Shown: positions 1 through 64,000 of the stretch, piece after piece
How the letters are laid out: every line of letters begins with the position of its first letter
Numbering within the stretch: position 1 is the stretch's first letter
Assembly (NCBI RefSeq): GCF_024679095.1
Contig: NW_026112164.1
Location: forward strand, 497,074 to 561,073
Reading direction: 5' to 3'
Length of the DNA: 64,000 nt
Source: Eriocheir sinensis
Taxonomy: Eukaryota; Arthropoda; Malacostraca; Decapoda; Varunidae
Translations under genes and position numbers: made by a program
The notes under the pieces: generated by a model
What the model was told of the DNA's origin: nothing
Databases searched by the model: none
Seen by the model: only the letters and a program-made list of their open reading frames with translations

Positions 1-600
1 GGAGAAAAAGAACGGAAAGAACGAAAGAGAGAAAGATAAGGAGAAAGAGAACGGAAATAAAGAAAAGGAAAGGAGGAAGACGAGGACGAGGAAAAGGAGG
101 AGGAGGAATGCATACATAGGAATACATAGGAAGAACATTCACTAGAGGACCTGGCTGTCTATGGCGAGGGTGTCTGTCTGCTACCGTTACTACTAGCATG
201 CTACGTGTGATAGGACAGGATAGAATAGGAGAAGGCTACTCCTACTCCTACTAGGAAGACGGAGAGAAGAACAAAAAGAACGATCCTGCCCACTCACCTC
301 TCATCATCCCATCCTCCTCCTCCTCCTCCTCTCCCTCATCACGTGCCGCCCCGCCCTTCCTGCCAACGTGGACAGCCCTAATCCTATCTCCTCATTGTGT
401 CTGTCATAGTGCCATTCCCTACATACTCGTTCCTCTTCTTCTTCCTCTTCCTTTTCTTCTTCTTCTTCCTCCTCCTCCTTCTACTATTTCTTCTCCTCGT
501 CATCCTCTTTCTCCTCCTCCTCCTCCTCGTTCTTTTTGTTCTGGTCTTTCTCTTCGTCCTCCTCCACTTAGTTCCTACCAGTTGTCGCAGTCAGGTTACG
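1..600. repeat. Purine-rich then pyrimidine-rich low-complexity DNA
   Basis: The first ~115 bases are GA-rich and 298-580 is CT-rich (CTC/CTT runs). A frame reading through the CT part gives a poly-Leu/Phe stretch, which I take as compositional. The recognisable LINE ORF1 begins only at the ATG at 601. No gene is seen here. Confidence 0.7.
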
Positions 601-1513
601 ATGCCGTATGCCGCTCGCCATCCGTGCCACTCCTGCAGAAGGGAGTTCACGAAGGACTTCTTCAACAAGGAGAACGATGAGTATACTGTGTGTTTCTTCT
701 GTGAAACTGAACACAAGGTAAGTGTTAAATTAGAAGCGTTAGATAGTAAATTACAGTTTCTGGAGGGGGTGTATAGGTTTAGATGGTGCGAGTGTCGGGG
801 AGGGAGAGTTCAAGGTTGTTGAAAAGGTAGAGAGATTGGAAGATAGGGTGGGTGAGGCAGAGAAGAAGGTAGATACATTAGATTCCTTCCAGCCTGTTAG
901 AAAAGGGGGAAAGGCTGTAGCAGTAGATGTTAGTTACAGTGAGGTCGTGACGAGAAACAGGTTCCAGGTGTTAGGAGACCAAGTTGAGAATGATCCTAGC
1001 ATCGTTCTTGTCGGGGACAGCTTAGTTAGACAACAGGACCGTGAGTTTTGTAGGAAGGGAGCGAGGCGTCGCCATGTTGTTTTCCCAGGAACCAAAATTG
1101 AGAACGTAGCGAAGGTTGACGACTTAGTCGCCACTACCTCAGAGGAGACAATGTTTGTCTACGTGGTAGGAACAAACAATGTAGCGAAAGGTAGATCAGA
1201 GGAAATTGTAGACAAATATAGAAAATTTGTCGGAAAACTAAAAGAAAGCAGGACACGTTCTGTAGTGTGTGGTTTGCTCCCTCGCCACGATGTTAACTCC
1301 TTCATTCTCAGTAGAATGCTGGGGATAAACGAACGTGTCAGGGATTTGTGTAGTAGTATGGGAGTCATGTTTGTGGACGTATGGGATCATTTTATTCATG
1401 ATAGAAGCCTGTTTGCTAACGATGGCCATCATCTAAATTGTGTGGGCAAGGCGAGGCTAGGCAGAGTCTTAGATGAGGAAATATCGAAAGAGCTAAGACA
1501 GGTGCAGCAATGA
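601..1513 (+). pseudogene. CR1-like LINE ORF1: zinc-finger, coiled coil and SGNH/GDSL esterase domain
   Basis: ORF1 of a non-LTR retrotransposon. From the ATG at 601 there is a Cys-rich module (CHSC, then CFFC and a His) resembling the PHD-like finger of CR1 ORF1. Next comes a short heptad-like segment, then an SGNH hydrolase fold: block I LVGDSLVR, block III GTNN, and a C-terminal DGHHLN carrying the catalytic Asp and His. ORF1 proteins of this type act as RNA-binding chaperones, and the esterase domain is known from CR1/L2 elements. One single-base frameshift around 765-790 separates the finger part from the rest; the second frame is then open to the TGA at 1511. The downstream stretch is in the same frame, with a further stop at 1697 before the ORF2 endonuclease. 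The poly-Leu extension upstream is not considered coding. Confidence 0.8.
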
Positions 1514-1699
1514 GGTGAGGTAGCTTCCGGCTTAGCCGGGAGGAAACCACACCCTGATAGTGAGGTCAGGCCGCAGGTGTACAGTACTGCGCAGGATGTC
1601 AGGTCACCAGACCCACAGGTGAGGGGTACTGAGGTAGCAGTGAGGTCAACAGCCACGCAGGTGGTTGGTGAGGCAGGGGTAATTGAGGATAGTCAGGTC

Positions 1700-2041
1700 T
1701 GACGCGCTATTCCAATTCCAGTGACACGACAGTTGATAGATGGCGCACACTCGACGAATACATTAAACATCTTTTATGTAAATGCCCGCAGCATCATTCA
1801 GAAGCGTAGCCACTTGATAACACATGCAATTACCGAAAAACCCGACTTCATTATGATCACGGAAACATGGCTGAATATGCGCGATAAACATCACTTAGGT
1901 GAAGTAGCTATAAATGGGTACAATGCGTTTGCTAAGTGTCGTCTACACAAAAAAGGAGGTGTAATAATATATGCGAAAAATAATTTAGAAGTCATTCAGC
2001 TAAACATTGCCGAAACAGAGTCTTATGATTCATTGTATGTA
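1700..2041 (+). pseudogene. LINE ORF2 N-terminus: AP-like endonuclease, truncated
   Basis: Start of the endonuclease/reverse-transcriptase polyprotein of the same CR1-like LINE. Visible motifs are NARSI near the start, ITETWL, GGVIIYAKNN and YDSLYV, all typical of the N-terminal third of LINE endonucleases. The reading frame runs into a DNA transposon at 2042 and stops at 2077 inside it. LINE coding sequence is not recovered on the far side, so the rest of the endonuclease and the whole RT are missing. No start codon is certain; the frame is open from just after the TGA at 1697. Confidence 0.8.
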
Positions 2042-2603
2042 CAGTCGGCTATAGAGAGTAGTGACACAGTCCAGTAAGTTTCGTTCACAAAGCGACATCT
2101 GGCAACCCCTCCACGCGACATGAAAATTATTATATCCTATCGAAATCGTACTGTTGTGGTGATCGGTGGTCACAGGTGCACTCTTCATAATTTTAAGATA
2201 GATATTTATCAAAAGTGCCCGTCGCTAAAGCTTAATAAATATTTTTTCTTTAGGCTGTCGCTACATTTTGACACGAGCTTTTAGTTTCGTTCAAATTTAG
2301 TCAAGAGCAACTCTAAGTTGCTTATCAAACTATGATACATTTAAAAATATGCTGCACTTATTAGGGGAGATTGTTATGCCTTTAAACCAAAAACAAAAAA
2401 ATTCCTGGCAGCCGAGATCTTGTTCTTTATAAAAAAAATTATACGTAATAATAGGCTATAAACGTTCACATGATGGCGTCGTCGACCGCGGGCCTTGACG
2501 GCTGGAGAAGCGGTATTCTATCAAAGCCCTTATGTCCGCAGGCACTGCAGGTGAGCTGTCACGTCAGTGGCTGTGGAAACTTATAATTTTTAATACCTAA
2601 AAA

Positions 2604-2657
<54 letters not shown>

Positions 2658-3238
2658 CTGGGTGGGGACGGGAGACATGTCCATCAGCGACAAGGGGTCA
2701 GCTAGTCAGCGACACACACACACACACACACACACACACGTATTTATACTTAGATATTACGTAATCTTCACGGAGAAATAATTTTAGATTTTTGATGATC
2801 TGAATTGTCTTTGAGGCTTTATAGTGACGGGAATTAAGGCTGCGAGTTAAACAGACCCTCAAGCCTATTTGCTGTTTGATGGTAAGGAGCATTAGTCACT
2901 GCCTGCCTCTGTGAAGGACAGCATTGCACGCGGTATTTTCAAAGTTTAATAAGAAAAAGTGTTTCAGACTGTTCGTGATGTTTTACCTCGTCATCATCAT
3001 CATGTAGAAGACATTCATTATCGCATTTCTAAATTGAATTCATGTAATCTGGTATATTTCTAACTACATTATATTATAATATAATATTATACAATATTAT
3101 AATTTCACGGTCACACACACACGGTACACACTGATACGGGTCACTAACATCGCCAGTGAATGCGTCACCGTGGTATAGTTGCCAGATACCGCTACCAGGC
3201 TAAACATTCTGAAAACCGTGACACTCTATCGTCGACTG
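2042..3238. mobile_element. TA-flanked non-autonomous DNA transposon (Tc1/mariner-pogo type), copy 1
   Basis: Bounded by TA on both sides (2040-2041 and 3239-3240). Inverted ends start CAGTCGGCTATAGAG on the left and, read from the right end on the other strand, CAGTCGACGATAGAG; the similarity extends to about 26 bp. A second copy lies at 61185-62234. TA target duplication and CAGT-starting TIRs are known traits of the Tc1/mariner superfamily. No transposase frame is present, so it is non-autonomous. It contains an (AG)n run at 2608-2656 and a (CA)n run at 2711-2739. About 150 bp around 2495-2700 is absent from the other copy. Confidence 0.85.
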
Positions 3239-3429
3239 TACATAGCCCCCCCCCTCCCCCCACAGGCACATAAATGAGTCTTCTACCTCCTAAGATACCC
3301 TACTCTGTCATATCCACACATCCCTCATACACATGGCACACGTTTCTCCCCTTATTTGTCCCTCCTAAATATCCCAGTGTTCACATTCAGAAAATTAATC
3401 CTCTTCTAACTGAATCTACCACTTTGTTC

Positions 3430-3705
3430 TTTGTTAGCACCTACAATCTGCCTGCCTACCCTGTTCTGTACTACCTCAAGGTTTTCAAGCCCTTAACTGT
3501 TCATGTCATGCATTTTAACCCATATGTGAGGCCTGGTATTGCCTTGTCAATCTCGCCCTCTCGTATCCGTTTGCTCTGCACCTCACCACACTCCCTGGTC
3601 TTCCTACCCACTGGTTTGCCCTTGAAATTGTCCTGCTTCGTTCTGTCTGTCCCACTCTCGTCTACTATGATTCCTAGGTATTTGTATGAACTGTTGTATG
3701 TTACT
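3430..3705 (-). pseudogene. Degenerate LINE RT C-terminal fragment
   Basis: Read on the minus strand, the segment gives YKYLGI-like sequence and, in another frame, LEVVQNRVGRQIVGANK, which resembles the region downstream of the RT core of LINE polyproteins. Frames are interrupted and no catalytic motif is present. It may be a separate old LINE insertion. The assignment rests on short motifs only. Confidence 0.35.
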
Positions 3706-4512
3706 TATTAAATAAAAATAAACTACAAGACACTTTTGATTACTGAACCTCTTCTGTTGATGATTCCACCTCCTGTGATGACAATCTTTCACACATGGAT
3801 GTATCTTGGTATTGGAGATAATGCTGGTGCTTGTGGGTGGTGAGTCTTGATGGTTGCTAAGATTCCCAGCAGTGTCTTGCCCTGTAAAATGGTGAGCAGC
3901 CAATATACAAACAAATATATGCATTTGGTTAACTGTGGCCAGGCTCCCCGCAAGGTTTCTTCACTTAATTTATATCTATACAGTTTGTCTGTTGTATTCA
4001 CTGTCCATTTCCATCTATCTGTTCAATTGATGGGGGAGAGCAGAAAAATATCTGGTAGGAGAATCTTCCCAAAAGATTATATTTCTGCTACTGGTGACAG
4101 GTAAAGTATGCAAGTTCAGATATCAATTTCAGTGCCACAGCATTAGAACAGGAGGAGGATTACTTAAATGTCATGAAAGAAAGGATGAAGGGTTAACTAA
4201 CAGTGTGAAGAAGTGGAACAGCTTGATGGAAGACGTACCAAGATGCAGGAAAAAAAATAGATATTACTGGAAACATACACCCAACAATAAGTTTAACATT
4301 AAAATATAAACAGGGCTATACACTATTGGATAAAATGGATGTTGTGAAGAGATTGATGTAAAAGAACTGTGTGATGACAAGGTAAGGCCGGAGATGGTGG
4401 GCTGGTGAAGGGGAGTTTGAGGGACCATCATTTTTGCAGGAAAAAGTAAATGAATCAAACATGAGAAGAGGAAAATCGGAGGGACAGGACCTAGTTGTTT
4501 TGGTGGAGGCAA
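3706..4512. other. Non-repetitive stretch, no gene recognised
   Basis: Small open frames here show no family motifs, and nothing on either strand looks like a known element. It may hold unrecognised old transposon sequence. Confidence 0.4.
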
Positions 4513-4790
4513 CAGGATTTTGTTAAGACAGCTTAGGAACAGCAGCAGTATCGGTAGAATTACTATTAAAAACCGGGGCGAAATAAGAATTTAACGTGTT
4601 CGCTTTGCGTTGGCTATCTGTCACGATATTGCCCGAATTATCAGTTAATGGGCCAATCCCACTTCGAATCTCTTTTTTGTTGTTTAAATATCTAAAAAAA
4701 ACTTTTAGGATCTGACTCAATTTACCGCAATGTTTACTTCGTACCTCCGTTTAGCCCGTTTCATTAAACCTTTGACTTGTTGTGACTATT
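4513..4790 (-). pseudogene. LINE ORF2 fragment (endonuclease-RT linker)
   Basis: Minus-strand frames give KVFFRYLNNKKEIRSGIGPL followed by a TDNSGNIVTD-like stretch and LNSYFAPVF. This is the typical linker between endonuclease and RT in CR1/Jockey-type ORF2. Upstream, in another frame, is a Lys/Arg-rich piece matching the preceding part. At least one frameshift (near 4720) and a stop soon after the YFAPVF motif show that it is dead. It is not in register with the other LINE pieces and is probably a separate insertion. Confidence 0.7.
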
Positions 4791-5106
4791 ACACAGTACA
4801 TACATGCATACTTTTACAAATTTACATGATACACACATACTACATGGTCCCTATGTAAAATTATCTCCATACTACATAGTCACTATGTAAAATTATCTCC
4901 CTCCTTCTGCCCTTCCGCAAAACTCTTGACACATTAGGTTGTGTAAATTTGGAAGGAAATTAATACAAGGTGTAATTTCAGTTGATAATTAAGTAAACAT
5001 GCATTAATTAATTTTCTTCAAGTTTGCAAGCTCTGTACTCTGTAGTCTGTACTCTGAACTATGAGTCTGTGAATCTGTAATGCATAAAATATATCCGCCA
5101 CATCCT
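4791..5106. other. AT-rich spacer with a short duplication
   Basis: No gene is seen. About 30 bp containing CTATGTAAAATTATCTCC occurs twice in tandem near 4845-4905. Confidence 0.5.
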
Positions 5107-5300
5107 GTTTGTGTGGGGTGCGGATGCGGATGCGGATATTTATTTTATCACAAATGCGGATGCGGATGCAGATGTTTCATTCATCTGAACTGCGGATGTG
5201 GATGCGGATGCAGATGTTTCATTCATCTGAACTGCGGATGTGGATGCGGATGCAGATGTTTCATTCATCTGAACTGCGGATGCGGATTTGAAAAATTATG
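5107..5300 (+). repeat. 42-bp minisatellite built on GCGGAT hexamers
   Basis: About three and a half units of 42 bp, each with GCGGATGCGGATGCAGATG followed by TTTCATTCATCTGAAC. Because 42 is divisible by three, two frames stay open (Cys-Gly repeats in one); this is not taken as coding. Confidence 0.85.
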
Positions 5301-5349
5301 CAGATGTTCCGCGGATGCGGATATCCGGTACATGACTAATTTGTGTTAA

Positions 5350-6187
5350 AAGATGAGGTTAAATCAAAGGCTGAGAAGGTGCATGAGGAGCTGGGATCAG
5401 TTGTTGACACGATTCGTGCGAGCACGCTGAATCCAGTTTGGCTGAGGTGGCGAAGAGAGGCAGGAAAGTGAAGAAGAATCTCCTAGTTGTGAAAGCTTCT
5501 GCCCAGGAAAAGAAGGCAACATATGTGAAGGATGAAGTCTCCCAGGCGTTGAATGGCATTGAAATAACTGATTCAAGATTCACAAATGGAGGTAATATTG
5601 TCATGAACTTTGACAATGAGAACACAAGGGAAGAGGCTGCTCAAAAATTGGAGTGTTGAGCAAATTAGTACAAAGAGTGTTGGAGAAATGAAACCAAAGA
5701 TCATGATATGCAATGTGCACAAAGAGGAGACCAAGGAAAAAATAAAAGAGACCATCTTAGACCGCAATGAGTTCTTACGCACAAATCAGGGCGTTGAGAA
5801 TAAAATTGAGCTGATTTTTAGTAAGTCTGCAGCTGGCGGCACGATGCACTACATTTTGAGGTGATTTACAAGAATCACGACAATTTAAAATTAGAATGGG
5901 GAATATACACAGTGAGAGATAGATACCATGCAATTATATATTATCATTGTCAGAGATACGGCCGTCTTGAGGCCAAAAGAACTGCTAAGAACAATGTAGA
6001 AGCCCCAAGATGTTATAAATGCGCTGGCGATCATAAATCAAAGAAGTGCACCATGGCTGAGAAGAAATGCATAAATTGTGTGAAGTACAAGAAGTCTGAA
6101 ATCAACCACTTGGCGAATGACCAGCGTTGTGTGGTTCTTCAGATTGAAATTGAAAGAATTCGTAACATGACCGATCATGTCTATTAA
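5350..6187 (+). pseudogene. Jockey-like ORF1 (gag-type nucleic-acid-binding protein), frameshifted
   Basis: Three overlapping frames together resemble a gag-like ORF1 of an arthropod Jockey-type LINE. A basic N-terminal region (KRGRKVKKNLLVVKA) is followed by a middle domain (DSRFTNGGNIVMNF, then GEMKPKIMICNVHKEE) and a zinc-knuckle tail. One knuckle is intact (CYKCAGDHKSKKC), and a following Cys/His cluster (CINCVKY, then NH and RC) is kept. The first knuckle has lost Cys and His positions. Frames change near 5436, 5650 and 5862, and the frame ends just after NMTDHVY. No matching ORF2 follows directly, so this is an isolated fragment or its partner is lost. Confidence 0.75.
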
Positions 6188-6442
6188 TCACAGACTTACA
6201 GACTAGACTGCGCGTCCCCCATCTCCCTGTATTGTGTTAAATGAAGCACCCCTGAGGCCGTGGGTGTGCCCAAGATCTAAATAAATTTATTGAGACCTTG
6301 GGCAGGACGGACAGCGCGGTGATACTACACGCATTTCCTCTTTGATTTAACTGTTTCTCCATTCCTTTCACAAGCCTATGATTGATAACGCTTATAGACA
6401 GCTTTCTCATCTCTGTGAGGCGAGAGAAACCTGACGTCACAG
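6188..6442. other. Spacer, no gene seen
   Basis: Contains an AATAAA hexamer near 6281, which could be the polyadenylation signal or tail region of the preceding element. Nothing else is recognised. Confidence 0.4.
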
Positions 6443-6445
6443 TAA

Positions 6446-6698
6446 AGGAGATATTACACTGGGCAAATTTTCCGTGGATCTTCAGTCAAACCACGATTTC
6501 CGCTGGCGTGGTTCTCATTTCCGTGGTTTTCTGACGCGTCCACGATCTTTCAAAGCTACGGTAGATTTCACCTAAGGACGACGGTATTACTCACCATCAT
6601 CAGCAGCAGCAATAACAAGAAACAAATGAGAACCACGCTAGCGGAAATCGTGGTTTGACTGAAGATCCACGGAAAATTTGCCCAGTGTAATAGCCCCT
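6446..6698. mobile_element. Foldback MITE, PIF/Harbinger-type, copy 1
   Basis: A 253-bp palindromic element flanked by TAA (6443-6445 and 6699-6701). The ends are inverted repeats of roughly 60-70 bp, starting AGGGGCTATTACACTGGG (one end reads AGGAGATATTACACTGGG) and running through CCGTGGATCTTCAGTCAAAC. A 3-bp TWA target duplication with AT-rich foldback structure is typical of PIF/Harbinger MITEs. It carries no coding capacity. It is in the opposite orientation to the copy at 9570. Confidence 0.88.
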
Positions 6699-6949
6699 TA
6701 AGCGAACTGACATCCTTGAGGCGTGTGTGAGAGCGAAAACAACTTGCAGTGAACAGCAGTAGAACCATATGGCGGGACACAGCCTGACGACACTATATAC
6801 AGATGTTTGCTCTCTGTTCTAAATGTTTCCTCGTTACTTTCGCGTGTTGTAAGTGACTGATAATGTGGATAGACACCCAAACAGACCCCCGTGTTCTCCC
6901 TTCCCTGAGTAAGGCGAGATGCGAGGCGTGAAAAAAGTTGGAAAGTTTC

Positions 6950-7204
6950 GTTTAGTCGGCGCAACATCTGTGGTCATAATTATGCCGGAGAGAGACAGAA
7001 GGGGAAGGAATTATAGGAGAAGGGAACAGATCCCAGGAGACGGGACACAAACCCCGATTAATATCTGGTACCCATTCACTGCTGGGTGGACAGGGGCGTA
7101 GGGTATCGGAAAAGCCGCCCAAATTTTTCCACCCCTCCCGGGAATCGAACCCGGGCTCTCTCGGTTGTGAGCCGAGTGTGCTAACCACTGCACTACGAAG
7201 TCCC
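6950..7204 (-). mobile_element. tRNA-derived SINE, family 1
   Basis: The 5' head on the minus strand (7134-7204) folds like a tRNA: A-box TAGTGCAGTGGTTAGC, a five-pair stem around loop CTCACAA, and B-box GGGTTCGATTCCC. The anticodon position reads CAC, suggesting a tRNA-Val-like ancestor. The acceptor arm does not pair at the 3' side, so it is not a functional tRNA. A tRNA-unrelated body follows to about 6950. Transcription would be from the internal pol III promoter. Confidence 0.75.
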
Positions 7205-7435
7205 AAACGACGGGCGGAAAGCAGAACGTTATATTTATTAATTTTAAGGCAGAGGAGACAATCCAAATGTAGAACGAAAATAATATTTCCGCCAAAATAC
7301 CGACTCTGAAGAAGATACGAATACTTGAACACTTGACAACCTTCCACACAAAAGCAGCTTCCATACAAACCTACCTCCAAACATCTCTCCCAAACCCGTC
7401 AAACCCAGAACGGTAGGTAGGCGGCGGGGGTAGGC

Positions 7436-7768
7436 GGTGGCTGAGTGGTAGCGTGCTGGGCCCACATTCACCGCGTGATGGACGACGCGGGTTCGAATCC
7501 CCACGCTACCACCTCGGATTTTTCAGTCACCGCCGATTGGCTTAAAACTACCCACATGCTGTCCTGAAGACCACCCATCAACCCGGATTCTAGAGGAAAC
7601 CGTCCAAGTGAATCACGAAGGAGTTCCGGGAGGCAGCATGAGCCAAGAGAAGATGGAGCCACTATAAACACTTGCCTGCGCCATGACGGGCTGGTGCCAA
7701 CTACCCTCCAGGCCCCTCAAGAGAGCCTACCGGCGCTATAGGCGTACACGTAAAAAAAAAAAAAAAAG
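7436..7768 (+). mobile_element. tRNA-derived SINE, family 2, with poly(A) tail
   Basis: Head with A-box TGGCTGAGTGGTAGCG and B-box GGGTTCGAATCCC, with a long variable-arm-like spacing as in class II tRNAs. A conserved body follows (CAGTCACCGCCGA, then CACATGCTGTCCTGAAGACC and ACTATAAACACTTGCCTGCG) and ends in a 16-A tail. Related copies on the minus strand lie at 15270 and 47345. It sits within a local repeat whose motif AATACCTGAACACCCGACAG recurs near 7313, 7780 and 8156, so it appears inserted into an older repeat. Confidence 0.88.
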
Positions 7769-7879
7769 GAGGTGATACAAATACCTGAATACCCAACAGC
7801 CTTCCACGCACTTAACTATACAAAAAGGCCAAGCAATGACCAAATACCGAAACCAAGGCACACACCTTTGACAATGCGT

Positions 7880-8030
7880 TTGTAGAAGTTGTGGGGAGCA
7901 TTTCAGGGCATTAGTTTTATAACCTTGGTGGTAGTGATGACTTTTTTGATTAGGCCTCGATTGACCTCCTTTTCGGCCTTTGGAAATAACTGATGTGAGA
8001 GGCGAAAGCGTTTGAGGATAGGCCTACTGG
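7880..8030 (-). mobile_element. Remnant of dispersed TIR element C
   Basis: Resembles the element C consensus on the minus strand: TTTATAACC, then GGCCTTTGGAAATAACTGATG and an end close to GCGTTTGAGGATAGGCC. It is strongly diverged, and the best match is the copy at 15038. Confidence 0.45.
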
Positions 8031-8214
8031 CTCTATACATACGGCACCGAGGCATCACTACAGTCAACAAATTACCTTCCCAACAAGAATAACTCCAAAT
8101 ACCTATCCCAAACCTGTCCAAACTATAACGGAAGTACATAAAGGAAGCGATATAAATACCTGAACACCCGACAGCCTTTCACGCACTCAACTACCGTCAC
8201 CTCGTTCAGAATGG

Positions 8215-8545
8215 GGTCGCGTAGTTTTCAGGTTTCTGCCCTCCGTGGCCCTCTCGTCAGCCTGGGAGCCGATCATCCAAGTTGCTATGTTTTTACTTTA
8301 CTGTGGTTCTCGTGGGTAAAATTTTGATATCACGGTGGGGTACAACAGGCAGGCCTCAGGTGACCACAGCGACGCCAGAGATGGTTGACAAATAATCACT
8401 TTCTTCCTTGTTAGATCGTTCAAGTTCCTACGTTTTTATTTCATTGTGGTTCTCGTGGGTAAGAATTTTGATATCTCAGTGTTTTTAGCATTCTGATGCC
8501 TAAGTTTCCCCAACCCAGCCTCATTAAACTGTATAAACGTAAACA
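8215..8545 (+). repeat. Local duplication, copy A (MITE-empty)
   Basis: Contains two sub-units with GTGGTTCTCGTGGGTAA and ends GATGCCTAAGTTTCCCCAAC. The same sequence recurs at 9280-9870. This copy has an uninterrupted TAA at 8501-8503, where the other copy carries a MITE. Confidence 0.8.
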
Positions 8546-8855
8546 CACTATTCAACAATCACGGTACAAATCGGTATTACACGTCAACTTTGCCAACATG
8601 ACTAACTAATGCTGAGGTAGTTAGATCATTAGGAAGTTAGTTAGATTAGGAAACCCGCGGAACTTATGGGTGAGTCGTGTTGGTGAGTGATAGGTACAAC
8701 TCACGAGTCACCACCAGCGTCACGTCCCAAGGCTGTGCGATAGTTAGCTTAATCAAGTACTACACAAGATGCATTTACCCTGGCTGTCACAACTTGTTAC
8801 GATGCACATTAATCTTCGGTTCTATAGGCTTCCACATATTATCCAACATGACTGA

Positions 8856-8858
<3 letters not shown>

Positions 8859-8910
<52 letters not shown>

Positions 8911-8996
8911 GCTGGATGAATGTAGATATGGAGACGGGACTATTAGAGGTTAGCTCGGGCCCTGAAGACTACAAATAGGTAAATACAAATAGGTAA

Positions 8997-9074
<78 letters not shown>
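8859..9074. repeat. Two (CA)n microsatellites
   Basis: Uninterrupted CA runs occupy 8859-8908 and 8999-9074, separated by 90 bp with a duplicated AAATAGGTAAATAC. Confidence 0.95.
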
Positions 9075-9078
<4 letters not shown>

Positions 9079-9279
9079 AATATGTATACAGGCCCTCAGA
9101 TAACTTACAGTGGTATACGTGGTGCCGGTAACGCCCAGGTAACACCCAGTCACCAACTCCTGCAAGTCTTGAGTAAGCGATCCACTCTGCTGCAACACAT
9201 CCCTCCTCTCCCTGACCTGCTGAACAACTGGCACCAAAAATAGGGTATGAAAGGAACATCTGTAAACTTAGTAGCTTTG

Positions 9280-9870
9280 AGATGACCACAGCGCCGTCAG
9301 AGGAGATAGTTAACAAAATTATGACTTTCCACCTTGTTAGATCATCCAAGTTGCTGTGTTTTACTTCACTGTGGTTCTCGTGGGTAAATTTTGGTATCAC
9401 GGTGGGGTACAACAGGCAGGCTTCAGGTGACCCCAGCGACCCCAGAGAGAGATAGTTGACAAATAATCACTTTCTCCTTGTTATATCGTTCAAGTTCTTG
9501 CGTTTTACTTCATTGTGGTTCTCGTGGGTAAGTTTTGATTTCTCAGTGTTTTAGCATTCTGATGCCTAAAGGGCTATTACACTGGGTAAATTTTTCGTGG
9601 ATCTTCAGTCAAACCACGATTTCCGCTGGCGTGGTTTTCATTTGTTTCTTGTTATTGCTGCTGATGATGGTGAGTAATACCTTCGTCCTTCGTTGAAAAC
9701 TACTGTAGCTTTGGAATATCGTGGACACGTCAGAAAACCACGGAAATATGAGAACCATGCCAGCGGAGATGGTGGTTTGATTGAAGATCCACGGAAAATT
9801 TGCCCAGTGTAATAGCCCCTTAAGTTTCCCCAACCCAGCCTCATTGAGCTGTTAACTTGGCAATGAGAAA
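9280..9870 (+). repeat. Local duplication, copy B (MITE-filled)
   Basis: Paralogue of 8215-8545 in direct orientation. It is built of sub-units of about 145 bp that begin GACCACAGCG and contain CACTGTGGTTCTCGTGGGTAA. It is split by the MITE at 9570-9820. Confidence 0.8.
9570..9820. mobile_element. Foldback MITE, PIF/Harbinger-type, copy 2
   Basis: A 251-bp element with TAA at 9567-9569 and 9821-9823. The same long inverted ends are present as in the copy at 6446, and the central part is its reverse complement. Removing the element and one TAA gives the sequence found at 8491-8520, so both ends and the target duplication are verified within the window. Confidence 0.92.
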
Positions 9871-11021
9871 ACGATCGTCGGTCTTCCCAGCACGACTGCC
9901 AATTTAACTTCATTTTTCCTTATATTGTATTATGCGTTTCATAAAGAAATACAGATAATTAGAATGTGCACTATAGTTTCCCTGCACATAAACCCTTAGT
10001 TCAAATTCCACAAAACTTGAAGCACCTTAGAATTGGAAGCAAACACGATCCGAAGCAGAGAGTGAGCAGTTCTCATCTCTCATGGGAAAGAAAAAATAGT
10101 GTCTGTTTACCTGATCTACATCGCTACTGCCATTGACGATGTACCGATGGAAAGAGAGGCTAATGCTATTTGTTGCAATGAAAAAAGTGCCCTTGTCTAC
10201 ATAATCTACACCACTCCTGCCACTGACAATATACCGATGGAAAACAAAAGGAGAATGCATTTTCTTGTAAAACATATTTATTTTGACGGACATAACATGA
10301 CATGTACATGTATATACACAGAGGAAAGTTGTTCGGGCGTGTGAAGGATCTGTTGCGTTCATTCTCCCGTCGAGGACGCCAGGCCGCAGGAGCCCGACAC
10401 CCTGAGCCCCGACCCTGCACGCCCACACGCCTCCGTCCCCACGCCCGCACGCCCACCCACGCCCCTTCTCCGCTGCAGGGTTGCCAGTTATGAAAACTAC
10501 CTCATTCCAAACTTCCCAAGTTCTCATAACACTTGTTTACGAGAACTTATTTCGTTATATAATATTATGCAATCATGCACTTGAAATAAATAACATTCAT
10601 TGAGAATTAGAACACACTGTTAACTTTTAGGCTGTGCAGGATAAAGTAATCGAGCAGAGCAGCCGATTCAGATTAAAATACGAAACCTCACTGAGTGACT
10701 CCTTTTGAAGTTCCCAAACAGATTTCTCTTCTTCCCAAGTCAACCCAGCTCGGCACGGTAATGACTGGTGGCAGACGGTAACCCTAGACTTCAGAGGGTG
10801 ACGGACCTAATAAGGGGTGGGGGGTTAGGGGTTGCCAGCAGGTGTGGTCCACAGGGAGGAGGGAGGAGGGGTTTCACAGCCAAAAATTTTCTTTCAAACA
10901 ATAAATGCTCGCTGTCACGTAATAAACATCCACCTGACCCGAATGTTGTTGCTGGCTAATGGAGATGTTTGAAGTTATGACACACAATAGCAATGATAAT
11001 CTCTGAACTTAAGTATTATTA
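9871..11021. other. No gene recognised; weak local duplication
   Basis: Near 10100-10250 a stretch of about 90 bp ending in TACCGATGGAAA is repeated imperfectly. Open frames in the GC-rich 10340-10480 part are composition-driven (CCCACACGC-type runs). Nothing is identifiable. Confidence 0.4.
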
Positions 11022-11054
11022 ATATATATATATATATCTATATATATCTATATA

Positions 11055-11135
<81 letters not shown>
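11022..11135. repeat. (TA)n microsatellite
   Basis: Over 100 bp of alternating TA with a few TATC interruptions at the left. Confidence 0.95.
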
Positions 11136-11138
<3 letters not shown>

Positions 11139-11256
11139 CGACGTAATGTATTTTAATGATATGATTTGCGAGAGAACCAACGAACGGTTCGATGGAGGCC
11201 AGGCAGCGTGTATATTTCCCTTCTAGGTACGGGGATGTGTCGCCCATTTTTGAACA

Positions 11257-11690
11257 GGTCAGGTTAGGTTAAGTTAGGTATAGTTGGAGTCAATTTAGGT
11301 AATTTTGAGTGGAAATCACAATGAGAGTTGTTGTTATTGTATTTTCGCCAGCACGATGGCTGGCTGGGCTATGAAAGAGCCCTACAGAGGTGGTTGTCTG
11401 AAGGGGGCTATAATGAGCCCGTCAGAAGGGGGGAAGGTGCCGACAGACCGACTCAATCGGCTAACGTCAGTCGAGCCGACCAAATCGGTCTGTCGACGAA
11501 GACTGGCGTTCTCCTGTGACAGAGTATTTTCCAGGACACCCCGTGGTTAGTTTCGAAGCTACAGCCACCCTTGAACAGGGGAGGTTACGTTAGATTAAGT
11601 AGAAGTTACGTATGTTAGTTTTGAGTGGGAATCACAATGAGAGTATTATCCAGAAAACCCCGTGGTTAGTTTCGCTGCTTCAGCTCAGCG
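11257..11690. repeat. Local duplication with degenerate TTAGG-like start and a hairpin
   Basis: GGTTAGGTTAAGTTAGG at 11261 and a related GGTTACGTTAGATTAAG at 11582 are each followed by TTTTGAGTGG and AATCACAATGAGAG. CCCCGTGGTTAGTTTCG occurs at 11540 and 11659. Between them, 11441-11461 and 11475-11495 form an imperfect inverted repeat (arms beginning CGACAGACCGA) with a 13-base loop. Confidence 0.65.
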
Positions 11691-12063
11691 TCTTGACTCA
11701 GGGAACACATACCCGTAGAGAGATTGGGAATATGCGGCCGGCAACCATCACCCAAGAAAGAAAACAAGACGAAAAAAGCTAAATTCGTTGGCCCATAGCA
11801 TCAGAGAAACAATAGAATACAACCACGAAAGTCACCGATGAGACTGACCTGACTGGAATGACATAATAAGCGATTAGTGACACATCAAACAGCTTTATTA
11901 TGGCTATGTATGTACTCTTTGTTGTTTTTATTGTATTTTTTTAATCATCGCTTTAATAACTGACGACTTCCGAAAGTAAATGTTGGTTGGCTATACGACA
12001 GACAAAGCGTAAGCGTAGGATTAGGTTTTGTACATCGCTGGACGCCGGAAGCAACGACTCGTA

Positions 12064-12442
12064 AGCCCGTATTCTTAAACGTCTCAGTTCGCCTGTTTGA
12101 AAAGCCTCTCGTATATAGAAGTTGGTAGGCCTTTTATGGACTGTTTTGTGATGCCAGGGATAGTTTGACACGACCTCTGCATCTTGACCTGAAAAACCAC
12201 CCATGAAAGCTCGATTAGTCTTCTCTGCGGCCTGGGGAAATAGTCTTAATTCATGGGAGCCCGAAAAAAGCCTCTCGTATATAGAAGTTGCTGGGCTTTT
12301 CATGGACTGTTTTGTGATGCCAGGGATAGTTTGACACGACCTCTGCATCTTGACCTGAAAAACCACCCAAGGAAACCAGGTTACTCTTCTCTGTGGCCTT
12401 GGGAAGCAGTCGTAATGGTAGCCCGAGACGTTTAAGAATATG
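12064..12442 (-). mobile_element. Dispersed TIR element C, internally duplicated
   Basis: Starts GCCCGTATTCTTAAACGTCT and ends GACGTTTAAGAATATG, an inverted pair. The core (GTTTTGTGATGCCAGGGATAGTTTGAC or similar) is present twice in tandem (about 12095-12250 and 12270-12430), including CTCTCGTATATAGAAGTTG. No coding capacity is trusted, although two minus frames stay open across the duplication. Confidence 0.7.
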
Positions 12443-12864
12443 AACCTTAGCGCGAAGGACAGCGAGAGAAGCAACTGTCGGAGGTCCCTCAAGTCGCTTC
12501 GCTTCCTCCTCACGAGACTTCAAGTCGCCGCGATCCGACTGACGTACGTTTAAGAGACTGTATCGTACATTATAGATCCGAAACCGCCTAAAAATATATA
12601 TGTCTTTCCGGAGGAGTCGGGGAGGATGGGGGATGGGCTGTATGGGTGTCTGAGGGATATGGGGATGAGGAACGAAGGGTAAGGTGTGAGGAAGGGCTGA
12701 GGGTCGGGTGGGCGGGTGGGGGTGAGTTTGGTTCTTGTGCCTTGCGTGTTACAACATAGCGAGTGTTGCTTGGCTTGGCGAGGACGAAGCGGCGGCGACC
12801 CAAGCCAGCAGAAGAGGAAGGTTGTTTGCCCGTGACTCAAAGACGAAGAGCTGAGGGCGCCATC

Positions 12865-13222
12865 TTCTCAAGCATTTCGAGAACTACACATCCACATTTG
12901 ATAAGGCTTTCATAGAGGTTGTTGTGTTAGTATTTCCATGGGTAGTGTTATGAGCCTAGTGATAGTTTGACAAGGATTTTGTAGAGGTTGTTGTGTTAGT
13001 ATTTCCATGGGTAGTGTTATGAGCCTAGTGATAGTTTGACAAGGATTTTGTAAAGGTTGTTGTGTTAGTATATCCATGGGTAGTGTTATGAGCCTAGTGA
13101 TAGTTTGACGAGGCTTCTGCACCAGGAATGTGATAAAAACACGCATGAGAAACTGTCTGATCTCCGTTGTGGTCTTTTGAAATGTTTGCTGCGAGAGCCG
13201 GTAGCGTCTGAGAATACGGGAC
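12865..13222 (-). mobile_element. Dispersed TIR element C with a 69-bp triplication
   Basis: Element C in minus orientation, ending GCGTCTGAGAATACGGG. The segment TTGTGTTAGTATTTCCATGG to GATAGTTTGACAAGG is repeated three times with an exact 69-bp period (AGGTT at 12916, 12985, 13054). As 69 is a multiple of three, a 23-residue repeat appears on the minus strand, but I do not regard it as a gene. Confidence 0.8.
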
Positions 13223-13576
13223 TAAGGGCCCGTTGTACAGTTCCCCATGATGGATTAGTAAGCTCCCAAACCAATACCAGAGCCTTCGAAATTTCCTTGT
13301 ATAGTGTCTAGTGTTTGTATTTAAGTTCACAAATTTGATGAAACTATACAGGAAAAGTCTTGTGTATTTAGCGTGGCATCGAAGACCTCACCATTTTGGA
13401 TTGTATGGGAATCTCAAGTTTGGTTAAGGCTGTTACGAAGACACTGTGTTGGACTGTGGAACCGGCTCTAAGAATGTCTCCCCCTCCTCCTTCTCTCTCT
13501 CGATGGAATGGGAGGAAAAATGTGACGAAGCTGATTACTCCATGGCACTCTTGATAATGAGATATTTGATATATAT

Positions 13577-13579
<3 letters not shown>

Positions 13580-13622
<43 letters not shown>

Positions 13623-13728
13623 GTCCTAATGAGTAGTTTTCACATTCATGGTGCAGAAGCCTTGTCAAACAATCACCAGGTTCATAAAACTACCCGTGGA
13701 AATACTCACACAACCTCTATCGTGGGAC
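13580..13728 (+). mobile_element. (GA)n plus truncated element C
   Basis: A GA run (13580-13618) directly replaces the left part of an element C copy. The remaining part reads CATGGTGCAGAAGCCTTGTC, then CATAAAACTACCCGTGG and ACACAACCTCTA, and lacks the right terminus. Confidence 0.65.
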
Positions 13729-13986
13729 CTTTATCGGTTTGAATCGCTTTGGTGACCCCCTAGCTCTTTCTCTTGATTATTTAGTGTTCCTAGTTTCCAT
13801 TCTTTTATTTCTCTTTCCTTCATTTTTTTTCAGGTTTTAGTTTTTTCCAGTCAACCCTTGCTCGCTCCAGCTCGTCATGTTACGCCTCAGCTGATGCCTC
13901 GAGGTCTGAGATGGTCACACGACGAGCAAACAACCTTCCTCTTGCTACTGGCTTCGGCGACAACACTGACGGCGCGAACACAGCGT

Positions 13987-13987
<1 letters not shown>

Positions 13988-14034
<47 letters not shown>

Positions 14035-14125
14035 CCTCTCTCACTTATACGGTGCTAGAACGTACGGCGGCTTTCTCGTGTGTGTGTCCGTGAGTGGTGC
14101 GGTTGATATGCTCTCTCTTCGTTAG

Positions 14126-14200
<75 letters not shown>

Positions 14201-14340
14201 CCTCTCACTCACACGGTGCTATTTTTTTTTTATAGTACGTACGGCGCAAGGAAGTCCGGCGCTAAGACGTACAGTCCCCTTCTCGTGTGTGTGTCCGTGA
14301 GTGGCGCGGCTGATATGCACACTTCGTTAGCCTAGAGTTC
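13988..14340. repeat. Duplicated (CA)n block
   Basis: CA arrays at 13988-14032 and 14129-14198 are each followed by CACACGGTGCTA-like sequence, then TTCTCGTGTGTGTGTCCGTG and TGATATGC with CTTCGTTAGC. The whole unit of roughly 150-200 bp, not just the CA array, is tandemly duplicated. Confidence 0.8.
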
Positions 14341-14377
14341 AGTTACGAGACGACCGAGTGACGAAACCGTGATATGT

Positions 14378-14700
14378 TTTCTCTCTTTCTCTCTCTCTCT
14401 CTTGGTCGACATATGTTGTTCAAAAGAGAGAATAACTGATATGTTTGATCTCTATCTCTCTCTGTCTCTGTCTCTTTATCTCTCGTTACAAGCTACAGTC
14501 CTGAAGAGAAAGAAACAGATGTACTTGCTCTCTTTCTCTCTCTCTCTCTTGGTCGACATATATTGTTCAGAAGAGAGAATAACTGATATGTTTGATCTCT
14601 ATCTCTCTCTGTCTCTGTCTCTTTATCTCTCGTTACAAGCTACAGTCCTGAAGAGAAAGAAACAGATGTACTTGCTCTCTCTCTCTGTTTCTTTATTTCT
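14378..14700 (+). repeat. 147-bp tandem repeat
   Basis: Just over two units: (TCTC)n, TTGGTCGACATAT, GTTCARAAGAGAGAATAACTG, (TCTC)n, then CGTTACAAGCTACAGTCCTG and AAGAGAAAGAAACAG. The period is 49 codons, so a frame stays open; it is not considered coding. Confidence 0.85.
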
Positions 14701-14717
14701 TCACTTCTAGACACAAA

Positions 14718-15037
14718 CTACAGCCCTGAAAAGAAAGAAACACATATGCTTACTCCCTTCCTCTCTCTGTCCCTTACTTTCCATCCCTCTTTCTCTATCT
14801 CCCGCCACACACAGCTTGGAAGAGACAGACAGACAGGCAGACAGACACGTGCAGTACCTCGCTTACACACACACACACCTTGACATGAACACGACACCGA
14901 CACATTAATGACGCGAATTAACGAACGTATTGATTAACGAACGTACCAACCGACCGCCGCCAGTATTACGTTCGTTCACCTGAGCCTCTACACTTACTGA
15001 TCTTCGTTTTGACACACAGGTGAGAATAGGTTAAAGT
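14718..15037. other. Spacer, no gene seen
   Basis: CT-rich at the left, with a short CA run and ATTAACGAACGTA duplicated near 14915-14947. Confidence 0.4.
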
Positions 15038-15245
15038 AGTCATATTCTTAAACCTTTAGTCGCCCAAGCATTCTATAACAAGGCTTTCGTAGGGGGTTGT
15101 CGGGGGCCTTTCCACAGGTAGCTTTATGACCCTGGTAGTGGTAGTTTGACAACGTAAAGAAACGCTCATGGGGACGCGTTTAACCTTTCTTTTTTTCAGC
15201 CTCTAGAAATGATTGATGTAAGAGAAGATTAATTTTCTGCCTATG
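15038..15245 (-). mobile_element. Dispersed TIR element C, diverged copy
   Basis: Begins CATATTCTTAAACCTTTAGT, with TAACAAGGCTTTCGTAG and CCACAGGTAGCTTTATGACC matching element C in minus orientation. The far terminus is not preserved. Confidence 0.6.
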
Positions 15246-15269
15246 GCACTGGTAGGCTTTCTTGGTAGG

Positions 15270-15641
15270 GCCTGATGGTGTGCCCCAGCCCGTTGTGGCG
15301 CAGGCAAGTGTTTATAGTGGCACCATCTGGCTTGACTCATGCTGCCCCCGGAGCTCATTACTGATCCTCTCTTTAGAAGTTTAGAGCGGGAATCGGAGTC
15401 CAGGTTGATATGTGGTCTTGTTTATTTATTTATTTATTTTTATCAAAGGATGCGGCTCAAGGGCAACAAAAAGAGTACAAAAAAAGCCCGCTATTTGCCG
15501 CTCCCAAGGACAGCATGTGGGTAGTCTTGGGCCACTCGGCGGTGAATGAAAAATCCCAGCTTGTGGCGGCATCGGGACGCGAACCCGGGTGCTCCTGAAC
15601 GCGGCGCCGGTACGCTAACCACTCAGCGACCACCTCCCATA
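15270..15641 (-). mobile_element. tRNA-derived SINE, family 2, with nested LINE 3' tail
   Basis: On the minus strand the tRNA head has TCGCTGAGTGGTTAGCG (A-box) and GGGTTCGCGTCCC (B-box), followed by the family 2 body. At about 15412-15503 the body is interrupted by (TTTA)n and about 70 bp matching the 3' end of the LINE at 54196 (GGCTCAAGGGCAACAAAAAG and AAAGCCCGCT). The SINE resumes with GGACAGCATGTGGGTAGTC. The uninterrupted order is seen in the copy at 47345. Confidence 0.82.
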
Positions 15642-16625
15642 GAATACCGGTTATAGTTTTGCCATTATTAAGCTTCTTTATCGCGGGTGACCTCCGAGTA
15701 CAGTCCCCGAAGACGTATGGTTTTTTGTTTACATCGGTGCGGACTTGCGCGGACGACACCAAGCGGCCCTATGTAACCCCCAGTCTCTTGGCCTCCACTT
15801 GTGCCTTCAGCTTCCTCCGTCAGTGCGTGAGGAGCCTGTGCTTGGTGCGTGCTGGGCAGAGGTGTGGAGGCCTGCTGGGGTGTCAAATGCTTAGGTAATG
15901 ACCATAAACACACACACACATGCACATAAACTCACATGCATACACACCGTCGGTCTATTCCTGTTTCCCTTCCCTTACTTTCCTCCCTCTTCCTTTTCTT
16001 GAGATTATATTATATTATATTATATTCATTCATTCATTGTTTTCCTCCATTTGTTCATATTTTACTTTTCTTCCTTCCTTCATTCACTCTTTCGTTTCCT
16101 TTTTGATTTCTTTTTTCACTCCCTTTCTTTCTCTTTCCTTTCCTTCTGTAATTCATCTTTTACTCTCTTTCTGCCTTCCTCCGACGTTCATTCACTCTTT
16201 TCCTCCTTTTGTTTATCTTTCACTACCTATCTTCTTCCTTCCGTACTTAACACTATCTTTCTTTAGCTCATCTTTTCCTTTCTTCCTCTCTCCAACCTTT
16301 ATTCTTTCCTTTCCTTCCTTAGTTCATCTTTTTACTTCATTTCTTCCTCTCGTAATCCTTCCTTCGCTTTTTCTTTTCCTTCTTTAATTCATCTTCCACT
16401 CCCTTCCTTCCTTCCTTCCTCTCTTCGTCCCTCGCCAAAGCACGCCATCATACAAGAAGTCACTCCACAACAAAACAAACCTCTCCACTCACTCCCCGCA
16501 TCCTCTCCACACATCACTCACTCCACGCACACGCACGTAGCTTCACTCCACCCCTCTCCACTACTAATTCTTCGGCAGAGGAAGAGGAGGAAAGGAGGAG
16601 GAGACGGTATCGCTATCAAAAACCC
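15642..16625. other. Spacer and CT/CTTC-rich DNA
   Basis: 15700-15895 is GC-balanced and ends in a donor-like AG|GTAATG at 15894, but I could not identify a protein. From 15960 to 16430 the DNA is (CTTC/CTTT)-rich low complexity, and its open frames are compositional. Confidence 0.5.
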
Positions 16626-17006
16626 TCAAAAACCTATCCTGAGGTACTCCAAATGCCAGGATGACGAGGCTATGCAGGAGGCACCGCGTCGCGCAGCCCT
16701 TGGTCTCCTTAAGTCGTACCACACGAAGTCGGCCAAACCCTCGACTATCCTCAAGGCTAAACCAACACCGGGGTCACTTAGAAGTCGCCCAGCCAGCACC
16801 AAAGCCACGCCCGCCGCCCACGCCCGCCCCCAGCCGCCCGTGGGTCCTAGAAGCGTGGAAGGGGCGGCGTTGAACTGCTGCGGGTAGGGTAAAGTGTCGA
16901 TGAGCTCCGCCATGACGAAGAGGGAGAGGCGAACGTGGTGGTGGATTTTGGAGTCCCTCTTGTTGATCATCTCCACCAGTTCGTTGACGGGGTGCTCGCA
17001 GCGGTT
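16626..17006 (-). CDS. Putative host exon, unidentified protein
   Basis: Minus-strand reading: a long pyrimidine tract (the GA-rich 17009-17220 on the plus strand) and CTTCTTCCCACAG form a strong splice-acceptor context. It opens directly into NRCEHPVNELVEMINKRDSK, followed by IHHHVRLSLFVMAELIDTLP and YPQQFNA. Codons are mixed and GC-leaning, unlike the surrounding repeats, and the peptide has the balanced composition of a helical globular domain. I do not recognise the family. The frame stays open to a TGA at about 16626, but the part below about 16870 (Gly/Ala/Arg-rich) may be intron or non-coding; no clear donor was found. It is adjacent to TE-derived sequence, so it could also be an exon remnant. 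Confidence 0.45.
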   Translation of the reverse strand, partial: NRCEHPVNELVEMINKRDSKIHHHVRLSLFVMAELIDTLPYPQQFNAAPSTLLGPTGGWGRAWAAGVALVLAGRLLSDPGVGLALRIVEGLADFVWYDLRRPRAARRGASCIASSSWHLEYLRIGF

Positions 17007-17008
17007 CT

Positions 17009-17220
17009 GTGGGAAGAAGAAGACCGTGAGGAGGAGGAGGAGGAGGAGGAAGAGGAGAGAGGGAGATAGAGAAAAGGATAAAGGGGTCGATAATGAAGAG
17101 AAAAAGGGAAAGGAAAAGAAAAAGATGAGGATGAAGAAGAAGAGGAGAAGGAGAAATTGAAGAGAAAATAAGAATGAAAAGAGAAAAAATAGGAAGAGAA
17201 GAGGGGAGGAAAGGGCATAG
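17009..17220. repeat. GA/GGA-rich low-complexity DNA
   Basis: AGGAGG and GAAAAG runs. The right ~60 bp also occurs before the second copy of the downstream locus (near 25425-25485). Confidence 0.8.
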
Positions 17221-17241
17221 TAGTAGTAGTGTACTATAGTC

Positions 17242-17706
17242 TGTTCAAAGTCAGAGTTCCTCTGGCGCCTAGGCAGCATTTTTAACGACGCACCTGATTG
17301 GCTGGGCTCCCCCCTCGGTTCTCGCCCCGGTTGGCTTGCTTCCTCTCCGCCTCTCGTGGAGGCGACAGTCACTCAGACAAGTCAGACATGCTCTTGGTGG
17401 TAAATGTTTCTTATATTATTTGCCTCGGGTCACATTGTACAAGATAGGCTGGTCAATTATACTTAACACCGTTATACGAAGCAGTGATTGCAGACCATAA
17501 ATATGCTTGTCACAACTCATTAAAACAAAAAGTAAACAAATGAGGACGAGTATAAGTGAAGGAACGGGTCTGAAACGTTTGTAACACTTTCACATATTTG
17601 CAGCAAATATTGAGTCAGTGCTAATACAAACCATTGCATGCTATAAAGAATCAGGAGCGTCATTACAAACGCTGCCTGGGGCCAGAGGAACACCTACTTT
17701 GAACAC
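17242..17706. mobile_element. TIR element Z, intact (LTR-empty) copy
   Basis: About 465 bp with inverted ends: left TGTTCAAAGTCAGAGTTCCT then CTGGCGCCTAGGCAGC; right GCTGCCTGGGGCCAGAGGAA then CACCTACTTTGAACA. The similarity extends inward through AACGACGC and CCTGATT to about 60 bp. Just inside the left end is a short GC-rich stretch with one CCAAT box (AGCCAATCAGG on the minus strand), which is the seed of the 33-bp minisatellite seen in the copy at 20130. No transposase frame is present. No target duplication is identified. Confidence 0.75.
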
Positions 17707-19674
17707 TTTTTTTAATGGCTCCGTGCAAGAGCAATGATGAAATGGGAAGAAGAGAAAAAAGATGAAAAGAAGGGAGAGAGGGAGGAAAGAAGCAAGTTCC
17801 CGCTTTCGTCATCGGCCGCCATCAACACAGCCGTCTCCCCCTCAACAAAACCCTCGCCTCTTTTCACCATCTCACATTGTCCTCAGCACAACATTTCCCT
17901 CTCGATGCACCATCAGCTGTATTTTCTTTTTGTTTGGGTTAAACTGTTGGTTTGGACGCAACCATCGGTGTGGCGAGAGCCCGTCCTGGTCCGGACCTGG
18001 CGGCCCCAAGGAGAGCACCGCCTCCCTTCTGCACTTGGGGAACCCCCACCCCACGAGGCCGTGTTGCTCCTGGCCACCGAGCCACTCCTCCGCCACCACG
18101 ACCACGGCGGCCCTCACCACGCCCTGGCCGTCCACGCCAGCAGCAGCAGGAGGGACTACGCCACCACCCTCCACCGCGGACTGCACGACCCACCGCGGCG
18201 ATGTGTGTGTGTTCGTCCTGTCTTCATCGTCGTCTTTGTCAGACTCGCGGCTCCTCCCACCGCCATAGTCACCTGTATGTTCGTCCTGTCTTCATCGTTG
18301 TCTTTGTCCCGACTCGCGAGTCAATTGTATGTATGTCATCATGTGAATGTGGGGCCGCTGCCCCCGCCGCCCCTGCCGACGCCCTCCCCCTTGGCAAGGA
18401 CGGTGTATCATCATCATCATGTGAATATGGGGCCGCTGCCCCCGCCGCCCCTGCCGACGGCCTCCCCCTTGGCAAGGACGGTGTATCATCATCATCATGT
18501 GAATATGGGGCCGCTGCCCCCGCCGCCCCTGCCGACGGCCTCCCCCTTGGCAAGGACGGTGTATCATCATCATCATGTGAATATGGGGCCGCTGCCCCCG
18601 CCGCCCCTGCCGACGGCCTCCCCCTTGGCAAGGACGGTGTATCATCATCATCATCATCATGTGAATATGGGGCCGCTGCCCCCGCCGCCCCTGCCGACGC
18701 CCTCCCCCTTGGCAAGGACGGTGTATCATCATCATCATCATCATGTGAATATGGGGCCGCTGCCCCCGCCGCCCCTGCCGACGGCCTCCCCCTTGGCAAG
18801 GACGGTGTATCATCATCATCATCATCATGTGAATATGGGGCCGCTGCCTACGCCGCCGCTGCCGACGGCCTCCCCCTTGGCAAGGACGGTGTATCATCAT
18901 CATCATCATCATCATGTGAATATGGGGCCGCTGCCCCCGCCGCCCCTGCCGACGGCCTCCCCCTTGGCAAGGACGGTGTATCATCATCATCATGCCGACG
19001 CCTCCCCTTGGCAAGGACGGTGGATCATCATCATCATCATCATCATCATGTGAATATGGGGCCGCTGCCCCCGCCGCCTCTGCCGACGGCCTCCCCCTTG
19101 GCAAGGACGGTGCATCATCATCATCATCATCATGTGAATATGGGGCCGCTGCCTCCGCCGCCCCTGCCGACGGCCTCCCCCTTTGGCAAGGACGGTGCAT
19201 CATCATCATCATTATGTCATCATCATGTGAATTGGGGCCGCTGCTCCCGCCGCCCCTGCCGACGCCCTCCCCCTCTGCAGCGACGGCGTCCCCGTCATCA
19301 TCTGAGCCTGTCCATGGGTGTGGGGGTCCTCCTCCCCTTCCCCCAGACCTAGGCGAGGCTCTCTCTTCCTCCGGTTACACTTTTCTCTTACTATACTAAA
19401 CAGCCCTTAGCCCATTTTAATCTTCCCATAACTGTTGGTTTTCAATTATCGTTCTTTCCACAGTAACAAAACAATTAAGCTTCAGACACAGCCACGGGTA
19501 CACACAACTGTCTCTGGACGCACGCCCAAACACTGCCCTGGACGCTGCTTCCTTTACGTCCGCGTGTTGGTTGCAGTTTCGACCTTTTTATGTTGACGGA
19601 CTGATAAGCTGTGCAGCAGCAGCGAAGCGGTGTTGTGGCTCTTAACTTAAAGGAGGAAATAATGGCAGCACCGC
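17677..19674. repeat. Duplicated segment S2, copy 1, with (CAT)n/GC minisatellite
   Basis: Nearly identical to 35548-37383 outside the array. The array (18337-19290) has about 11 full units and one short unit. Each is a GC-rich core (GGGGCCGCTGCCCCCGCC through CCCCCTTGGCAAGGACGGTG) followed by a variable (CAT)n run. The core and CAT lengths are mostly multiples of three, so three plus-strand and two minus-strand frames remain open. Frame-breaking units (near 19000 and 19181) and the lack of a conserved frame argue against a gene. The segment ends GGAGGAAATAATGGCAGCACC. Confidence 0.8.
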
Positions 19675-20129
19675 TAAAAGGGCGATCTATTAAGATTCGC
19701 CGATTGTCATTCCGAGCGAGCTCCGCCTATTTGTCACATGGACCAACCATGTAACGCAGAAGCGGGTGCTGGGCGCCAGGCTTGGTGTTGCAGTGTTGCA
19801 CACGGAGGAATGTTATCTCGTGTTGCGTCACCCAGCACCACAAGTACAAGGTAACAGACTTCCCGGAAATGTCCAGTAGTTGCCAGTAAATTATTTAACT
19901 GGAGGTGACCAAGTATCGTGAATAAGAGATTCAGTCGATCAGAAAATAAAGTAACGTTATTGAGAATGTTATACTGAATCTGCGGGCGGAGTGATGTTGG
20001 CGTTGCAGCTTTTTCAGCGGGTGGCTGCAGGAGTTGGTGTTACTGGGGCGTGGGTAGCTGTGGAAAGCGTTACACAATATATAACCAGCTCACTGGTACT
20101 AATTTACTATTTAATATTCTGATTGCCAT
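19675..20129. other. Spacer, no gene seen
   Basis: Unique-looking sequence without recognisable coding or repeat structure. Confidence 0.4.
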
Positions 20130-21530
20130 TACCGTCATCATCATTAGCAGCAGCAGCAGCAGCATACGTACAAACATTTCAGACCCGTTCTTTCACTTAT
20201 GCTCGTCAATATTTCATTACTTTTTGTTTTACCGAGGTGTGACAAGCATATTTAGGATCTACAATTACTGCTTCGTGTGATGGTGTTAAGTGGAATTGTC
20301 TATCTTGTCTAAGATGTGAGATAAGGTAAATAAAAAAAAAATAACATTTAACACCAAGAGCATGTATGGGTGACTTGTCTCCACGAGAGCCGAGAGAGGA
20401 AGCCAGCCAATCAGGTCGTGAGCCGAGAGAGGAAGCCAGCCAATCAGGTCGTGAGCCGAGAGAGGAAGCCAGCCAATCAGGTCGTGAGCCGAGAGAGGAG
20501 GCCAGCCAATCATGTCGTGAGCCGAGAGAGGAGGCCAGCCAATCAGGTCGTGAGCCGAGAGAAGAGGCCAGCCAATCAGGTCGTGAGCCGAGAGAGGAAG
20601 CCAGCCAATCAGGTCGTGAGCCGAGAGGACGCCAGCCAATCAGGTCGTGAGCCGAGAGAGGAAGCCAGCCAATCAGGTCGTGAGCCGAGAGAGGAGGCCA
20701 GCCAATCAGGTCGTGAGCCGAGAGAGGAAGCCAGCCAATCAGGTCGTGAGCCGAGAGAGGAAGCCAACCAATCAGGTCGTGAGCCGAGAGGAAGCCAGCC
20801 AATCAGGTCGTGAGCCGAGAAGAAGCCAGCCAGTCAGGTCGTGAGCCGAGAGGAGGCCAGCCAATCAGGTCGTGAGTCGAGAGAAGCCAGCCAATCAGGT
20901 CGTGAGCCGAGAGGAAGCCAGCCAATCAGGTCGTGAGCCTAGAGAGGAAGCCAACCAATCAGGTCGTGAGCCGAGAGAGGACGCCAGCCAATCAGGTCGT
21001 GAGCCGAGAGAGGAGGCCAGCCAATCAGGTCGTGAGCCGAGAGAGGCCAGTCAATCAGGTCGTGAGCCGAAAGAGGAAGCCAGCCAATCAGGTCGTGTGC
21101 CGAGAGAGGAGGCCAGCCAATCAGGTCGTGAGCCGAGAGAGGAGGCCAGCCAATCAGGTCGTGAGCCGAGAGAGGAGTCCAGCCAATCAGGTCATGAGCC
21201 GAGAGAGGAGGCCAGCCAATCAGGTCGTGAGCCGAGAGAGGAGGCCAGCCAATCAGGTCGTGAGCCGAGAGAGGAGGCCAACCAATCAGGTCGTGAGTCG
21301 AGAGAGGAGGCCAGCCAATCAGGTCGTGAGCCGAGAGAGGAGGCCAGCCAATCAGGTCGTGAGCCGAGAGAGGAGGCCAGCCAATCAGGTCGTGAGCCGA
21401 AAGAGGAGGCCTGCCAATCAGGTCGTGAGCCGAAAGAGGAGGCCAGCCAATCAGGTGTGGCGTTACAAACACTGCTTAGGCGCCAGAGGAACACTTACTT
21501 TGAACAGACTATAGTAGTTGTAGTAGTAGT
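20130..21530 (+). mobile_element. TIR element Z with expanded 33-bp minisatellite
   Basis: The left part (20166-20330, TTTCAGACCCGTTCTTTCAC, GTGACAAGCATATTTA) is homologous to the minus strand of the element at 17242. The right end (GGCGTTACAAACACTGCTTA, GGCGCCAGAGGAACAC, CTTTGAACAGACTATAG) is the element terminus; the left TIR is missing. Between them, 20384-21460 holds about 33 units of 33 bp (CGTGAGCCGAGAGAGGAGGC then CAGCCAATCAGGT). The period equals 11 codons, so frames on both strands stay open, and these are not taken as genes. Confidence 0.8.
20384..21460. repeat. 33-bp minisatellite with a CCAAT box in nearly every unit
   Basis: Almost every unit carries CAGCCAATCAGG, which fits the known NF-Y/CCAAT-box consensus. 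A few units are 30 bp. Variants include CAACCAATCAGG and CAGCCAGTCAGG. Regulatory activity is not shown by the sequence. Confidence 0.9.
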
Positions 21531-21733
21531 AGGAGTAGGAGTAGGAGGAGGATGAGGAGGAGGAGGAGGATACTTGGAAACTTGGAAACATGGAAATGCA
21601 GGCAACAGAAAGCCTATTGGCTCATTACGAGGCCGCCCGCTTGGGTGATTTTATCTGCTCGACCGCCACTTGGGGCTTGATGAGCAGATGAAAGCACCTC
21701 GATATTGAGGAGCAGATGAAAGCCCCTCGTTAT

Positions 21734-24600
21734 TCAGTTTACTCCCGACGCAGCGAAATGACAGTCGATTCTATATTCGAAGGAGTCGATGGTATTCGCA
21801 TTTACTACTTCTGAGGGAAGATTGTTCCAGTGGCGGATGTCTCGGTTTGAAAAGAAACTCCTTCCAATGTCTGTGTTACATCGACTCGACTGAATGAGTA
21901 AACCGTTATTTCTAGTTCTTGAGTTGGTTCGCAGTTCAAAGAATTTGGAGTAATCGACGTTATTGAACTTTTTCAGATACTTGAAGACTTGAATCATATG
22001 CCCTCGTAGGCGTCTTTTCTCCAATGTAAAGAGATTGAGTCGCTTTAGTCGTTCCTCGTACGGTTGAGCCCTTAAGGTTGGAATCATCTTTGTGGCGCGT
22101 CGTTGAATCCTTTCCAGTAAAGCAATGTCCTTTCTGTAATTAGGAGACCAGAACTGTACTGCATACTCGAGGTGCGGTCTTACCATGGAATTATACAAGG
22201 ATAGCATCACGTCTGGTGTTTTACACTCGAAGTTCCTCGCTATGAACCCGAACATAGTGTTGGCTTTGTTGTATGCTCTTTTACAGTGATTCGCGTGTTT
22301 CAGGTCACTGCTGATAGTGACTCAAAGATCCTTTTCCTCCTGCATCGCCTGCAGAGGTTTACCATTCATGATGTATGTGTGGTTACTATTTTGGGACCCA
22401 ATGTGCATGACTTTGCATTTGTCAACATTAAAAGACATTTGCCATTTTTCCGACCATTCGATAATGTGATTGAGGTCTTTCTGAATGATTTTGCAGTCGG
22501 TCTTTGTGAGGGCTTCTCCAGTCTCCACCCACCTTGGTGTCATCTGCAAATTTCGATATTGTGGATTTCAGTCCTGATTCTAGGTCATTGATATATATGA
22601 TAAAGAGGATGGGTCCCAGCACTGACCCTTGAGGCACTCCACTAGTGACTGGAATCCAATCGGAAGGCTGTCCGTTGAGTAGTACTCGTTGTTTTCTGTC
22701 GGTGAGCCAATCTCTTATCCACGCGATCAGATTGGCTCCAATGCCCGCCGAGTGCAGTTTCTTAAGGAGTCGCTCGTGCGGTACCTTGTCGAAGGCTTTC
22801 TGAAAGTCCAGGTATTTAACATCACTGGGGATGTGGGCATCCCAGTTCTTATATATACCTTGGAAGAAGTCTAATAAATTCGTTAGGCAGGAGCGCTTGT
22901 TTCTGAAGCCATGCTGGGTGTCGGAGATTATATTATTGTTTTCTAGAAACTTAACAAGTTTATCTCTAATAATCTTTTCGAGTATTTTTCCTGCCACCGA
23001 TGTCAAACTTATGGGCCTGTAGTTTAATGCAACGCTTTTGTCTCCTTTTTTGAAAATCGGTGTTACATTCGCCATCTTCCAGTCTTCCGGGACCTTGTTT
23101 AGTTGAACTGACCTGTTGAATATGTTAGTGAGTGGTTGAAGTATTTGTTGTTTAAGCTCTTTTAATAAACGCGGGGACAAACTGTCGGGTCCCGTTGACT
23201 TGTTCGTGTCGAGTTTTGTCCAAGTACTTTTTTACTTCTTGGTCGCATATTGAGTCAATTTCCAGGGGCGTGATCTCACTCGGCGGGTCAGGGCCCTCGG
23301 GAATGGTTTCGATGTCCTCGACTGTGAATACGGATGCGAAGTTACTGTTGAGGATTCTGGGCATCTGTTTACTGTCCTGAGTTACAGATCCAGTCTCGTC
23401 TGTCAGGGGACCAATATTGGATTTTACTTTCTTTTTCCATCTTATGTACGTGAAGAATTTCTTGGAGTTTGTTTTGATTTCGCGCGCTATTTGCTTTTCT
23501 TAGTTGCGTTTGCTACTCCGAATAAGGCTGTGACAAGCTCTGAGGCTGTTGTGGTACTGTGTGCTGGCTTCGGCCGTAGCATTCTCTTTCATCAAATTAT
23601 AATTCCTTTTTTTTAGGTTTACTGCCCTTTTTATTTCTCTGGTCATCCACGGTGGATCTGCGGCCCCATTTACTCCCCTGGATTTCGTAGTCACTGTAGC
23701 CTTCCCTACCTGGAACAGCTTATCTTTGAAGACGTTCCACGCGTTGTCGATTGTATTGTCGGTGATGTCAAGTTGGTCCCAGGTCGTAGGGGGAAGCAGC
23801 GCACGGGCTAAGTTGAAATTTCCTTTTTTGTAATCTGGTATCGCTAACGGATTATCTACGAGTTTGTGACATATGTTGACATTAAAACGGATTAAGTGGT
23901 GATCGCACCCATTAAGTTTCTCACCAACTGTACAGTCGCGAATGAGGTCGGGGTCGCTTACTAATACCAGATCCAGCAGATTGTTTTCTCTTGTTGGTTG
24001 AGTTACAACTTGAGTGAGGAACGAATCCTCCACCATTTCTATAAGCCTGTTACCTCTTGATCTCCAGTCATCAATACCCAGTCAATGTTAGGGCAATTAA
24101 AGTCCCCAATTGTAATTGCTTCCTTGCTTTGTGTTAGAGAGTGAATCTCTTCGTAGAGGGCAGTGTCATCGGCTGCCTGTTGTTTCGGAGGCCTGTATAC
24201 GGTTGCAAGTGTTAGTCTATTGTTATTTGTGGTTATTTCCACATAGACAGAATCGTATTTCTCTGCGTCCTGTTTGTCTACTTTTATGGCAGGGAGCGTA
24301 CTTTTTACGTAGCAAACTACTCCTCCTCCTTTCTTGTGCTTTCGACTTTTGTGGAAGCTTTCGTACCCACGGAATGACAGTTCGGATTCTAGATGTGCAG
24401 AGTTGGCCCAAGTCTCTGTGATGGCTACCACATCTGGTTTCTCTGTTGCGGTATACGCCCTAATTTCGTCCTTTTTTGGGTATTAAACTATGTGCATTTG
24501 TGTACATGATAGAAATGTGACCCCTGTTTTTGCCGTGACGAGTTGTACCAGTTCGCTTGTCGGAGGCGTCGTTAGTTACACAGTTTCTTGTGAGTCGCAC
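21734..24600 (-). pseudogene. LINE ORF2: endonuclease and reverse transcriptase, multiply frameshifted
   Basis: The polyprotein starts with a basic stretch, then IMYTNAHSLIPKKDE. Endonuclease: ITETW, KKGGGVVCYVKS, YDSVYVEI, TVYRPPK, GDFNCPNIDW and CDHHLIRF. Linker: [77 protein letters not shown] and the catalytic FADDTK. The C-terminal part has VRPHLEYAVQFWSP and RHWNNLPSEVVNA. In target-primed reverse transcription the endonuclease nicks DNA and the RT copies the LINE RNA. Frame breaks occur near 24040, 23500, 23180, 22530 and 22320-22255, so the gene is dead, although all catalytic motifs are still legible. The stop is at 21734. Confidence 0.9.
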
Positions 24601-24615
24601 CGACGCTACGGGTTG

Positions 24616-24790
24616 GTTGATCAAGGGCTGTCTTTGCCCCGTCCTCGCCCGCCGTTTTTTGAAAGATTTTTCAAAAAGCTTTTCACTGCCTCGTCCATAA
24701 GCCTCCCGAAACGAGCCGAACCAACCTCATTCAGGTGTAGTCCATCGTTTCAGAACAAGTCTGAACGCTCAAAGAAGTGGTGTCAGGCAT
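24616..24790 (-). pseudogene. LINE ORF1 C-terminus (SGNH block V)
   Basis: Minus-strand frame with HFFERSDLF, an in-frame TGA, then NDGLHLNEVGSARFGRLMDE and a Lys/Gly/Arg-rich tail ending in a TGA near 24616. The Asp and His of DGLHLN correspond to the last catalytic block of the SGNH hydrolase domain, as in DGHHLN of the first LINE. The rest of ORF1 is absent. Confidence 0.75.
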
Positions 24791-25349
24791 TTGTAGAAGG
24801 AAGAGGAGAAGGAGAAGTAGGTGGAGGAGGAATAACAAGATGAGAAGCAGGAAGAGGAAAGAGGAAAAAAAAAGGAATAAAACAAACAAATAAGGAAAAC
24901 GAGCAAGAAGAGGAAGAGGAAGAGGAGGAGAAAGAGAAATAAAAATAAACAGGATGACGGAGGAGTACCAGAAGGAAGCGAAAGAGGTAAAAGAATAATA
25001 AGAATAACAAGCGAAATAAAGAAGGAAGAGGAAGAAGAATAATGACCAAAGCGAAAAAGGAAGAAGGAGAAGAGAAGAGAAAACAAATAAAAACGAGTAA
25101 GATAATGTAGAGTAAAGAAGAATAAGAATAAGAGGAAGAAGACCAGGAAGAAGATAAAGAAAAGGAAGAGGAAGAAGAAGATGAAGAGGGAGAATGAGGA
25201 AAGGGAAGCGTGAGAGATGGAAGAAAAATAAGGGAAGGAGGAGAAGGAAGGAGGGGAAAGAGGAAGAAATAGAGAAAGAAAAGAAAATGATGAAGAGGAT
25301 GAAATCGAAGAGAGAAAGGAAAAAAAAAAGGAAGAAGAAAGAGAAAGAG

Positions 25350-25424
<75 letters not shown>
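24791..25424. repeat. GA-rich low-complexity DNA and (GA)n array
   Basis: AGAAGG/GAGGAAG-type sequence with a pure (GA)n run at 25352-25424. Long minus-strand frames (Leu/Ser/Phe-rich) are compositional. Confidence 0.85.
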
Positions 25425-25427
<3 letters not shown>

Positions 25428-25511
25428 TGAAGAGAGAACAGAAATGAAACGAGAAGGAATAGGAAGAGAAGAGGGCAGGAAAGGGCATAGTAGTAGTAGT
25501 GTACTATAGTC

Positions 25512-25942
25512 TGTTCAAAGTCAGAGTTCCTCTGGCGCCTAGGCAGCATTTTTAACGACGCACCTGATTGGCTGGGCTCCCCCCTCGGTTCTCGCCCCGG
25601 TTGGCTTGCTTCCTCTCCGCCTCTCGTGGAGGCGACAGTCACTCAGACAAGTCAGACATGCTCTTGGTGGTAAATGTTTCTTATATTATTTGCCTCGGGT
25701 CACATTGTACAAGATAGGCTGGTCAATTATACTTAACACCGTTATACGAAGCAGTGATTGCAGACCATAAATATGCTTGTCACAACTCATTAAAACAAAA
25801 AGTAAACAAATGAGGACGAGTATAAGTGAAGGAACGGGTCTGAAACGTTTGTAACACTTTCACATATTTGCAGCAAATATTGAGTCAGTGCTAATACAAA
25901 CCATTGCATGCTATAAAGAATCAGGAGCGTCATTACAAACGC
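25512..25942. mobile_element. TIR element Z, copy split by the LTR retrotransposon
   Basis: Identical by eye to 17242-17675. It is interrupted inside its right TIR at GCTGCC; the missing terminus (AGGGGCCAGAGGAACACC, CTTTGAACAC) is found directly after the right LTR at 35548. Confidence 0.85.
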
Positions 25943-27177
25943 TGCCGCCAGTTTTAGACCCTTCTTTTCTTGTATTAAATCAACTCTTTTATCACTCATT
26001 AATTACTCCATAAATGATCTCACCGTCTCGTATCCCTGGAAGCGTGATCCGGCTTAAGTTGTTATTGGAGACTGGTGTTCGGGGATAAACAAGGGAAAAA
26101 GAAAATATACATTTATTTAAAATTAAATGAAAGTAATTGACTTACGAAATATTCTTTGCTCAGACGATCATAACACTGGCATATTCAGCAATGGATGCAA
26201 CATATGACAAACGACATGTCTTAAACATAATACTACAATATGTGCTCAGTTGTTGCCAATAATAATAACACTCGTCGTTCCACAAGCAGTGGTTTGTATC
26301 TCTCTGCTTACATCACAATCATTATGTACTCTCTTCACAAAATCCTACTACACATTCCTATAGTATAATCTACTACAAGTCACGGAAGCACCAAATACCA
26401 CACCCAGTGCTTTTACCTTTGCTTTACATCGCAAACAAATAATCACAGTCCTGTCCCACTCACAATCCTACTTCACATCTCCTACATTATAATCTCCAGG
26501 ACAATACAGTCGGTTTCCCTTAGATTCTCGAATTTCTACTCACGATTAAGATCACAACAGCCATCCTCGGCTGAGTGAGTAGCAGGTCTGCTTGAGGCGA
26601 GAACCAAGCTCGGTCTACTCATACCACTGATCTCTAGGCCACATTTTTCTTTGCTTTAGGCGGACTTACATCCTTGACACGCCCTTAATTTTCTACATAA
26701 CCAATGGCCAATACTTCCTGTCACACCCATCTGCTCGCTCATTATGTTGTATTGTTTTACTTCTGCTATTCGTGAGTCAGTCTTAAGACACTCCCACAGT
26801 GATTTTTCTGTTAAATTATTGGCTCATAACATGTCGCCACGACTGACGTCACGGATCAGAGTCTTTTTCAATGGTTGTTCACACTTTCTGACCACGCCCA
26901 CTGGGTATCTGTTTTATGTATCTGAGTCTGGGTATCTGTTTTCCTTTACCCTCGTTGTTTCCCCTCTTTTGTACTTGAGATGTTTACACTGTTATATATG
27001 TCACCATTCTTGTTAGTGTTTGTCCTGTCAGATGTTTACACAGTTGTATATCTCTCATTCCTCTCTGGGTATCTGTTTTTCTTTATCCTCGTTGTTTCCC
27101 CTCTTTTGTACTTGAGATGTTTACCCTGTACTGTTATGGCTATTCCTCTTGTTTGTTCGTTTTCTGGTTCCTGACAT
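25943..27177 (-). repeat. 3' LTR
   Basis: In element sense it starts TGTCAGGAACCAG next to the polypurine tract and ends CTAAAACTGGCGGCA. The outermost bases are ambiguous by a few positions because the flank shares GGCAGC with the end. It matches the right LTR over its full length. Confidence 0.9.
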
Positions 27178-27190
27178 ACTTCCCCTTCCG
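27178..27190 (-). other. Polypurine tract
   Basis: Minus strand GGAAGGGGAAG directly upstream of the 3' LTR, the expected plus-strand primer position. It fixes the inner LTR border. Confidence 0.75.
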
Positions 27191-27220
27191 GAAGATCTCG
27201 CCCCTGAGATCTCACAGGTG

Positions 27221-28970
27221 TTAGTGGAGAAGATACTCGTTGCAATGTCTGCAGTTGGCTTGAGTCTGAAGTATGCAGCGTCGTGCGTAGCGCAGGACAT
27301 AGGAATACCCCACGGCAGACGTCACCAGCAGTAGAACCAGGATCACGACAATGGCGAAGACAATCCACCAATGGATTACGGGTTGAAAGGGCTGATCCGG
27401 CTCGACCACAGAATTGAGGGGCTGCAAGCCAGCTGTTAGCTAGTGTAAGGGGATGGACTCAGCACTGCGAAGAGAACCTTGCCGAAGCGTCAATATACCA
27501 CTACCCGTCAAGCTGACAGTATGTCTGTTTACAGGTTATGGCATGTGAGTGTCAGAGTGATGGGGGAGGCAAGTGAACAGGTCCAGTAGCCAGGACCTTT
27601 TATAAACATAGGGGGAAATGTTTTCAAGACTATTGTGCGGCAGAGGTTGATCACTGACTCATGTTTCAAGAAAGCAGCCGATTCACAAGAGGCTGCGTTA
27701 CTAGCCTCATAGACGGGGCCTGTGGGAGGACAAACTAACATATGGTTATTCTTGTTACAGTGTTTTATACTAGAAAGCAGAAAATATATTTTCCTATTCT
27801 CACTGAAGGCAATACATCTTGAATCAACACTATACATAAGAAAGTAAGTGCTATTCTGCACAGAAAATGGAAGGGAGTCGATTCGAAAGACATCAAAGGT
27901 GTCAATCGGATCTCCTCGCAAAGGTTTGGTGAAATAGAAATTACGAGAATCGTGCAAAGCCGTTGTCCTGGAGGACAGTTATTACATCCCTATATAGAGC
28001 TAAAAAATCAAGAACTGCAAGGCACAAAAGACCTGGAGGCCGAGCCTAGGCTTCCTTTAATGTACTGAACAACTGTTTGTTTCACATAATGGTTGGAGTT
28101 ATGTATGTTTGCAGGGGAGCCTGCAGACTCAAATATAAATCTTGTATACCTGGTCTTATGTGTCTCAATGCTAAGTCAAAATATAACAATTCTTGTCGGA
28201 GCTTTTTTCTCTTCCTAATGCCATAGTCTATAGTAAAATGGCGCACAACTTGGTTCAATACATCTACAGCTGAATATAGCCTATTAAAGGCAGATTGCAT
28301 GGCATGCATATTACTTAATGATGTTGAGTTTTCCATAATAAACATTTAACTATATAAAATCTTTCTCAGTTAATGACTCTAGTCCTCTATTTTTTCATGA
28401 ATAGCATCAACTTGAGCCTGGGTCGCGGTACCAAATAGGTTATTAGACAAGGATCTTCAAAAAAAATATTTCCCGTTTTTTTCCCTTTTTTTTTCTATAA
28501 TTCATAGAAGCATGCAGCTTGTTTTGAATAGTAGTCATCACATAGCCTAAAACTTTTCTTAGATGATGCAACAATGAACTGAATTCGTTTTCAAAATTAA
28601 AGAGTGTGTATTTTTTTTTTTTTTCCTTTTACAGCTGGATACTCAGGTGACATTTGAATAACATTTCAAGTAACGAAGCAGTTAAAATCCGTGCTTTATA
28701 TAATGCAGCTAAAACATCTTCTGTAAGGCTAAACAGTACTATAGTCTCTATCTGTGAGGACTATAATATAGAGAGTATGTTGGTGTGAAACTTTGGCCAG
28801 CATGTGTTGGGGACTCCTGTTGTGTCATTGAGTAGTACACCGAAAGAGTCAAATCAATCTGTGGTTTATTTCGTCATATTTCCGCTCAATTATTGCATTT
28901 TCATCCTTATGCATTATTCCTGTTCTATATCGTATTAGTTTTGAAATTACATTAGGCAACTCTTGTACCG
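27221..28970 (-). pseudogene. env: Envelope-like glycoprotein region of the LTR element, fragmented
   Basis: Several minus-strand frames lie between integrase and the 3' LTR, the position of env in errantiviruses. A fragment at 28345-28082 is helical. The one at 27957-27529 has a Cys-rich ectodomain-like pattern with an FDVFRIDSLPF motif and conserved-looking Cys. The last (27427-27221) has a strongly hydrophobic segment (VIHWWIVFAIVVILVLLLVT) followed by a short basic, Cys-containing tail, which fits a C-terminal membrane anchor. The arrangement resembles the F-type fusion proteins of errantiviruses and baculoviruses. Stops and frameshifts separate the parts, and the upstream portion to about 28970 is poorly legible. 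Assignment rests on position, the membrane anchor and motif resemblance. Confidence 0.65.
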
Positions 28971-29114
28971 TCGAAGAGCGAAGGCTTTATCTATGCCGAG
29001 GTGGCTCTGAATGTTTGGGAGTAACCTGAGAAGGTAGGGCCTGTGCATCAGCTGTTTATTGCTGTTGTAGAACGAACATTATTTAATGTATCATGAGTAG
29101 CAGTCACCTCTCCG

Positions 29115-30540
29115 CTACGAGATATAATTTTCCGTAGAATTTTTCTCAGCGATTTCACGGTTGAGCAATGCAAAGAATAGATCAGTGTCTGTCTCTGGAT
29201 TTAAAGGGTATGCTCGCCTAATCGTTGGACATTGCTGCACATCAATGCAATCTTCATGAAGAACTTTTACTATATCTGTGGGGGCCGTTGAAACCTTACT
29301 AGTCATGAGGTTCCTAATTTTTACCATTATATCACTGATCTTCTCTATTACCCTGTAGGGTCCATCAAAAATAGGTTGCAACTTTTTCTTTTCTTTTCTT
29401 TTTGGTGTATGTTTGAGGAACACTCTGTCGCCAACGTTGATAGTTTTGATTTTTGTAACTTGGTAATACTTTTCCATTTCTTCTCTACTTTCTTCATTGT
29501 AAACCTGGCATCTATCATAAACTTTATTTGCAACTGCAGCCATTTCCTCTTCATAGGAGTCAATATCATAAACTTTCCTTGCATTACATCCATTTCCTCT
29601 TCATGGGAGTAAATATCATAAACTTTCCTTGCAATTGCAGTCATTTCCTCTTTATAGGAGTAAATATCATAAACGTTCCTTGCAAATACAACCATTTCCT
29701 CTTTATAGGAGTAAATATCATACCAGGGCTGCTGAATTTTTTTCTAACATAGTGTAGGGTACAGGAGGATCTCTAAAAATCCTCTCTCTATCTCTCTCGA
29801 TAAAATGGGGACTCCTTTATGGTGCGATAATACGCAGGATTATAGGCCAAGATGTCTATAAGTAGCATTATATCCCAAACGGACACATTTCCTAGAACAT
29901 TCTCCTCAAAATGTTAACAACAGTATAATTTGCGCGCTTTATTATTCCATTTCCATTTGTATGGTAAGCCGTTATTCGCGTGTCGCACAGGTAGCTTCTA
30001 ATTTATCTCCTGCATCACGGAATTAACGAACTCTGAACCTTGACCTGTAACAACTGTCTGAGGAACACCGTGTACACAAACAACATCCACGTACAACGCC
30101 CTTGCCATCTCGCGGGCTTCCTTACTTCGTAAGGGTACTATAATCAAATACCTTTTAAAAACATCAACTATGGGCATTACGTATCGAACCCCATTGTCCG
30201 ATACACCCATGGGACCCACAAGGTCCATGTGTATTCTTCCAAAAGGAGCGGTGACGTCTGGATATTGCCGCCAAGGAGCAGGGTGCAAGTTCCCAACTCA
30301 CTTTTAAAACGACTACCATGACGCACTTCCTTACATAATTTTCTACATCCCGTTTCATTCCAGGCCAGAAAGCGAACTTTCTACACCGACATAACGTAAC
30401 TTTGGTTACTCCGTGCCCTGCAGTGGCGACGAATGAGCCAGAGTTATCGCCTTGGAAATACTTGGGGGGTAGAATCACCACCTTAGTGGCTTCTCCGTAC
30501 GGACTCACTAAAACACATCATTTATTTCCACCTGTAACTC
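29115..30540 (-). pseudogene. pol: Integrase of the LTR element, broken
   Basis: In element order there is an H2C2-like N-terminal finger region (AGHGVTKVTLCRCRKFAFWP, GMKRDVENYVRKC), then the catalytic core with FGRIHMDLVGP, where the first Asp is kept. VVTGQGSEFVN follows, where the usual second catalytic Asp (TDQGSEF) is replaced by Gly. The C-terminal domain has GDRVFLKHTPK and FDGPYRVIEKI, the GPY/F-type module. The core and C-terminal parts are in different frames. The intervening region contains a 51-bp tandem repeat (29541-29743). The protein could not be active. Confidence 0.85.
29541..29743 (-). repeat. 51-bp (17-codon) tandem repeat within the integrase region
   Basis: Four units of 50-51 bp. 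On the minus strand they encode variants of KVYDIYSYKEEM with a variable dipeptide. One unit is one base short, which shifts the frame. The last unit merges into the normal integrase frame. Confidence 0.85.
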
Positions 30541-30775
30541 TGACAGGGGCGGCATCTCACATTATGCCCATCTTCAACACAATATAACATAATTTCCACC
30601 TGTACCTCTAACAGGGGCGGCATCTCACATTATGCCCATCTTCAACACAATATAACACATTTTCCACCTGTACCTCTAACAGGGGCGGCATCTCACATTA
30701 TGCCCATCTTCAACACAATATAACACAATTTCCACCTGTACCTCTAACAGGGGCGGCATCTCACATCATGCCTTT
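30526..30775. repeat. 68-bp tandem repeat between RNase H and integrase
   Basis: Four units, exact 68-bp spacing (TTCCA at 30526, 30594, 30662, 30730), each with CACCTGTACCTCTAACAGGG and GCGGCATCTCACATTATGCC. As 68 is not a multiple of three, the expansion disrupts any pol frame here. Confidence 0.9.
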
Positions 30776-31089
30776 TTTCTCTGAGTCTTTGCTCAATTTT
30801 CATTCATGGGGTTTCCTTCTTTTAGCATACTTATATGCTGGCTGCTCATCATGCAGCTCACTAATCTCCTGAATACTCTAGTCAAGTGTGTGGCCAATAC
30901 ACTCACTATTCAGGTTCATACATATATTTTATTTTCTCATCTTTCGGCGCCTGTTTCTTTTTCTGCACTAGTGCAGTACCTTGCCCCTCATTATCCACGT
31001 GTTCCACGGTTTTTGTTGTTCCCCATCCACAAACATTATCGCGCGTTTCCTTCTAATTCAATCTCAGTGTCCTGTGAGCCTTCATCCTT

Positions 31090-32340
31090 GATAAAAAAAA
31101 TCTGCTACTATATTTTCATTGCCAGGCAAATGATTGATTGTAAAACCATACTCACTCATGAGAGTCTGCCATCTCCTGCCGTTGGGACTAGCTACCTGTA
31201 ACAACCATACTAAAGGTCTGTGATCCGTGTGGATCTCAACAGGGTAACCCAGTATTAATGGGCGGTTTACGTGTAACCCATAAATTACTGTTAAAGCCTC
31301 TCGTTCAACTATATTGTTCCGCTGTTCTGCCGTATTCAGTTTCTCACAAAAAAAGATACAGGTCTTAGTTTATCATCATTATCCTGTTATTGCAATACTC
31401 CACCAGTATTGTAGTAGGATACGTAGAGTGACTGTACCAAGCATTCTATCCTTAAGGGTTGAGAACGCAATTTTTGTTTCATCCGTCCATATGAGTGGAG
31501 TTTTAATTATTTATTTATTTATTTATTTATTTTTTGTGTACCTTTCTTCCCTTTGTAAATCTTTAGAAAAGGAGCAACAATTTGTGAATAATTTGCAATA
31601 AATTTGCGATAATAATTAGTCAATCCAAGAAATGACTGTAAATCATGAACAGTTTGAGAGGCCGGGACGTTTTGTATGGCCTCCAGCTTGCTAGACTGAG
31701 GTCTTATTCCCTCTGAGCGGATGGCATGGCCCAGGTAATCTACTTTGTCCTTAAAAAAGTTACACTTCTCCATCTTAAGAGTCAGTTTGGCTTCCTTTAA
31801 GCGATCCAGAATTTGTTCTAAGTTATCTGCGTGATTAGAAAATATTTCGCCCAGGATAATTATGTCATCAAGGTACACCTGAACCTTGTTGCTTAATAGT
31901 CCTGTAAGGACAGTGCTTATTATTTTCTTGAAGCAGGACGGGGCTGTTTTAAGGCCAAAGGGGAGGGAAGTAAATTCCCAATGTCCTGCTGGAGAAGAAA
32001 ATGCCGTCCTCTCTCTGCTGATTTCATCTTGGGGGATTTGATGGTAACTCTGTTTCAAGTCTAGGCATGAAAAAAAACTTACTATCTCCCAATTGATTGA
32101 GTATGGTAGTTATATTAGGGAGTGGGTACCGGTCGTCCCGTAGTGTTTTATTAAGTGCCCGGAAGTCCAGACAAAGTCGTAGTACTCCATCTTTTTTTGC
32201 ACTGGGATAAGTGGGGCATTATAGGGTGATCGCGAAGGGCGAATCACACCCTGTTGCTGGAGCGATATAAGTTGTTCATTTACTCTGTCATGATAACTGA
32301 TAGGAATGTTATATGGACGCCTGTACACTACTTCATCAGT
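31090..32340 (-). pseudogene. pol: Reverse transcriptase and RNase H of the LTR element, broken
   Basis: RT: VYRRPYNIPIS, GVIRPSRSPYNAPLIPVQKK, then in a second frame HQIPQDEISRERTAF, FTSLPFGLKTAPSCF and the catalytic YLDD, followed by CNFFKDKVDYLGH and LQSFLGLTNYYRKFI. These are standard Ty3/Gypsy RT blocks. RNase H follows after a (TTTA)n interruption at 31501-31535: NTAEQRNNIVEREAL and EIHTDHRPLVWLL with acidic residues kept, then HLPGNENIVADF. Frame changes occur near 32060-32160 and 31520, with further stops around 31370-31430. The order RT-RNase H-integrase is that of Ty3/Gypsy. Confidence 0.9.
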
Positions 32341-32417
32341 GTTTTGCTTGATGGTGCTTAAAAAAATAGGGCGTTACTGTTAATGGTTCTTGTTCTGTGG
32401 AAAACACTGTTATATAT

Positions 32418-33330
32418 TTATCTATTAAGGACTTTAAAACCTGATTCTCTCTCTTCACTTGGGAATTTAGCGTCAACAATTTGATAGAGGCTTTTCTTCC
32501 TTACTTCAAGCTCTGCGGGCTTCGAGTCTGTTTTAGCTGTGTCAGCGGTCTGTACACTAGATACTTGTGGCAGATCAGCGTATAGCTCATGAGTGACAGG
32601 CTTCACAAATCCTAACGTTGTATTATCATCTATCTTTACACTCACTTTCAATATTCAAGTACGGCACAGTGACATAAGATCTTTGATTGTCAGATGAAGG
32701 GGTTAACTTAACTATCCCTGAGCACAAGACTCTAGCCTGATGAGTACTAATACAAGGTTCAAATAAAGCTTCACTTGCCTGTAGTTGCGTCACTAGCGTT
32801 ATGTAACCTGCAACAGATGCATGCAGTTGCAAAGGTTCCGCTGCTTGCCAACGTACGGCCTTATTTTCAGTGAGACCTTCTTCATTTCCATCTACATTTA
32901 GCTAAGATCCTTCACCTCTAGATATAAGACATATTTTTCCTGGGATAATTGTATGGTTTCCCCTTCTATTATCAGTTTTAAGCTTCGTTCTTTTGTTCCT
33001 CATTTAGTTGCAATGTTTTCAAAATAATCTCGTGCTACACGACAAATCAGTATTCAGCATAATATGAGTTGGCAAATCTACATCGCGTGTTATCAATAAG
33101 TCTTGGAAACTACTATTTCCTTCCATATTAACTTGTCTTTTACCGTCATTTTCAATATGGTATCTTTGCACAGAGACAATATTCACGGGTTTCGCTTCAC
33201 AGTTATTTACTGCGAGCCCTAATTCTTTAATAAATTCATCCGTTAAAAACTCACACACGCTCCTGGTTCTAGGAGCGCTGCCACTTTTGCATATGTGTTA
33301 TCATGAGTAGTGGATCTGCCTACCAAAGTT
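32418..33330 (-). pseudogene. pol: Protease and pro-RT linker remnant of the LTR element
   Basis: Near 33300 a retropepsin-like site appears as ALLEPGACVSF, where the D-T/S-G triad would be expected, followed after a frame break by LTDEFIKELGLAV. Downstream frames (33258-33019, 32832-32626, 32651-32418) form a linker to the RT without known motifs. The altered triad and frame breaks indicate loss of function. I cannot say whether the altered triad is ancestral or a later mutation. Confidence 0.55.
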
Positions 33331-33344
33331 ACTCTTGAGTTATG

Positions 33345-33600
33345 TTGATTATAGCCTTCTTTTCATTATTTTTAAGGTCACTCCCTTGTTCGTTATAGCC
33401 TTCTTTTCCTTATATTTATGTGAGGCGGTTACTCCCTTCTTCGTTATAGCCTTCATCTTATTATATTAAAGGTTACTCCCTTCTTCGTTATAGCCTTCAT
33501 CTTATTATATTAAAGGTTCCTCCCTGTTTTGTTCTTCGCTCATTTTCCGTTTTTTCCACTGCAAGTGTGCATATTTATTTATTTATTTATTTATTTTCAT
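33345..33600. repeat. ~50-bp tandem repeat and (TTTA)n
   Basis: Four units with CGTTATAGCCTTC and GGTTACTCCCTTCTT, followed by (ATTT)n at 33567-33597. This is where gag coding sequence would be expected, and none is legible. Confidence 0.75.
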
Positions 33601-33845
33601 TTGTTTATTTAATGTTATTTGTAGTAGATAACTGAGGGGGGCACTACCCTGGCCTCCTCTTCCTCTGATTCTCTTACTTCACACATTTATCTTAATACTT
33701 CACACTATTGTCCATATGCTTCATTTTTTTATTTTTTATTCATGACTTTTTATCCATACCTCACACTTTTCTTAGTATTTCACATTTTTTCTAGATCATA
33801 CTCTACACTTCCTACCTGGGGGACGCGGGTTAGGCCTTTATAAAG

Positions 33846-34115
33846 TCACTCTATGGCTGCATGTCCGCCGCGGCACACCACCACCCTGTGAGGCGTAGAG
33901 CCCCGTGCTCCCCTCCATCCTGGGGTAACAATCCTAAAACAAACAAACCTGAGAGGCAGGACGCTGCCGCTGCCTGTCACCTGACACCCTCTCACTGATG
34001 AATGGATCGCGGCGCGGTGGAGAGACTGCCCATCCCTTTCCACTCCGCCCGGGAAGGAACTCATGAATTCTCGGTTGAGTCGCGTGTGCTACCCATTGCA
34101 CTACAGAACAACAGT
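33846..34115 (-). mobile_element. Degenerate tRNA-derived SINE (family 1 like)
   Basis: On the minus strand TCTGTAGTGCAATGGGTAGC resembles an A-box and GAATTCATGAGTTCC a decayed B-box. The 33846 end reads GCGGCGGACATGCAGCC. It occupies the place of gag in the LTR element and, being inside it, inserted later or was carried along. Confidence 0.5.
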
Positions 34116-34301
34116 GGTTGGCCAGAGTTTCCATTACCATATCGTCAAAGTCCATGTCCTCCGGAAGAACCATTAATTATATAATTAAATCGTCACTATT
34201 ATTTCCGCCACTTAAAACGAGCAAAGCTTAATGAAAATAAGAGGCGTTTTCTCGTCAGAGTAAATTAAACAAAAGCATTGTAAGCACATGTCCCTATTTA
34301 T

Positions 34302-34320
34302 CCCTATACCGCTGCCGCCA
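34302..34320 (-). other. Primer-binding-site-like sequence
   Basis: Minus strand TGGCGGCAGCGGTATAGGG at the inner edge of the 5' LTR. It resembles the complement of a tRNA-Leu 3' end (from family knowledge, one mismatch in the first 13 positions by memory). The first bases overlap the LTR end. Confidence 0.5.
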
Positions 34321-35547
34321 GTTTTAGACCCTTCTTTTCTTGTATTAAATCAACTCTTTTATCACTCATTAATTGCTCCATAAATGATCTCACCGTCTCG
34401 TATCCCTGGTAGCGTGATCCGGCTTAAGTTGTTATTGGAGACTGATGTTCGGGGATAAACAAGGGAAAAAGAAAATATACATTTATTCAAAATTAAATGA
34501 AAGTAATTGCCTTACGCAATATTCTTTGCTCAGACGATCATAACACTGGCATATTCAGCAATGGATGCAACATATGACAAACGACATGTCTTAAACATAA
34601 TACTACAATATGTGCTCAGTTGTTGCCAATAATAATAACACTCGTCGTTCCACAAGCAGTGGTTTGTATCTCTCTGCTTACATCACAATCATTATGTACT
34701 CTCTTCACAAAATCCTACTACACATTCCTATAGTATAATCTACTACAAGTCACGGAAGCACCAAATACCACACCCAGTGCTTTTACCTTTGCTTTACATC
34801 GCAAACAAATAATCACAGTCCTGTCCCACTCACAATCCTACTTCACATCTCCTACATTATAATCTCCAGGACAATACAGTCGGTTTCCCTTAGATTCTCG
34901 AATTTCTACTCACGATTAAGATCACAACAGCCATCCTCGGCTGAGTGAGTAGCAGGTCTGCTTGAGGCGAGAACCAAGCTCGGTCTACTCATACCACTGA
35001 TCTCTAGGCCACATTTTTCTTTGCTTTAGGCGGACTTACATCCTTGACACGCCCTTAATTTTCTACATAACCAATGGCCAATACTTCCTGTCACACCCAT
35101 CTGCTCGCTCATTATGTTGTATTGTTTTACTTCTGCTATTCGTGAGTCAGTCTTAAGACACTCCCACAGTGATTTTTCTGTTAAATTATTGGCTCATAAC
35201 ATGTCGCCACGACTGACGTCACGGGTCAGAGTCTTTTTCAATGGTTGTTCACACTTTCTGACCACGCCCACTGGGTATCTGTTTTATGTATCTGAGTCTG
35301 GGTATCTGTTTTCCTTTACCCTCGTTGTTTCCCCTCTTTTGTACTTGAGATGTTTACACTGTTATATATGTCACCCTTCTTGTTAGTGTTTGTCCTGTCA
35401 GATGTTTACACAGTTGTATATCTCTCATTCCTCTCTGGGTATCTGTTTTTCTTTATCCTCGTTGTTTCCCCTCTTTTGTACTTGAGATGTTTACCCTGTA
35501 CTGTTATGGCTATTCCTCTTGTTTGTTCGTTTTCTGGTTCCTGACAT
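34313..35547 (-). repeat. 5' LTR
   Basis: The same length as the left LTR, with about eight base differences by eye (for example near 34375, 34410, 34445, 34488, 34510, 35225 and 35375). That is roughly 0.6 percent divergence, indicating a recent insertion. Confidence 0.92.
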
Positions 35548-37383
35548 AGGGGCCAGAGGAACACCTACTTTGAACACTTTTTTTAATGGCTCCGTGCAAG
35601 AGCAATGATGAAATGGGAAGAAGAGAAAAAAGATGAAAAGAAGGGAGAGAGGGAGGAAAGAAGCAAGTTCCCGCTTTCGTCATCGGCCGCCATCAACACA
35701 GCCGTCTCCCCCTCAACATAACCCTCGCCTCTCTTCACCATCTCACATTGTCCTCAGCACAACATTTCTCTCTCGATGCACCATCAGCTGTATTTTCTTT
35801 TTGTTTGGGTTAAACTGTTGGTTTGGACGCAACCATCGGTGTGGCGAGAGCCCGTCCTGGTCCGGACCTGGCGGCCCCAAGGAGAGCACCGCCTCCCTTC
35901 TGCACTTGGGGAACCCCCACCCCACGAGGCCGTGTTGCTCCTGGCCACCGAGCCACTCCTCCGCCACCACGACCACGGCGGCCCTCACCACGCCCTGGCC
36001 GTCCACGCCAGCAGCAGCAGGAGGGACTACGCCACCACCCTCCACCGCGGACTGCACGACCCACCGCGGCGATGTGTGTGTGTTCGTCCTGTCTTCATCG
36101 TCGTCTTTGTCAGACTCGCGGCTCCTCCCACCGCCATAGTCACCTGTATGTTCGTCCTGTCTTCATCGTTGTCTTTGTCCCGACTCGCGAGTCAACTGTA
36201 TGTATGTCATCATGTGAATGTGGGGCCGCTGCCCCCGCCGCCCCTGCCGACGCCCTCCCCCTTGGCAAGGACGGTGTATCATCATCATCATGTGAATATG
36301 GGGCCGCTGCCCCCGCCGCCCCTGCCGACGGCCTCCCCCTTGGCAAGGACGGTGTATCATCATCATCATCATCATGTGAATATGGGACCGTTGCCCCCGC
36401 CGCCCCCGACGGCCTCCCCTTAGCAAGGACGGTGTATCTACATCATCATCATGTGAATATGGGGCCGCCGCCCCTGCCGACGCCCTCCCCTTGGCAAGGA
36501 CGGTGTATCATCATCATCATCATCATGTGAATGTGGGGCCGCTGCCCCCGCCGCCCCTGCCGACGGCCTCCCCCTTGGCAAGGACGGTGTATCATCATCA
36601 TCATCATCATGTGAATATGGGGCCGCTGCCCCCGCCGCCCCTGCCGACGCCCTCCCCCTTGGCAAGGACGGTGTATCAACATCATCATCATGTGAATATG
36701 GGGCCGCTGCCCCCGCCGCCCCTGCCGACGGCCTCCCCCTTGGCAAGGACGGTGTATCATCATCATCATCATCATCATCATCATGTGAATATGGGGCCGC
36801 TGCCCCCGCCGCCCCTGCCGACGGCCTCCCCCTTGGCAAGGACGGTGTATCATCATCATCATCATGTGAATATGGGGCCGCTGCCCCCGCCGCCCCTGCC
36901 GACGCCCTCCCCCTTGGCAAGGACGGTGCATCATCATCATCATCATATCATCATCATGTGAATATGGGGGCGACGCCCTCCCTCTCTGCAGCGGCGGCGC
37001 TCCCGTCATGATCTGAGCCTGTCCATGGGTGTGGGGCACCTCCTCCCCTTCCCCCAGACCCAGGCGAGGCGCTCTCTTCCTCCGGTTACACTTTTCTCTT
37101 ACTATACTAAACAGCCCTTAGCCCATTTTAATCTTCCCATAACTCTTCGTTTTCAATTATCGTTCTTTCCACAGTAACAAAACAATTAAGCTTCAGACAC
37201 AGCCACGGGTACACACAACTGTCTCTAGACGCACGATCAAACACTGCCCTGGACGCTGCTTCCTTTACGTCCGCGTGTTGGTTGCAGTTTCGAGCTTTTT
37301 ATGTTGACGGACTGATAAGCTGTGCAGCAGCAGCGAAGCGGTGTTGTGGCTCTTAACTTAAAGGAGGAAATAATGGCAGCACC
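35548..37383. repeat. Duplicated segment S2, copy 2
   Basis: Starts with the missing right end of element Z, then matches 17677-19674. The minisatellite (36207-36990) has about ten units, several with internal deletions (36373-36480) that break the frames open in copy 1. It ends at the same GGCAGCACC, after which a 13-bp minisatellite begins. Confidence 0.85.
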
Positions 37384-38348
37384 ACGCCTCCACACCACGC
37401 CTCCACACCACGCCCCCACACCACGCCTCCACACCACGCCCCCACACCACGCCCCCACACCACGCCCCCACACCACGCCTCCACACCACGCCTCCACACC
37501 ACGCCCCCACACCACGCCCCCACACCACGCCCCCACCACGCCTCCACACCACGCCCACACCACGCCCCCCACACCCCACACCACGCCCCACACCACGCCT
37601 CCACACCACGCCCCACCACGCCCCACACCACGCCTCCACACCACGGCCCCACACCACGCCTCCACACCACGCCTCCACACCACGCCCCCACACCACGCCC
37701 CCACACCATGCCTCCACACCACGCCACCACACCACGCCTCCACACCACGCCCCCACACCACGCCTCCACACCACGCCTCCACACCACGCCTCCACACCAC
37801 GCCCCCACACCACGCCTCCACACCACGCCCCCACACCACGCCTCCACACCACGCCCCCACACCACGCCACCACACCACGCCACCACCACGCCTCCACACC
37901 ACGCCTCCACACCACGCCTCCACACCACGCCCCCCCACCACGCCTCCACACCACGCCGCCCCCCCCCGCCGCCCCACCCCGCCGCCACACCCCGCCCCCA
38001 CACCACGCCTCCACACACCCCCACACCACGCCCCACACCACGCCTCCACGCCACGCCCCCACACCACGCCGCCCACACCACGCCCCCACACCACGCCTCC
38101 ACGCCACGCCCCACACCACGCCTCCACACCACGCCCCCACACCACGCCTCCACACCACGCCCCCACACCACGCCTCCACCGCACGCCCCCACACCACGCC
38201 TCCACACCACGCACCCACACCACGCCTCCACACCACGCCTCCACACCACGCCTCCACACCACGCCTCCACACCACGCCTCCACACCACGCCCCACCACGC
38301 CTCCACACCACGCCTCCACACCACGCCTCCACACCACGCCTCCACCAC
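37380..38348. repeat. 13-bp minisatellite (CCACACCACGCCT)n
   Basis: About 75 units of 12-13 bp, variants CCACACCACGCCC and CCACACCACGCCT. No stop codons are possible in most units, giving several long frames (His/Pro/Thr-rich on plus, Gly/Val/Trp/Arg-rich on minus), none credible. Confidence 0.95.
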
Positions 38349-39234
38349 AAGCTGCACTAAGGCTCAGCACTCCCCCCTCCCCCCCAAGTTGCCCATTCCC
38401 CCTTCTTCACCTTCCTATCACCTATTATTCTCAGTTCTTTCTTTCCTTCCTTCCTCTCACCGTCTATCTATTCAACTATCAGTCTATCAATCTATCTCTC
38501 CTGTTATCTCCTTCCTTTCTTCGTCTACTCGCTAAAGTGGTCAATCTGGCTTAATATATTTTCTTTTTGCCTTTCTCTTTCAACTAAGGCTCAAACATCC
38601 CTTCCTCTCCTTTCTCCCCCTTTCTGAGCCAGCCATTTCCCCGTCTTCACCTTCCCATTACCTCGCTATTATCCTCTTTTCCCTCAAGTTAGGCTCAAAC
38701 ATCCCTTCTTCTCCTTTCTCTCCCTTTCTGAGCCACCCATTTCCCCGTCTTCCCCTTCCATTACCTCACTATTAACCTCCTTTCCCTCAGTACTAACCTC
38801 ATCCCCTTTCCCCCAGCTCCCCTTTCTCAAATAGCCGTCCGTTCCATCTTTTTCACCTCCCCATTACCTCACTATTATCCTCTATTCCCTCAAAAATAAC
38901 CTCATCCCCTTCCCCCCAGCTCCCCTTTCTATAATAACCGTGCATTCCACCTTCCCATTACCTCCTCTTCCCCTCTTTCCCCCGCCACCGCCGCGTCCTC
39001 CCCGCCGCCGCTTCAGGCCAAACAAAACAACCCCGGTGATGCCGCGCTGTTAAATTAAATGTATAATATTTGATTCTATTCCGCCGCCTTCACGCGCATC
39101 GCCGCTCCGTAAAGGCGTCTTCTATTTAGAACACTGATCAGCTCTAGATCACTGGCCCGGATCTGAATCTGATCTGGATTCGCTTTGGTTAAAGAGAATG
39201 CAGAGCGACAGATCAAAATAAAGCGCGCGCCCGC

Positions 39235-39235
<1 letters not shown>
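38349..39235. repeat. CT-rich DNA with ~113-bp imperfect tandem units
   Basis: GGCTCAAACATCCCTTC, TTTCTGAGCCA and CCATTTCCCCGTCTTC recur around 38585-38800, with further diverged units to 38950. No gene is seen. Confidence 0.65.

Positions 39236-39311
<76 letters not shown>
39236..39311. repeat. (CA)n microsatellite
   Basis: Pure CA, abutting the 5' end of a SINE. Confidence 0.95.
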
Positions 39312-39312
<1 letters not shown>

Positions 39313-39645
39313 GCTCCGGTAGCTCAATCGGTTAGAGCTCCGCGCTGCAAGGCTTCACAGCCAAACAGGCGGCGGTTCGAGTCCCGCTCAAGCCGGATTC
39401 TTTCCGTTGATTAGGAGTGGTTACTGTCCCCCCTTGAGCAAGGGGGATGGAGTGTGTGGTGTGTGAGGTCCTGGCAGTACCCAGAGATCGACGATAATGA
39501 GCACTTGCTCACGTCGTGACGGTACCTGTTGGCGAAAGCGAGTCCAACTCGTGATCAGGCCGTGGTGAATTACACGCAAACAAACATGCATATACCTATG
39601 GAAGAGTAAAAGAAGCAATAAATAATAATAATGTAATACTAATGC
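39312..39645 (+). mobile_element. tRNA-derived SINE, family 3
   Basis: The head has A-box GGTAGCTCAATCGGTTAGAG and B-box CGGTTCGAGTCCCG, with an enlarged central part that excludes a normal anticodon arm. The body includes GAGCACTTGCTCACGTCGTG and CTGTTGGCGAAAGCGAGTCC. The 3' end is (AATA)n-like (CAATAAATAATAATAATG). Confidence 0.75.
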
Positions 39646-39933
39646 CACATAATCTATAAACCCAAGTCATAACAGGGAGGCTTGGTGTGGCCTGTATATC
39701 TCACACAATTCTGTTGTGTAATACTTCTGTTTTACATCTTTACTGCCTACAAAACCATTTCTGCAACATCATCTCATCCTATTATATGCTCCTTACTCAT
39801 TATGGGAGGCGCTCTTGGGTTGTATACTCGAAATAATATCGGAGGAGATGGTGAGTGTAACTACTAGGAACTAGTACTAGGTCTACTAGGAACGGTGGGA
39901 AAAGAAGTCAGTCGCCCGGGCTCGCAGTCATTA

Positions 39934-39978
<45 letters not shown>

Positions 39979-40067
39979 GCTGCCCTTTCACTCTTTGAAT
40001 CAATTATCTTTCCCCTTAATCAATTACCTTTCCCTTTAGTAAATTATCTTTCCCTTTTCTTGTTCTC
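39646..40067. other. Spacer with (GA)n and AATTACCTTTCC repeats
   Basis: (GA)n at 39935-39976, followed by short units like TCAATTACCTTTCCCTTTAG. The same units continue at 40900-41230 beyond the LINE insertion. No gene is seen. Confidence 0.6.
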
Positions 40068-40886
40068 CAAGGTGAACTCAACAGATTATATGACTGGGCG
40101 GATAAATGGCAGATGGAGTTCAATGTAGGGAAGTGCAGTATTCTGAGTGTAGGTAGGAACAACCCCTCACATAACTATTGCTTAAATGACACTCTCATAA
40201 GTAGGTCTGGGTGCGAGAGGGATTTAGGGGTCTTAGTGAGCTCTGATCTCCGTCCAAGGGCACAATGCATTCAAGCTAGAAATCGAGCTAATAGGGTACT
40301 GGGATTTATTTCAAGGAGCGTAAGCAACAGAAGCCCCGAAGTCTTCCTCAAACTATATTTAGCATTAGTTAGACCTCATCTTGACTATGCGGTTCAGTTC
40401 TGGTCACCCTACTATAGAATGGATATCAAAATGTTAGAATCGGTGCAGAGGAGGATGACTAAGATGATTCAGGGGTTGAGAAACTTGCCATACGAGGAAA
40501 GACTCAAACAGTTAAACTTACATTCTCTAGAAAGGCGAAGGGTGCGTGGAGACATGATCGAGGTTTATAAATGGATGAAGGGCTTTAATAAGGGAGACAT
40601 TCATAAGGTTTTGTTGGTAAGAGAACCGGGTAGGACACGAAGTAACGGGTTTAAACTGGATAAATTCAGATTCAACAGGGACATAGGCAAAAATTGGTTT
40701 ACTAACAGGGTGGTGGATGAGTGGAATAGGCTTAGCAGTCATGTGGTGAATGCCAATACAATTGTCATGGACAGCGATATTAGGTTGGGTTAGATACACG
40801 GGAGCTTAGGGTCAAAGGAGCTGCCTCGTACAGGCCTACCGGCCTCTTGCAGACTCCTGCGTTCTTTTGTTCTTATGTTCTTATGA
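40068..40886 (+). mobile_element. CR1/L2-like LINE 3' fragment (ORF2 C-terminus and 3' UTR)
   Basis: 5'-truncated just downstream of the RT catalytic motif. It begins LNRLYDWADKWQMEFNVGKC, then RDLGVLVSSDL, VRPHLDYAVQFWSP, RRMTKMIQGL, YEERLKQLNLHSLERRR and NRLSSHVVNANT. The frame is intact for about 225 codons, until a frameshift near NTI gives an abnormal end and a stop at 40793. The 3' UTR (CAGGCCTACCGGCCTCTTGC) ends in repeats of TTCTTATG, the short tandem 3' terminus typical of CR1/L2 elements. The C-terminal half resembles the LINE at 21734, but at the protein level only. Confidence 0.88.
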
Positions 40887-41311
40887 CTCGTGTATACTTT
40901 AAATATTCGACCTTTCCCTTTAAATCAATTACTCTCTCGTCTACATCCCCATATATCCCTTTGATTAATTACCTATCCCTTTAGTCAATTACCCTTCCGT
41001 TTAGCCAATGATTTTTCCCTTTTCATGTCCCTGACCTTTCGCCTTAAATCAACTACTCTATTCCTCTAAATCCCCTCATATCCCTTCAATTAATTACCTA
41101 TCCCTTTAGTTAGTTACCTTACCGTGTAATCAATTATTTTTCCCTCTCGACTCGTCTATACTTTAAGCAATTGACCTTTCACTCATATCAATTACCTTTC
41201 CTCTTACACCCCTTTCTATCCCCTCATATCCCCTTAGATCCTTTAAAACAACGCCCTTTCCCTACACATCCCATTCCAATTCTTATAGTAATCACCCATC
41301 GCTCCTCCGAG
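40887..41311. repeat. Degenerate AATTACC(T/C)TTCCCTTTA repeats
   Basis: Loose units of about 20 bp with CAATTACCTATCCCTTTAG-like sequence; the LINE 3' fragment interrupts the array. Confidence 0.6.
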
Positions 41312-41549
41312 GCCCATATTCTTGCATGCACATTTCGGGGCCCACACAGCCACACACAATAAGGCATTCGTTGAGGTTGTTTTAATATTTCCAAGGGTAG
41401 TTCTATGAGCCTTGTGATAGTCTGACACGGCCTCTGCACCATGAACATGATAAAGCACTCATGAGAACCCGACGAATCTTCTTTGTAGCCTTGGGAAATA
41501 GTCGTGAGAAGTTGAGAACCGGAAGCCTCTGAGAAAACGGGCGTCAGAG
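41312..41549 (-). mobile_element. Dispersed TIR element C, full length
   Basis: Left end CCCATATTCTTGCATGCACA with TTTCGGGGCC, right end GGAAGCCTCTGAGAAAACGG. The core is complete (GGTTGTTTTAATATTTCC, TCTATGAGCCTTGTGATAG, CTCTGCACCATGAACATG, GAACCCGACGAATC). Length about 240 bp. Confidence 0.75.
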
Positions 41550-41575
41550 ATTTCGTGTTTCAAGGGGGACTGCGG

Positions 41576-41945
41576 GACCTGTTTTTTAGGCGATGAAGAC
41601 TGTAAGAACAAATGCCTGGAGTATTGAGTCTCTTCGTGTATACATCACGGGGAATGGGTGACCTGCTTCTTTAGGCGATGAAGACTATAAGAACAAAGGC
41701 CTGGAGTATTGAGTCTCTTCTTGTATACATCACGGGGAATGGGTGACCTGCTTCTTTAGGCGATGAAGACTATAAGAACAAAGGCCTGGAGTGTTGAGTT
41801 TCTTCGTGTATACATCACGGGGAATGGGTGACCTGTTTCTTTAGCCGATGAAGACTATAAGAACAAAGGCCCGGAGTGTTGAGTTTCTTCGTGTATACAT
41901 CACGGGGAATGGGTGACCTGTTTCTTTAGCCGATGAAGAGCGGCA
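41576..41945. repeat. 85-bp tandem repeat
   Basis: Just over four units with exact 85-bp spacing (CGATGAAGA at 41591, 41676, 41761, 41846, 41931), containing GGAGTATTGAGTCTCTTC and CATCACGGGGAATGGGTGAC. Confidence 0.92.
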
Positions 41946-42591
41946 CTAAACCAGCGTGACCCGTGATTATAGCAGCGGGGGGCGGGAGGGAGGAACAGGC
42001 GGGGAGATTTACCCAAACCACTGAGTGTTTTAGGGGCGCCCATCGTTAACACTCAGGAGCCATTAGCGTGTTGTGGTCTCTTCAGCCAGGGTGGTTAAGG
42101 ATGAGGGGCGGGACGTCTTTTTTTTCTCTTTCTCTTCCTTTCTTTTTTATCTTTCAGCTTTCTTTATGTCTTTCTTTCTGTCTGTCTCTCTCATCCTCAT
42201 TTTCTTTTTCTCTACTTTTTTCATTGTTTTCTTTCTTCCCCTTTCTATCGCCTCACTATTATCCTCTTTTCCCTCATTACCAACCTCATCCCTTTCCCCC
42301 AGCTCCCCTTTCTCTAATAACCTCCTTTTCTCTATATTTCTTTCATTCTTTTTCCGCATTCTATCTCTTTAACTTGACTCTTTGAACAATGGTGAATTAG
42401 TGTGTCGGATCGTAACTAACAAACTAGAAACAAAAGAGGCGTGTATAAAACTTGGACAGAGAGAAAGAGAGAAGATAATATAGGGGAGAGAGGTAAAGGT
42501 TGGAAGTTATAGGGCAAGTTTATTTATTTGGAACAATGGCGCTGGAATGTACCGCTGGAGTGAATGGACAAAGAAAAGAAGGTAGTAAGGA

Positions 42592-42595
<4 letters not shown>
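41946..42595. other. CT-rich spacer, no gene
   Basis: TTTCTTTCTG-type low complexity at 42115-42370. It includes a fragment like the CT-rich units at 38.7 kb (CCTCACTATTATCCTC). No coding signal. Confidence 0.5.

Positions 42596-42655
<60 letters not shown>
42596..42655. repeat. (GA)n microsatellite
   Basis: Pure AG run of about 60 bp. Confidence 0.95.
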
Positions 42656-42658
<3 letters not shown>

Positions 42659-42911
42659 AAAAGAAAAAAAAAGGAAGAAATGAAAAAGCTTCGGTTATGC
42701 CTCACTGTTAATAATGACAGAATGGATGGAGACCGTATCATGTAAGAAAAAAAAAGTAAAATGACGATAAGGAACCTTTAACTAAACAAAACCTTTAACT
42801 CCTCTGTATATCCATCAACACAACCTACGTCCTCATCGCCAGACCTTGATATGTTCCTTAATATGCCCCTCTTAGTATGTACTTTTGTATGACTAACCTA
42901 AACCCAATCTA

Positions 42912-43070
42912 ACCTGACCCAACCTAACCTAACCTAACCACTAACTACTAACTATGGCCCTTGATATGTCCCTCTCTGTCTCCCGTATCCTTACTTACCT
43001 AACCTAACCTAACCTAACCTAACCACTAACTACTAACTATGACCCTTGATATGTCCCTCTCTGTCTCAAC
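42912..43070. repeat. Interstitial telomere-like (CCTAA)n blocks in a duplicated unit
   Basis: CCTAA runs of about four units (42921-42939) and five to six units (42997-43024). Each is followed by CACTAACTACTAACTATG then CCCTTGATATGTCCCTCTCT. CCTAA is the complement of TTAGG, the ancestral arthropod telomere repeat. Confidence 0.8.
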
Positions 43071-43219
43071 TATTCACTTTTCCTTCTATCCATATCACTT
43101 CTTAAGCCTGTGTGCTCATCACCAGACCGCTTCTAAGAGTGGCCTTAATACGGTCTTTAATATGTCTCTTAATATGCCCCTCTTAAAGCGTCTCTAAATC
43201 TTTAAATGACCATCTTTTT

Positions 43220-44060
43220 TTCTCTCTTTCCCCCTTAACTCCTTACTTAACCATCACTTGCCAAGCCTCTAAATACGTGTTCATACCAGCGGCTAGATCC
43301 GTCTCTTACTATGTGCCCTGCTTCCTATATTCGTACTCTTATTGCCTACTTACTATTATTACTTACCTTACAATGTCACTCTGTTTCTTCCCCTCTCAAA
43401 AACTCCTATCATTCAGCATCACTTGTCAAGCCTCTACAAGTCTACATGCTCCGACAAGCGGCTAAATCCGTCTCTTTCTATTTGCTGTACTATCTGTATT
43501 CTTACTCCTATTGCCTACTTACTCACAATTATTACTCACCTTATAATGTCCCTCTGTCTCTTACCCTCTCAACCACTCCCATCATCCAGCATAACTTGTC
43601 AAGCCTCTACAAGTCTACATGCTCCGACAAGCGGCTAAATCCGTCTCTTTCTATTTGCTGTACTATCTGTATTCTTACTCCTATTGCCTACTTACTCACT
43701 ATTATTACTCACTTTATAATGTCCCTCAGTCTCTTCCCCTCTCAAAAACTCCTATTATCCAGCATCACTTGTCAAGCCTCTACAAGTCTACATGCTCCGG
43801 CCAGCGGCTTAATACGTCTCTTATTATATATGTGCCCCACTTCCTATATTCTTGCTATTATTGCCTACTTCCTATTATTACTCACCTTACAATGTCCTTC
43901 TGTCTCTTCCCCTCTCAACAACTCCCATCATTCAGCATCCCTTGTCAAGCCTCTACAAACTCCTCTCAGCGGCTCAACACGTCCCTTTAATATGTTCCCT
44001 ACCTCCTATATTCTTGCATTATTGCCTACTTACTTATTATTATTACTCACTTCACAATGT
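43220..44060. repeat. ~173-bp tandem repeat
   Basis: Five units (GCGGCTA/GCGGCTT anchors at about 43292, 43461, 43634, 43807, 43972) with TTGTCAAGCCTCTACAAG and ATTGCCTACTTACT. Open frames across it (up to 254 codons) shift between units and are not genes. Confidence 0.9.
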
Positions 44061-44159
44061 GTGATGTTACGCTAATTCTTCCCCGAACAACGGCGGTGAA
44101 TGGACGAAGGGAGGAAGGAAGGAACACGAGAAAGAGGCAGAAAGAGTTAGGCAGTTAGT

Positions 44160-45340
<1,181 letters not shown>

Positions 45341-45378
45341 TTAACCTTATAGTGGGTCACGCTAGCCAGGCATGCGGG

Positions 45379-45380
<2 letters not shown>

Positions 45381-45440
<60 letters not shown>
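45381..45440. repeat. (CA)n microsatellite
   Basis: Pure CA run of 60 bp. Confidence 0.95.
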
Positions 45441-45442
<2 letters not shown>

Positions 45443-45483
45443 TATCAAATGAAAAATCTTGCGTGTCAAACGTATAGTTCCTC

Positions 45484-46190
45484 ATGTATTTGTTATTGTT
45501 TGTAAAGGTTGTGAGAAGGTTAGAAGAATGAAGTGTTTGTGTGTTGCTTGCTCGGTGATTTTACTTTTACTCTCCTGCTTTTAATCTGTTTTCATGGATT
45601 GTTAGAGGTTTGAATAGTGACTTTTGTGTTAGCTTTACTTTGTTTAGTTTTTCATGTGTTTATTAGTGTTTGTATTGTTTGTGGGAGGGTTAGAAGAATG
45701 ATGTGTTTGTGTGTTGCTTGCTCGAGATTTTTTTACTTTCTCTCGCTTTTTATCAGTTTTTTTAATGGCTGGGTTAGTTGTTTAGGGAGTCACTTTATTT
45801 TGTTGTTAGTATTTCTTTGTTGAGTCTTCCTTGTGTTGGTCATTTAGTGATTATTTCGAGATGCGTATGAGATCGATGTGTATTTTTTTTTTTTTTTTAC
45901 AACTAAGGAGACAGCTCAAGGGCACACAAAAAAAGGAAACAATAATAAAAAAAAGCCCGCTACTCGCTGCTCCTAAAAAAAAGAATCAAAAAGAGGTGGC
46001 CGAAAGAGAGGTCAATTTCGGGAGGAGTGTTGTGTTAGTCTATATTATTTGGACCTTTAAACAGTTCTTTTCTAATGGTTAATTGTTTAGATAGGGAGTG
46101 TTTTGTTGTTAGTATTTCTTTGTTGAATCTTCTGTGTTGGTCTTTTAGCGGAGGTGGTTGTGAGGGAGGTATGAGATCGATGTGTGTGGT
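45484..46190. repeat. T-rich tandem duplications split by a LINE tail
   Basis: GGTTAGAAGAATGAWGTGTT with GTGTGTTGCTTGCTCG occurs at about 45514 and 45687. TTGTTGTTAGTATTTCTTTG and ATGAGATCGATGTGT occur at about 45800-45880 and 46104-46185. Between the latter pair lies the LINE fragment at 45886. Confidence 0.65.
45886..46036 (-). mobile_element. LINE 3' tail fragment with poly(A)
   Basis: In minus sense: GGCCACCTCTTTTTGATTC, GAGCAGCGAGTAGCGGGC and GTGTGCCCTTGAGCTGTCTC, then poly(A). It matches the 3' UTR of the LINE at 54196-57271 and is 5'-truncated. Confidence 0.8.
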
Positions 46191-47344
46191 GGTCAGTATT
46201 TTAGTGTTTTTAATAATTTTTCATACGTGTTCTTCTTCTTTATTGGTTATATATTTCACGAGCTCCACGCATTTTTAAGTCGTATGTCTTCCTTTGTACA
46301 AGCCTCGGCGGTGTGTGTATTGATTTTCAGCAGGGCTCCCTTTCTATATTCATTTTTCAGTAAGTTCTTTTTAATGAATAGATGTTTTAACTCGTGCATT
46401 TTCAGTTGTCATTTCTCCTTTTTTATAGTTTACCTTGATATGTCGATTACTTTGAAAGCCATGCTAACGATTGACATGGCTCCATTTTTTTCCTTTATTC
46501 TTTTTTAATAAGTTTTCGTTCCTGGTTAGATATTTTAACTCATTCATTTTCGGCTGTCAGTTTTCCTTTCTACAGTTTGCCTCGTTTAGTCTATTGTATT
46601 TCACATTTAACGATGGGCATTTCTCTTTCTTTAGTATCTCTTTCCATTTTCGTTTTTAATAATCTCAGTTTTACGATTATATATCTTAACTCGTGCACAT
46701 TCATTTCGCTATCTTCCTTTGTACAGTTTGCGTCGGTCGGGTGTTAAGTCAAGGCTTTAATCAGACTACACGAACGGTTGACTTGCCTTCCTTTCCTTGT
46801 CTCTTTTCGCTGTTGTTTTTTAATTAGATCTCATTGATCGTTCGTAGTGTTTTGCCTCTCCGGCTCTGCGTTCTGTTCGGTTATCAGACGCCAGTCAGGC
46901 ACGTTTTTCAGGGAGTTTATGTTGAATCTTTGCTCTAATTCTTTCCCTTTGTGTGTGTTGAATTTCTGTTCGTCGGCTGATATTCCAATGTGTTTTTCAG
47001 GCAGTTTATGTTGAATATTTGCTCTCGTACTTTTCTCTTTTTTGTTTGTGTTGAATTTCCATCGGCGGCTGATTTTCCAATATGTTTTTAGTGTTCAGTT
47101 TCCCTCGACAGTGCCAATCATGTTCTCAATGCGGCTGAGGTAAAAAAAGAGACGAATTTGTTTACATTATATTATTCGAAAAGCAAATTCTAAACGTGCG
47201 TTACGTGTATGCACTATTGTAACAAGGCTTTCCTGATCATAGTGAACGGGACATTAGCGACGAAATGTTTGAGAATATTTTTACATATATATATTTTTTA
47301 TTAGTATTATTATTACTATTTTTTACGGTTCTGTTTGTTGCACC
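46191..47344. repeat. T-rich DNA with an 89-bp tandem repeat
   Basis: 46904-47100 contains two units plus a partial one with AGTTTATGTTGAAT and TTCCAATRTGTTTT. The rest is T-rich without a recognisable gene. Confidence 0.6.
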
Positions 47345-47629
47345 GGTAGACATTCTTGGCGGGGCTTGGTGGTCGGCCCCAGTCCGTTATGGCGCAGGCA
47401 AGTGTTTATAGTGGCGCCATCTTGCTTGGCTCATGCTGCCCCCCGAACCTCATCTTAGATCCTTTGTTTTAGAGAGAGAATCTAGAGTCCGGGTTGATAG
47501 GTGGTTTGTCTTCAGGACAGCATGTGGGTAGTCTTAGGCCACTCGGCGGTGACTGAAAAATCCCAACTTGTGGCGCCGGGCGGGACGCGAACCCGCTGAG
47601 CCTACTCCTGGACGCCGCGCCTACACCGC
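47345..47629 (-). mobile_element. tRNA-derived SINE, family 2, uninterrupted body
   Basis: Same body as the copies at 7436 and 15270 (plus strand GCGCAGGCAAGTGTTTATAG, GGACAGCATGTGGGTAGTC, CACTCGGCGGTGACTGAAAA). The tRNA head at the right is partly degraded (GACGCGAACCC for the B-box) and is cut at about 47629 by an element C copy. Confidence 0.82.
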
Positions 47630-47745
47630 GTCGTCAAACTATCACTAGGCTCATAAAACTAGCCATGGAAATACTAACACAACCTCTACCAAAGCCTTAT
47701 CAGATTTATTTGTGTGAGCCCCGAAACGTTTAAGAATATGGGGCC
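47630..47745 (+). mobile_element. Element C, right half
   Basis: TCAAACTATCACTAGGCTCA, then CATGGAAATACTAACACAAC, ending CGAAACGTTTAAGAATATGG. Fused directly to a SINE head on the left. Confidence 0.75.
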
Positions 47746-47794
47746 ACATGTATTAGGTAGCCGTATAATATTAAATCAAAACAATCACTTCCCA

Positions 47795-47873
47795 TGGAAA
47801 TACCCACAACGTATACCAAAGTCTTATCCAGTGTGAGTGTTTAAACCCCAAAATGCTTGAGAATACGGGCCTC
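47795..47873 (+). mobile_element. Element C, right third
   Basis: CCATGGAAATACCCACAACG, then CAAAATGCTTGAGAATACGG with GCC. Confidence 0.65.
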
Positions 47874-48007
47874 TCATGATAAGGTAGCCGTCCAGTGATA
47901 AACAAGAAGAGTAACGTGGCGGAAACAGCCGGAAAAGGAGGAGGAGGGAGGCGTGAAGGAGCGCAAGTTACGTCCCTCGCTGATACTGTCACTAAAACGA
48001 GCCAGCA

Positions 48008-48228
48008 GGGACGGTATTCTCAGACTCAGCCACCTCTCACATCAACTATTTCCAAAGGCCAAAAAGGAGTTCAGTCGGGTCCTCATGAGTGTTTCTTTAG
48101 GTTCAGGGTACAGAAGTAGGGTCAAATTATCACCAGGGTCATGAAACTACCCGTGAAAACGCCTCAAACTCCTACGAAAGCCATGTCAAATATGTGTGCT
48201 TGGGCGCCGAAATGTTTAAGAATATGAC
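48008..48228 (+). mobile_element. Element C, near full length
   Basis: Starts CGGTATTCTCAGACTCAGCC and runs through CTATTTCCAAAGGCCAAAAA, GGGTCCTCATGAGTGTTTC and AAACTACCCGTGAAAACGCC to GCCGAAATGTTTAAGAATAT. Confidence 0.78.
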
Positions 48229-48439
48229 CCCGGGAAGGAAAAAAGGGGAAGGATGGAAGGCAATTGTGACAGCGAGGCGAGAGAGAGAGAGAGAGAGAGC
48301 GTCAGTATTCATTTCCGGGCGTGAATAGCGACGTAATGTAAAGATGCTGCGCTAAAGAGATTCAGTAATGAGGAGATGCGATGACCGGGCTGTTAAGGGG
48401 ATGCTTCTTTCTCTTTGCTTTCTCTAACCGTTCCCTTCT

Positions 48440-50300
48440 TTCACTTAACGTTTCTTTAATTCGTGCAACGTTCCTTCTCTTTATTCAACGTTCATTCCCT
48501 TCGACCAACGTTCCTCTTTTCATTCACTAACTCAAATGTCCTTTCACCCAACGTTTCTCCCCTTCATCCAATGTTCTTTCTCTTCACACAACGTTCTCTC
48601 CCTTCACCCAACGTTTTCTCCCTTCACCCAGCGTTCTTTCCCTTCACCCAACGTTCTTTCCCTTCACCCAACGTTTCTCCCCTTCATCCAATGTTCTTTC
48701 TCTTCACACAACGTTCTTTCCCTTCACCCAACGTTCTTTCCCTTCACCCAGCGTTCTTTCCCTTCACCCAACGTTCTTTCCCTTCAACCAACGTTTCTTT
48801 CTCTTCACCCAACGTTTATTTCCCTTCACCCAACGTTTATTTCTCTTCACCCAACTTTTCTTTCCCTTCACCCAACCTTTATTGCCATTCACCCAACGTT
48901 TCTTTCCCTTCACCCAACGTTTCTTTCCCTTCACCCAACGTTTCTTTCCCTTCACCCAACGTTCTTTCCCTTCTCCCAACGTTTATTTCCCTTCTCCCAA
49001 CGTTTCTTTCCCTTCACCCAACGTTCTTTCCCTTCACCCAACGTTTCTCCCCTTCATCCAATGTTCTTTCTCTTCACACAACGTTCTCTCCCTTCACCCA
49101 ACGTTTTCTCCCTTCACCCAGCGTTCTTTCCCTTCACCCAACGTTCTTTCCCTTCACCCAACGTTCTTTCCCTTCTCCCAACGTTTCTTTCCCTTCACCC
49201 AACGTTTCTTTCCCTTCACCCAACGTTTCTTTCTCTTCACCCAACGTTTCTTTCCCTTCACCCAACGTTTCTTTCCCTTCACCCAACGTTTCTTTCCCTT
49301 CACCCAACGTTTCTTTCCCTTCACCCAACGTTCTTTCCCTTCACCCAACGTTTCTTTCCCTTCACCCAACGTTTCTTTCCCTTCACCCAACGTTTCTTTC
49401 CCTTCACCCAACGTTTCTTTCCCTTCACCCAACGTTCTTTCCCTTCACCCAACGTTCTTTCCCTTCTCCCAACGTTTCTTTCCCTTCTCCCAACGTTTCT
49501 TTCCCTTCACCCAACGTTTCTTTCCCTTCACCCAACGTTACTTTCCATAACCCAACCTTTCTTTCCCTTCACCCAACGTTTCTTTCCCTTCACCCAACGT
49601 TCTTTCCCTTCACCCAACGTTTCTTTCCCTTCACCCAACGTTTCTTTCCCTTTTCCCAACGTTTCTTTCCCTTCACCCAACGTTTCTTTCCCTTCACCCA
49701 ACGTTTCTTTCCCTTCACCCAACGTTTCTTTCCCTTCACCCAACGTTCTTTCCCTTCACCCAACGTTTCTTTCCCTTCTCCCAACGTTTCTTTCCCTTCA
49801 CCCAACGTTCTTTCCCTTCACCCAACGTTTCTCCCCTTCATCCAATGTTCTTTCTCTTTACACAACGTTCTCTCCCTTCACCCAACGTTTTCTCCCTTCA
49901 CCAATCGTTCTTTCCTTCACCCAACGTTCTTTCACTTCTCCAAACGTTTATTTCCCTTCACCCAACGTTTCTTTCCCTTCACCTAACGTTTTCTCCCTTC
50001 ACCCAACGTTCTTTCCCTTCACCCAACGTTTCTTTCCCTTCTCCCAACGTTTCTTTCCCTTCACCCAACGTTCTTTCCCTTCACCCAACGTTTCTTTCCC
50101 TTCACCCAACGTTCTTTCCCTTCACCCAACGTTTCTTTCCCTTCACCCAACGTTTCTTTCCCTTCACCCATCGTTCTTTCCCTTCACCCAACGTTTCTTT
50201 TCCTTCAACCAACGTTCTTTCCCTTCATCCAACGTTTTTTTCCCTCCACCCAACGTTCTTTCCCTTCACCCACCGTTCTTTCCCTTAACCTATCGTTCCA
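48440..50300. repeat. ~21-bp satellite (TTCCCTTCACCCAACGTTTC)n
   Basis: About 90 units of 20-21 bp. Mixed 20 and 21 lengths make the frame wander, yet no stops arise, producing plus frames over 500 codons; these are artefacts. A higher-order block (CTCCCCTTCATCCAATGTTC, CTTTCTCTTCACACAACG, then TCTCCCTTCACCCAACG) recurs near 48555, 48675, 49037 and 49828. Confidence 0.95.
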
Positions 50301-50845
50301 GCTTTCCGTCACCCTTCCCTCTCTCATGTTTCTTCACCCAGCGTTCTTTCCCTTCACCCACTTAACTGTTCCTTCACTCACTCAACTATCCCTTCCCTTC
50401 ACCCGACGTTCCCTTCCTTCACTTACCCAGCTGTTCCTTCCCTTCATTCACCCAATCACGGTTCCCCTCTTCCCTTCCAACAGCTTCCCCCATCACTTAT
50501 GCCTCCATCTTGTCACCCAACGTTCTCTCTTCAGCCAGCATTCTCCCTTCCACCCCCCATACCCACGTCACCGAACTGCCCCCGTCAAGTACTATTTTGC
50601 TTCGTCACCCAGACTTCTCCTTCAGTAACTCAGGATTCACCTTTCACCCAACAAACCTTGAGTCACCCAGTGTCCCTCGTTGTGTAGCCCATTATTCCCC
50701 AAACTCAGGTCACCCAGCATTCCTTCCTTCACCCAAAACACCATCCGTCAGTCACCCAGTCAGTAGTTTCATATCTACATGGCCATATTCTTCGTGTTCG
50801 CCCATGTCACCCAGCGCTGCCTTTGTCCCCCAGCCTTCCTCCGTC
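50301..50845. repeat. Degenerate continuation of the 21-bp satellite
   Basis: Irregularly spaced CACCCAGCGTTC, CACCCAACGTTC and related pieces, grading into the next satellite. Confidence 0.7.
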
Positions 50846-52240
50846 ACCCAGCGTTCCCTTATCAACATGTTCCCTTTTCCTCTCCCCCACGTTATCATGT
50901 TACAAATGTCCACTCATGTCACCCAGCGTTCCCTTATCAACATGTTCCCTTTTCCTCTCCCCCACGTTATCATGTTACAAATGTCCACTCATGTTAACCA
51001 GCGTTCCCTTATCAACATGTTCCCTTTTCCTCTCCCCCACGTTATCATGTTACAAATGTCCACTCATGTCAGGCAGCGTTCCCTTATCAACATGTCCCTT
51101 TCTTTCCTTTCCCCCACTGTCTCAGGTTACAAAATAATGTCCACTCATGTCAGCCAGCGTTCCCTTATCAACTTGTCCCTTTTCCTTTCCCCCACGTTAT
51201 CATGTTACAAATGTCCACTCATGTCAGCCAGCGTTCCCTTATCAACATGTCCCTTTCTTTCCTTTCCCCCACGGTCTCAGGTTACAAATGTCCACTCATG
51301 TCAGCCAGCGTTCCCTTATCAACTTGTCCCTTTTCCTCTCCCCCACGTTATCATGTTACAAATGTCCACTCATGTCAGCCAGCGTTCCCTTATCAACATG
51401 TCCCTTTCTTTCCTTTCCCCCACTGTCTCAGGTTACAAAATAATGTCCACTCATGTCAGCCAGCGTTCCCTTATCAACATGTCCCTTTCTTTCCTCTCTC
51501 CACGTTATCAGGTTAAAAATGTCCACTCATGTCAGCCAGCGTTCCCTTATCAACATGTCCCTTTCTTTCCTCTCTCCACGTTATCAGGTTAAAAATGTCC
51601 ACTCATGTCAGCCAGCGTTCCCTTATCAACATGTCCCTTTCTTTCCTCTCTCCACGTTATCAGGTTAAAAATGTCCACTCATGTCAGCCAGCGTTCCCTT
51701 ATCAACATGTCCCTTTCTTTCCTCTCTCCACGTTATCAGGTTAAAAATGTCCACTCATGTCAGCCAGCGTTCCCTTATCAACATCTCCCTTTTCCTCTGC
51801 CCCACGGTCTCAGGTTACAAATGTCCACTCATGTCACCCAGCGTTCCCTTATCAACATGTCCATTTATTTCCCCTCCCCCACGGTCTCAGGCTACAAATG
51901 TCCGCTCATGTCACCCAGCGTTCCCTTATCAACATGTCCATTTCTTTCCCCTCCCCCACGGTCTCAGGTTACAAATGTCCGCTCATGTCAGCCAGCGTTC
52001 CCTTATCAACATGTCCATTTCTTTCCCCTCCCCCACGTTCTCAGGTTACAAATGTCCGCTCATGTCAGGCAGCGTTCCCTTATCAACATGTCCCTTTCTT
52101 TCCTTTCCCCCACTGTCTCAGGTTACAAATGTCCACTCATGTCAGCCAGCGTTTCCTTATCAACATGTCCCTTCCTTTCCTTTCCCCCATGTTCTCAGGT
52201 TACAAATGTCCACTCATGTCAACCAGCGTTCCCTATCATG
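50846..52240. repeat. ~76-bp satellite
   Basis: About 18 units: GTCAGCCAGCGTTCCCTTAT, CAACATGTCCCTTTCTTTCC, CCCACGTTATCAGGTTA and CAAATGTCCACTCAT. 76 is not a multiple of three, so each frame cycles through three translations; not coding. Sub-types with TTTTCCTCTCCCC or TTTCTTTCCTTTCCCC alternate. Confidence 0.95.
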
Positions 52241-52329
52241 TCCCGTCCCTCGTCCCTTCCCCCGCGTCCTCGGGTTATCACTGTTTCCCCGCTAACATGT
52301 TCCGCTGTCAGCCAATATTCCTCCGTCGG

Positions 52330-52720
52330 CTGGTCCGGCGGCGCACTCTTCCCCTCCTCCTCCTCCTCCTCCTTCTCCTCCTCCTCCTCCGCTCGTCCTC
52401 CTCCTGGCACCAATTTGTAGGTCATTGTCGTCCTGTCACACATCCCGCCCGTCACCGCCTCGTCTGACCCTCCTCGCCGCCGCTGCTGGGCTGGAGTTTG
52501 TTGTGACGTCTAAGCCAATGGGTCTGGGGTGGTGTTGGTGGCCTGGTCTCTGATGCTTTTGTTAGGGGAGAATTGATGGGTTATAGTGGTGGTATTTTTT
52601 GTTGGAATGCTTGCTAACTATTTTCCTCCCCTTCCCCTGACGTTCCTCACCTTCCCCTAACGTTCCTCCCCTTCCCCTAACGTTCCTCCCCTTCCCCTAA
52701 CGTTCCTTCCCTTCCCCTAA
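52330..52720. repeat. (TCC)n and a 20-bp AACGTTCC repeat
   Basis: (TCC/CTC)n at 52350-52400. At 52623-52718 there are about five units of CCCTTCCCCTAACGTTCCTC, resembling the 21-bp satellite unit. Confidence 0.85.
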
Positions 52721-52779
52721 CTAAAGGAATTCAGCGCCTCGTGACTCAAGATGCCGCGGCGCCAAGCTTCCCTGATCAG

Positions 52780-53560
52780 TCAACCCAATCGAATCCAATC
52801 GCCTTTTGTAATTTTTGTTTTCTTTCTCCTCTCTCGGGCCGACACACTGCACGGCTTCCTGTGCCATCTTTCTTCTTTATCTTTCTTCTTTTCTTCTTTC
52901 TTTATCTTCTTGCTTCATAATCTTCTTGCTTTTCGTCTTTGTCCTCTTTTCTTTCTTCTTTCTTCTTTATCTTCTTTTCTTTCTTCTTTAGCTTCTTCCT
53001 TTATCTTGCTATTGTTTTTTTACACCCTTTTATTTTTCTTCTTTATTCTTCTTCTGTTCCTTCCTTCCTTCCTTTCTCTATTCTTCTCTTCTTCCTCGTC
53101 ATCCACTATTTTTCTCCTTTCTTGCCTCTCATTCTCGTCTTCTTTGTTATTTTTGTTTCTTCACTCCTTTATTTATTCTCTTCTTCCTTTGCCATCTTCG
53201 GTTTTTTGCCTCAAGTCTACTTTTCTCCATTAACATCTGTTTCTTTTCCATCCTTCTAACCTCTTATTCTTCTCTTCTTCTTTGTTATCTACCGTTTCTT
53301 TCCTCCTTGCTTTTACTCTTCTCATGTTCCTTTATTCCCTTCTTCCTCCTATTCTTCTTTTCTCCCTTGTCATCATCTGTTTCTGTATTCACATCTCACC
53401 GCTATTCTTCTTCCTTCTCTTTGTCACATGTTCTTCTTTACACCTCTCCTACCGCTATTATTCTCTCCTCTCCTTTGTCATCTCTTTCTTTACTCACTCC
53501 TTGCGTCCATTCTTCTCGTCTTCCTTTGTCTGTCTACTGTTCTCTCTCACCTGCTGAACC
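52780..53560. repeat. TTC/TTCC-rich low-complexity DNA
   Basis: Long Phe/Leu/Ser frames are compositional. No gene. Confidence 0.8.
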
Positions 53561-53682
53561 TCTTACCTGCTTTCCCCTTTCACACGCTTCTTTTCCACGT
53601 CGTTGTACTCTCTATAGCGTTGTTGGTAGAGTCGTTCGTCATTGTTCGTATTCTTGTATAGTCGACGTTTAGTGTACCGAAG

Positions 53683-54026
53683 CCCGTATTCTCAGAGGCT
53701 TCCGGCACTCACGACAGCTATTTCCAAAGGCCACAAAGGAGGTAAGTCGGGTTCTCATGAGTGTTTCTTCACGTTCATGGTGCAGAGCCTTGTCAAACTA
53801 TCAATCGCCTCATAAAACTACCCTTGGAAATACTAAGCCCATATTAGTCGGGTTCTCGTGAGTGTTTCTTCACGTTCATGGTGCAGAAGTGTGGTCAGAC
53901 TATCGCTAGGCTCAAAAAAACTACCCAAAGAAATATTAATCGGTCTGCCCATGGAAATATTAACACCACCTCTACGAAAGCCTTACTATATGTGGGTGTG
54001 TGAGCCCCGGAATGTTTGAGAATACG
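53683..54026 (+). mobile_element. Element C with internal duplication; best terminal pair
   Basis: Left GCCCGTATTCTCAGAGGCTT with CCGG; right GAGCCCCGGAATGTTTGAGA with ATACGG, inverted to each other. The middle part (GGGTTCTCATGAGTGTTTCT, CACGTTCATGGTGCAGA, CTCATAAAACTACC) is duplicated at about 53850-53930. No ORF. Confidence 0.82.
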
Positions 54027-54193
54027 GATCTTTTTGTTTGCTCTTCACTCACATAGATCATGCATATATACTTCATTGTTTCCTGCGTGTTCTCATGTGT
54101 CTATCACCGTCACCAACCCTTTCATGCTCTGGTGTGGACTGAGGCGGCTTATTCCTGCTGTTGCTCCTCATCCACGCATAACACGTACTCTTT

Positions 54194-54195
<2 letters not shown>

Positions 54196-54227
<32 letters not shown>

Positions 54228-57200
54228 GCAAAGGAGACAGTTCAAGGGCACACAAAAAGCAAACATTAATGAAAAAAAAGCCCGCTACTCACTGCTCCTA
54301 AAAAGAATCCAAAGAGGTGGCCGAAAGATAGGTCAGTTTTGGGAGGAGAGGTGTCCTGATACCCTCCTCTTGAAAGAGTTTAAGTCGTAGGCAGGAGGAA
54401 ATACAGATGAAGGAAGATTGTTCCAGAGTTTACCAGCGTGAGGGATGAAAGAGTGAAGATGCTGGTTAACTCTTGCATAAGGGGTTTGGACAGTATAGGG
54501 ATGAGCATGAGTAGAAAGTCGAGTGCAGCGCTGCGGGAGGGGAGGCATGCAGTTAGCAAGTTCAGAAGAGCAGTCAGCGTGGAAATATCGATAGAAGATA
54601 GAAAGAGGCAACATTGCGGAATTTAAGGGTAGAAGACTATCAGTATGAGGAGAGCTGATGAGACGAAGAGCCTTAGCCTCCACTCTGTCCAGAAGAGCTG
54701 TGTGAGGGAGCCCCCACACATGAGATGCATACTCCATACGAGGCGGACAAGGCCCTGTATATGGACAGCAACTGTGCAGGGGAGAAGAACTGGCGGAGAC
54801 GGTACAAAACGCCCAGCCTCGAGGAAGCTGATTTAGTAAGAGATGAGATATGAAGTTTCCAGTTGAGATTTTGAGTTAAGGATAGACCGAGAATGTTTAG
54901 TGTTGAGGAAGGTGATAGCTGGGTGTTGTCAAAGAATAGGGGATAGTTGTTTGGAAGATTCTGTCGAGTGGATAGGTGGAGAAACTGTGTTTTTGAGGCG
55001 TTGAAGGACACCAGGTTCTTCTTGCCCCAATCGGAAATAATAGTAAGGTCTGAGGCTAAGCGTTCTGCAGTCTCCAGCCTTGAGTCGTTAAGTTCCTGAA
55101 GGGTGGGTCTTCTATTAAAAGAAGCTGAATAATGCAGAGTGGAATCATCGGCGTAGGAATGGATAGGACAGTTCGTTTTGGAAAGAAGATCATCAATGAA
55201 CAACAGAAAAAGAGGGAGATAGGACAGAACCCTGTGGGACACCACTGTTAATAGATTTAGGAGAAGAACAGTGACCGTCTACCACGGCAGAAATAGAACG
55301 GTCAGAAAGGAAACTGGAGATAAAGGTACAGAGAGAAGGATAGAAACCGTAGGAGGGTAGTTTTGAAAGCAAGATTTGTGCCAGACCCTATCAAAAGCTT
55401 TTGATATGTCCAGCGCAATAGCAAAGTTTCACCGAAACGGCTAAGAGAGGATGACCAAGAGTCAGTTAAGAGGCTAGAGATCACCAGTAGAACGCCCCTT
55501 GCGGAACCCATACTGGCGATCAGATAGAAGGTCAGAAGTGAAGGTGCTTTTGAATCTTCCGGTTAAGGATTGATTCAAAAGCTTTAGATAGACAAGAAAG
55601 TAAAGCAAAAGGACGGTAGTTTGAGGGATTGGAGCGGTCAACCTTCTTATGTACAGGCTGTATGAAGGCATACTTCCAGCAAGAAGTAAAGGTAGATGTT
55701 GACAGGCACAGGCGAAATAGTTTGAACATGCAGGGTGACAGAACGGAGGCACAGTTTTTAAGTACAATAGGAGGCACTCCATCAGGTCCATGTTTTCTGA
55801 GGATTGAGGCCAGAGAGGGCATAGAAAACATCATTTTGAAGAATCTTTATAACAGGCATAAAGGAGTCAGAGGGGATGAGTAGGAGGAATATGCCCAGAA
55901 TCGTCCAGAGTGGAGTTTTTAGAAAAGTTTGAGAGAAGAGTTCAGCCTTAGAGATAGATGAGACGGCAGTGTTGCTGTCAGGACTGAGGAGTGGAGGGAA
56001 AGATGAAGAAGTGAAGTTGGAGGAGATGTTTATGGCTAGATGCCAGAAGTCACGGGAAGAGTTAGAGAAAGCAAGGTTTTGACATTTTCTATTAATGAAA
56101 GAATTTTTGGTTAGTCGGAGAATAGATTTGGCACGATTTCGGGCAGAAATGTAAAGTTCATAATTAGCATTAGTTTGAAGGCTCTGGTACCTTTTGTGAG
56201 CTACCTCTATCATGGATAGCACGAGAACAAGCGTTATTAAACCAAGGCTTTTTTGCGTGAGGAGTAGAAAGAACGAGGAATGTATGCCCATTCCAGAGAC
56301 AATCACCTCTGTGATGCGCTGAGCACACACAGAGGGGTCTCTATCCTGGAAGCAATAATCATTCCACGGGAATCGGAAAAGTACATCCTCAGGTTGTCCC
56401 ACCGAGCTGAAGCAAAATGCCAGAAGCATCGCCTCTTCGGTGGGTCCAGAGGGTGTACAGGAGCGATAGGAAAGGATGCAGAAATAAGATTGTGATCGGA
56501 GGAGCCCAACGGAGAGAACAGTTTGACAGAATAAGCAGAAGGGTTTGAGGTAAGGAAGAGGTCTAGAATGTTGGGCCGATCTCCAAGACGGTCGGGAATA
56601 CGTGTAGGGTGCTGGACCAACTGCTCTAGGTCGTTGAGGATAGCAAAGTTGTAGGCTTGTTCACCAGGATGGTCAGTGAAAGAGGATGAAAGCCAAAGCT
56701 GGTGGTGAACATTGAAATCTCCTAGGATGGAGATTTCAGCGAAGGGAGAGTGGGTCAAGATGTGCTCCACTTTAGAATTCAAATAGTCAAAGAATTTTAC
56801 ATAGTTGGTAGAGTTAGGTGAGAGATAAACAGCACAGATGTATTTAGTAATAGAATGACAGTGAAGTCTTAACCAGATGGTGGAAAATTCAGAAGAGTCA
56901 AGGTCGTGGGCACGAGAGCAAGTGATGTCGTTGCGCACGTAGGCGCAACATCCAGCTTTGTATTGAAATTTAGGATAGAGATAGTAGGAGGGAACAGAGT
57001 AGAGATTGCTGTCAGTAGCCTCAGAAACCTGTGTTTCGGTAAGGAAGAGAAGGTGAGGTTTAGAGGAGGAGAGATGATGTTCCACAGAATGAAAATTAGA
57101 GCGAAGACCGCGAATGTTGCAGAAATTGAGAAGAAAGAGGTTCGAGGAGTTATCAAGACACCTCTCGGGTCGGCAGCCAGAAGGGGAGTCCTCCCTGGGG

Positions 57201-57271
57201 GAATTTGTGGCCCCCCCCCCCCAGTCGGGGACTCCGAGGCTTGGTGTATGCGCGCCATTTTGAAATTTTGA
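54196..57271 (-). mobile_element. Second LINE type (Jockey-superfamily-like), nearly full-length ORF2 with poly(A) tail
   Basis: Minus-strand element with a poly(A) of about 28 (54196-54224 on plus as T), a 3' UTR of about 110 bp and an ORF2 of about 2.9 kb. Endonuclease: [49 protein letters not shown] and [70 protein letters not shown], and the catalytic HSYADDSTLHYS. The C-terminus has LWNNLPSSVFP and LNSFKRRV. Frame breaks include a poly-C tract at 57212 and changes near 56300, 55510-55470 and 55250. It is dead but young-looking. Tail fragments occur at 15412 and 45886. Confidence 0.9.
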
Positions 57272-57709
57272 TTTTGGGAAAAGGTGTATATGTTGTGTGA
57301 ATGTAGTGTGGTGTGGATAAAGAGAGGATCTGTCTTGTGTCTTCTCTCTTCCTTTCTAATCTTCTATTCTCCTTCCTCCTCCTCGTATAATATATGTAGC
57401 ACCTTTACCAACCCTTGATGCTCTTCCGTCGGCCTTGGAAGTGTGAGAGGGAGAGGAGAGTGAAGGACGGAGGTAAGGAGGAATAGATGGAGGAGGGAAG
57501 GATAGAAGGAGGAGGAGGAGAAGGAAGGAGGGAGGGAGGCAATATTCTGGACGCTATATTCAGACCCACACACTTCCCTGTCCCCTCCTGCATCCTGTCC
57601 CTTCTTTTCTTGTCTCCTTTCTCCTTCTCTGTGTACTTCCTCTGGCAATTATTTCTTGGCATTGTGTCGTAGGAGTTTACTTCTTTGGCGTTACTCTCAA
57701 GCCCCATAG

Positions 57710-57711
<2 letters not shown>
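57272..57711. other. Spacer, no gene seen
   Basis: May include the 5' end of the LINE. The rest is GGA/CT-rich. Confidence 0.4.
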
Positions 57712-57759
<48 letters not shown>

Positions 57760-57775
57760 CTCTCTCTCTCTCTCG
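57712..57775. repeat. (CA)n followed by (TC)n
   Basis: CA to 57756, then TC to 57774. Confidence 0.95.
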
Positions 57776-58054
57776 TCCCTTTGTCAGTACTCTTCCCTTC
57801 GCCTTTAAAATGACATTACCTCCGGTCTCTCCTCCTCCTCCTCCTCCTCCTCACTTGCATTCCGTCCGTCCCTTCGTCAGCCATCGTCCAGTCATCAGTA
57901 ACTGTCCCTGCTTTTATGTTCCTGTTCCTCCTTCACCCTTTGCTCACTCACGTCCACAGTCACTTAAAGTTCCTCGTTCCTCATCACTCGTGTCTTTATC
58001 TGCATGTAATACCCCTTTGTCAGCTTATATTCCTTCGGTTCGTGTTCTCCAATG

Positions 58055-58310
58055 CTTCTCTCTCACAACATCTATTTCCAAAGGTCACAAAGGAGGTTAG
58101 TCGGGTTCTTGTGATGGAGGAGCCTTGTCAGACTATCACTAGGCTCGTAAAACTCTCCATGGAAATACTAACACAACCTCTACGAATGCTTTCTCATGAG
58201 TGTTTTTTTCTTTCACGTTCATGGTATAGACACTTTGTAAGACTACTGCTAGGCTCATAAAACTTCAACCCATGTAAATATTTAAAAAAACTCTAGGAAA
58301 GCCTTATCAA

Positions 58311-58374
<64 letters not shown>

Positions 58375-58395
58375 GCCCCGAAATGTTTACTCTGT
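58055..58395 (+). mobile_element. Element C with internal duplication and (GT)n
   Basis: CATCTATTTCCAAAGGTCAC, GGTTAGTCGGGTTCTTGTGA and CTATCACTAGGCTCGTAAAA. A second partial pass follows from TTCACGTTCATGGTATAGAC. The ATGTGTGTG near its right end has expanded to (GT)n at 58314-58372, before AGCCCCGAAATGTTTA. Confidence 0.78.
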
Positions 58396-58686
58396 AAGCC
58401 ATTTCCTCCACTCATGTTCCTTTGTCTATTGTTCTTTGGTCATTTTTATTCATTTTTATACGAGCAGTGCTTTTTTTCCCCTTAAGCTGCTTCCTTTGCT
58501 GTAAAAAATTCCCCACCTCTGTATCGTCTCCCACAAGTCCACACTCTGCCAGCGTCCTGTAAATCACTTGTTAGTTTGCCCGGCACAGTGGTCGGTCTCT
58601 GGTCTGTCTGGGTTGTTAGGGCTCCTGATCCTCCTTCTCCTGCCTGATCTGTTTCGACGTGTGTGTGCGGCCGTGAGAAGGAGCCG

Positions 58687-58852
58687 TGTGTGTGTGTGTG
58701 TGTGTGTGTAAATTTACTTTAACCAACACCACTAACATCACCACCATAACCACTACCACGACCACCACCAGCATTATCACCACAACACCACCAGCAGCAT
58801 CACCATAACACCATCACCATCACCACCAGCATCACCTCCAGCATAACCATCA
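58687..58852. repeat. (GT)n and CAC/CAT trinucleotide-rich tract
   Basis: GT at 58687-58709. From 58725 to the gap, imperfect (CAC)(CAT)(CAG) triplets. Confidence 0.9.
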
Positions 58853-58865
58853 NNNNNNNNNNNNN
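58853..58865. other. Assembly gap (13 N)
   Basis: Thirteen N between a CAC/CAT tract and AT-rich satellite; the two sides share no composition. Confidence 0.99.
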
Positions 58866-61184
<2,319 letters not shown>

Positions 61185-61656
61185 CAGTCGGCTATAGAGT
61201 AGTGTCACACTGTCCAGTAAGTTTCGTTCAGAAAGCGACATCTGGCAACCCCTCCACGCGACATGAAAAATATTATATCCTATCGAAATCGTACTGTTGT
61301 GGTGATTGGTGGTCACAGGTGCACTCTACATAATTTTAAGATAGATATTTATGAAAAGTGCCCGTCGCTAACGCTTAATAAATATTTTTTCTTTAGGCTC
61401 TGTCGCTACATTTTGACACGAGCTTTTAGTTTCGTTCAAATTTAGTCAAGAGCAATTCTAAGTTGTTTATCAAACTATGATACATTTAAAAATATACTGC
61501 ACTTATTAGGAGAGATTGTTATGCCTTTTAACTAAAAACAAAAAATTCCTGACAGCCGAGATCTTGTTCTTTATAAAAAAATTTTATACTTAATAATAGG
61601 CTATAAACGTTCACATGATGGCGTCGTCGACCGCGGGCTTTTCCGCGCTCGCACTC

Positions 61657-61711
<55 letters not shown>

Positions 61712-62234
61712 ATTTATACTTCGATATTACGTAATCTTCACGGAGAAATAATTGTAGATTTTTGATGATCTGAATTGTCTTTGAGGCTTTATAGTGACGG
61801 GAATTAAGGCTGCGAGTTAAACAGACCCTCAAGCCTATTTGCTGTTTGATGGTAAGGAGCATTAGTCACTGCCTGCCTCTGTGAAGGACAGCATTGCACA
61901 CGGTATTTTCAAAGTTTAATAAGAAAAAGTGTTTCAGACTGTTCGTGATGTTTTACCTCGCCATCATCATCATCATCATCATCATGTAGAAGACATTCAT
62001 TATCGCATTTATAAATTGAAGTCATGTAATCTGGTATATTTCTAAGTACATTATAATATAATATAATATAATATATTATACAATATTATAATTTCACGGC
62101 CACACACACACACGGTACACACTGAAACGCGTCACTAACATCGCCAGTGAATGCGTCACCGTGGTATAGTTGCCAGATACAGCCACCAGGCTAAACATTC
62201 TGAAAACCGTGACACTACTCTCTATCGTCGACTG
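61185..62234. mobile_element. TA-flanked non-autonomous DNA transposon, copy 2
   Basis: 1050 bp flanked by TA (61183-61184, 62235-62236), inserted into the AT-rich satellite. Ends CAGTCGGCTATAGAGTAGTG and, complement of the right end, CAGTCGACGATAGAGAGTAG. Joining the flanks with a single TA restores a normal satellite monomer. It lacks the segment of about 150 bp with the (AG)n that copy 1 carries. (CA)n at 61658-61709. Confidence 0.92.
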
Positions 62235-62236
62235 TA

Positions 62237-64000
62237 CATATAAAATCACGTAAATTTGGATAAAATATATATATACAAAATATACATTAAATATTTTAAA
62301 TATGTATAAAAATATATTATATTATATATGTTTTTATTGATATTTGCGTTATTGATGTGTATTTTGTTTATGTTTTCTCATAGAAATTTACATTATTTTA
62401 TTGGTATTTTGTCTATTTATTTTGATACGAATTACATGATTATTTGTGTATTTTTTACATTTTTTATACGTATTTACATTATTTAATGTGTATTTTGTTT
62501 ATATATTTTTTTACAAATTTACGTTATTATATGTGTATTTGTATAGGTATTTTGATACAAATTTACATTATTTTATGTATTTTGTATATATATTTCAATT
62601 CAAATTTAGCTTATTTTATGTGTATTTTGTATATCTATTTATTTTAATACAAAATCAAATATTTTTTTGTTTTTTCGTATATATATTTTTATAAAAAATG
62701 CGTTATTTTATGGGTATTTTGCATCTTAATTTTCATACAAATTTACATTATTTTATTAATATTGTCTGTATTTATTTTGATACGATTTTATATTATTTTA
62801 TTTGTGTTTTGTATATATATTTTTTATACATATTTACATTATTTAATGTGTTTTTTGTATATATATATTTGATACAAATTTACGTTATTTTAAGTCTATA
62901 TGTTTATATATTTTCATTCAAATTTATATTATTTTATGTGTATTTTGTATATGTATTTCAATACAAATTTACCTAATTTTATGTTTTTTGTATATTTATT
63001 TTCATACAAGTTTAAATTATTTTTGTTTATTTTTGTATATAGTTTTATACAAATTTAGGTTATTTTATGTGTATTTTGTATATCTATTTTCATACATATA
63101 CACATTCTTTTCATGATAATTTTTTTTATTTATTTTGACACGAATTAACATTATTTAATGTGCATTTTGTATATATTTTTATACGTATTTACATTATTTC
63201 AAGTGTATTTTGTATATATATTTCTATAGAAATCTATGTTATTTTATGAGTATTCGTATATATATTTTGAAACAAATTTACATTGTTTTATGTGTATTTT
63301 GCATATTTTTTCAATACAAATTTACATTTTTGTATGTGCATTTTGTATATTAATTTTAATACAAATTTGATTAATCTATGTATTTTTGTGTATGTATTTT
63401 TATAAAAATATGCTTTATTTTAAGGGTATTTTTCATCTTTATTTTCATACAAATTTACATTATTTTATTGATATTCTGTGTATTTATTTGGTATGATTTT
63501 ACATTATTCTATGTGTATTTTGTATATATATTTTATATAAAATGTATTTGTTTTCATTTCATACAAATCTACATTATTTTATGTGTTTTTTGTACATGTA
63601 TTTAAATACAAATTTAACTAGTTATATGTGTATTTTGTATATCTATTTTGTATGTATATTTTCATAGAAAATTACTCTATTTTATGAGTATTCATATATA
63701 TATTTTGATACAAATTTACATTATTGATGTGTATTTTGCATATCTATTTCAATACAAATTTTCTTTATTGTACGTGCATTTTGTATATTTATTTTGATAC
63801 AAATTTAATTATTTTATATGTATTTTTGTATATATATTTTTATGCAAATATGCGTTATTATATGGATATTTTGCAGCTTTATTTTCATACAAATTTACAT
63901 TATTTTATTGATATTCTCTTTATTTATTTTGATACGATTTAACATTACTCTATGTGTATTTTGTATATATTTTTTATACATATTTACATTATTTAAGGTT
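62237..64000. repeat. AT-rich ~45-bp satellite, part 2, with second orientation switch
   Basis: A-rich orientation continues to about 62320, then a short palindromic AT tract (TATATTATATTATATATG) is followed by the T-rich orientation to the window end. Monomers are diverged and vary in length. Confidence 0.9.

What the first reader, a model, noticed from the sequence alone, without database searches (positions are those of the whole stretch)
25943..35547. Young env-bearing Gypsy element inside another transposon
LTRs of equal length with about eight differences, a polypurine tract, a PBS-like site, Gypsy pol order and an envelope-like region with a membrane anchor next to the 3' LTR. The low LTR divergence contrasts with a heavily broken interior that has no legible gag, 51-bp and 68-bp tandem expansions and a SINE. 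This suggests it was copied in trans by an active relative after its interior had decayed, or that the interior decayed unusually fast. Errantivirus-like elements in crustaceans are sparsely described.
Basis: partly seen in the sequence, partly recalled or inferred. Interest (0 to 1): 0.78.

Follow-up and report, generated by a model that had tools for sequence, protein, structure and literature searches.

The report
Broken crustacean retrovirus copied by relatives
This is one of probably several hundred near-identical copies of a crippled retrovirus-like element in what looks like a decapod crustacean genome; its genes were already broken before it was copied, so intact relatives in the same genome very probably copied it, much as a defective endogenous retrovirus family is thought to spread in cattle.

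Summary
The element is real and lies on the minus strand: LTRs at 25952-27176 and 34322-35546 (1225 bp, 8 differences) around separate RT, RNase H, integrase and baculovirus-F-type env pieces in Gypsy order, without gag. Hundreds of candidate copies exist (317-376 per interior piece; the 40 scored each time are 97-100% identical). At ten stop codons, other copies carry the identical stop in 258 of 267 comparisons. Three of four other copies examined have their own 4-bp target duplications, and in 5 of 5 copies the two LTRs are each other's nearest relatives, so the damage predates the copying. Variable sites fall evenly on codon positions (no visible constraint). A sister lineage with 93-96% identical LTRs keeps gag and env frames, and two of its copies have pol frames of 1385 and 1422 aa; by candidate counts it is about 4.5 times rarer. 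'Decayed unusually fast' is rejected. At this locus the 3' LTR runs 12 nt into a copy of the primer-binding side, the only exact case in the assembly: gene conversion or end-joining. A new member of a known kind, in a little-studied host group.

The parts
34322..35546 (-). 5' LTR (element sense is minus): TGTC...AAAA, 1225 bp
   Evidence: self-comparison, boundaries from other copies, tree
25952..27176 (-). 3' LTR, 8 substitutions from the 5' LTR
25940..25951 (-). 12 nt after the 3' LTR that repeat the 5'LTR-PBS junction; the only exact case in the assembly of this LTR end plus PBS core followed by a base other than G
34310..34321 (-). one base plus PBS-like site TGGCGGCAGCG (tRNA not identified)
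27179..27189 (-). polypurine tract GGAAGGGGAAG, then TA, then the 3' LTR
33250..34158 (-). family-specific 5' interior where a gag-bearing copy has gag; no gag match
33349..33525 (-). 44-bp tandem array; arrays of that period in 23 of 29 other RT loci (units not compared)
32421..33320 (-). remnant of the protease region, in three pieces
   Evidence: protease-bearing frame of another copy aligned here
31522..32109 (-). RT fragment (RVT_1 positions 69-205), 196-aa frame bounded by inherited stops
31085..31369 (-). RNase H fragment
30524..30772 (-). 68-bp tandem array; arrays of that period in 22 of 29 other RT loci (units not compared)
30167..30517 (-). integrase H2C2 fragment
30001..30297 (-). 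integrase core (rve) fragment, in another frame than the H2C2 fragment that it overlaps
29513..29722 (-). 51-bp tandem array; sharing with other copies not established, the loci ending near it
   Evidence: arrays of period 50-52 in 5 of 29 other RT loci, units not compared
29118..29600 (-). integrase C-terminal SH3 fragment
27532..27978 (-). env fragment, Baculo_F (F-type fusion protein), bounded by stops shared by 29 of 29 other copies
27308..27364 (-). env membrane anchor, in a separate frame
   Evidence: the same stretch is seen in the relatives P0002 and P0003
17646..17706 (.). uninterrupted paralog of the insertion site
35547..35550 (-). CCTA, the left half of the expected 4-bp target-site duplication

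Best explanation
This is a member of a large non-autonomous (D-type) family of F-env Gypsy/Metaviridae elements. A source element lost gag and acquired stops and frameshifts in pol and env. Its RNA, carrying functional LTR, PBS and PPT signals, went on being packaged, reverse-transcribed and integrated by proteins made elsewhere, most likely by a sister lineage (A-type) with matching LTRs and intact genes. Shown: the lesions are inherited, the copies are separate retroposition products, the broken frames show no codon constraint, and relatives with matching LTRs and open gag, pol and env frames exist. Inferred: that those relatives supply the proteins, and that they do so now.
For: Stops: 258 of 267 aligned comparisons at ten stop codons are identical in the 29 nearest other copies of each of two regions (23 of 290 comparisons did not align). 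Copies: interior pieces give 376, 367 and 317 first-look candidates; the 40 scored each time are 97-100% identical. Retroposition: 4-bp TSDs in 3 of 4 other copies; paired LTRs are nearest relatives in 5 of 5 copies; LTR pairs differ by 3 to 18 substitutions. Neutrality: variable sites by codon position 70/71/60 (p = 0.58), against 30/26/64 among ten intact env frames (p = 2e-5); Fisher p = 3e-5. Helpers: 34 of 72 scored Baculo_F matches lie in frames of 484-807 aa without an internal stop, some of them in more distant lineages; the LTRs of seven such copies are 93-96% identical to the defective LTRs over 600 bp; two of the seven also have pol frames of 1385 and 1422 aa, and a copy with an LTR only 83-86% identical has one of 1428 aa; a gag frame with zinc knuckle, 71 candidates for its DNA.
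Against: The stop-sharing sets are the copies closest to the window copy, so they favour sharing. No expression or mobilisation data exist. One of the four other copies (C62) has no matching TSD. The codon contrast is weaker when like is compared with like: env alone is 14/10/16 in D copies against 30/26/64, Fisher p = 0.20, and the seven closest intact env frames alone are 18/21/31, p = 0.14. The one A-type pol stretch that I fetched is itself frameshifted. More distant lineages (about 70% RT identity, five pol frames of 1339 aa) could also be the helper. D and A differ by about 25% in the middle of env but by about 3-12% in RT and 4-7% in the LTR, so the D interior is probably a mosaic.
Confidence: 0.85

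Rival explanations
1. The copy was intact when inserted and its interior decayed unusually fast while LTR-LTR gene conversion kept the LTRs alike.
For: The 3' LTR end carries a copy of the 5' LTR-PBS junction, which gene conversion could explain; 6 of 8 LTR differences lie within 142 bp, p = 0.002.
Against: The stops are shared by copies elsewhere. Private interior substitutions are 0.62% against 0.33% in the LTRs, p = 0.13, with 2 private indels. All 8 LTR differences are private point changes, three in the 5' and five in the 3' LTR.
Confidence: 0.03
2. The many copies are segmental or tandem duplications of one dead element, not retroposed.
For: Two copies on contig C295 lie about 9.56 kb apart in the same orientation, as a tandem would; one of four copies has no TSD.
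Against: Separate target-site duplications in 3 of 4 copies; paired LTRs are nearest relatives in 5 of 5 copies; copies lie on many contigs.
Confidence: 0.04
3. The shared frame breaks are systematic assembly errors, for example at homopolymers.
For: Some indels between D copies and an A-type copy sit in short homopolymers.
Against: The counted lesions are stop codons; env and pol frames of 484-1428 aa are open in sister copies of the same assembly; even codon positions in the D copies.
Confidence: 0.04
4. For this one locus: microhomology-mediated end joining of unintegrated cDNA, rather than normal integration followed by gene conversion, made the 3' junction.
For: No TSD; the 3' LTR runs into 12 nt of PBS side closing in a 7-bp match GGCAGCG with the target; TA at the other end matches both the PPT-LTR junction and 14 of 20 empty sites. 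It is the only such exact junction in the assembly.
Against: With the commoner target form (14 of 20 paralogs read CCTAGGCAGCG) the left junction is exactly what integrase would leave with a 4-bp duplication CCTA; only the right CCTA is replaced, as gene conversion from the 5' LTR-PBS junction would do.
Confidence: 0.4

Closest known systems
Bovine ERVK[2-1-LTR] C- and D-type elements (PMC10924933; abstract and passages seen)
   Same: A defective clade with no functional genes outnumbers a competent clade (85% to 15% there; about 317 to 71 first-look candidates here), and trans-complementation is inferred.
   Different: Vertebrate retrovirus, with de novo insertions observed directly; there D is a ~6.8-kb form, here D keeps long but broken pol and env and no gag.
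Insect endogenous retroviruses with F-type envelope, genus Errantivirus (ICTV profile PMC7879559, whole text seen; PMC12992720, passages seen)
   Same: Gypsy gene order, env downstream of integrase, F-type env related to baculovirus F, 4-bp TSD (insect TSD recalled).
   Different: Probable decapod host; this family is coding-defective; clade membership not tested; LTR ends TGTC...AAAA.
VL30, ETn/MusD and similar trans-mobilised LTR families (recalled; VL30 paper PMC4859993 seen only in a search listing)
   Same: Non-autonomous elements spread with proteins of a related autonomous family.
   Different: Vertebrate elements with different interiors.
Troyka LTR retrotransposons, reported from decapods (PMC12440569, abstract and passages seen)
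   Same: LTR retroelements present in shrimps, with non-autonomous members in some animals.
   Different: 3-bp TSD, CG...CG ends, no env.

Membership tests
Metaviridae (Ty3/Gypsy) | LTRs with PBS and PPT | tested here: met
   the primer tRNA was not identified (searches did not complete)
Metaviridae (Ty3/Gypsy) | pol order protease, RT, RNase H, integrase | tested here: met
   (protease seen as a remnant)
Metaviridae (Ty3/Gypsy) | gag present | tested here: not met
   this copy is a gag-less derivative, while a relative with matching LTR keeps a gag frame
Errantivirus (F-type env Gypsy) | env of baculovirus F type downstream of integrase | tested here: met
   window piece 37.5 bits; two intact relatives 98.5 and 96.8 bits, one of them also matching a solved 'fusion protein' at E 1.6e-5; env is broken in this copy
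Errantivirus (F-type env Gypsy) | RT falls in the monophyletic errantivirus clade | not tested
   no named reference set was at hand; among the 120 relatives listed of 226, the organism names shown are decapods and insects
Non-autonomous LTR family mobilised in trans | coding lesions older than the insertion | tested here: met
Non-autonomous LTR family mobilised in trans | coding-intact partner with matching LTRs in the same genome | tested here: met
   gag, pol and env all open in one copy was not shown
Non-autonomous LTR family mobilised in trans | RNA packaged and copied by the partner's proteins | not testable with these tools
   needs particle RNA or a mobilisation assay

The most novel reading that the evidence does not exclude
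A decapod crustacean hosts a two-tier system like that of cattle ERVs: a rarer, coding-intact, F-env retrovirus lineage and a hyperparasitic gag-less lineage about 4-5 times as numerous that lives on it, so that competent/defective dynamics arose independently in a vertebrate retrovirus and an invertebrate Gypsy retrovirus and may be a general fate of endogenous retroviruses.
Probability: 0.65. Interest if true: 0.62.

Novelty: new member of a known kind. Interest (0 to 1): 0.5.

Why it matters
It offers an invertebrate case in which the defective family, its probable helper and their relative numbers can be read from one genome, so the idea that defective copies outcompete and extinguish competent endogenous retroviruses can be tested outside vertebrates. 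F-env Gypsy elements are well studied in flies. Among the papers listed by the searches (2 of 2; 15 of 462; 12 of 21; 10 of 50; 8 of 32), no title or shown start of abstract describes such a system in decapods. [quoted passage not shown]

Tried and rejected
A SINE private to this copy: not found; in 27177-29478 and 30000-33550 the only window-private insertion is 5 bp. Plus-strand coding: no Pfam match above cut-off in the 14 plus-strand frames scanned, of 18 interior ones of at least 60 aa. My first reading of the right junction as a target deletion (from the single paralog at 17676) was dropped after 20 empty sites showed two forms. A patch of foreign LTR as the cause of the clustered LTR differences was rejected: all are private changes. 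A wholesale LTR swap onto an old interior, suggested by 95% LTR against 85% env identity, was softened after the walk showed RT at 88-97% and the middle of env at about 75%. Other PBS-retaining 3' ends: 28 further LTR ends all run on into interior sequence, five of them with small changes, and the exact pattern occurs nowhere else in the assembly. An Rfam search of 24000-38500 gave nothing above a gathering score. The surrounding repeat: 41 matches listed from 184 candidates, some spaced about 8-9 kb apart; nearby minus frames carry RVT_1 and endonuclease domains of a non-LTR retrotransposon, but that they belong to the same element was not shown. Other ORFs of the flanks gave no Pfam family above cut-off. 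The number of intact LTR-PBS junctions and the primer tRNA were asked for but did not complete (see below).
Full report
What is there. The element runs on the minus strand. Self-comparison gives two direct repeats with 8 mismatches and no gaps. Comparing ends with other copies fixes the LTR as TGTC...AAAA, 1225 bp, at 34322-35546 (5') and 25952-27176 (3'). After the 5' LTR comes one base and then TGGCGGCAGCG, a PBS-like site; before the 3' LTR lies GGAAGGGGAAG and TA. Pieces searched one by one against Pfam give RT (1.5e-25), RNase H (2e-13), H2C2 (2.8e-9), integrase core (6e-11), SH3 (3.5e-7) and Baculo_F env (1.5e-9), all on the minus strand and in Gypsy order. A protease remnant lies upstream of RT. 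The first 348 aa of a gag frame from a copy with matching LTR (zinc knuckle 3.5e-4) find nothing in window 32000-34700 at E up to 10, and DNA homology to that copy stops about 160 bp past the 5' LTR. A strong membrane anchor is at 27308-27364, in another frame than the env piece.

A family with inherited damage. Three interior pieces each find hundreds of first-look candidates in the 1.77-Gb assembly (env 376, RT 367, 5' interior 317); the 40 scored each time, the window copy included, are 97-100% identical to it. At ten stop codons that bound the broken frames, the 29 nearest other copies per region carry the identical stop in 258 of 267 aligned comparisons; of the other nine, 5 are sense codons, 2 another stop and 2 gaps; 23 of 290 comparisons did not align. 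These sets are the best matches to the window copy, which favours sharing. Arrays of period 68 are in 22 of 29 and of period 44 in 23 of 29 other RT loci, units not compared. So the damage and at least these arrays belong to the family, not to this copy.

The copies were made by reverse transcription after the damage. Of four other copies whose two ends I read, three have a 4-bp duplication of their own (CAGG, ATAT, TTGA) and one (C62) has none. In a tree of LTR stretches, the two LTRs of the same copy are nearest relatives in 5 of 5 copies, four with starred support and one with 92/92 (locus L006 was dropped before the tree because its match was too short). LTR pairs differ by 8 (window), 6, 3, 18 and 3 substitutions; the last four also have gaps.

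No fast decay. Window-private interior substitutions are 36 of 5831 sites, with one private 5-bp insertion and one private deletion; the LTRs have 8 of 2450; Fisher p = 0.13. Each of the 8 LTR differences is private to one LTR, five in the 3' and three in the 5'; six lie within 142 bp, p = 0.002, unexplained.

No visible constraint in the broken lineage. Variable sites over RT, RNase H, H2C2, integrase core and env pieces are 70/71/60 by codon position, and the parsimony-informative ones 18/23/20. The SH3 piece could not be counted. Ten intact env frames from the same genome give 30/26/64 and 19/13/47, a significant contrast to all D pieces together (Fisher p = 3e-5). The contrast is weaker in narrower tests: env against env is not significant (14/10/16, p = 0.20), and the seven intact frames closest to each other show 18/21/31 (p = 0.14; against all D pieces p = 0.04). 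So the lack of constraint in D rests on its even counts; constraint in the intact type is clear between its sublineages, not within the youngest one.

A probable helper. Of 72 scored Baculo_F matches in the genome, 34 lie in frames of 484-807 aa without an internal stop. Over a 600-bp LTR stretch, seven of the ten fetched are 93-96% identical to the defective LTRs and two are 83-86%; the tenth (L069) has only short LTR matches. The defective LTRs form one branch (100/98) beside the seven. A protein search with an RT frame of this type listed 149 matches; among those with at least 95% identity, three lie in pol frames of 1385, 1422 and 1428 aa, and each of the three copies also has an env frame of 484-628 aa; two of them are of the matching LTR type, the third (1428 aa) of the 83-86% type. 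Five frames of 1339 aa exist at about 70% identity, so other helpers are possible. The window copy's own match contains 3 stops. Not every A-type copy is intact: the one pol stretch I fetched is frameshifted. A gag DNA piece gives 71 candidates (of 40 scored, 22 at 98-100% and 18 at 95-96%) against 317 for the defective 5' interior; these are first-look counts, not exact copy numbers.

The locus itself. Twenty uninterrupted paralogs of the insertion site were read: 14 have the form CCTAGGCAGCG (one of them with a further base change upstream) and 6 CCAGGCAGCG in element sense, as has the paralog inside the window. The left junction reads CCTA then the LTR start, as normal integration with a CCTA duplication would. 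On the right, CCTA is missing and CTGGC, the start of the 5' LTR-PBS junction, stands in its place before the target's own GGCAGCG. An exact search for the LTR end plus PBS core followed by a base other than G found this place alone in the assembly. Gene conversion from the 5' LTR-PBS junction, ending in a chance 7-bp match, or microhomology end-joining of unintegrated cDNA would both give it; I lean slightly to conversion.

Comparison. In cattle, the ERVK[2-1-LTR] clade has 15% competent and 85% defective elements, and new insertions are dominated by defective ones, supposedly by trans-complementation (PMC10924933, abstract and passages). The present family has the same layout in a Gypsy element with F-type env. 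The host is probably a decapod: the crustacean names among RT relatives are Petrolisthes, Penaeus and Portunus, insects being named too; the assembly itself is unnamed. Clade membership in Errantivirus was not tested; ICTV itself notes that env presence does not define that genus well (PMC7879559).

Noticed in passing
window 26005-26147: Six of the eight LTR differences fall within 142 bp (p = 0.002), all private point changes in one LTR or the other; cause unknown.
   Followed up: partly
window 17097-19672 and 25360-37383: The surrounding repeat exists as two units about 8.3 kb apart here (92-97% identical by piece), and at about 8-9 kb spacing on some other contigs, beside minus-strand RVT_1 and endonuclease frames of a non-LTR retrotransposon.
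   Followed up: partly
G000 contig C295, L055 and L056: Two defective copies about 9.56 kb apart in the same orientation, as if a tandem sharing an LTR.
   Followed up: no
window 28193-29193 against L069-L078: The middle of env is only about 73-79% identical to the intact relatives while parts on either side reach 90-95%, which suggests an env mosaic.
   Followed up: partly
L040, element sense position 74: An LTR end followed by 10 nt of the PBS region and then unrelated sequence: perhaps an interior deletion starting in the PBS.
   Followed up: no
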